A DNA stretch of 36,021 bases from Oscillospiraceae bacterium (GTDB taxonomy: Bacteria; Bacillota; Clostridia; Oscillospirales; Acutalibacteraceae), in NCBI GenBank assembly GCA_022779945.1, contig JALEYA010000132.1, forward strand, positions 1 to 36,021, in the 5' to 3' direction. Under the pieces are notes generated by a model. That model ran no database searches, was not told the origin of the DNA, and saw nothing but the letters and a program-made list of their open reading frames with translations. Within the stretch, counting starts at the first letter, position 1. Every line of letters starts with the position of its first letter. Below are positions 1-36,021 of the stretch, piece by piece. The translations under genes and the position numbers were made by a program.

Positions 1-27
1 TGTCACCTTTTGACAAGGAGGAGCCAA

Positions 28-912
28 ATGGAACTGACCCAACTGAAATATTTTCTTGAAGTGGCCGAAAGCCAGCATATCACCAAAAGCGCACAGAAGC
101 TTCATATCGCCCAGCCTGCCCTGTCCCAATCCGTTCACCGGCTTGAAAAGGAACTTCGGGTTCCGCTGTTCGTTTCGAAAGGGCGCAATATCGTACTGAC
201 CGAATACGGGAAGTATCTGAAAGAAAAGCTGCTGCCCGTCGTCGAGTCGCTTGATGCGATTCCCGCACAGCTTCAGACCATGGCAAAGCTTGAAAGTGAA
301 ACCATTCATCTGAACGTACTTGCCGCTTCAACGCTTGTTACGGAAGCGGTGATCGAATATAAAAAGACCCACGATGAGGTGAATTTTCAGCTTTTGCAGT
401 CACAGACCGACGAGCTTTACGACATCGGTGTAAGGACGAAGCTTTTTTATCAGTCGGACGGTGAAAACGACAGCACCTTTGTCTGCACGGAAAAAATCTA
501 TCTTGCCGTTCCGAATTCTCATGCGCTCGCCGAAAAAAGCAGTATACAACTAAGCGAAGCCGCTGACGAAGGCTTTATCAGCCTCATGGGTTCGCGTCAG
601 CTTCGACTCATCTGCGACAACTATTGCCGCCATGCAGGCTTCAGTCCGCGGATCATTTTCGAAAGTGACAGCCCGGCGGCCGTACGGAATATGATTGCCG
701 CCAATATGGGCGTCGGCTTCTGGCCGGAGTTTACCTGGGGCAGTCTTGAAAGCGACAAGGTAAAACTCGTTGAAATCGAACAACCGCTTTGCCGCCGAGA
801 CATTATCATCGACTACAAGCTGAATAAAACAGACTCGAGTTCCGTGATCGACTTTTTTAATTTCTTCAAGGACTTCTGCCGAAAAAAGCAGGCAATGTTT
901 ATTGACACATAA
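28..912 (+). CDS. LysR-family transcriptional regulator
   Basis: N-terminal HTH (MELTQLKYFLEVAESQHITKSAQKLHIAQPALSQSVHRLEKEL) plus LysR substrate-binding domain; SD aaggagg at 15-21 favours ATG at 28 over the TTG at 10. Confidence 0.95.
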   Translation: MELTQLKYFLEVAESQHITKSAQKLHIAQPALSQSVHRLEKELRVPLFVSKGRNIVLTEYGKYLKEKLLPVVESLDAIPAQLQTMAKLESETIHLNVLAASTLVTEAVIEYKKTHDEVNFQLLQSQTDELYDIGVRTKLFYQSDGENDSTFVCTEKIYLAVPNSHALAEKSSIQLSEAADEGFISLMGSRQLRLICDNYCRHAGFSPRIIFESDSPAAVRNMIAANMGVGFWPEFTWGSLESDKVKLVEIEQPLCRRDIIIDYKLNKTDSSSVIDFFNFFKDFCRKKQAMFIDT

Positions 913-960
913 AGTCCGTGAGAATATAATGTTATCAGAATGAATGAAAGGGGCGGTGTT

Positions 961-1578
961 ATGAGAATCATCACAATCAGCCGCGAATTTGCAAGCGGCG
1001 GAAGAGAAATCGGCAAACGGCTCGCCGACGAATTGGGCTTCGATTATTATGACCGCGAAATCATCAACCGGATCGCCGAAAAAAGCTCGTTTGATCCCGA
1101 CTATGTGGAAGAAATGCTCGACAGAGGGTTGCCGAAGATATTCCCGCTGACCTTCGGCCGTACGTTTACTTATCCCGATTCCGCTTCGCAGAATTTCAAT
1201 AAAATCCTCCTTGCCGAACAGCAGATCATCACCGAGATTGCACAGAAGGGGCGGGATTTCGTCATTGTCGGAAGAAGTGCCGATATCATTCTTTCCAAAT
1301 ATAATACCTTCAACATTTTCGTCTATGCCGACATGGCGTCCAAAATTCTCCGCTGCCGTCAAAGAGCGCCGCAGGGTGAAACTCTCACGGACAGAGAGTA
1401 CGCAAAAAAGATAAAAAAAATAGACTCTGCAAGAGCCTCAAACCGAGAACTGATCGGGAACGGCGGCTGGGGCGAAAAGGAGAATTACAACCTTTGCGTC
1501 AACACAACGAATGTTGACATCAAAAAGATCATTCCTGCCCTTGCCGGTCTTTCGCTCGCGTTCTTTAACGGACAATAA
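961..1578 (+). CDS. cytidylate kinase-like family protein
   Basis: MRIITISREFASGGREIGKRLADELGFDYYDREII is typical of the cytidylate kinase-like (Cytidylate_kin2) family. Confidence 0.88.
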   Translation: MRIITISREFASGGREIGKRLADELGFDYYDREIINRIAEKSSFDPDYVEEMLDRGLPKIFPLTFGRTFTYPDSASQNFNKILLAEQQIITEIAQKGRDFVIVGRSADIILSKYNTFNIFVYADMASKILRCRQRAPQGETLTDREYAKKIKKIDSARASNRELIGNGGWGEKENYNLCVNTTNVDIKKIIPALAGLSLAFFNGQ

Positions 1579-1613
1579 GCGCTTTAAAATAAATCCGGCT
1601 GCTGACGGTATTG

Positions 1614-1994
1614 TCACCAGCGAAGCGGCATATTTTCATTTTTTACGTCGGTAATATGCCCGTTTTCGACAGAATAAACAATGATCGGCTTTTCGGTCTT
1701 ACGGCAAAGCCCGATCACATATCCGGTGCCGCGGCTTTTTCCGTCCCAGAAGGCGACGACCATGTCCGCCGTATCAACAATTCTGTCATTTCTGACAAGC
1801 GGAGCGCGAGCCCCGTATTTTCCGTAATCGGGCAAAAACTCGATATACTCCAATCCGTATTTCTGCGAAAGCCGGCGGGCGCTTTTGTCGATTCCTCTTG
1901 CACCGCCGGAAATGATTGCCGTCACGTTTTCAGGCAGATATTTTCTTTGGATTTCAAGCTCAATATCTCTTGATCCGACGACGGCAACTTTCAA
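1614..1994 (-). CDS. SLOG-superfamily (DUF2493/YspA-like) protein
   Basis: KVAVVGSRD...AIISGGARGIDKSARRLSQKYGLEYIEFLPDYGKYGARAPLVRND; SD GGGGTGA precedes a TTG start near 1994. Confidence 0.8.
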   Translation of the reverse strand: MKVAVVGSRDIELEIQRKYLPENVTAIISGGARGIDKSARRLSQKYGLEYIEFLPDYGKYGARAPLVRNDRIVDTADMVVAFWDGKSRGTGYVIGLCRKTEKPIIVYSVENGHITDVKNENMPLRW

Positions 1995-2102
1995 TGATTT
2001 CACCCCAAAAAGAATTTTATTCATCATAACACGAATACTATTCAAAAGTCAACCCGATTGACAATCGGGCATATTTATTATAACAGGAAAGGCGGACAAG
2101 CC

Positions 2103-2978
2103 ATGTTCAAGCTTATTCAATGTGCAAAAAACACCTATTACTTAGACAGCTTTGCAAAGGTCGGCGTCTATGATCTCGGGAACAACGAAGTGATGCTGAT
2201 TGACTCGTGCGACCACAAAAAAAGCGTCAAGGATCTCGATGCCGCTTTGACCGAACGCAATTGGAAAGTTAAATTCATCGTCAACACCCATTCGCATCTT
2301 GACCACATCAACGGCAACGACTTTTTCAAGGAAAAATACGACTGTGATATCTATGCACCCGAAACCGAAAGACTGTTTGTCGATGTCCTTGCCCTTGAAA
2401 GAACGGCCTACTTTACGGCTGTTCCGATGCGTGCCCCCTATGACCCGACGTTTGTCCCGACCGGCAAGCGAACGAAGCTGTTGACAAAAGACATTTTACC
2501 CGACGGCTTTGACCTGATCCGTCTGCCGGGTCATACGCTGAACATGGCCGGAATCAAAACAGCCGACGGCGTCTGGTTTACGGCGGACTCCGTACTGGCA
2601 AAGGAAACCTTTGACGGCTATAAAATTCCGTTCTTTCTGCTCATCAATCAAAGTATCGAAACCGCCCGCAAGGTCGCCGGGCTTGAGGGAAATTACTTCG
2701 TTCCGGCTCATGCAGCCGCCGGTGAAAGCATAAAAGAGCTTGCGCTGTATAATGCCGATGCCCTGAGAAAAATCAAGGATTTTATTGCATCAATTGCCGA
2801 CGGTCGTTCCTTCGAGGGGATTCTGGAAGAAGCCGACAGGCAATGGGATCTTGACTACAATCCGGACAAGTACACCAAAATCGGAATCACCGTAAAAGGT
2901 GTTTTACAAGGGTTGATTGACGAAAACGTCTATACGGCGGAAATGAACGGCAGCCGGTTGGTATATAAAAAGATATAA
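2103..2978 (+). CDS. MBL-fold metallo-hydrolase
   Basis: NTHSHLDHINGN and RLPGHT motifs; ATG at 2103 with purine-rich SD. Confidence 0.9.
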   Translation: MFKLIQCAKNTYYLDSFAKVGVYDLGNNEVMLIDSCDHKKSVKDLDAALTERNWKVKFIVNTHSHLDHINGNDFFKEKYDCDIYAPETERLFVDVLALERTAYFTAVPMRAPYDPTFVPTGKRTKLLTKDILPDGFDLIRLPGHTLNMAGIKTADGVWFTADSVLAKETFDGYKIPFFLLINQSIETARKVAGLEGNYFVPAHAAAGESIKELALYNADALRKIKDFIASIADGRSFEGILEEADRQWDLDYNPDKYTKIGITVKGVLQGLIDENVYTAEMNGSRLVYKKI

Positions 2979-3081
2979 TTTTTCGAAATGTTTGATTTTT
3001 AAAGTAAATTTAAGTTTAACTTCATAAAATTGTCACAAATTTAAAAATGATTTCACACTTGTTGAAAAGAGGTGACAAATA

Positions 3082-3201
3082 ATGGAGCAGATTAAGGAAT
3101 TCTTTGCAAACCTGGACCTGAAGGCCATCATCGATAAAATCATGGCTTTTGTTCAGCAGATCGTAGCACAGCTTATGGGCGGCAAAACAGAAGCTGAATA
3201 A
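3082..3201 (+). CDS. 39-aa amphipathic small protein (MEQIKEFFANLDLKAIIDKIMAFVQQIVAQLMGGKTEAE)
   Basis: ATG with SD (aaaagaggtga) upstream and a strong intrinsic terminator just after the stop; not in the supplied ORF track. Confidence 0.72.
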   Translation: MEQIKEFFANLDLKAIIDKIMAFVQQIVAQLMGGKTEAE

Positions 3202-3212
3202 AGAAACAGCAA

Positions 3213-3247
3213 CTGTGACTTCGGTTTTCCGGGGTCACGGTTTTTTT
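3213..3247 (+). terminator. Rho-independent terminator of the 39-aa ORF
   Basis: 12-bp stem CTGTGACTTCGG/CCGGGGTCACGG (including GU pairs), TTTT loop, followed by T7. Confidence 0.92.
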
Positions 3248-3253
3248 GCGCTA

Positions 3254-3868
3254 TTAAAAAATGCATTTTATAAAGTCCTTGTTTCTCGCCAGCACTTCTC
3301 TTGCCGACCAGAGTATCTGCGCCGGATACCGCAGCAGATGCGCTTCTACGCCGTATGCTTCCAAGCCGAGCTGTCTTGCAATAAACAAAGCCCGCGGCAT
3401 ATGATACGACTGCGTGATAATGACAAGCTTTTTTACGCCGTCTTTTCTGGCATTCATAATGCTGTCGTAGGTTGAAAGACCGTAAATGTCCGTCTTTATT
3501 TTTTCTTCGGCAATCCCGTACTCCTGTATACAAACCCGTTTCATGACCGCCGGCTCATCATAGCCGTCCCGTGAGCTTCCGTCGCCCGTCAGAAACAGAT
3601 AATCCGCCGAGCAGACTTTGAATGTCCCGCTCCCCTCCTGAATCCTTTCCCCGAGCATATCCGACGGACTTCCGTCCGGTCTTACCCCACAGCCTAAAAC
3701 AAGAACACAATCAATATTTTTCAAAAAGGCGGTTTCACTTCGGCTGACGATACTCTTTTTCGCTGAGCCGATTATATAAAAATTCACGGACAGCACATAG
3801 ACTGCAACAACACAGACAACGGCGAAAAAAACCAACGCCGCTTTTTTGATTTTCTTTCTTTTCTTCAT
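3254..3868 (-). CDS. YdcF/ElyC/SanA-like (DUF218) membrane-anchored protein
   Basis: N-terminal TM, VLVLGCGVRPDGSPSDMLGERI, FLTGDGSSRDGYDEP, SYHMPRALFIARQLG. Confidence 0.88.
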   Translation of the reverse strand: MKKRKKIKKAALVFFAVVCVVAVYVLSVNFYIIGSAKKSIVSRSETAFLKNIDCVLVLGCGVRPDGSPSDMLGERIQEGSGTFKVCSADYLFLTGDGSSRDGYDEPAVMKRVCIQEYGIAEEKIKTDIYGLSTYDSIMNARKDGVKKLVIITQSYHMPRALFIARQLGLEAYGVEAHLLRYPAQILWSAREVLARNKDFIKCIF

Positions 3869-3970
3869 TTTTATCAATCCTTAAATCAGTGTATCTCAAG
3901 AATAAAGCATTGTCACTTTCTTTTCAATACATGACCGCAAATCGTAAGGAAAGCTTCAGAAAATTGTAAG

Positions 3971-4005
3971 AAAATAAAAGCCGACGAAAACGAAATTCCG
4001 CCGGC
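3971..4005 (-). terminator. intrinsic terminator downstream of DUF523 gene (possibly bidirectional)
   Basis: GCCGGCG...CGTCGGC imperfect stem followed on the minus strand by TTTTATTTTC; T-tract also on the other side. Confidence 0.7.
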
Positions 4006-4043
4006 AAGTTTTTTTAGAGGTTGTCTTTCGTTTTTTCGGCAGG

Positions 4044-4469
4044 CTACTTCTCGCCTGTAACCTCAATCCCGTTTTCATAAAGAAGCCGCGCCGTCACGCC
4101 CATTCCCTCAATCAACGTACCGCTGAACGTTCCGTCGTAAATGTGCGTCGTTCCGCAGGAAGGACTGTTTTGCTTGAGGATCGCTTTTTTGATCGAATGC
4201 TTGCGGCAGATTTCGAGAACCCGCTCCGATCCGCGGTGATACGCTTCGGTTCTGTCCTCGCCGTCAGACGAAAGAATCCGTCCGTTTACGATTTCACACG
4301 GCGTTCTCGGGGTATCAAGTCCGCCCTCGAGTTCAGGACACACGGGAAGTGCTTTTCCGCTTTCATAAAGAGCTTTCATTCTTTCGTCAGGCTTGCTTTT
4401 TCCGTCGTAGCGGCAGTTAAAGCCGCACAAGCAGGCGGAAACCGCAACCTCATACTCTTTTTTTATCAT
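4044..4469 (-). CDS. DUF523 domain-containing protein
   Basis: VSACLCGFNCRYDGKSK...LPVCPELEGGLDTPRTPCEI...LKQNSPSCGTTHIYDGTFSG. Confidence 0.9.
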   Translation of the reverse strand: MIKKEYEVAVSACLCGFNCRYDGKSKPDERMKALYESGKALPVCPELEGGLDTPRTPCEIVNGRILSSDGEDRTEAYHRGSERVLEICRKHSIKKAILKQNSPSCGTTHIYDGTFSGTLIEGMGVTARLLYENGIEVTGEK

Positions 4470-5179
4470 TACAGCTGAACCATAGTGTCAATATAAATCG
4501 GTTCAACCGGCGACGCTTTTTCGCCGAAAGAGTTATACTGCATCTCACGGTCGCAGAAAGAATCCACTACGTCCATGCCTTCGATAACCTTTCCGAACGC
4601 GGCATATTCGCCGTCAAGCTGCGTACAGCCGTCGGAATAGCAGATAAAAAACTGGCTCGATGCGGAATTGTTTTCCTGGCTTCTTGCCATGGAAATTACG
4701 CCCCTTGTATGAGAAAGCGTATTCTGAGAAAATCCGTTGGCCGGAAATTCACCGTAAATCTTATCCTTGCTGCCGCCCATTCCGGTTCCCTCGGGATCGC
4801 CGCCCTGCGCCATAAAGCCGGCATAGACACGGTGGAAGGTAAGCCCGTTATAAAAGCCGTCGTTGACAAGCTTCAGGAAGTTTTCGACCGTTTTCGGTGC
4901 ATATTCGGGATAAAGCTCAATCGTGAACTTTCCGCCCTCTTTCATGGTCACCAGTACTTTGGGATGATTCATGTCATCCGCCTCCGTTTCATTTGATTTT
5001 TTGTCTGTCTTATCCGACTTCGTTTCGTCAGCTTTTTCCGTCTTTTCAGCGGAAGAAACATCTTGCGTTTCAAGCGGTTGCGTCGTTTTAACTTCTTCCT
5101 TGGTCTTTGTGCAGGATGCAAAAACGACGGTGATCAAAGCAAGGCTCAGGATAAGACAGCAAATTCTTTTGAAATTCAT
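4469..5179 (-). CDS. cyclophilin-type peptidyl-prolyl isomerase, predicted lipoprotein
   Basis: Signal peptide with lipobox-like VVFASC; cyclophilin core FHRVYAGFMAQGGDPEGTG...GVISMARSQENNSASSQFFICYSD. Confidence 0.93.
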   Translation of the reverse strand: MNFKRICCLILSLALITVVFASCTKTKEEVKTTQPLETQDVSSAEKTEKADETKSDKTDKKSNETEADDMNHPKVLVTMKEGGKFTIELYPEYAPKTVENFLKLVNDGFYNGLTFHRVYAGFMAQGGDPEGTGMGGSKDKIYGEFPANGFSQNTLSHTRGVISMARSQENNSASSQFFICYSDGCTQLDGEYAAFGKVIEGMDVVDSFCDREMQYNSFGEKASPVEPIYIDTMVQL

Positions 5180-5244
5180 TTTTTTACCCATTACGAAATT
5201 TGAACCAAACAAAATTCGCCCTTTCAAAAATTTCAACACTGCTA

Positions 5245-5272
5245 ATTATACATATTTTGGACTGCGTGTCAA
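5245..5272 (-). promoter_or_regulatory. sigma-A-type promoter for the PPIase-DUF523 operon
   Basis: TTGACA - 16 nt - TATAAT on the minus strand. Confidence 0.75.
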
Positions 5273-5408
5273 TACAACAGTTTTTGATTACGTAAATATA
5301 TAAAAATTTTTGTTTTTTTTTTAAGTCCGATGAGACAAAAAGTAATAAAATATGATATACTGTTTGTGATTAAATCAATAAGTATATACTTTAAAGGAAT
5401 GAAAACAG

Positions 5409-6635
5409 ATGAAGGCAAACCGAAATTATCCCATCGCCGTCATAACCGAAAAAGCCGAACGCAGTCTTCGAAACGGTCACGTCTGGGTCTACGGCGAAGA
5501 AATTACCGAAACCGTCGGGCATTATGAAAACGGTGATCTTGTTGACGTTGTTTCAAAAAAAGGGCGCTTTCTCGGAACCGGTTTTATCAATGACAACTCG
5601 AAAATCAGAATCCGTATCATCTCCAAAAACGCAAATGACAAATTCGATTCCGCCTTCTTCGAGCGAAGACTCCGGTATTGCTTTCGCTACCGCCAAACGG
5701 TCATGGGCGACGATTTTGATTGCTGTCGTCTCATTTTCGGCGAAGCGGACGGCTTTCCCGGTCTGACGGTTGACCGCTTCCATGACATTCTTGTCACACA
5801 AACCTTGAGCCTCGGCATCGAGAAGCGAAAGGATATCATCTTTCCGCTGATGATAAAAGTCCTTGCCGAAACAGGCGTCACGGTACGGGCGATATTCGAA
5901 AGAAACGACGTCGGTATCCGGGAAAAAGAGGGTCTTGACGAATATAAAGGCTTTTATGAATATGACGGTCTTGCAACCGATCTTGACGGAAAGACCGAAA
6001 TTTGCGAAAACGGCGTTTATTACGACATTGACTACATCAACGGTCAGAAAACAGGCTTCTTTCTTGACCAGAAATACAACCGTCTTGCCGCCGCAAAAAT
6101 TGCCAAAGACAAGACCGTTCTTGACTGCTTTACCCATACGGGTGCCTTTGCGTTAAACTGTGCAAAGGCCGGAGCCAAAAGAGTGACCGCCGTCGATATT
6201 TCAAAAGATGCCATCGAACTGACACGAAAAAATGCCGCACGAAACGGACTTGAGAACGTCGACTTTCTCTGTGAAGATGTTTTTGAGCTTCTGACAAGGC
6301 TTTACGAAAGCGGCGACAAAACCTATGATTATATCATTCTTGACCCGCCCGCTTTCACAAAAAGCAGCAAAACCGTCCGCAATGCCGAGCGAGGCTACAA
6401 GCAGATCAATATGAAAGCGATGCAGCTTTTGCCGAGAGGCGGATATCTTGCCACCTGCTCGTGCTCCCACTTTATGACGGACGAACGGTTCCGGAAAATG
6501 CTCAAAAGCGCCGCCGTCGACGCCGGGGTCAGCCTTTTACAGATTGAAGCCAGACAGCAGTCGCCCGACCACCCGATTCTCTGGAACGTTCCCGAAACGG
6601 AGTATCTGAAATTTTATATTTTTCAGGTCATCTGA
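5409..6635 (+). CDS. class I SAM-dependent rRNA methyltransferase, RlmI/YwbD-like
   Basis: N-terminal PUA-like segment, VLDCFTHTGAFALNCAKAGA, YDYIILDPPAFTKS. Confidence 0.93.
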   Translation: MKANRNYPIAVITEKAERSLRNGHVWVYGEEITETVGHYENGDLVDVVSKKGRFLGTGFINDNSKIRIRIISKNANDKFDSAFFERRLRYCFRYRQTVMGDDFDCCRLIFGEADGFPGLTVDRFHDILVTQTLSLGIEKRKDIIFPLMIKVLAETGVTVRAIFERNDVGIREKEGLDEYKGFYEYDGLATDLDGKTEICENGVYYDIDYINGQKTGFFLDQKYNRLAAAKIAKDKTVLDCFTHTGAFALNCAKAGAKRVTAVDISKDAIELTRKNAARNGLENVDFLCEDVFELLTRLYESGDKTYDYIILDPPAFTKSSKTVRNAERGYKQINMKAMQLLPRGGYLATCSCSHFMTDERFRKMLKSAAVDAGVSLLQIEARQQSPDHPILWNVPETEYLKFYIFQVI

Positions 6636-6678
6636 TCGGCGTTCCCGTCATTGAACCTTTTAACAAGGAGGAAAAGCC

Positions 6679-8565
6679 ATGATCAATCACAACAATCTTT
6701 GCATGGGCTGTATGAATCCGCTTTTGCCGCAGGATACAAAATGTCCGCATTGCGGCTTCGACCGCCAAAGGGTTCAGTCCGCTCCTTGCCTTCCCCTTCG
6801 CACCATTCTCAAGCAAAATTATGTTGTCGGTGCCGTAACATCAAAAACCAACGCCTGTATCACCTATTGCGGCTTTGATCTTCAAAAAGGCGCAAGGATC
6901 ATCATCCATGAATTCTTTCCCGAAAAAATAGCGTCCCGCACAGACGACGAAAAACAAGTCACGCCGAATTTTCAATACAGTGCGCTTTATTATCAGTGTC
7001 TTAACCGCTTTGACGAGCTTTGGAAAACACTTCAATCGTTAAACACCGTTGACGCGCTTGAAACGCCGTATGACGTTTTTTATCTCAACAACACGGTCTA
7101 TGCCGTGACCGATTACAAGCAAAGCATCACCATTCGCCAATATCTCGACTCGGACGGCGTTCTGCTTTCGTGGCAGCAGGCCTGTGAAACCTTTATGCCG
7201 GTGTTTGACGCGCTTGACCGACTGCACCGCGCAGGCATTCTTCATACCGGAATCAGCATCAGCACCGTCTCCATCGGCTCTGACGGAAAAATCCATCTTT
7301 CTTTGCCCGTTGTTCCGCTGTCTGTCGCTTCGATTCCCGAGGTTGAAGCCGTTTTGCAGGACGGATATGCGCCGATCGAACTGTATGACGGACGATTTCC
7401 GATCGGACCTGAAACGGACATTTATTCGCTGATGGCGGTTATGTATATCAGTATGACAGGCGTTTCGCCGCAGAAATCAACCGAGCGGGTTCAGAAAGAT
7501 GCCATGATCATACCGCATTCACTTGCCTCGGGTATGACAAACGAAGCCATCGGTGTGCTGATCAAAAGCCTGAAGGTTTTTCCGAACGAGCGATTTCACA
7601 GTGTGGGGGAACTGAAAAGCCATATTCTTTCTTCTCTGCGTCCGGATACGCAGTCCGACGCAACAGACAGCAGTATTCCGCAGAAAGAGCCGATAAAAGT
7701 CGGTGTTCCGTCACCCGTAAGCGGCAATACCTCGGTTAAAAAGCAAGCCGAGACAAACACAAAAAAAGATTCCGTCACCACCATTGTACTCAAAGCAGTT
7801 ATCAGCCTTATCTTGATCGGCTTTGTAATCTTTTCAACCATGTATACGACTTTCCTTTATGAGGACATCAGCGTTCCGTTTCTGGATAAGCTATACGCCC
7901 CGCTGAGCTTTCTGCCGATCAATCAGATCAACAGCAACGCGCCCACTGCACCGAACACAACGACCACAGACTACGGAAAAGTAACGGTTGCCCCCTCCTC
8001 GTCCGCTCCGGCACCGACCGTACCGCCGACCGTAACAACCACGGTACCGACTACCGTTCCGACAACCACTGCGCCACCCACAACGGAGCCTCCGACGACC
8101 GAAGCGCCGACTACCGAACCACAGGAGCAGACTCATGTCACCTCCGAGCAAAAGGTTGAGGTTGCCGACTTTACACGTCTGACCTATTCGGACATACGGT
8201 CGAACACAGTTTTCAACCGCAATTTCAATTTTGAATACCGGTTTGAAGCCAGCGATGACTACGCAAAAAACGCTGTCATCAGCCAAAGCGTACCCGCCGG
8301 TCAGACCGTCAACCAGGGTACAACCATTGTTCTGGTCATCAGCACAGGTCCCGAAAAAGTCAAATTGCCCGACGTGATCGGTATGGACTACGAACAGGCG
8401 CGGATGGTTCTTGAAGATAAAGGCTTTCAGGTCAGAAAAGAAATCAAGGATAACGACGGCAACGAAACGCCCGGAAAGGTATATACCATGTCCCTTGTTG
8501 CGGGACTGGAATTTCCGAAAGGAACCGAGGTCACCCTTGTTGTCTGGGGAGACCGACCGTCCTGA
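6679..8565 (+). CDS. zinc-ribbon / pseudokinase / TM / Thr-Pro linker / PASTA protein
   Basis: CxxC...CPHCGFD zinc ribbon; kinase-like fold with degenerate catalytic motifs (IIIHEFFP, ILHTGISISTV) but retained GYAPIELY...GPETDIYSLMAVMY; TM helix; two PASTA-like repeats (SQSVPAGQTVNQGTTIVLVISTG; PDVIGMDYEQARMVLEDKGF). Confidence 0.88.
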   Translation: MINHNNLCMGCMNPLLPQDTKCPHCGFDRQRVQSAPCLPLRTILKQNYVVGAVTSKTNACITYCGFDLQKGARIIIHEFFPEKIASRTDDEKQVTPNFQYSALYYQCLNRFDELWKTLQSLNTVDALETPYDVFYLNNTVYAVTDYKQSITIRQYLDSDGVLLSWQQACETFMPVFDALDRLHRAGILHTGISISTVSIGSDGKIHLSLPVVPLSVASIPEVEAVLQDGYAPIELYDGRFPIGPETDIYSLMAVMYISMTGVSPQKSTERVQKDAMIIPHSLASGMTNEAIGVLIKSLKVFPNERFHSVGELKSHILSSLRPDTQSDATDSSIPQKEPIKVGVPSPVSGNTSVKKQAETNTKKDSVTTIVLKAVISLILIGFVIFSTMYTTFLYEDISVPFLDKLYAPLSFLPINQINSNAPTAPNTTTTDYGKVTVAPSSSAPAPTVPPTVTTTVPTTVPTTTAPPTTEPPTTEAPTTEPQEQTHVTSEQKVEVADFTRLTYSDIRSNTVFNRNFNFEYRFEASDDYAKNAVISQSVPAGQTVNQGTTIVLVISTGPEKVKLPDVIGMDYEQARMVLEDKGFQVRKEIKDNDGNETPGKVYTMSLVAGLEFPKGTEVTLVVWGDRPS

Positions 8566-8594
8566 GATCCGTAAAAGTCGTCTTTATAAAAAAT

Positions 8595-8621
8595 CGGCGG
8601 TCTGTACGAAACAGTCCGCCG
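8595..8621 (-). terminator. hairpin terminator (T-tract on the minus strand)
   Basis: CGGCGG-ACTGT / ACAG-CCGCCG stem with one mismatch, followed on the minus strand by ATTTTTTAT. Confidence 0.7.
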
Positions 8622-8742
8622 TGCTTGTTTTCGTGCCCGGTTGCATTATTCTGTTTTTCTGTCAACACTTCTTAACCAATAAGCTGGAAACGGTACAAAA
8701 TGATGCCCTGAATTTTTTATACAGAGTTTTTTATAATGCAAC

Positions 8743-9165
8743 TTAATCCAGTGTTTTTTTCCCTAGACAACAAACAAAATAAGCTGTAACAGAACCAATA
8801 ATCTCAACAATTATGTCGAATATATCTCCAGTTCCGAACAGCAATCCAACATACTGAAGCACTTCGATGGTCGTCCCTATTAAAATTGGGATAAATATTT
8901 TAGCAACTCGGTTACGATAACCGTAAAACGCAGAACATCCTAAAGAATAAGCCCACAACATATCAGGTAAATAATACTTAAAAAAAGACCAATACCATAT
9001 ATTGCCGGTTTCAATATATGTAAATGAGCGGATTTTTCCAAACAACGGTAACCATTCCTCATATCTTGCAATAATTATATCGTGTCTAAAGAAAAGATAT
9101 ATTAAACAAGCGGCAAGAAAGGGTATGAAAAAGTTTAATAGTTTGAATATTCTATATCTATGCAT
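8743..9165 (-). CDS. VanZ-like membrane protein
   Basis: Four or so hydrophobic helices; DMLWAYSLGCSAFYG and IEVLQYVGLLFGTGDIFDIIVEIIGS pattern. Confidence 0.8.
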   Translation of the reverse strand: MHRYRIFKLLNFFIPFLAACLIYLFFRHDIIIARYEEWLPLFGKIRSFTYIETGNIWYWSFFKYYLPDMLWAYSLGCSAFYGYRNRVAKIFIPILIGTTIEVLQYVGLLFGTGDIFDIIVEIIGSVTAYFVCCLGKKTLD

Positions 9166-9175
9166 TAAGTTTAAA

Positions 9176-9589
9176 TTACCAATCACCACCAAAAATATAG
9201 AACAAACAATACGCTGCAACGATTACAATTCCGCCAATCTTCCAAGCCCAATCAAATTTTTCTGTTTTTTTCACATCTTTGTGATATGATTCAAAGTCAC
9301 CCTTGTAATGGAAAGTATTCACCAAAGTGGCATATTCATATTGACTTAAAGAAGCTACCGATTCAACTCCGTTTTTCCAAATGAGTTTAACCGAATATTT
9401 TCCTGCTATTGCAACATCACTACCAGATTGCAATTCATAACTTTTAAAACTTTGATCGGTGATATATGCCACCAGATGTAAGTCTTTATCATCATCGTCA
9501 AATGGAGCAATAAATAGTCTTTCCTCTCCGCCCATATATTTTGTACTTACAACATACCCGGCATATTTTCCTTTTTCAACTAATCCCAT
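9176..9589 (-). CDS. uncharacterised protein with C-terminal TM helix
   Basis: Good SD (GAAAGGATG) before ATG at 9589; C-terminal hydrophobic helix (IGGIVIVAAYCLFYIFGG); upstream of and co-directional with the VanZ-like gene. Confidence 0.75.
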   Translation of the reverse strand: MGLVEKGKYAGYVVSTKYMGGEERLFIAPFDDDDKDLHLVAYITDQSFKSYELQSGSDVAIAGKYSVKLIWKNGVESVASLSQYEYATLVNTFHYKGDFESYHKDVKKTEKFDWAWKIGGIVIVAAYCLFYIFGGDW

Positions 9590-9667
9590 TATTAACATCC
9601 TTTCTAGAATAATATTTTTACGATAAATCTATTTTTTCCTTTCGTCAAACACACTTTTTTATCTCGT

Positions 9668-9701
9668 AAAAATAAAAAAGTGCGCAGTCGAAACTACGCA
9701 C
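9668..9701 (-). terminator. intrinsic terminator ending the leader RNA
   Basis: GTGCGTAGT-TTCG-ACTGCGCAC (9 bp) followed by TTTTTTATTTTT. Confidence 0.9.
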
Positions 9702-9845
9702 AAAAAACACATAGCTCAACTGTCGCCAAACAAAATCTCTAACAAATCTCACAGAAGTAAGTGTATGCAGAAATAGAGCATATATGTTTTTATAAAAATA
9801 AAAACACTACACCCTGTGAGACTGAATATTCAGATTTTGTTTGGC
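9668..9845 (-). ncRNA. structured leader RNA candidate (riboswitch/attenuator-like), family unassigned
   Basis: Minus-strand RNA from about 9845: P1 GCCAAACAAAATCT/AGATTTTGTTTGGC (14 bp), P2 TCTCACAG/CTGTGAGA, hairpins GTTTTTAT-TTTT-ATAAAAAC and TATGC-N9-GCATA, antiterminator-like strand, then terminator. Confidence 0.7.
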
Positions 9846-9851
9846 AAATTC

Positions 9852-9880
9852 AGTATAGCACATTATTTTTTGTTTTGCAA
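9852..9880 (-). promoter_or_regulatory. sigma-A-type promoter with extended -10 driving the leader RNA
   Basis: TTGCAA - 17 nt - TATACT preceded by TGC (TGn) on the minus strand. Confidence 0.82.
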
Positions 9881-10121
9881 GTATTTTACTTGAACCTGTG
9901 CCGCCAACTTCTTCGGCGTATACGCTCACCGCTTGCACAAAAGATAAACGCTGCCTCTTTGAACCCGGTATTTCATCCTTCTAACAAACCATTGCAATAT
10001 AATGAAAGAATCTTACGATTATGAAGTAAAATTTGACCATCACATTTGCAAAGACAATATTTCATAGCGTCAGCATCTTTATATCCACAGAATACTTCAC
10101 TCTCCTTAAGGCGAATTTCAT

Positions 10122-10153
10122 AGAAAAAGCACTTGCCGAAGCAAGTGCTTTTT
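10122..10153 (-). terminator. intrinsic terminator downstream of tRNA-Thr
   Basis: AAGCACTTGC-TTCG-GCAAGTGCTT 10-bp stem followed by T-tract. Confidence 0.93.
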
Positions 10154-10155
10154 CA

Positions 10156-10231
10156 TGGAGCTACTGGTCGGACTCGAACCGACGACCTGCGCATTACGAA
10201 TGCGCTGCTCTACCAACTGAGCCACAGTAGC
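10156..10231 (-). tRNA. tRNA-Thr (anticodon CGT), CCA encoded
   Basis: GCTACTGTGGCTCAGTTGGTAGAGCAGCGCATTCGTAATGCGCAGGTCGTCGGTTCGAGTCCGACCAGTAGCTCCA folds as a cloverleaf; anticodon loop TTCGTAA. Confidence 0.97.
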
Positions 10232-10305
10232 GTATTGCGAACTTCAAAGTCCGCTTAGTAGTATATCATAAAGATTTAAAAATGTAAAGAGGATTTTCAA
10301 ATTTT

Positions 10306-11289
10306 TTATCCGTTTAAAATTTGTCTGATATCCCGTCCGCAAAACTGAAGCGGCATACAGCTTCCGACAATTCTCGATGCGATCCGCTGAGAGTACTTTT
10401 CTTCGATCTCCCGGACGGTAAGATTCGTGCTGATAATAATCGGTTTTGAATTAATCATCCTCGTGTTCAGGATATTATACAGCTCGGCAACGGTAAACTG
10501 CGTTGAAAACTCGGCGCCGAGGTCATCAAGAATCAGCAGATCCGATTCGTATAAGTCTCCCTCAATGCTGTCCTCGTTATAGGTAGTCTTTCCGAAATGC
10601 TCCTTCTGAAGCCTGTCCATGATATTCTGAACGCTGTTATAGTAAACGCTGTAGCCTTTATTGATGACCACACCCAGAATGGCAAGGGACAGATGCGTTT
10701 TTCCGAGTCCCGTCTTTCCGAGCATGATAAGCCCCGTTGAACGGCGTGAGAAGTCCTTCGCCCAGTCACAGCAGTATTCATAAACCGTTTTCATCTGCTC
10801 TTTCTGGCTGATCCCGAGAACGGGGTCAACAACGTTCGGGTAACAGTCAAGCCGGAAAGAATCAAAGGTGCATTTTTTGATCTGAGCGGAGATTCCGAGC
10901 TCGTCAACCGCTGTCTGCTTTATCAGCTTTTTATAGCAGTCACAGTAATATCCGTCGTGAAAGCCGGTATCATGGCACACCGGGCAGGTATACTTCGCTT
11001 CAAGATAATCCTCGGGCAGACCGGCGCTTTTCAAAAGCTCTTTTCTCTTCTGCTGAGCCTGAAGGCTTTTTTCGGAAATCTTCAGCACATGCTTCTCTGC
11101 ATCGTCCCCCAGACCGATGGCTTTTACTGCCTGAACGGCGCAGTCCGCCATTTCACGCTCAACGCTCAGAAGTTCGGGACATTTCAAGGCGGCGGCGTTT
11201 CTGCGCATTTTCTGCTCGTCCTCCGCCTTTTTTCTCCTTGCCTCAAGACGCTGTGCGGCTTTCTCATATACACTTTTTTTGTATGCCAT
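10306..11289 (-). CDS. DnaC/DnaI-like helicase-loader ATPase
   Basis: Cysteine cluster CPVCHDTGFHDGYYCDC, Walker A GKTGLGKTHLS, Walker B LLILDDLGAE. Confidence 0.92.
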   Translation of the reverse strand: MAYKKSVYEKAAQRLEARRKKAEDEQKMRRNAAALKCPELLSVEREMADCAVQAVKAIGLGDDAEKHVLKISEKSLQAQQKRKELLKSAGLPEDYLEAKYTCPVCHDTGFHDGYYCDCYKKLIKQTAVDELGISAQIKKCTFDSFRLDCYPNVVDPVLGISQKEQMKTVYEYCCDWAKDFSRRSTGLIMLGKTGLGKTHLSLAILGVVINKGYSVYYNSVQNIMDRLQKEHFGKTTYNEDSIEGDLYESDLLILDDLGAEFSTQFTVAELYNILNTRMINSKPIIISTNLTVREIEEKYSQRIASRIVGSCMPLQFCGRDIRQILNG

Positions 11290-11303
11290 GCATCTGACCG
11301 CCT

Positions 11304-12344
11304 TTATTGTGAATTCATTTTTTTATACTTTAAGCCGACCGACTTTTTCGCAAAAGCGTCAAGGTCATAAGACGCCGACGTTTCCGGCTTTTCTTCGGTT
11401 TTTTTCGGCTGAACCGATTTTGATTGGATCCATTTTTCGTGTTCCGCTTCAACATCGGACGGCGTTTTTATTCCGCTGTCATGCCAATTTTTCAGCACCT
11501 TATCCATATAAGCAAGACTCATTTTTTCCGTTCTGTCAATGCTGATTTCATAAGCTGTATAAATCATATCGGCCGCAAAGCCGTATTCTTTGCTCCAGAC
11601 ATTAAAATACCGCCGTTGTTTTTCGGTCGGCTTCGAATTTTTGACGCCGCTCATTTCCCGAAAATCCCGCCACAGCGCATCCGTTCCCGTCTGTTCGGTT
11701 ATGTACTGCTCCGCCGACTCAATCGTATCAATTTCAAGCTCACTCCACTTTTTCCCGAGCTTCGCAATATAACTGTAGGACGTCTTTTTCAGCGACTTTG
11801 CGTATTCGATCAGCATTAAAATCACTTCGATCGGTAATCCGTAGCTGTCGTGAAGCATAATCAGAATCGACTGTCCGTCATATCCGATCGTTTTTCCGAG
11901 TTTCAGCTGAGCTTCGGAAAAAAGCTCCTTGAACTGTTCGCACTCTTTCAGCCTTGCGGCAACCTGCTCGTGACTCGGCTTTGAAATCGGAAGTTCACTG
12001 ACGGTATGGCTTTGCGGCTTTTGCGGAATTTCTGCTTTTTCCTCTTTTTCGGCATCGGCCGTTTTTTCCGTATTGCCAAAAACAACGACCGCATCGTCGT
12101 CCGCACGTAAAAGAAGCCCCCGCTCGCGCCAGAATATCAGCGCATCGGCAACATCGGCTTCGTCAAGAAACAGCGCCTTTGCAATTTCGGCTGTATCCGG
12201 ACTTTTCCCCGATATTGCGTGGCGAAAAAAATAAAGCAGTGTCTTGAGCTGAACAACACTTGCAAGACGTATGTTTTCGTCAACGAGGGAAGCCGGTACG
12301 GGAAACATATTCGAAAATACCGACGGGTTGATTTTATATTCCAT
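11304..12344 (-). CDS. DnaD-domain replication initiation protein
   Basis: DnaD-like segments (LGKTIGYDGQSILIMLHDSYGLPIEVILMLIEYA; YMDKVLKNWHDSGIKT) next to the DnaC-like gene. Confidence 0.88.
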   Translation of the reverse strand: MEYKINPSVFSNMFPVPASLVDENIRLASVVQLKTLLYFFRHAISGKSPDTAEIAKALFLDEADVADALIFWRERGLLLRADDDAVVVFGNTEKTADAEKEEKAEIPQKPQSHTVSELPISKPSHEQVAARLKECEQFKELFSEAQLKLGKTIGYDGQSILIMLHDSYGLPIEVILMLIEYAKSLKKTSYSYIAKLGKKWSELEIDTIESAEQYITEQTGTDALWRDFREMSGVKNSKPTEKQRRYFNVWSKEYGFAADMIYTAYEISIDRTEKMSLAYMDKVLKNWHDSGIKTPSDVEAEHEKWIQSKSVQPKKTEEKPETSASYDLDAFAKKSVGLKYKKMNSQ

Positions 12345-12373
12345 ACTTTGCCTTTCAATTCAACAAAATTCTG

Positions 12374-13117
12374 TCAGCGGTTTTTTACCATCTGATTATA
12401 AATGCGGCACATCTCATCGGAATCACCTTGCGCTACAAGCTGACCTTGCGTGAGAATGATCGCTTTGTTACATATTTTATTCACTCTGTCCGTACTGTGG
12501 GAAACAAAAAGTACGGTAACACCGTCACCCATCATTCCCTGAAGCCGCTTTTCGCTTTTTTCACGGAAAGCAGCATCGCCGACACTCAAAACCTCGTCAA
12601 GAATCAGCACGTCCGGCTTAACCGAGGTCGCAATCGAAAAACCGAGACGGGTTTTCATGCCCGATGAATAGCTTTTCAAGGGAGCATCAATAAAATCCTT
12701 CAGTTCCGAAAATTCAACGATTTCGTCATATTTTTCTTCGATGAATTTTCTTGAAAAGCCCATCGTAGCACCATATAAGAAAATATTTTCACGTCCGGAA
12801 TAGTTCTGGTCAAAGCCGGCACTAAGCTCAATTAACGGAGCGATAACACCTTTGACGTTAACACTGCCCATTGTCGGCTTCAGCACGCGGGCAATCGTTT
12901 TTAAAAGCGTACTTTTTCCGGCGCCGTTAAAGCCCATTACTCCCATTCTGTCGCCCTTTTCAACCTTGAAGCTGATATCTTTCAGTGCCCAGAATTCAGA
13001 GAAATGAAGATTTCCCTTGGCAAGACGAATCAGATATTCCTTTGCGTTGTCAACACCCTCCTTATTGATGTTGAACTTCATGCTGACATGGTCAACTTCG
13101 ATCGCGTAATTACTCAC
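12374..13117 (-). CDS. ABC transporter ATP-binding protein, polysaccharide/teichoic acid export type (Wzt/TagH-like)
   Basis: Walker A GFNGAGKST, signature YSSGMKTRLGFSIAT, Walker B VLILDEVLSVGD. Confidence 0.92.
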   Translation of the reverse strand: MSNYAIEVDHVSMKFNINKEGVDNAKEYLIRLAKGNLHFSEFWALKDISFKVEKGDRMGVMGFNGAGKSTLLKTIARVLKPTMGSVNVKGVIAPLIELSAGFDQNYSGRENIFLYGATMGFSRKFIEEKYDEIVEFSELKDFIDAPLKSYSSGMKTRLGFSIATSVKPDVLILDEVLSVGDAAFREKSEKRLQGMMGDGVTVLFVSHSTDRVNKICNKAIILTQGQLVAQGDSDEMCRIYNQMVKNR

Positions 13118-13132
13118 TCTGTTCTTCCTTTC

Positions 13133-13984
13133 TTATATGTGAAGAATGAATTTATCCTGGAATTTATAAAACAGTAAAAAGCCGACAACAAGGCAGACAA
13201 CAGCCGCCACACAGCAATAAAGCATAATATGCATACTCCAATGCTGCCAGAAGGTGTCCGGTCCGCCCCAGATGATGCAGGCACGGAACATATCGATAAT
13301 TCCGTACAGGGGATTGAGCTTGATCAGCTTGAGCTGCATGCTTCCCGCTTCAAAACCGAGTCGGTCAATCGTGTAAACGATCGGCGTTACATAGAAAAGC
13401 AGCAGACAGACAACATCATAAATGTTTTCGATATCGCGGAAGAACACCGACAGTGTTGCAAGAATCATGCCGACACCGAGTGAAAAGAAAAACAGAATAA
13501 TAATCGGCACTACGGCAAAAACAATTCGCCATGTTATATGAATCGGATGAATGTTGGTCAGGTTAAAGAACAAAATGACGACAACAAGAACCGAAAGCGA
13601 AATCAAGAACGTGACAAAAGTCGAAATCACGGAAGAAAGTGGATAAATATATTTCGGAACATATACTTTTTTGATGATACCCGCCCGGCTTCGGATCGAC
13701 CGCATCGCCCGCTTGGTGGAGGACGAAAAGAATTCGTAAAGTAAGCGGCCACAAAGAAGATAGACCGGATAGTTGACAACCTTACTGCTGTCACGACCGA
13801 AAAGGCTGTTGAAAACGAAAGACAGCACGATCATTGTCAAAAGCGGCTGTAAGAACGTCCAAAGCATTCCGAGAAACGAGTCCCGGTATTGAAGCTTAAT
13901 ATTTTTATGAACAAGCTCACTGAGCAAAAACCTGTATTTCATGAAGTTTTCGCCGTGACCTTTCATTGTTTTTTCCTTTTTCAA
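13133..13984 (-). CDS. ABC-2 type permease, polysaccharide export (Wzm/TagG-like)
   Basis: KYRFLLSELVHKNIKLQYRDSFLGMLWTFLQPL; SD AGGAGG before TTG at 13984 (alternative ATG 13966). Confidence 0.9.
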   Translation of the reverse strand: MKKEKTMKGHGENFMKYRFLLSELVHKNIKLQYRDSFLGMLWTFLQPLLTMIVLSFVFNSLFGRDSSKVVNYPVYLLCGRLLYEFFSSSTKRAMRSIRSRAGIIKKVYVPKYIYPLSSVISTFVTFLISLSVLVVVILFFNLTNIHPIHITWRIVFAVVPIIILFFFSLGVGMILATLSVFFRDIENIYDVVCLLLFYVTPIVYTIDRLGFEAGSMQLKLIKLNPLYGIIDMFRACIIWGGPDTFWQHWSMHIMLYCCVAAVVCLVVGFLLFYKFQDKFILHI

Positions 13985-14020
13985 GGCTTCTCCTCCTAAA
14001 GTCAAGTCTTCCTGTGTTTA

Positions 14021-14182
14021 GGCAACCTCTAAAAACGTCCCGGCATTCGTCATAATGCCCAACTAATGCCGTCTTTGTCGTTCTCAATCCTTGAAATACA
14101 CAGAGTATGTCTACGGATTTTTGCCTAAAATCCGACATCATTTGTGCACTATGCCAAACGCCTGGAGTTTTTAGAGGTTGCC
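14021..14182. mobile_element. 162-bp MITE-like element
   Basis: Perfect 16-bp TIRs GGCAACCTCTAAAAAC (14021-14036) / GTTTTTAGAGGTTGCC (14167-14182), flanked by TTTA at 14017-14020 and 14183-14186; internal imperfect palindrome; no transposase. Confidence 0.87.
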
Positions 14183-14233
14183 TTTAGTTTATCCCTGAAT
14201 ATACAGTCCCGAAATCAAAACTGTCGGTTTATT

Positions 14234-14262
14234 ATTATACCATAACGTGCCAAGTTTTACAA
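14234..14262 (-). promoter_or_regulatory. extended -10 promoter for the polysaccharide exporter operon
   Basis: TTGTAA - 17 nt - TATAAT with TGG before the -10 on the minus strand. Confidence 0.75.
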
Positions 14263-14315
14263 TAGGCAAATTCCCCGGTTGCCCCCGAGAAAACTTCAAG
14301 TGCGAAACAAGGGAG

Positions 14316-14969
14316 TCAAACCTTTTTAACGTCCGGAAAATCCGCTTGTGTTAAACGGAAGTGTTCCGTATGACCGCCGCTGAAACACACCGAAACCATG
14401 AATCCGTCCTGCGAAAAAGTCAGAAACTCTTTTGAAAACAGCCTGAAACGATCTTGTCCGACCGCAGAAGAAAAATCAAGCCCACTCAGACCGGCTGAAA
14501 TACCTTCCCCGGTAAGCTTCAGATAGCTTTCCTTTTGCGTCCAGAAGCGCATAAAGCCAACAGAAGCACCGTCTGAAGAAAGCTCCAGTACTTTTTGCTC
14601 ATTTTCGCAAAGCACGCGTTTTATCACAGACGGCTTTGCGGCTTTGATAAGCTGAACATCAGCCCCGACTTCGTTTTTCGAAACAGCACAGAGCACCTTA
14701 CCGCTGGAATGGCTGAGATTGAAAAAGAACGGGGCGGATTTCAGATACGGCTTCCCTTTTTCGGAATAAACAAGCCGGATACCGTCTCTGCTTTTGCCGG
14801 TTTCGATTTCATAAACATAGGACAGCAACGACCAGGCAAGGATGTGTTCCTTTTTCGAAAGCGGATTTCGAAACGAATCAAGATCTTTTTTCTTTTCTTC
14901 GGGAATATATCCCCCTGTTTCGAAAAATCTGTCGTCAAACAAATTGACGTCGGTCATATAAAGCTTCAT
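14316..14969 (-). CDS. 4'-phosphopantetheinyl transferase superfamily (Sfp-type)
   Basis: FFFNLSHSSGKVLCAVSKNEVGADVQ and FWTQKESYLKLTGEG; SD GGAGAG before ATG at 14969; the longer ORF upstream is spurious. Confidence 0.92.
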   Translation of the reverse strand: MKLYMTDVNLFDDRFFETGGYIPEEKKKDLDSFRNPLSKKEHILAWSLLSYVYEIETGKSRDGIRLVYSEKGKPYLKSAPFFFNLSHSSGKVLCAVSKNEVGADVQLIKAAKPSVIKRVLCENEQKVLELSSDGASVGFMRFWTQKESYLKLTGEGISAGLSGLDFSSAVGQDRFRLFSKEFLTFSQDGFMVSVCFSGGHTEHFRLTQADFPDVKKV

Positions 14970-14989
14970 ATTTTCTCTCCGTATAACAA

Positions 14990-15011
14990 CAGGCAGTCCG
15001 TAAACTGCCTG
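14990..15011 (-). terminator. hairpin between pspC-like and PPTase genes
   Basis: CAGGCAGT-TTACGG-ACTGCCTG perfect 8-bp stem, weak T-tract (TTGTTAT). Confidence 0.55.
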
Positions 15012-15024
15012 AAAACCGTTATGT

Positions 15025-15546
15025 TCAATTGTTGTTGCCGCCGTTCGGGCCCGAATAAGGATCATTCGGGTTCTGGTAATACGTATTCTGATTTTGCTGC
15101 CATGCGTTCGGGTCACCGCCGGGAGCCGTATAATACTGCTGATCGGACGGTTCGTCGCCCTTAGGCATAACGATAATACAGGCGATATAGAACGCGAGCG
15201 AATAGCCGAACAAAATAATAAGAATAAGGAATATAACACGGACGATGGTCGGATCAATGCCGAACCATTCAGCCAGACCGCCGCACACACCGGCAATCTT
15301 CTTGTCGTGACTTCTCGTAAGACGGCGGGACGTATTCTGATAAAGCTGATAGTAATTGTCCGGCGCTTTCGGAATGACAAGCGCAATAACAAAATAGACG
15401 ATCAAGGCCGGAAGCACTTGCGTAGCAAGTCCGATCAAAACCGCAACGAGCCTTACAATGGTCGGGTCAATATTGTAATAGTCAGCAATACCCGAGCAGA
15501 CACCGCAAAGCTTTCTGTCAGGGGAGCAATAAAGCTTTTTCTTCAT
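15025..15546 (-). CDS. tandem PspC-domain membrane protein with Q/N/Y/P/G-rich tail
   Basis: Two PspC cores: KLCGVCSGIADYYNIDPTIVRLVAVL and KIAGVCGGLAEWFGIDPTIVRVIFLI. Confidence 0.93.
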   Translation of the reverse strand: MKKKLYCSPDRKLCGVCSGIADYYNIDPTIVRLVAVLIGLATQVLPALIVYFVIALVIPKAPDNYYQLYQNTSRRLTRSHDKKIAGVCGGLAEWFGIDPTIVRVIFLILIILFGYSLAFYIACIIVMPKGDEPSDQQYYTAPGGDPNAWQQNQNTYYQNPNDPYSGPNGGNNN

Positions 15547-15562
15547 ATTATTCTACCTCTTT

Positions 15563-16417
15563 TTATTTTAAATTATTCTGAAGCTTCACCGCGGCAACCG
15601 TATTTTTCATCAGCATCGCAATTGTCATCGGTCCGCAGCCGCCGGGAACGGGTGTTATAAACGATGCTTTTTCTTTTACATTTTCAAAATCCACGTCACC
15701 GCAAAGCTTTCCGTTTTCGTTTCGGTTAATACCGACATCAACGACAACGGCACCGTCTTTTACCATATCGGCGGTAATAAACTTCGCCTTTCCGACAGCG
15801 GCAACAATCACGTCCGCAGAGCGGCATATTTCAGCAAGATTCTTCGTCCGGGAATGACAAACGGTAACCGTCGCGTTCTTTTCAAGAAGCAGACACGCCA
15901 TCGGCTTTCCGACAATATTACTTCTTCCGACAACGACGCAGTTCTTTCCGCAAAGGTCAATGTTATAGTACGCAAGAAGCTCCATCACACCTGCCGGTGT
16001 ACAAGGAAGAAAAACACCATCCCCTACCCACATTTTTCCGACATTCACACAGCTGAACATATCCACATCTTTTTTGGGATCGATTCTTTCGATGACCGTG
16101 TTTTCGTCGATATGCTTCGGAAGCGGAAGCTGGCAAAGAATGCCGTTGACCTTTTCGTCGGCATTCAGTCTGTCAATCAGCGAAAGCAGCTCCTGCTGTG
16201 TTGTTTCCTCGGGAAGCGCATATTCCTCCGAACGGATTCCCGTCAGCTCACACGCCTTTTTCTTGTTGTTGACATAAACTCTCGATGCCGGATCAGAGCC
16301 TACAATAATCACAGCAAGACAAGCCTCGACGCCTTCTCTTTTCAGCTGTTCAACCTCAAGGCGAACGCTTTCTTTTACTGCCGCCGAAACGGTCTTTCCG
16401 TCAATCAGTGTAACCAT
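15563..16417 (-). CDS. folD: bifunctional methylenetetrahydrofolate dehydrogenase/methenyltetrahydrofolate cyclohydrolase
   Basis: GILCQLPLPKHID, CVVVGRSNIVGKPMACLLL, TPVPGGCGPMTIAMLMKNT. Confidence 0.97.
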   Translation of the reverse strand: MVTLIDGKTVSAAVKESVRLEVEQLKREGVEACLAVIIVGSDPASRVYVNNKKKACELTGIRSEEYALPEETTQQELLSLIDRLNADEKVNGILCQLPLPKHIDENTVIERIDPKKDVDMFSCVNVGKMWVGDGVFLPCTPAGVMELLAYYNIDLCGKNCVVVGRSNIVGKPMACLLLEKNATVTVCHSRTKNLAEICRSADVIVAAVGKAKFITADMVKDGAVVVDVGINRNENGKLCGDVDFENVKEKASFITPVPGGCGPMTIAMLMKNTVAAVKLQNNLK

Positions 16418-16438
16418 TTTTTATCCTTCACTTTCGTT

Positions 16439-17569
16439 TTATTCGTTCTCTTCATTGCCGTCGTTTTCTTCCGGCTTCTCTTTTTCTGTTCCGTTGTCGG
16501 TAACATCGTCGGAAGCGTCCTTTTCCGTTTCATCCGTTTCCTTTGCCTTTGAAGGCATGGAAACAATTTTTCCGTCTCGGATCACAACGCCCTTCATCTT
16601 CTGTTTCATCGCCTTTTTCTCTTCTTTTTTGCGCTCGGCCTCAAGCTCTTTTTCGGTTTTCGGCGGGAAGAAATCGACACCCTCAATGGGCTTTGGATCC
16701 TTCGTGTACTTCACAAGGAAGACGATCAAAAGCAGTAAACAAACCGTCATCAGAACAATCGAAATCAGCTGAGAAACACGGATATTGGAGCTTCCGACAT
16801 AAAGACTGTCCGAACGCATTCCTTCGACAACGGTTCTTTCAAGTCCGTAAAGCACACCGTACATCAGGAAAAGCTGACCGCTGAACTTGCGGAACTTTTT
16901 CAGTGTGATGAAAAGGATAACAAAGCTTAAAATACACCACACCGACTCATAAAAGAAGGTCGGGTGCACAAACAGGTTATGGTCGGCAATATATTGCGGA
17001 ACATTTTCAACGTTTTCAAGACCAAAATAAGCCGCATGGTCAGAGATATATTCGGCAACCGTGTCGCTCATCATGCCCCAGTTGGAATGGGTGATCGAGC
17101 CAAACGCTTCCTGGTTGGCATAATTGCCCCATCTTCCGATTCCCTGACCGATCAGAAGGCTCATCGCCACCATGTCAAGAAGATTGAGGAAATTCAGCTT
17201 TTCGATTTTACAGACGACAAAGGCCGCAAGAATTCCGCCGATGATGCCGCCGTAAATGGCAAGTCCGCCCTCCCAGATTTTGATGATATCGCCGGGGTGA
17301 GCACCGTAATAATCCCAACGGAAAGCAACATAAAACAGTCTTGCCCCGATGATTCCGAAAATCGTTCCGTAAAGCAGAACATCGATCATTTTATCCAGAT
17401 TGATTTTCCATTTATAAGCCACTCTTCCGCCGAACAGCACGGCAAGAAGAAAGCCGAAAGCGATAATAGCGCCGTACCATCTGACCTCGGTGAAGCCAAG
17501 GTCAAGAATCTTCGACACGGAAAACTCTTTGGCAATTCCGGCAAATTTAACAAGAACGGTATCGCTCAT
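16439..17569 (-). CDS. lgt: prolipoprotein diacylglyceryl transferase with acidic/lysine-rich C-terminal extension
   Basis: RWYGAIIAFGFLLAV, GGLAIYGGIIGG, GRWGNYANQEAFG, HPTFFYESVW, ERTVVEGMRSDSLY. Confidence 0.95.
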   Translation of the reverse strand: MSDTVLVKFAGIAKEFSVSKILDLGFTEVRWYGAIIAFGFLLAVLFGGRVAYKWKINLDKMIDVLLYGTIFGIIGARLFYVAFRWDYYGAHPGDIIKIWEGGLAIYGGIIGGILAAFVVCKIEKLNFLNLLDMVAMSLLIGQGIGRWGNYANQEAFGSITHSNWGMMSDTVAEYISDHAAYFGLENVENVPQYIADHNLFVHPTFFYESVWCILSFVILFITLKKFRKFSGQLFLMYGVLYGLERTVVEGMRSDSLYVGSSNIRVSQLISIVLMTVCLLLLIVFLVKYTKDPKPIEGVDFFPPKTEKELEAERKKEEKKAMKQKMKGVVIRDGKIVSMPSKAKETDETEKDASDDVTDNGTEKEKPEENDGNEENE

Positions 17570-17583
17570 GATTCTTCTCTCCC

Positions 17584-18510
17584 TTACATACTTTGCGCGA
17601 TTGCGATGACAACCGGCATGGTGATAATTGAAACGAAGCTGACCAATGCTACGGTTTTCGATGCGACAAAGGCGTCTTTGTTATACTTGGTTGCAAACAT
17701 AAAGGTGTTATTCGCCGACGGAACGCTTGCCGTAATGGCACTGGCGGCAAGAAGTGTACCTGTGATGCCGCAAAGGCGGTAAACACCCAGACACAAAAGC
17801 GGCAGAACAATCAGCTTTAAAAGCGCAACAAGATAGATTTTTTTATCCACAAATATCGACTTGAGGTCGGTGTTCGAAAGATAGGTTCCGAAAATCAGCA
17901 TCGCAGTCGGAGTCGTCATGGAACCGACCATATCGACAGGCTGAGAGAGCACCGACGGCAGCTTGATTTTTAAAAGAAACAGCGGCAGACCGATGATAAC
18001 CGAAATCACGCCCGGGTTAAAAATCAGCTTTTTGAAATTCAACTTAAATTCGTCACCCGACATCACCTTAACGCCGTGGGTAAAGGTGATGATGTTAAAC
18101 GCAATAACACCGCTTGCGCAGTAAAAAACACCCTCAGCGCCGAGTACCGCCTGAGCCAGCGGCAAAGCCATAAAACCGACGTTTCCGTAAATCGAAGCAT
18201 ATTTGTATACCGGATCGGTATAATTCTTTTTTCTGAAGAACGGCAGATTTAGCGCGATGGCGATAAAATGAGTGGCAAAAGCGACACCGAGAGAAATAAA
18301 GAACATTTTGATCGTTTCCGCTGTACACTCCATGTCCAGAAAGGAATTGACGATCATACACGGCGTCATAATGTATAAAAGCAGATCAATCAGCTTTCTT
18401 GCGGTTTTTTCGGTGAAAATCTTACCCTTATCGCAAACAAATCCGGCAAAAACAATGATATAAAGGATGGCAACCTGTGTAGCCGCCGTTTGGACATTTT
18501 CAAAAAACAC
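17584..18510 (-). CDS. AEC (auxin efflux carrier) family transporter
   Basis: About ten TM helices, YGNVGFMALPLAQAVLG, LIFGTYLSNTD. Confidence 0.88.
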   Translation of the reverse strand: MFFENVQTAATQVAILYIIVFAGFVCDKGKIFTEKTARKLIDLLLYIMTPCMIVNSFLDMECTAETIKMFFISLGVAFATHFIAIALNLPFFRKKNYTDPVYKYASIYGNVGFMALPLAQAVLGAEGVFYCASGVIAFNIITFTHGVKVMSGDEFKLNFKKLIFNPGVISVIIGLPLFLLKIKLPSVLSQPVDMVGSMTTPTAMLIFGTYLSNTDLKSIFVDKKIYLVALLKLIVLPLLCLGVYRLCGITGTLLAASAITASVPSANNTFMFATKYNKDAFVASKTVALVSFVSIITMPVVIAIAQSM

Positions 18511-18532
18511 TTACAGCACTCCCGGTTCTTTT

Positions 18533-19465
18533 TTACTGCTCAATTTCGGCGTCTGCATCAGTAGACTGCGCTGAGCCTTCACTTCCTTTTTTCGCCGAAA
18601 ACTTTACGGCGAAAGGAACCAGCAAAACGGCAAAGACACAGAACATCAGGTCGTTCATGCTGAAAGTATAGTTCTGATTGATATATTTTTCGGCGTCTAT
18701 AAGCGTAAAGATCAGCCGCGGAACATTGACCGAAAAAGCGATCAGCGCCGCACTCAGACCGAAAGCGGGAATCCGCCAGCCGAAGCCCTCGCTGTAAACA
18801 CCGCTGTTGACCTGAGCAAACGCCATGAAGAACAAAATCATAAATGCGAGCATACTCAGTTCAAGGAAAAGATCGGACACACGAAGGAAGCTGATTTTGC
18901 TGACAAAGCGGAAAATCAATCGGAATGCGACCCAGCCGACCGGAGCCAGTGCCAAAATCTTATGCTTTCTTGCAGTTTCGCTTCCGTTTTTGAACGAGGC
19001 GGCAAGATAGAATAAATACAGAGCCGACAAAAGGGCAAAAGCCGCCTGAAGCGCTTTCGGAAGCTCACCCGACGACATCATCGCCTTGAATCCGGAACCG
19101 ACATAAGCGTCAGCCGCGCCGGACGAAGTAAGACTTTGCGCAAACGACGTCAAGCTGTTGGCGAGCATCGAAATGCCGAAAATTGCCGTAACCGCACAAA
19201 GGGGCTTTGATTGAATCGAGCTTGTTCTAAGCGTTGCCGACTGCTTACTCAGATAGGACAAAACGCAAAAAGCCAGGCACGAACCGAAAAGAACAATATA
19301 ATAGAGAATTGTAATGATACTCGACTGTGTATAAAAGCCGGTTTCGGCATCAATCAGCGTAGCCACCTGAACACAGCGGAGCACACAGCAGACAACCGCC
19401 GAAATCAAAAACAAAAGTGGCAGATTGTCAACGGTAATTTCCTTTTTGCTGGTTTTAATTTTCAT
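18533..19465 (-). CDS. uncharacterised multi-pass membrane protein
   Basis: Multiple hydrophobic helices; start overlaps the end of the citrate synthase gene (SD GGGAG). Confidence 0.75.
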   Translation of the reverse strand: MKIKTSKKEITVDNLPLLFLISAVVCCVLRCVQVATLIDAETGFYTQSSIITILYYIVLFGSCLAFCVLSYLSKQSATLRTSSIQSKPLCAVTAIFGISMLANSLTSFAQSLTSSGAADAYVGSGFKAMMSSGELPKALQAAFALLSALYLFYLAASFKNGSETARKHKILALAPVGWVAFRLIFRFVSKISFLRVSDLFLELSMLAFMILFFMAFAQVNSGVYSEGFGWRIPAFGLSAALIAFSVNVPRLIFTLIDAEKYINQNYTFSMNDLMFCVFAVLLVPFAVKFSAKKGSEGSAQSTDADAEIEQ

Positions 19466-20900
19466 TTTCAGCATCTCCCAACACTACTATTCTTTCCTCG
19501 GTAGGAATGTATTCCTGGGGAATTACAAACTTTTCGTCTCTTTCATCAATCGGGACGTACTTTTTCGGAAGTGAAATGCTCTTATAAGCGGGTCTGATGA
19601 TCTTTCCGCCCGTCAGAAGCTCTTCCATACGATGTGAGGCCCAGCCGACAATTCTTGCCGTTGCAAACATCGGCGTATAAAGATCCTCCGGAATTCCGAG
19701 AATCTCATAGATAAGACCGGAATAAAGGTCAACGTTTGCGCACATCGGCTTGTTGAGACCTTTGATTTTTCTGAACTGTTCGGGCGTCAGCTTTTCAATC
19801 AGGTTAATCAGCTCAAATTCCTTTTCAAAGCCGTTTTTGTAGGCGAATTCCTTCGCCTTTCTCTTTAAAATAACGGCTCTCGGATCGGACAGCGTGTAAA
19901 CGGCGTGGCCCATTCCGTAAATCAGACCGCTGCCGTCACCTGCCTGCTTACTGATGACTTTTTCGATATAGGCGGACACCTGCTTTTCGTCGCTTGTGTC
20001 CTCAATGTTTTCCATGAAGTCACGGATCATGCAGCGAACCTTATGGTTGGCGCCGCCGTGACGGGAGCCTTTCAGCGAACCGATTGCCGCCGAATAAGCG
20101 GAATAGGAATCCGTGCCGCTTGACGTAAGTACACGGCAAGAGAAAGTCGAGTTATTTCCGCCGCCATGCTCCGCATGAAGCATCAGGCAGATATCAAGAA
20201 GCTTCGCCTCGTCATCGGAATACTTTCGGTCGGAGCGGATCGAACGAAGAATCGTTTCGGCTGTTGAAAGCTCCATTTTACCCGGATGGAAGTACATACT
20301 TTTTCCGTAGTATTTATGGCGCTTGACCTGATAGGCATAGCTCATAAGCATCGGCATCTGCGCCACAAGCTGAATGGACTGACGAAGAACATTTTCGATG
20401 GAATTGTCGTTCGGGCTTTCATCGAAGGAATAAAGCGTCAGAACGCAAAGCTGAAGCTTATTCATGATATCAATGGAAGCGTTTTTCATAATAACGTCTT
20501 CGATAAACGTTTCGGGAAGGTCACGGCAGACACCGATCGCTTTTTTGAAGAAATCAAGCTGGCTGTGCGTCGGAAGAGAGCCGAAAAAGAGGAGATAAGC
20601 GACCTCTTCAAAGCCGAATCGGTTTTCTCGTTCACACGCTTCGATAATTTCGTTGACATTGACGCCGCGATACTTCAATACACCGTCTTTCGGAACTTTT
20701 TCGCCGTCGTCAATATAGTAACCTTCAACACTGCATATTTTGGTAAGCCCTGCCATAACGCCGGTGCCGTCATGGTTCCGCAGTCCTCTTTTTACTCCGT
20801 ATTTCCAGAAATCGTCGTGATTGATTTTGCTTTTTCTTTCGATTTTTTCGCATATTTTAGCGAGAACTTCAGGCGAAAGCGGATTTATGTTTTCGTGCAT
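19455..20900 (-). CDS. citrate/2-methylcitrate synthase
   Basis: HAEHGGGNNSTFSCRVLTSSGTDSYSAYSAAIGSLKGSRHGGAN, GMGHAVYTLSDPRA, FATARIVGWASHRMEE; ATG at 20900. Confidence 0.95.
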   Translation of the reverse strand: MHENINPLSPEVLAKICEKIERKSKINHDDFWKYGVKRGLRNHDGTGVMAGLTKICSVEGYYIDDGEKVPKDGVLKYRGVNVNEIIEACERENRFGFEEVAYLLFFGSLPTHSQLDFFKKAIGVCRDLPETFIEDVIMKNASIDIMNKLQLCVLTLYSFDESPNDNSIENVLRQSIQLVAQMPMLMSYAYQVKRHKYYGKSMYFHPGKMELSTAETILRSIRSDRKYSDDEAKLLDICLMLHAEHGGGNNSTFSCRVLTSSGTDSYSAYSAAIGSLKGSRHGGANHKVRCMIRDFMENIEDTSDEKQVSAYIEKVISKQAGDGSGLIYGMGHAVYTLSDPRAVILKRKAKEFAYKNGFEKEFELINLIEKLTPEQFRKIKGLNKPMCANVDLYSGLIYEILGIPEDLYTPMFATARIVGWASHRMEELLTGGKIIRPAYKSISLPKKYVPIDERDEKFVIPQEYIPTEERIVVLGDAENEN

Positions 20901-21098
20901 AAATGAACCCCCGGTAAACATAATGATAGCTGTAATTATCTTACATTTTATAACATACAATAAACAAAGTCAATACAAAAACCGTTACGAAAGTATAACA
21001 ATTGCCGACGTATTTATGTAGGATATTACCAATATTTGCCTTTAGGCTTTGTCAATTATAACAACAGAAAAACAAACTAACCTTAAAGGAGGACGCAA

Positions 21099-22106
21099 AT
21101 GAAGCTTTATCTGATCGTTATTCTGATTCTATCCCTTTTTATGCTGCTGTTTCCTCTTGCGATGAGCGCCGACAAAAGCAACAAAACCGAACTTACCGCT
21201 GCGCAGTATTCCGAAGCATTGTCGGAGCCGACTTCTCAGGAAGAAGAAAGCGAAAAATCGGAAACCATAAAAGTCCTTCGCACACAAAGCGGAAGGGTCA
21301 TTGACGTTGCGCTTTATGATTATGTCGTCGGCTGTGTCGCGGGGGAAATGCCGGCTTATTACGAAAAAGAAGCCCTAAAAGCCCAGGCTGTAGCCTGTTA
21401 TACTTATGCCAAATGGATCACTGCAAACGCAGACAGCGGGATTGATTATCACGTTTCCGACTCTTCCGCCAAGCATCAGAAATACATGGACGAGCCGGAA
21501 CAGAAAGGAAAATTCGGTCAAAAATACGACAGCTACATAAGCCGTATCAAAGAGTGCGTCAACGAAGTTTCTGGCGAATACCTGACCTATGACAACGAGC
21601 CTATCATGGCTTGCTACCATGCCCTGTCCGCCGGACAAACACAAAGTGCAAAAACCGTCTGGGGCAAGGATATCCCCTATCTCAAAAGCGTCAAGGCCGA
21701 CGGAGACGAGCTTTCACCGGATTTTGACCAAACCGTGAAGCTGACCGAAAAGCAGTTCCGGGAAAAGGCGGAGACCGCCGGAATCACAGAGCTTTCCGGG
21801 AACAGCAGAAATTGGTTCAGCATCACCGAACAGAACAAAAGCGGCTATGTTACAAAGGCTACAATCGGTTCCGAAAGCCTGACCGGCGCCGAGGTCAGAA
21901 GAATTCTTTCACTCGACAGTGCGGTTTTTACGTTTTCGTATAAGGACGGCACCTTCACCTTCAAGACCAAAGGCAGTGGACATCAGATCGGCATGAGTCA
22001 GTATTGCGCCGATTATATGGCGCGGCAGGGAAAAACCTATAAAGAAATCCTTTTGCATTTTTATCCGGGTACGACACTGACCGGAAACACCGTAACCCAA
22101 AAGTAA
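21099..22106 (+). CDS. SpoIID/LytB-domain protein
   Basis: N-terminal TM; VALYDYVVGCVAGEMPAYYEKEALKAQAVACYTYA; GSGHQIGMSQYCADYMARQGKTYKEILLHFYPGT; SD aaaggagg. Confidence 0.93.
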   Translation: MKLYLIVILILSLFMLLFPLAMSADKSNKTELTAAQYSEALSEPTSQEEESEKSETIKVLRTQSGRVIDVALYDYVVGCVAGEMPAYYEKEALKAQAVACYTYAKWITANADSGIDYHVSDSSAKHQKYMDEPEQKGKFGQKYDSYISRIKECVNEVSGEYLTYDNEPIMACYHALSAGQTQSAKTVWGKDIPYLKSVKADGDELSPDFDQTVKLTEKQFREKAETAGITELSGNSRNWFSITEQNKSGYVTKATIGSESLTGAEVRRILSLDSAVFTFSYKDGTFTFKTKGSGHQIGMSQYCADYMARQGKTYKEILLHFYPGTTLTGNTVTQK

Positions 22107-22117
22107 AAGGCGCGGCA

Positions 22118-22693
22118 TCAGCCGCACCCCGTGTTCTGTGAAAGCTCAATCACACGTGTTGAAAATAAATCCTGCTCGGTTTTGTCGTGTGTTGTAAAAA
22201 CAATCAGCCGGGACGAAAAATGTTCGGCAATAAGCTTCATGATCTTTCTTTTCAGCTCATCGTCAAGCCCGTTGAACGGTTCGTCAAGCAGTAAGATGTC
22301 CGGCTCAAAGCCCACCGCCCTTGCCAGGGATACCCTGCGGCGCATTCCTCCACTCAGTTCTTCCGGCTTTTTCTGAAGATCCGATCCGAGCTCGAAAGCG
22401 TCAAGCCAATACACCGCCGTCTTTTCGTCGCAGACATTTTTTACGTTTTCCAGTGCGGTCTGCCACGGAAAAAGAGCATCGGACTGAAACGCCATGCCGA
22501 TTTTTCCGTTCGTTTCAATTTTTCCGCTTTCCGGCGTCAAAAGACCGGCAATCAGCTTGAGGACGGTCGTTTTTCCGTCACCCGAGGGTGCCGAAAGGCA
22601 GATGCGCTCCCCTTTTCCGGCGGTAAAGGACAAGTTGCTGACCACTTTTTCGCCGTCATCGAACGAAAAGGAAAGCTTATTGACGTTCAGCAT
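22118..22693 (-). CDS. ABC transporter ATP-binding protein, nitrate/sulfonate/taurine type
   Basis: Walker A APSGDGKTT, signature LSGGMRRRVSLARA, Walker B ILLLDEPFNGLD. Confidence 0.93.
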   Translation of the reverse strand: MLNVNKLSFSFDDGEKVVSNLSFTAGKGERICLSAPSGDGKTTVLKLIAGLLTPESGKIETNGKIGMAFQSDALFPWQTALENVKNVCDEKTAVYWLDAFELGSDLQKKPEELSGGMRRRVSLARAVGFEPDILLLDEPFNGLDDELKRKIMKLIAEHFSSRLIVFTTHDKTEQDLFSTRVIELSQNTGCG

Positions 22694-23459
22694 TTCCTTT
22701 GCCCTCCTTTATTTTACCGAGAAGAAAAGTGATAACCTTTTCTAAAATCACACTCAGTAGAATTACCACCGCCGTCCACGCAAAAAGGTCGGCGGTTTCT
22801 ATGTTGATTTTGGAGCGGTAAAGATTGTAGCCGATCGACCTGACCGGCATCGCAAGAACCTCCGCCGCAACACCCGATTTCCATGCCATACCGAGAGCCG
22901 TTGTACATCCGGCGGCAAAATACGGAAGCACGCACGGAAGATATACCGTCCGGATCTTTTTCAAAAAGCCGAATCGGAAAACCTTCGCCACTTCAAGATA
23001 AGTACGATCCGTCTGCTCAATTCCCTGACGGACATTCGCCCAGATGATCGGAAGGACAATCAGAAAAACAATAAAAACCGGAACATAATCCTTCCGGAGC
23101 CACACAAGAGCCAGAATGATAAACGAAGCAACCGGTGTTGACCTTGCCAGTGTCAGAACCGGCTCAAAAAGCGAACGTAAAAACCCGGACACACTTGTCA
23201 CGGCGGCAAGAAGCACCCCGAAAAACACGCCCAGAATATAACCCGCCGAAATACGCAAGAACGAAAGCCCGACACTTTTCCAGAAGTCCGACTGTAAAAC
23301 GAGCACGAAAACCCGTTCGGCAACCTGAAGCGGTGAAGCAAACAGAATCTTCTGACCGACGGCAAGAAATGCGGCTTGCCATACCCCAAGCCAGATCAGG
23401 AGTACGGCAAGCTTTATCAGTACTTTTTTAATTCCCTTTGCCTTTTTACTTTGCGACAT
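22677..23459 (-). CDS. ABC transporter permease, SsuC/TauC-like
   Basis: FLRISAGYILGVFFGVLLAA, IWANVRQGIEQTDRTYLEVAKVFRFG, GMAWKSGVAAEVLAMP. Confidence 0.92.
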   Translation of the reverse strand: MSQSKKAKGIKKVLIKLAVLLIWLGVWQAAFLAVGQKILFASPLQVAERVFVLVLQSDFWKSVGLSFLRISAGYILGVFFGVLLAAVTSVSGFLRSLFEPVLTLARSTPVASFIILALVWLRKDYVPVFIVFLIVLPIIWANVRQGIEQTDRTYLEVAKVFRFGFLKKIRTVYLPCVLPYFAAGCTTALGMAWKSGVAAEVLAMPVRSIGYNLYRSKINIETADLFAWTAVVILLSVILEKVITFLLGKIKEGKGNAERQ

Positions 23460-24516
23460 AGTAGAGTGCGTCCGCCGGCATTTCTCCGCCGATCGAAGTC
23501 TTGTCGGCATCAAAGTAAACCTTATAGTTGGCGTTGGCGGTGGTCTTCATCTGCTCACCGTCGATGAATACGATATTGCAGCGGGTGATAACCTCGGCGG
23601 CCTTCTCCTGCTTTGCTTTTTCAAGCTTGTTGCCCGAAAGCTCCTCGGAAATGCTGAAAGCTCCTTTGTCAAGAATTCCGTTCGATACGATTTTTTCCGC
23701 CGCTTCAACCGGGTTGACATTTACATATTCAACGGATGCCTTATTGTCTTCAATGAACTTTTTCACAGCGTCCGGGTTCTTTTCGATGAACTCACTTCTT
23801 GCAATGACGCAACCCATTGCAAGAGGCGCATCGGGATTGACCTTGTTCCATTCTTCGGTAAGGTTGAGCGCAACGCTCATATTCTTCAGCTCTGTCTTTG
23901 AACCGGCAACCGATACATACGGCTCAGGAAGAATCGCAACCTGAACACCGCCGGAAGCCATTTTGGCAACAAGCTCGCTGTGTTCGCTGAGATATTCAAG
24001 CTTGACATCATTTGTCAGATCGTTCTTCGCAAGAAGATCGTTCACGATAAATTCGGGTGTGGCGCCCTGACCCGTCAGATAGACGGTTTTTCCGCTGAGA
24101 TCCTTCAAGGAATTCACCGTAACGCCGTTCGTAACAACATAAAGCACACCGAGGGTATTAAGACCGAGCATCTGAATCTTTCCGCCGGTCTTTTTGTAAA
24201 GATTTGCCGCAAGGTTCAAGGGACACGCGGCAATATCAACCTCACCGGTCGAAATAAGCGACACGATCTCCGTCGGATCGCCGGTCAACGTGAACTTGTA
24301 GTGATTATCGTCAAAAAGCTTTACCATACCCATGCCGGTCGGGCCTTTGATGGCGGCAACCTTAATTTGTTCCGATTCGGGAACGGCTTCAGTTGTAGCG
24401 TCGGGAGCAGTTGTCGTGGTCTGAGTCTGAGTGTCTTTGTTTCCTGTGCAGGCCGCAAGCGTAAGAAGCATAACGGCGGCTAAAAGCACAGCCAGAACGG
24501 ATTTCATTTTTTTCAT
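23446..24516 (-). CDS. ABC transporter substrate-binding lipoprotein, NMT1/SsuA-like
   Basis: Lipobox LTLAAC; KVAAIKGPTGMGMVKLFDD...GEVDIAACPLNLAANLYKKTGGKIQML. Confidence 0.9.
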   Translation of the reverse strand: MKKMKSVLAVLLAAVMLLTLAACTGNKDTQTQTTTTAPDATTEAVPESEQIKVAAIKGPTGMGMVKLFDDNHYKFTLTGDPTEIVSLISTGEVDIAACPLNLAANLYKKTGGKIQMLGLNTLGVLYVVTNGVTVNSLKDLSGKTVYLTGQGATPEFIVNDLLAKNDLTNDVKLEYLSEHSELVAKMASGGVQVAILPEPYVSVAGSKTELKNMSVALNLTEEWNKVNPDAPLAMGCVIARSEFIEKNPDAVKKFIEDNKASVEYVNVNPVEAAEKIVSNGILDKGAFSISEELSGNKLEKAKQEKAAEVITRCNIVFIDGEQMKTTANANYKVYFDADKTSIGGEMPADALYYVAK

Positions 24517-24539
24517 TTTAATTTTCCTTTCAAAAATAT

Positions 24540-25211
24540 TTATTCAATAAAAGAGAGGAGTTTCTCTTTGTTGACAAGTCGTACGAACTTACCGTTTCTT
24601 TCAATGGCACCGCTTTCACAAAGGCTATCAAAGGCTCTGTAAAGCGAGGCTCTGCCGATATCGAGCGACACGGCAAGCTGGCTCATCGGACGATCAAGCT
24701 CAAAAACACGGTAGTCGCCGAACCCGGAAAGCAGATATCGTGCCGTCCGGCTTTCCGCACTGCCCCCGGTAAAACTTACTATGCGTTTATTCAGAAAAAA
24801 TATTCTTTCACTTAAATATCGGATAAATCCGAGCGAAAATTCAAAGTCAAGACTGATCAGCTGTCTGATCGCCGCTTTCGCGATATAGACCACCTCGGTT
24901 TTGACCTGTGCGGTGATCTCATTGATAAAGTATTCGTTTGACAAAAACAGCGCCGCGGCACCGAAAATTTCCCCGTCAGAAAGGCGGCTTACAATAAGAT
25001 CGGAGTCCTTTTTCCGCACGGTCGCTTTTCCGCTCAGAATGATTCCGATACAATCGTGAAAAACTTCGCTCGAATAGATCACTTCGCCTTTTTTATATTG
25101 TACCTTTTCAAAATCCAATTCGGTCAGTACGGTTTTCAGTTTTAATTCATCAGCACAAGAAAAAATATCCGTGCTCTTCAGCAAAGCAATATCATGGTCT
25201 GAAAGTGGCAT
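24540..25211 (-). CDS. Crp/Fnr-family transcriptional regulator
   Basis: cNMP-binding-like domain (GEVIYSS...GIILSGKATV...GEIFGAAALF) and C-terminal HTH MSQLAVSLDIGRASLYRAFDSLCESGAIER. Confidence 0.9.
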   Translation of the reverse strand: MPLSDHDIALLKSTDIFSCADELKLKTVLTELDFEKVQYKKGEVIYSSEVFHDCIGIILSGKATVRKKDSDLIVSRLSDGEIFGAAALFLSNEYFINEITAQVKTEVVYIAKAAIRQLISLDFEFSLGFIRYLSERIFFLNKRIVSFTGGSAESRTARYLLSGFGDYRVFELDRPMSQLAVSLDIGRASLYRAFDSLCESGAIERNGKFVRLVNKEKLLSFIE

Positions 25212-25227
25212 TCATCTCACCTCATTG

Positions 25228-25243
25228 TGTCTCATTTGAAACA
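25228..25243. promoter_or_regulatory. candidate operator palindrome TGTCTCA-TT-TGAAACA
   Basis: 7-bp half-sites with 6/7 match, located at the predicted transcription start of the Crp/Fnr-ABC operon. Confidence 0.55.
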
Positions 25244-25251
25244 TCTTGCAG

Positions 25252-25280
25252 ATTATACCATATCGTCCAACACTTGTCAA
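25252..25280 (-). promoter_or_regulatory. consensus sigma-A promoter TTGACA-N17-TATAAT with TGn
   Basis: Exact match on the minus strand: TTGACA AGTGTTGGACGATATGG TATAAT. Confidence 0.92.
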
Positions 25281-25383
25281 GAAGTATAAAAAAGATAGAA
25301 CCATTCGTAACAGCACAATTGTTCTCATTTTCGCGTAAAAAAAATCCATAACCCGAAAACAGATTATGGATTTTAGCTTTCAA

Positions 25384-26925
25384 TTATTCATCGTTTTCCG
25401 CGTCGAGAGCTTCTTCTTTCAGTTCAAGCTCCTCAATAGCGGCCTGTCTTTTTACTTTCAGGTCAGCAAGCATTTTCTCTTTGAACTCGCCGTCAATCTT
25501 AAAGAACATGAAGGCAATACCGGTAAGAAGTCTTGCCGCAGCGGGAGCCATGGCGAATATGAGCCAAAGACCGCTTTGAACATGAGCGTCCGTAACTCGT
25601 GCGCCGACGCCGCCGATGGCTTCGGCAGCATCTCTTGCCGCTTCATATCCGATCCATGTAAGAACCATGGCCGAAAGCCATTGGTTAATGGAGTTACCAA
25701 GCTTTCCGAAGTATCCGGAAATGGTACTGACAAGCGCTTCGTTCCGGATTCCGTTTTTCCATTCCGAGTAGTCAAAAACGTCGCCGAGAAGAGAAGCAAG
25801 ACAAACGCTGATAACCTTGTTCGGAAGACCGCAGACCGTAAGAGCAAACCCGATCCAGATAAGATTCAGAACAACTTTGTCGTCAAAGACCGCCGAGAAA
25901 GGATGATAACCGACAATCCACATTGTGGTGTACGCAGCACCGCCGAAAAGGGCAGCCGCAACGATTGTTTTCTTTGCACCAAACTTGTTTACCCATTTAC
26001 CGGCAACCGGCGCCATAACAAAGTTCGGAAGACCGGTAAAGAGGGAAACGAGAGTAGAGTAAGACATCTTGCCTGTGCAGTGTGCCCAAAAGAACTTTTC
26101 GTTTGCAGAACCGACAGACTTGAAGCTGTTGAAGAAGTTTGCAAGAATATAGATGAACATCTGCGGGTTTTTGAGAAGCTGTTTGAACGACTCAATAAAG
26201 CCGACCTCGTTCATTTCTTCACGGGAAGCAAGAGGGATACGCTCACGCATATTCTTAAAGCCGTAAAGACAGGCACAGCTACAAATAATCACGCAGAAAA
26301 GGGAGAAATACTTGTAAACGGAATTCTGGGAAACGCCCATCTTCGGCATAAAGTCAAGAGGAAGAGCCAGCAGCGATGTCGCCCAGGCACCGAAATTTTT
26401 GGCAAACTCCGAAACCGTAATAAGCGTGTTTCGCTCTTTGATGTTCGGCGTGTCGTTATACATAATCAGGTACCACGCACCGAAGTATGACATACCGAGG
26501 CCGTAGAGGACGGTTGCGATAATGTAGTAAACGGTTGTTCCGACTCCTCCTAACGAAGGAACGTTAAACAACATATAAAGACCTATTGCAAGAAGAGGAA
26601 TCGGAAGTATCAGATACGGCTTGATTCTTCCCCATCGGGTACGGGTGCGGTCAATGACAAGTCCGGAGATCGTATCGTCAAGCGCATCGTAAATGGAGGC
26701 GCCAAGCTGGATATTGGCGTAGACAGTCGGGTCAAGACCAAGGTTGTCAATTGCAAACTTCTGTCGGAAGGAATTGACGAATTCGTCGATGTTTCGCTGG
26801 CTGAGTGAAACAAGACAGTAGGAAATCATCTCTTTCGGACGAAGATAACGCTTTTCTTTTAAAGAAGAGCTGATCTGTTCTTCCGATACTTCTTCAATTA
26901 CCGGAGCTTCAACTTTTTCTGCCAT
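25384..26925 (-). CDS. MFS transporter, GPH (glycoside-pentoside-hexuronide:cation symporter)-like
   Basis: DALDDTISGLVIDRTRTRWGRIKPYLI; many TM helices. Confidence 0.9.
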   Translation of the reverse strand: MAEKVEAPVIEEVSEEQISSSLKEKRYLRPKEMISYCLVSLSQRNIDEFVNSFRQKFAIDNLGLDPTVYANIQLGASIYDALDDTISGLVIDRTRTRWGRIKPYLILPIPLLAIGLYMLFNVPSLGGVGTTVYYIIATVLYGLGMSYFGAWYLIMYNDTPNIKERNTLITVSEFAKNFGAWATSLLALPLDFMPKMGVSQNSVYKYFSLFCVIICSCACLYGFKNMRERIPLASREEMNEVGFIESFKQLLKNPQMFIYILANFFNSFKSVGSANEKFFWAHCTGKMSYSTLVSLFTGLPNFVMAPVAGKWVNKFGAKKTIVAAALFGGAAYTTMWIVGYHPFSAVFDDKVVLNLIWIGFALTVCGLPNKVISVCLASLLGDVFDYSEWKNGIRNEALVSTISGYFGKLGNSINQWLSAMVLTWIGYEAARDAAEAIGGVGARVTDAHVQSGLWLIFAMAPAAARLLTGIAFMFFKIDGEFKEKMLADLKVKRQAAIEELELKEEALDAENDE

Positions 26926-27726
26926 TTACCTTTCTCCCCCTTCTTGCGTATTTGCAGCTTTTGCCTTGAACGGTTCGCCTATACTTTCGGCGTATTCGGC
27001 CTGAAGCTCATCTTTGTTGGCGTCAGGGATATATTTACCGTCAAGAGGACCGAGTTTTCTTGTAAGAACGATGATATCAAGAATCAAAGCAATTGCAAAA
27101 AGAGCAATACCGATATAACAGCCCCAACCAACGTTTCCTTCAGCACCTGTGGCGGCAATAAACTTGCCGAGGAAAACAGGAAAAAGGGAATAGGTAACAA
27201 GTGAAATCAGGTGCGCAATCATAGTTACCGGTTGCTTTGGCTTTTTGCCAAGAATGGGAATCAGGAAAAATGCAATTACGCCAAAGAGAAGACTGATGGC
27301 AAGTCCCAATGCGCTGATAAGTGCAAGCTTGGCGTTCGGATTCGAAAGGTCTGCTGTCATTGCACCGATAAGATCCCCGATCTTAAACGTGTCTTTTGTG
27401 AAAAGGGCAATGGCATTGATTGTGCCGGCTGAAAATTCCTGCCCGGCTTCGGTTGTGTACTTGATTGCACCGAGAGGGACAACATAGCCGAGAATCGGAA
27501 GAAAAGCAAAAATGAATCGAAGGATTCTAAGCGGGGTTCCGACAACCGAAAATTTCAGTTTGTTGAGTGTGGAATGCATTTTATAAAAGGATTCCTCCCT
27601 TTTCAATGCGTCTTCCTCGAGTCTTTCCTCCCAGTTATGGTTCGGAATATTCGCTCCGCAGTGCGGACACTCAGCCCTTATGTTCCATATACGCAGCTTT
27701 TCTTGACAATGGGGACATACTGCCAT
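26926..27726 (-). CDS. zinc-ribbon multi-pass membrane protein, uncharacterised
   Basis: MAVCPHCQEKLRIWNIRAECPHCGANIPNHNW followed by several TM segments; SD GAGGAGG before ATG at 27726. Confidence 0.85.
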   Translation of the reverse strand: MAVCPHCQEKLRIWNIRAECPHCGANIPNHNWEERLEEDALKREESFYKMHSTLNKLKFSVVGTPLRILRFIFAFLPILGYVVPLGAIKYTTEAGQEFSAGTINAIALFTKDTFKIGDLIGAMTADLSNPNAKLALISALGLAISLLFGVIAFFLIPILGKKPKQPVTMIAHLISLVTYSLFPVFLGKFIAATGAEGNVGWGCYIGIALFAIALILDIIVLTRKLGPLDGKYIPDANKDELQAEYAESIGEPFKAKAANTQEGGER

Positions 27727-27967
27727 AAACAGACCTCCTCTTATATTTTTTACGGTTGCGTTCACTTTACTATGTTACAGGAAAAAAGCAGATATGTCAA
27801 GGAAAAGGCAGCAAATCTTGTCGATTTTACACATTTATTGTGTCATTTTGTCACACAAATCCGACAAAATGCTGTGATTCCGCTTTCAATATTCGACATG
27901 ATAAATTATAAATCGACAAAATCTGTATAATATTATTCAGTATTATCAAGATAAAAGGAGCGGTTCT

Positions 27968-29494
27968 ATGTTCTCAAAAGTCAACAGCATCGGGCTGTTC
28001 GGAATGAACACTTACACCGTAGGAGTTGAGGCAACACTTGACTCCGGAATGTCAAGATTTGATATCGTCGGGCTTCCCGACGCCGCCGTCAGCGAATCGC
28101 GGGAAAGAGTCCGAGCGGCAACCAAAAACAACGGTCTGCCCTATCCTGCGGGTAGAATTACAATCAATCTTTCGCCGGCTGACAAAAGAAAGGAAGGTCC
28201 CGTTTATGACCTGCCGATTTTTATTGCGCTTTTATCCGCCGAAAACTATTTCAATATTGATCTTTCAAAATCCTGCTTTTTCGGCGAACTGTCTTTAAGC
28301 GGAAAGCTTTGCCGGGTCGACGGCGCTCTGCCGATGGTGATTCATGCCCGTGAGCAGGGCTTCGAGCAAGTATTCATCCCCGCCGCCAATTCCAATGAAT
28401 GCAGTATCGTTGAGGGCATTAACATTTACCCGATCGAGGACGTGTCAGCTCTGATCGAGCACCTGAAAGGGCGGAAAAAAGCGGACAAGCTGACACCCGG
28501 CTGTGTGCGCGAGATTTCCGACTGCGCTGCGATTTTCGACTATTCCGACGTCAAAGGGCAGTTTCAGGCCAAGCGTGCGCTTGAAGTCGCCGCAGCCGGC
28601 GGACACAATACGCTGATGATCGGGCCTCCGGGTTCGGGGAAAAGTATGCTTGCCAAACGGATTCCGACGATATTGCCCGATATGACGTTCGAAGAAAGCC
28701 TTGAGACAACGAAGCTGTATTCGATTGCGGGCGAGCTTTCGTCCTCCGCTTCTCTGATTACATCAAGACCGTTCCGCTCTCCGCACCATACGATCTCGGC
28801 GGTCGGGCTTTCCGGCGGCGGAAAAGTGCCCAAACCCGGCGAGCTGAGCCTTGCCCATCACGGCGTGCTTTTTCTCGACGAGCTTCCCGAGTTTTCCAAG
28901 CAGTCCATGGAAGCGCTCCGTCAGCCGCTTGAGGACGGAAAAATCACGATTGCGAGAGTCTCCGGCACACTCACCTACCCATGTGACGTGATGCTCGTCT
29001 GTGCCATGAATCCCTGTCCGTGCGGCTATTACGGTCACCCGACAAGGAAGTGCACCTGCCCGAGCGGAATGCCGGCGAAGTATCTTGCCAAGGTCAGCGG
29101 TCCGCTTCTTGACCGATTTGACATTCATATCGAAGTGCCGCAGGTGGACTTCAAAAAGCTTTCGGACGACCGACCTGCCGAAGCCTCATCCAAAATCAAA
29201 GAAAGAGTTAACGCCGCACGGCTGATCCAGCGTGAGCGTTTCAAGGGCAGTGAAACCACCTGCAACAGCAAAATGACGCCTGTTCAGACAAGAAGCTTTT
29301 GCAGACCCGACGAAAAAGGCAGACAGCTTCTTGAAAAGTGCTTCGACTCCCTCGGTCTTTCCGCAAGAGCGTATGACAAAATTCTTCGTGTATCAAGAAC
29401 GGTTGCCGACCTTGAAGGAAGTGAAGAAATCAGATTTGAACACGTTGCCGAGGCGATTCAGTACCGAAGCCTCGACCGGAAATATTGGAAGTGA
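27968..29494 (+). CDS. YifB/ComM family Mg-chelatase-like AAA+ ATPase
   Basis: GMNTYTVGVEATLDSGMSRFDIVGLPDAAVSESRERVRAA; GPPGSGKSMLAKRIPTILP; RPFRSPHHTISAVGLSGGG; VCAMNPCPCGYYG. Confidence 0.96.
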   Translation: MFSKVNSIGLFGMNTYTVGVEATLDSGMSRFDIVGLPDAAVSESRERVRAATKNNGLPYPAGRITINLSPADKRKEGPVYDLPIFIALLSAENYFNIDLSKSCFFGELSLSGKLCRVDGALPMVIHAREQGFEQVFIPAANSNECSIVEGINIYPIEDVSALIEHLKGRKKADKLTPGCVREISDCAAIFDYSDVKGQFQAKRALEVAAAGGHNTLMIGPPGSGKSMLAKRIPTILPDMTFEESLETTKLYSIAGELSSSASLITSRPFRSPHHTISAVGLSGGGKVPKPGELSLAHHGVLFLDELPEFSKQSMEALRQPLEDGKITIARVSGTLTYPCDVMLVCAMNPCPCGYYGHPTRKCTCPSGMPAKYLAKVSGPLLDRFDIHIEVPQVDFKKLSDDRPAEASSKIKERVNAARLIQRERFKGSETTCNSKMTPVQTRSFCRPDEKGRQLLEKCFDSLGLSARAYDKILRVSRTVADLEGSEEIRFEHVAEAIQYRSLDRKYWK

Positions 29495-29499
29495 CGCCC

Positions 29500-29745
29500 A
29501 TGAAAGAAATACTTACCATCAAGGACGAAAACGGCTACCACTGTGAGAACGAAAAAGCCGCCATCAAACGGCTCGGAAAAATTGAAGAGATGTACCGACG
29601 AACCTGTGAAGAACAGGAAAAAATCTCGACTCAGCTTGCGGATCTAAGAGCCGCAGGAAAAGCCAAAAGCGTAAAATTCAATCAGCTTCTTACGAAGAAG
29701 CTGACAAACGTCAGCATCATAGCCGCACTGGAATCTTGCTTTTAA
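29500..29745 (+). CDS. small coiled-coil-like protein (81 aa)
   Basis: ATG 6 bp after the comM-like stop; strongly charged helical sequence; terminator follows. Confidence 0.65.
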   Translation: MKEILTIKDENGYHCENEKAAIKRLGKIEEMYRRTCEEQEKISTQLADLRAAGKAKSVKFNQLLTKKLTNVSIIAALESCF

Positions 29746-29762
29746 CCGGCTCCCGACATAAG

Positions 29763-29797
29763 AAAACAGGTGATTGCAAACGAACCACCTGTTTTTT
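29763..29797 (+). terminator. intrinsic terminator (probably bidirectional)
   Basis: ACAGGTG...CACCTGT stem flanked by A-rich and T6 tracts. Confidence 0.88.
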
Positions 29798-29816
29798 GTT
29801 ATTCATATTGAGCGGC

Positions 29817-30530
29817 TTATCTTGCAAGAAGAGCAACCGAGAACGCAATCATGTACTGACCGAGATAATAGGTCACATGGTTGATGATGAAGTTCGTCGG
29901 TGTATTTTTGCCCTCGCCGAAGTACATCGGAGACAAAACGAGGTCGGAGACAAGGAACAGAACCGAGCCGATTGCATACACGATAAACGCCGGGTGCTTC
30001 GAAACAAAGGCGGCAACAACCGCAGTCGCAACCATTGCGGCAAGAATGAAGCTGTATACGGTGACAATCGCCTTGTATTTGCCGAATTTCTGCTTCATCG
30101 GCTTTTCCAAAACAAGATTGCCTGCGGCGACAACGATACCCACAACTACGGGAATGATCATCAGCTTCAGCTTGATGTCCGCCGCCGTGACAAGTGCCGG
30201 AATATAGAACAGATGCCCGATGCCGAAGCAGATAAAGCCCGCATACAGGTATTGCTTCATATCGTTCGGGTACACCCATTTCTGGTCAAGATAAATATCA
30301 CCGAGCATACCGAAAACAAGACCGACAACGATCAGAATTCCGTACTGCCAGACATTCGGGTTTTTCACGATTCCGCAAACAGCGGTAAGAATGAAGAAGA
30401 TGCTGGTTGCATTCTTTAAAAATACACCGGTCACGCTTCTTTTATCCTTACACTTGAGGATAAAAGCAACAAGGAAAAGTGCGCCGATGACGATGCAGGT
30501 CAGGCACATAAGCATTCCTGAATTTAACAT
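29817..30530 (-). CDS. YhhN/lysoplasmalogenase family membrane protein
   Basis: LVFGMLGDIYLD, FGIGHLFYIPAL, AIGSVLFLVSDLVLS, YYLGQYMIAFSV. Confidence 0.87.
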   Translation of the reverse strand: MLNSGMLMCLTCIVIGALFLVAFILKCKDKRSVTGVFLKNATSIFFILTAVCGIVKNPNVWQYGILIVVGLVFGMLGDIYLDQKWVYPNDMKQYLYAGFICFGIGHLFYIPALVTAADIKLKLMIIPVVVGIVVAAGNLVLEKPMKQKFGKYKAIVTVYSFILAAMVATAVVAAFVSKHPAFIVYAIGSVLFLVSDLVLSPMYFGEGKNTPTNFIINHVTYYLGQYMIAFSVALLAR

Positions 30531-30602
30531 ACAATAACCTCCGTAAAGTGAACCGTCCGAAGCGGAGCCGTTTTCCGACCGGCTTCGGACACATTTTTAA
30601 AA

Positions 30603-32087
30603 TTAAGCCTCGGAAACGACGATGCCTCTTTCTTTTCTCATTTCGGCAAGCTCAACCGTGATCTTCTCTTTCTTTTCGCCGACGATGTCATAGAAGAACA
30701 TCGGAATGGCAGTCAGAAGAAGGCTGATGCCCGGAACGATGGAAACGAGAGCGAACATCGCAAAGCGCTGCGGATCGCCCATGTTCATCGCGGTTTCTAC
30801 GATAGCTTCCGGCTTCGAGTTCATCGCCGCAACGTCAATATGAACGACCATATACATCAGAATAATAACAACCGTTGCAAAGGCGTTGCCGAGCTTGTTA
30901 ACGAACGACTGACAAGCCGAACCGACGGCAGTGTCACGGTAGCCGGTTTTCCATTCGATATAGTCAAGACAGTCGCAGACCATAGCGCCGGAAACAACGT
31001 TGATAACGCCGAGCGGAATGCTCGAAATAATCATAAACGGAATACAGATCAGAAGGTTCTGTGTTGTCCAGCCGACGATCAGCGTAATAACGCTTGCAAC
31101 AAAGCCGCCGAGACAAGAAGAAATCATAAGCGTTTTGTATTCGAACTTTTTGAAAAGCTTCGGCATTAAAAGCATCGTACCGAACATACCGACAGCGGCA
31201 CAAACCTGAATCACAAGTGCAACGGTGGAAATATTCGACTGATACTGCTCAACGGTCGTGGGCTTGCTTCCGATATAAAGACCGGCATAACGGGCAACGT
31301 GCGGAGCTGCCGACTGAAGCATATAGCGTCCGAACGAAAGAATACCGGAAATAACGACAAGCATCAGGGGCTTGCAGTGGAAAATTCTTGAAAGCGTGGA
31401 TGGCTCGTTCGGGTCACGCTTTGTGGCGTTCGGGATGCTGATTCTCTCTTTGACCTTGAACGATGAAATCGAGAATAAAGGCATACCGATGACCGACATG
31501 GAGATTGCCATGATCGCATATTTGAGCACATCGGGGTTCGAGCTTTTTGCGGTGAAATAGCCGACAATCATCGGAAGGGCAACCGTCACCGCAGAACCGA
31601 CACCGCCGACCGTACGTCCGTAGGAGATGATCCGTCCTCTCTCCTTCGGGTTCGGGGTCATCAGGTTCGGCATACTCCAGAACGGAACGTCACTTGAAGT
31701 ATAAATCATGCCCCACAGGACATAGACAACGGCAACATAAACATACATTCCCTTTGTCCGCTCGGAAACGTCAAAGCCCAAGGGCGGCAGGAACATTAAA
31801 ATCGTAAGAATGGCAATCGGAATCGCCGTGATAATGGGGTACGGACGAAGCCTGCCTCTTTTGGTCTGATGACGGTCAACGATCATACCCATAAGCGGAT
31901 CGTTGATTGCGTCCCATACACGGGCCAGCAGCATCAGCAGAATGACGAACATCGCATCGAGTGCCAGCACGTTCATGTAATAGTCCGTAATATAGCTTGA
32001 CATACAGCTGTAAACTAGACCCTGTCCGAGAGCCGCTATGGAATAGGCTCTCACTTCACTTTTTGACGCATAGTTTTTTTCTTCCAT
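30603..32087 (-). CDS. MFS transporter, GPH-like
   Basis: RVWDAINDPLMGMIVDRHQTKRGRLRPY; SD AAAGGAGG before ATG at 32087. Confidence 0.91.
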   Translation of the reverse strand: MEEKNYASKSEVRAYSIAALGQGLVYSCMSSYITDYYMNVLALDAMFVILLMLLARVWDAINDPLMGMIVDRHQTKRGRLRPYPIITAIPIAILTILMFLPPLGFDVSERTKGMYVYVAVVYVLWGMIYTSSDVPFWSMPNLMTPNPKERGRIISYGRTVGGVGSAVTVALPMIVGYFTAKSSNPDVLKYAIMAISMSVIGMPLFSISSFKVKERISIPNATKRDPNEPSTLSRIFHCKPLMLVVISGILSFGRYMLQSAAPHVARYAGLYIGSKPTTVEQYQSNISTVALVIQVCAAVGMFGTMLLMPKLFKKFEYKTLMISSCLGGFVASVITLIVGWTTQNLLICIPFMIISSIPLGVINVVSGAMVCDCLDYIEWKTGYRDTAVGSACQSFVNKLGNAFATVVIILMYMVVHIDVAAMNSKPEAIVETAMNMGDPQRFAMFALVSIVPGISLLLTAIPMFFYDIVGEKKEKITVELAEMRKERGIVVSEA

Positions 32088-33562
32088 AATATCCTCCTTT
32101 TGACTGCACCTAAGGTGCCTTTCCACGTTGTGGGACTGAACAACACGAGCATCGGGAAATACTCGAGCCGTCCTGCGAGCATATCAAAGATCAGGACAAT
32201 CTTCGAAAGCGGGGAAAATGAGCTGTAATTTCCCGTCGGCCCGACCAGTTCAAGACCGGGACCGATATTGTTCATCGTCGCCGCAACAGCGGTTAATGAT
32301 GTTGTCATATCGTGCCCGTCAAGGCTGACGGTAAAAGCGGATATGACAAAAACAAGCATACACACCACGAAGAAGGAAGTTGTCCCTCTCAGCGTCTCGT
32401 GGTCAATACGCTTTTTATCCAGTTTGACGATTTTCACCCCTCTCGGGTGAATGACGGACGAGATCTCACGAAGAGAGCTTTTCACAAGCAGAATGATTCT
32501 CGAAACCTTGATTCCGCCGCCGGTACTGCCGGCACTGGCCCCGATAAACATCAGGATAACCAGTATCAGCTTTGAAAGCTGCGGCCAATTGTTGAAGTCC
32601 GTCGTAGCAAAACCGGTTGTTGAAATAATCGAAGCAACCGAAAACGCCGCATGGTGAAAGGCGGGAAACAGCTTTCCGCCGAAACTCGCCTTGTATATGT
32701 TCAGGGTAATACAAAGAACGGAAAACGAAATGATTCCGAGATACCAGCGAAGCTCCTCACTTTTGACCGCCTGTCCGAACTTTTTTAAAAGCAACAGGTA
32801 ATAAACGGAGAAATTGACGCCGAACAGAATCATAAAGACAGTGACAACTCCCTGAAGATAGTAGCTGTTGTAAAAACCGATGCTGGCGTTATGAATCGCA
32901 AAGCCGCCCGTACCGGCCGTACCGAACGCCGTTGTCACCGAATCGAAAAACGGCATTCCGCCCGCAAGAAGCAATACAATTTCAATAAGCGTCATCGCAA
33001 AATAGATGGCGTAAAGAATAAACGCCGTATAACGTACCTTCGGAACAAGCTTTCCGACCGACGGTCCGGGGCTTTCAGCTTTCATCAGCTGCATTGCCGA
33101 GCCGCCGCCCGCAAGGGGAACAATGGCAAGCAGGAAAACAAGCACGCCCATTCCGCCGATCCAATGCGTAAAGCTGCGCCAGAACAAAGAGCATTGACTG
33201 AGTGCTTCGACATCGGTCAGAATACTCGCACCCGTCGTTGTAAAGCCCGATGCCGCCTCGAAAACCGCATCAAGATAAAACGGAATCTCCCCCGTGAGCG
33301 TAAACGGAAGCGCACCGATCAGACTTAATCCGATCCAGCTTAACGCAACAGTCACAAAGCCGTCCTTGGCATAAAACACATTTCTTTTCGGCTTTTTTAT
33401 CGTAAGCAAAACACCGATCACAAGGGAAACGAGCATCACGATCGCATATACCTTCCACTCGGCTTCTCCGAAATATAAGCCTACAAGAACCGGCAAAGCC
33501 AGACAAAGCGACATAATGTTCATGACCCAGCCGAGAAGATACAAAATCATAAAATAGTTCAT
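32051..33562 (-). CDS. trkH: TrkH/KtrB-family potassium uptake protein
   Basis: FEAASGFTTTGASIL, RSFTHWIGGMGVLVF, GTAGTGGFAIHNAS, FIGASAGSTGGGIKVSR. Confidence 0.95.
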   Translation of the reverse strand: MNYFMILYLLGWVMNIMSLCLALPVLVGLYFGEAEWKVYAIVMLVSLVIGVLLTIKKPKRNVFYAKDGFVTVALSWIGLSLIGALPFTLTGEIPFYLDAVFEAASGFTTTGASILTDVEALSQCSLFWRSFTHWIGGMGVLVFLLAIVPLAGGGSAMQLMKAESPGPSVGKLVPKVRYTAFILYAIYFAMTLIEIVLLLAGGMPFFDSVTTAFGTAGTGGFAIHNASIGFYNSYYLQGVVTVFMILFGVNFSVYYLLLLKKFGQAVKSEELRWYLGIISFSVLCITLNIYKASFGGKLFPAFHHAAFSVASIISTTGFATTDFNNWPQLSKLILVILMFIGASAGSTGGGIKVSRIILLVKSSLREISSVIHPRGVKIVKLDKKRIDHETLRGTTSFFVVCMLVFVISAFTVSLDGHDMTTSLTAVAATMNNIGPGLELVGPTGNYSSFSPLSKIVLIFDMLAGRLEYFPMLVLFSPTTWKGTLGAVKRRILWKKKTMRQKVK

Positions 33563-33572
33563 TTCCGGCTCC

Positions 33573-34934
33573 TTATGAAAGAATATCGCTCAGGTCATTG
33601 AGATCTTTATCCGTCGTGACAACAACAACGGTGTCGCCGACGTTGATCGTATCCTGTCCGGATGGGATAATCATTTTTCCGTTTCTTCCGATACAGCAAA
33701 TCAGCACGTTCCGCCTGATCCGAAGCCGGGAGAGCGGCTTTCCGACGACCTCGCTTTCGCTTTTCACCTTAAATTCAAGCGCCTGCGCTTTTCCGCCGAC
33801 AATATTGTAAAGGGTCTGTATGCTGCTGCTTCCGGCGGAATTGGTCAGCGCCCGGACATAGCTTAAAACAAGCTCCGCCGTAATATTTTTCGGATAGACA
33901 ACCGAACCGAGCGGAAGCCGGTCGATGATCCCCTCAAAATTGAGTTTATTGATTTTGGTAACGGTTTTTGCGCCGAAATTGGAGCCGACATACAAAGACA
34001 GCATGATGTTTTCTTCGTCGATATCGGTAATCGAAGCGAAGCCGTCTGCTTCGGCGATTCCCTCTTCCAGAAGAAGCCTCTGATCACTTCCGTCACCGTT
34101 GATAATCAGCACATTCGCCGGTAAAATCGAGTTGAGATATTCGCACTGTGCTTTGTCCTTTTCGATCACTTTGACTTTAAAGCCGTATTCACAAAGCTTT
34201 TGCGTCAGATAAATCGCAATTTTTCCTCCGCCGACAATAATAACCGAGCGAAGGTGTTCGTTGGCAATCCCCGCTTTTTTGAAAAACTGCGTACCGTCCT
34301 TGTGCGTGGTAATAAAGGAGATTTTGTCGCCCGCATAAATATAGTCGTCGCCGGTCGGAATAATTACCCGGTCGTCTCGCTCAACGGCACAAATCAGGAT
34401 TCTTCCTGAAAGCTTGCCAAGCGCCGACTTGATCTGAACGCCGGCAATCGGTGATTTTTCGGGCACCTCGGTTTTCAGAAGCTCAATACGACCTCTTTCA
34501 AAAGTATCAACTTCGATCGCCGAAGGAATCGAAAAAAGTCTCGCCATTTCCGAAGCGGCGACAAGCTCGGGATTGATAATCATCGAAATGCCGAGTTTTT
34601 CTTTAATAAAACTGCTTTCGTTTATGTAAACGGGGTTTCTGACTCTTGCGATTGTTTTGCAGTCGGACGCTCTTTTGGCAATCATACAGCAAAGCAGATT
34701 CAGTTCGTCGGAATTGGTCATCACGATGAACATATCCGCATATTTTATACCGGCCTCCTGCTGAACAAGATGTACGGCACCGTTACCGACGATACCCATC
34801 ACGTCCGCCGTATCCGTAACACGGCGAACCGCCTCAGCATTCGTGTCGATCACCGTAATATCGTGTCCGTCGTCAGCAAGCTGTTCGGCAAGAGCGGAAC
34901 CGACCTTGCCGCAGCCGACAATAATAATATTCAT
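33573..34934 (-). CDS. trkA: Trk system potassium transporter peripheral protein TrkA
   Basis: Two RCK_N domains (MNIIIVGCGKVGSALAEQLADDGHDITVID; VIIVGGGKIAIYLTQKLCEYGFKVKVIEKD) and TrkA_C segments. Confidence 0.96.
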   Translation of the reverse strand: MNIIIVGCGKVGSALAEQLADDGHDITVIDTNAEAVRRVTDTADVMGIVGNGAVHLVQQEAGIKYADMFIVMTNSDELNLLCCMIAKRASDCKTIARVRNPVYINESSFIKEKLGISMIINPELVAASEMARLFSIPSAIEVDTFERGRIELLKTEVPEKSPIAGVQIKSALGKLSGRILICAVERDDRVIIPTGDDYIYAGDKISFITTHKDGTQFFKKAGIANEHLRSVIIVGGGKIAIYLTQKLCEYGFKVKVIEKDKAQCEYLNSILPANVLIINGDGSDQRLLLEEGIAEADGFASITDIDEENIMLSLYVGSNFGAKTVTKINKLNFEGIIDRLPLGSVVYPKNITAELVLSYVRALTNSAGSSSIQTLYNIVGGKAQALEFKVKSESEVVGKPLSRLRIRRNVLICCIGRNGKMIIPSGQDTINVGDTVVVVTTDKDLNDLSDILS

Positions 34935-35187
34935 TTCTGCCTCCGATAAAAAGCAAATATGGAATGAAAAAGTTGCATTTGTCTTTTATTCGTATTTATG
35001 TATTCTAACATATCGCCGGACTTTTTTCCATATCTTTTTTTAAATCATATGAATTCCGCTTCATTTTTGATGTAGAATTTATCCCTGTTTTTTTGTTTGT
35101 TTTTGCCGAAAAAATCCGTCGGTATTGAAATTCAACGGCTATTGTTGTAACATATATTTGTAAATTTTACGGAAAGGGAACATACAA

Positions 35188-36021
35188 ATGAACGAAATAT
35201 CAGAAAAATTTAAAAATACATTTTCCGTCACCGCCGAGCCGAAAGCCCGGAAAGAATGCCTTTTTATCCGGCATAACTGCCGCTTTTCCGTTTTGACTTC
35301 AAGGCTGTTACGGGTCGAATATGACAAGGACGGAATTTTCACCGACGAAATGACGCAGGCCGTGCTTTCAAGAAACTTTGAAGTTCCGGTCTTTCAGATC
35401 AGCGAAAACGGCTATGTTGTCACGGTTGCGACCACGCAGGCAGTCTTCCGTTATGACACGAAAAAACGAAAGATGATTTCCGTATCCGTCAAGGGCGGTG
35501 ATACCGCCACCAACTTCAAAAAAGACAATCTCAAGGGAACTTATCGAACACTCGACATGGTCAACGGTGCAACCAAGCTTGAGGACGGACTGATAAGCCG
35601 CAGCGGCGTCAGTGTCGTCGACGACTCCAAAACCGTCATCATCAATCCCGACGGGACGATAAAGGAAAGACGAAAGTGCCTTGACGAATACTATTTCGCC
35701 TACGGTCACGATTACCGTGCCTGCCTTCGCGACTTCTTCCGCCTTTCGGGAAGCGTTCCGCTCGTTCCGCGGTACTGTCTCGGCAACTGGTGGAGCCGCT
35801 ATAAAGCGTACACGCAGGACGAATATGTCAAGCTCATGAGCGACTTTATCGACCGGGAAATTCCGATCACCGTTGCCACAATCGACATGGACTGGCATTG
35901 GGTCGATGTGGAAAAGCGGTTCGGCTACAAGGCTGAGTTCAACCGCAAAAACCCGTTTGAGTTGTTCCAGGGTCAGGGCTGGACGGGTTACAGCTGGAAC
36001 ACCGAGCTTTTCCCAGACTAC
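35188..36021 (+). CDS. glycoside hydrolase family 31 protein, truncated at window end
   Basis: Open frame from ATG 35188 (SD ggaaaggg) to the window end; RYCLGNWWSRYKAYTQDEYVKLMSDFIDREIPITVATIDMDWHWV is a GH31 hallmark; missing from the ORF track because it has no stop in the window. Confidence 0.93.
   Translation, partial: MNEISEKFKNTFSVTAEPKARKECLFIRHNCRFSVLTSRLLRVEYDKDGIFTDEMTQAVLSRNFEVPVFQISENGYVVTVATTQAVFRYDTKKRKMISVSVKGGDTATNFKKDNLKGTYRTLDMVNGATKLEDGLISRSGVSVVDDSKTVIINPDGTIKERRKCLDEYYFAYGHDYRACLRDFFRLSGSVPLVPRYCLGNWWSRYKAYTQDEYVKLMSDFIDREIPITVATIDMDWHWVDVEKRFGYKAEFNRKNPFELFQGQGWTGYSWNTELFPDY

Follow-up and report, generated by a model that had tools for sequence, protein, structure and literature searches.

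A structured RNA element on the minus strand of the window (the whole stretch of DNA analyzed, 36,021 nucleotides) is most probably, at a probability of about 0.8, a cis-acting transcription attenuator of a new Clostridia RNA family, in which a single strand, termed Y, is contested by an inner strand, termed X, and by the intrinsic terminator. An earlier note on this DNA had proposed a leader with mutually exclusive antiterminator and terminator belonging to no catalogued family. The layout is strongly supported by homologues and covariation, and an Rfam check of the window and its relatives gave no significant match. At the gathering threshold of Rfam 15 nothing was returned for the window or for 20 relatives, relaxed thresholds yielded sub-threshold chance matches, and neither the T-box nor the 6S (RF00013) models matched the window or its relatives. 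The literature search found no description of the element and no match to its sequence.

Architecture of the element and its family

The promoter, P1, P2, the GTTTTTAT/ATAAAAAC hairpin and the terminator that the earlier note had read from the sequence are all found in place on the minus strand (Table 1). The promoter is TTGCAA-17-TATACT with a preceding TG, and P1, described in that note as a perfect 14-bp helix, has these 14 perfect pairs and extends to 16 when the flanks are included. The terminator has the form GTGCGTAGT-TTCG-ACTGCGCAC-TTTTTT. The 175-nt RNA of the window has a calculated folding energy of -63.2 kcal/mol compared with -33.7 +/- 3.9 for shuffled sequences (z = -7.5, 0/200), and the minimum free energy structure contains P1, P2, the GTTTTTAT/ATAAAAAC hairpin and the antiterminator, with the terminator left out. 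The calculated energies of the competing pairings are similar, at -16.0 kcal/mol for the X-Y duplex, -13.4 for the antiterminator and -12.5 for the terminator. A further hairpin of the earlier note, TATGC...GCATA, is present in the window sequence, but relatives do not retain this hairpin; the conserved feature at this place is strand X, which is complementary to Y, a complementarity that the note had missed.

Table 1. Positions of the parts of the element, of the genes that follow it and of the tandem arrays
Feature	Position	Strand	Remarks
Promoter	9852..9880	minus	-35 TTGCAA, 17-nt spacer, TG, -10 TATACT
P1 5' arm (TTGCCAAACAAAATCT)	9832..9847	minus	Predicted 5' end of transcript; fold and covariation
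J1/2 internal loop (GAATATTCAG), conserved AAUA	9822..9831	minus	Column counts, 59 members
P2 5' arm (TCTCACAGGGTGTA)	9808..9821	minus	Fold; sequence and length vary among relatives
W strand = P3 5' arm	9798..9807	minus	Local partner of X
X strand (ATAAAAACATATATGCTCT) = P3 3' arm and conserved CUC	9775..9793	minus	Partner W or Y
P2 3' arm	9747..9765	minus	Fold
P1 3' arm (AGATTTTGTTTGGCGA)	9723..9738	minus	Fold and covariation
Y strand (CAGTTGAGCTATGTGTTTTTT)	9702..9722	minus	5' strand of the antiterminator; pairs with X in the pseudoknot
Intrinsic terminator stem-loop and U-run	9674..9701	minus	Antiterminator formed by its 5' arm and loop with Y
First downstream ORF, 137 aa	9176..9589	minus	Start ATG 9589 after GAAAGGA; C-terminal hydrophobic segment; no Pfam match
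Second ORF, VanZ-like membrane protein	8743..9219	minus	Pfam 27.1 bits, cut-off 30.1; overlaps first ORF
Tandem arrays	L089 G030:C26; L090 G033:C46; L091 G030:C53; L092 G242:C7; L093 G231:C21

The family comprises two classes, a short class with a P1-closed domain of mostly about 95-135 nt and a long class (about 145-190 nt) with an extra hairpin. Common to both are a promoter registered with P1, P1 itself, the AAUA internal loop, the inner strand X, the strand Y following P1 and the terminator. The X consensus is GGUAAAAAUGCAUnCUCU in the short class and AAAAAYGCAAAUUCC in the long class, and the Y consensus is GCAAUCGGAGUUAUGCGUUUUU. In 137 of 156 units the -10 box ends 4-6 nt upstream of P1, and the spacer is 17 in 120 of the 142 promoter-bearing units; transcription should therefore start at or just before P1. 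In the AAUA loop the second A is conserved in 55, the T in 51 and the last A in 50 of 59 members. Inspection by eye found no conserved leader peptide.

Covariation and the competing pairings of strand Y

Covariation was evaluated in 59 aligned short-class members with 500 shuffles and slid pairings as controls; the counts treat sequences as independent, and the slide controls reduce the effect of shared ancestry without fully removing it. In P1, 98.5% of cells are paired across the 59 members and two-sided changes occur at 7 of 10 pairs. The two-sided cells number 42 compared with 9.2 in shuffles (0/500), and no slid version exceeds 52% paired. Judged on this alignment the covariation of P1 is genuine beyond doubt. 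Compensatory change among homologues, on which the earlier note had staked its claim, is thus strong in P1, and it is modest in the antiterminator. The GCCAAAC/GTTTGGC motif recalls the R boxes of integron attC sites, a candidate that was rejected on inspection because the P1 sequence varies with compensation.

The X-Y pseudoknot is 91.9% paired, with 42 two-sided cells compared with 8.6 in shuffles (0/500) and a best slide of 62%. Two pairs are decisive, 78-167 (UA 23, CG 21, UG 14, never CA) and 79-166 (GC 44, AU 12). Changes of Y at columns 166 and 167 are matched by changes of X (C/U with G/A, G/A with C/U) while the antiterminator partners are fixed, and the X-Y pairing therefore appears to be under its own selection. 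The lengths of X and Y also change together in the long class, GCAATTCC with GGGGTTGC as against GCAAATTCC with GGAGTTTGC, and in both classes X pairs better with its own Y than with swapped ones (0/2000 shuffles). The local W-X pairing, which forms P3, is found in 78.7% of cells over the family with covariation above shuffles.

The antiterminator is formed by Y with Z, the latter comprising the 5' arm and loop of the terminator, and is 91.6% paired with 16 two-sided cells compared with 6.7 in shuffles (0/500); the excess of its covariation score is small (0.206 compared with 0.187). The X-Y and Y-Z pairings are mutually exclusive, as both use columns 157-167. The calculated energy difference between antiterminator and terminator is +0.2 +/- 2.6 kcal/mol in the short class and -1.5 +/- 2.7 kcal/mol in the long class, near-equal values as would be expected of a switch. 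The element thus carries a conserved alternative pairing that excludes the terminator, together with a conserved structured domain of sensor type having both covariation and conserved unpaired nucleotides.

Distribution, surroundings and downstream genes

Of 59 related genomes searched at the DNA level, 28 have similar elements. The promoter with the P1 5' arm and the P1 3' arm with the terminator are typically conserved in these matches and the middle is variable; the weakest include a few promoter-only similarities (L024-L026, L028). For genome surveys a covariance model was built on the 3' module. With it the module is found in 30 of 34 genomes of the genus, where the weakest matches could be chance terminators, in 104 of 295 genomes of the order and, at E <= 1e-6, in 91 of 391 genomes of the class, about a quarter. 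In a phylum sample of 300 genomes the window's own genome was the sole scorer, and the false-positive rate of the model is therefore low; genomes of other classes gave no match. A pattern scan of named genomes gave 73 stretches. Their titles are nearly all those of Oscillospiraceae, Ruminococcaceae/Ruminococcus or Clostridia MAGs, mostly from ruminant and other gut samples, and a MAG named Ruminococcus flavefaciens is among the carriers. In many genomes the element occurs five to thirteen or more times. The genome of the window has a single intact copy and a decayed one, the latter (L198, G000:C27:3603-3665) keeping X and Y and having a terminator that lacks the U-run.

A mobile-phage origin was considered and rejected, the element being found neither in IMG/VR nor in plasmids. 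Two unannotated faecal scaffolds labelled 'Bacteriophage sp.' do carry it. In MT837627.1 (L202) the element is preceded by a tyrosine integrase and followed by a zinc-ribbon gene; the genes of MT835845.1 (L203) are ordinary bacterial ones, and its label looks wrong.

In 18 of 134 units the element is preceded at 170-460 nt by a tRNA gene of the same strand, and in 4 by one of the opposite strand; these cases include orthologous ones and so are not all independent. The tRNA of the window is tRNA-Thr (10156-10231). Among the relatives examined G009 is the closest, with 82% identity through the upstream gene and the tRNA; the similarity ends at the tRNA 3' end, beyond which other accessory genes make the region completely different. 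The element therefore sits in a variable region, and the comparison suggests that this side of the tRNA is a hotspot for accessory genes.

In some genomes two to five complete promoter-RNA-terminator units form tandem arrays about 210-320 nt apart. Three of the arrays (L089, L090, L091) hold three to five units each and are free of intervening genes, and two arrays have truncated gene remnants between units, suggesting duplication of a leader together with its gene. A separate arrangement occurs at L178 (G498:C22:90200-92600), where one P1 domain is followed by two 3' modules, each with a P1-like 3' arm, Y strand and terminator, 72 nt apart; here one sensor may face two terminators in series.

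Gene order and signals place the intrinsic terminator ahead of a gene in what would be the same transcription unit. The median distance from the U-run to the gene start is 27.5 nt, and 127 of 152 cases show a Shine-Dalgarno-like match; in the window the distance is 84 nt compared with usually within about 30 nt in the family. First downstream proteins look secreted in 62 of 109 cases (57%) compared with 40 of 333 neighbouring ORFs (12%; odds ratio 9.7, p = 7e-20), as called by a simple and crude rule for signal-peptide-like N termini that was the same for both sets. BspA-type leucine-rich repeat proteins account for 17 of the 109 and AMP-binding enzymes for 6; others include zinc-ribbon proteins, HTH regulators, M23 and CHAP hydrolases and CAP proteins, with an EcoRI-type methylase and Spo0A among the single cases. 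The AMP-binding enzymes are a recurrent target family, and those at L020, L103, L123, L130 and L136 have the N-terminal motif KLTG-PSIDKPW-KYY or a close variant. The downstream genes are very diverse and differ from copy to copy, so that the VanZ operon named in the earlier note is an incidental link: its second ORF is indeed VanZ-like, with a score below the cut-off, and its first ORF has no Pfam match.

Proposed mechanism and alternative readings

In the proposed attenuator P1 closes a sensor-like domain holding the AAUA internal loop and the X strand, and Y, placed directly after P1, can form either the pseudoknot, with X, or the antiterminator, with the terminator's loop and 5' arm. With Y taken by X the terminator would be free and transcription would stop. 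With X held in the local W-X hairpin, Y would capture the terminator arm and RNA polymerase would read into the gene. A cellular signal (ligand, ion, protein or RNA) would shift the balance between W-X and X-Y. In preQ1-I-type transcription-OFF riboswitches a pseudoknot sequesters the antiterminator strand. The element resembles these in having a strand downstream of the aptamer-like domain, just before the intrinsic terminator, that is shared between pseudoknot and antiterminator; it differs in being much larger, with a long P1-closed domain, very diverse genes and no Rfam match. By this analogy we lean towards a signal that stabilises X-Y and turns the gene OFF. A geometric difficulty is that only about 7 nt link P1 to the pseudoknot part of Y, while X is at the distal end of P2; to form the pseudoknot the RNA would have to bend sharply at the AAUA loop or open P2.

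The gene-less tandem arrays are odd for a pure leader and would also fit a stand-alone small RNA, either trans-acting or a 6S-like binder of RNA polymerase, to which the genes are mere neighbours. In favour of this reading, every unit comes with a promoter, 4-6 nt ahead of P1, and a terminator of its own, and the long closing helix, promoter-proximal 5' end and length of about 170-190 nt are like those of 6S RNA, a likeness raised in the earlier note. It does not hold up against the absence of an RF00013 match and the finding of canonical 6S elsewhere in 13 of 17 element-bearing genomes tested, and the elements are multi-copy leaders before an RBS and gene. The short, regular distance from U-run to RBS and start codon in most copies, the strong enrichment of secreted proteins in the gene set and the conservation of the mutually exclusive antiterminator pairing likewise make a stand-alone RNA improbable. 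That the element is an ordinary DNA repeat or intergenic palindrome with incidental folding is scarcely credible: it is multi-copy, sometimes beside tRNA genes and in variable regions, but the P1 sequence changes freely while pairing is kept, and promoter, terminator and gene start have a fixed order and orientation, so that covariation and orientation contradict this reading.

The nature of the signal divides the attenuator reading further. A leader whose antitermination depends on a protein (LoaP, ANTAR or another RNA-binding protein), the protein then being the signal, is a variant of appreciable though lesser probability. A protein-controlled regulon would be in keeping with the great diversity of the genes and the long conserved helices, and the unpaired conserved AAUA and CUC could be protein contacts. 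Against it, LoaP is above cut-off in 0 of 24 element-rich genomes and an ANTAR protein is absent from 12 of the 24; the known ANTAR and LoaP RNA hairpins look different from the element. Either a new small-molecule riboswitch or an RNA-binding protein other than these two may account for the signal. Second-messenger control is a further candidate. The c-di-GMP (GEMM) riboswitches are numerous within a genome, precede a variety of genes for surface or secreted proteins and act by transcription control. The element is likewise multi-copy before varied and often secreted-protein genes, with apparent transcription control, and the 57% of first downstream proteins that look secreted or membrane-anchored recall known c-di-GMP regulons. 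Its sequence and structure differ, however, with no Rfam GEMM match, and a third of the element-rich genomes have no GGDEF match (8 of 24 tested, several of the 8 being >90% complete), so that a new class of c-di-GMP-type riboswitch controlling surface proteins is very unlikely.

Type III toxin-antitoxin leaders (ToxIN/CptIN) also place a repeated structured RNA and an intrinsic terminator before a gene. In comparison with these systems (PMC4627078), each repeat of the element has its own promoter and terminator and the downstream genes are not one toxin family. The candidate motifs of three genome-wide surveys (PMC11109978, PMC8632094 and PMC8040213) are the same kind of object, an orphan structured leader with a terminator; a search of the texts found none attributed to Ruminococcus or Oscillospiraceae, and an unnamed overlap is possible in the supplementary tables of PMC8040213.

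The opposition of terminator and antiterminator is a known principle; what is new here lies in the family, its conserved three-way choice, the coupling of promoter to P1, the tandem arrays and the secretome-rich targets. A bolder and rather unlikely extension is that this class-wide orphan riboswitch-like RNA, as a three-partner strand switch, jointly controls the secretome and further accessory genes in gut Clostridia. Since all copies have complementary X and Y strands, the short terminated RNAs might also act on one another in trans and so join scattered and tandem copies in one network. The switch is defined exactly enough to be testable, through X, Y and the terminator; the full-length and 3'-module alignments are a resource for ligand or protein hunting, and the secreted-protein-rich putative regulon offers a clue to the signal. 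The element would represent a large uncatalogued regulatory RNA family that numbers up to a dozen or more copies in a genome, and its carriers are abundant bacteria of rumen and gut about whose gene regulation little is known.
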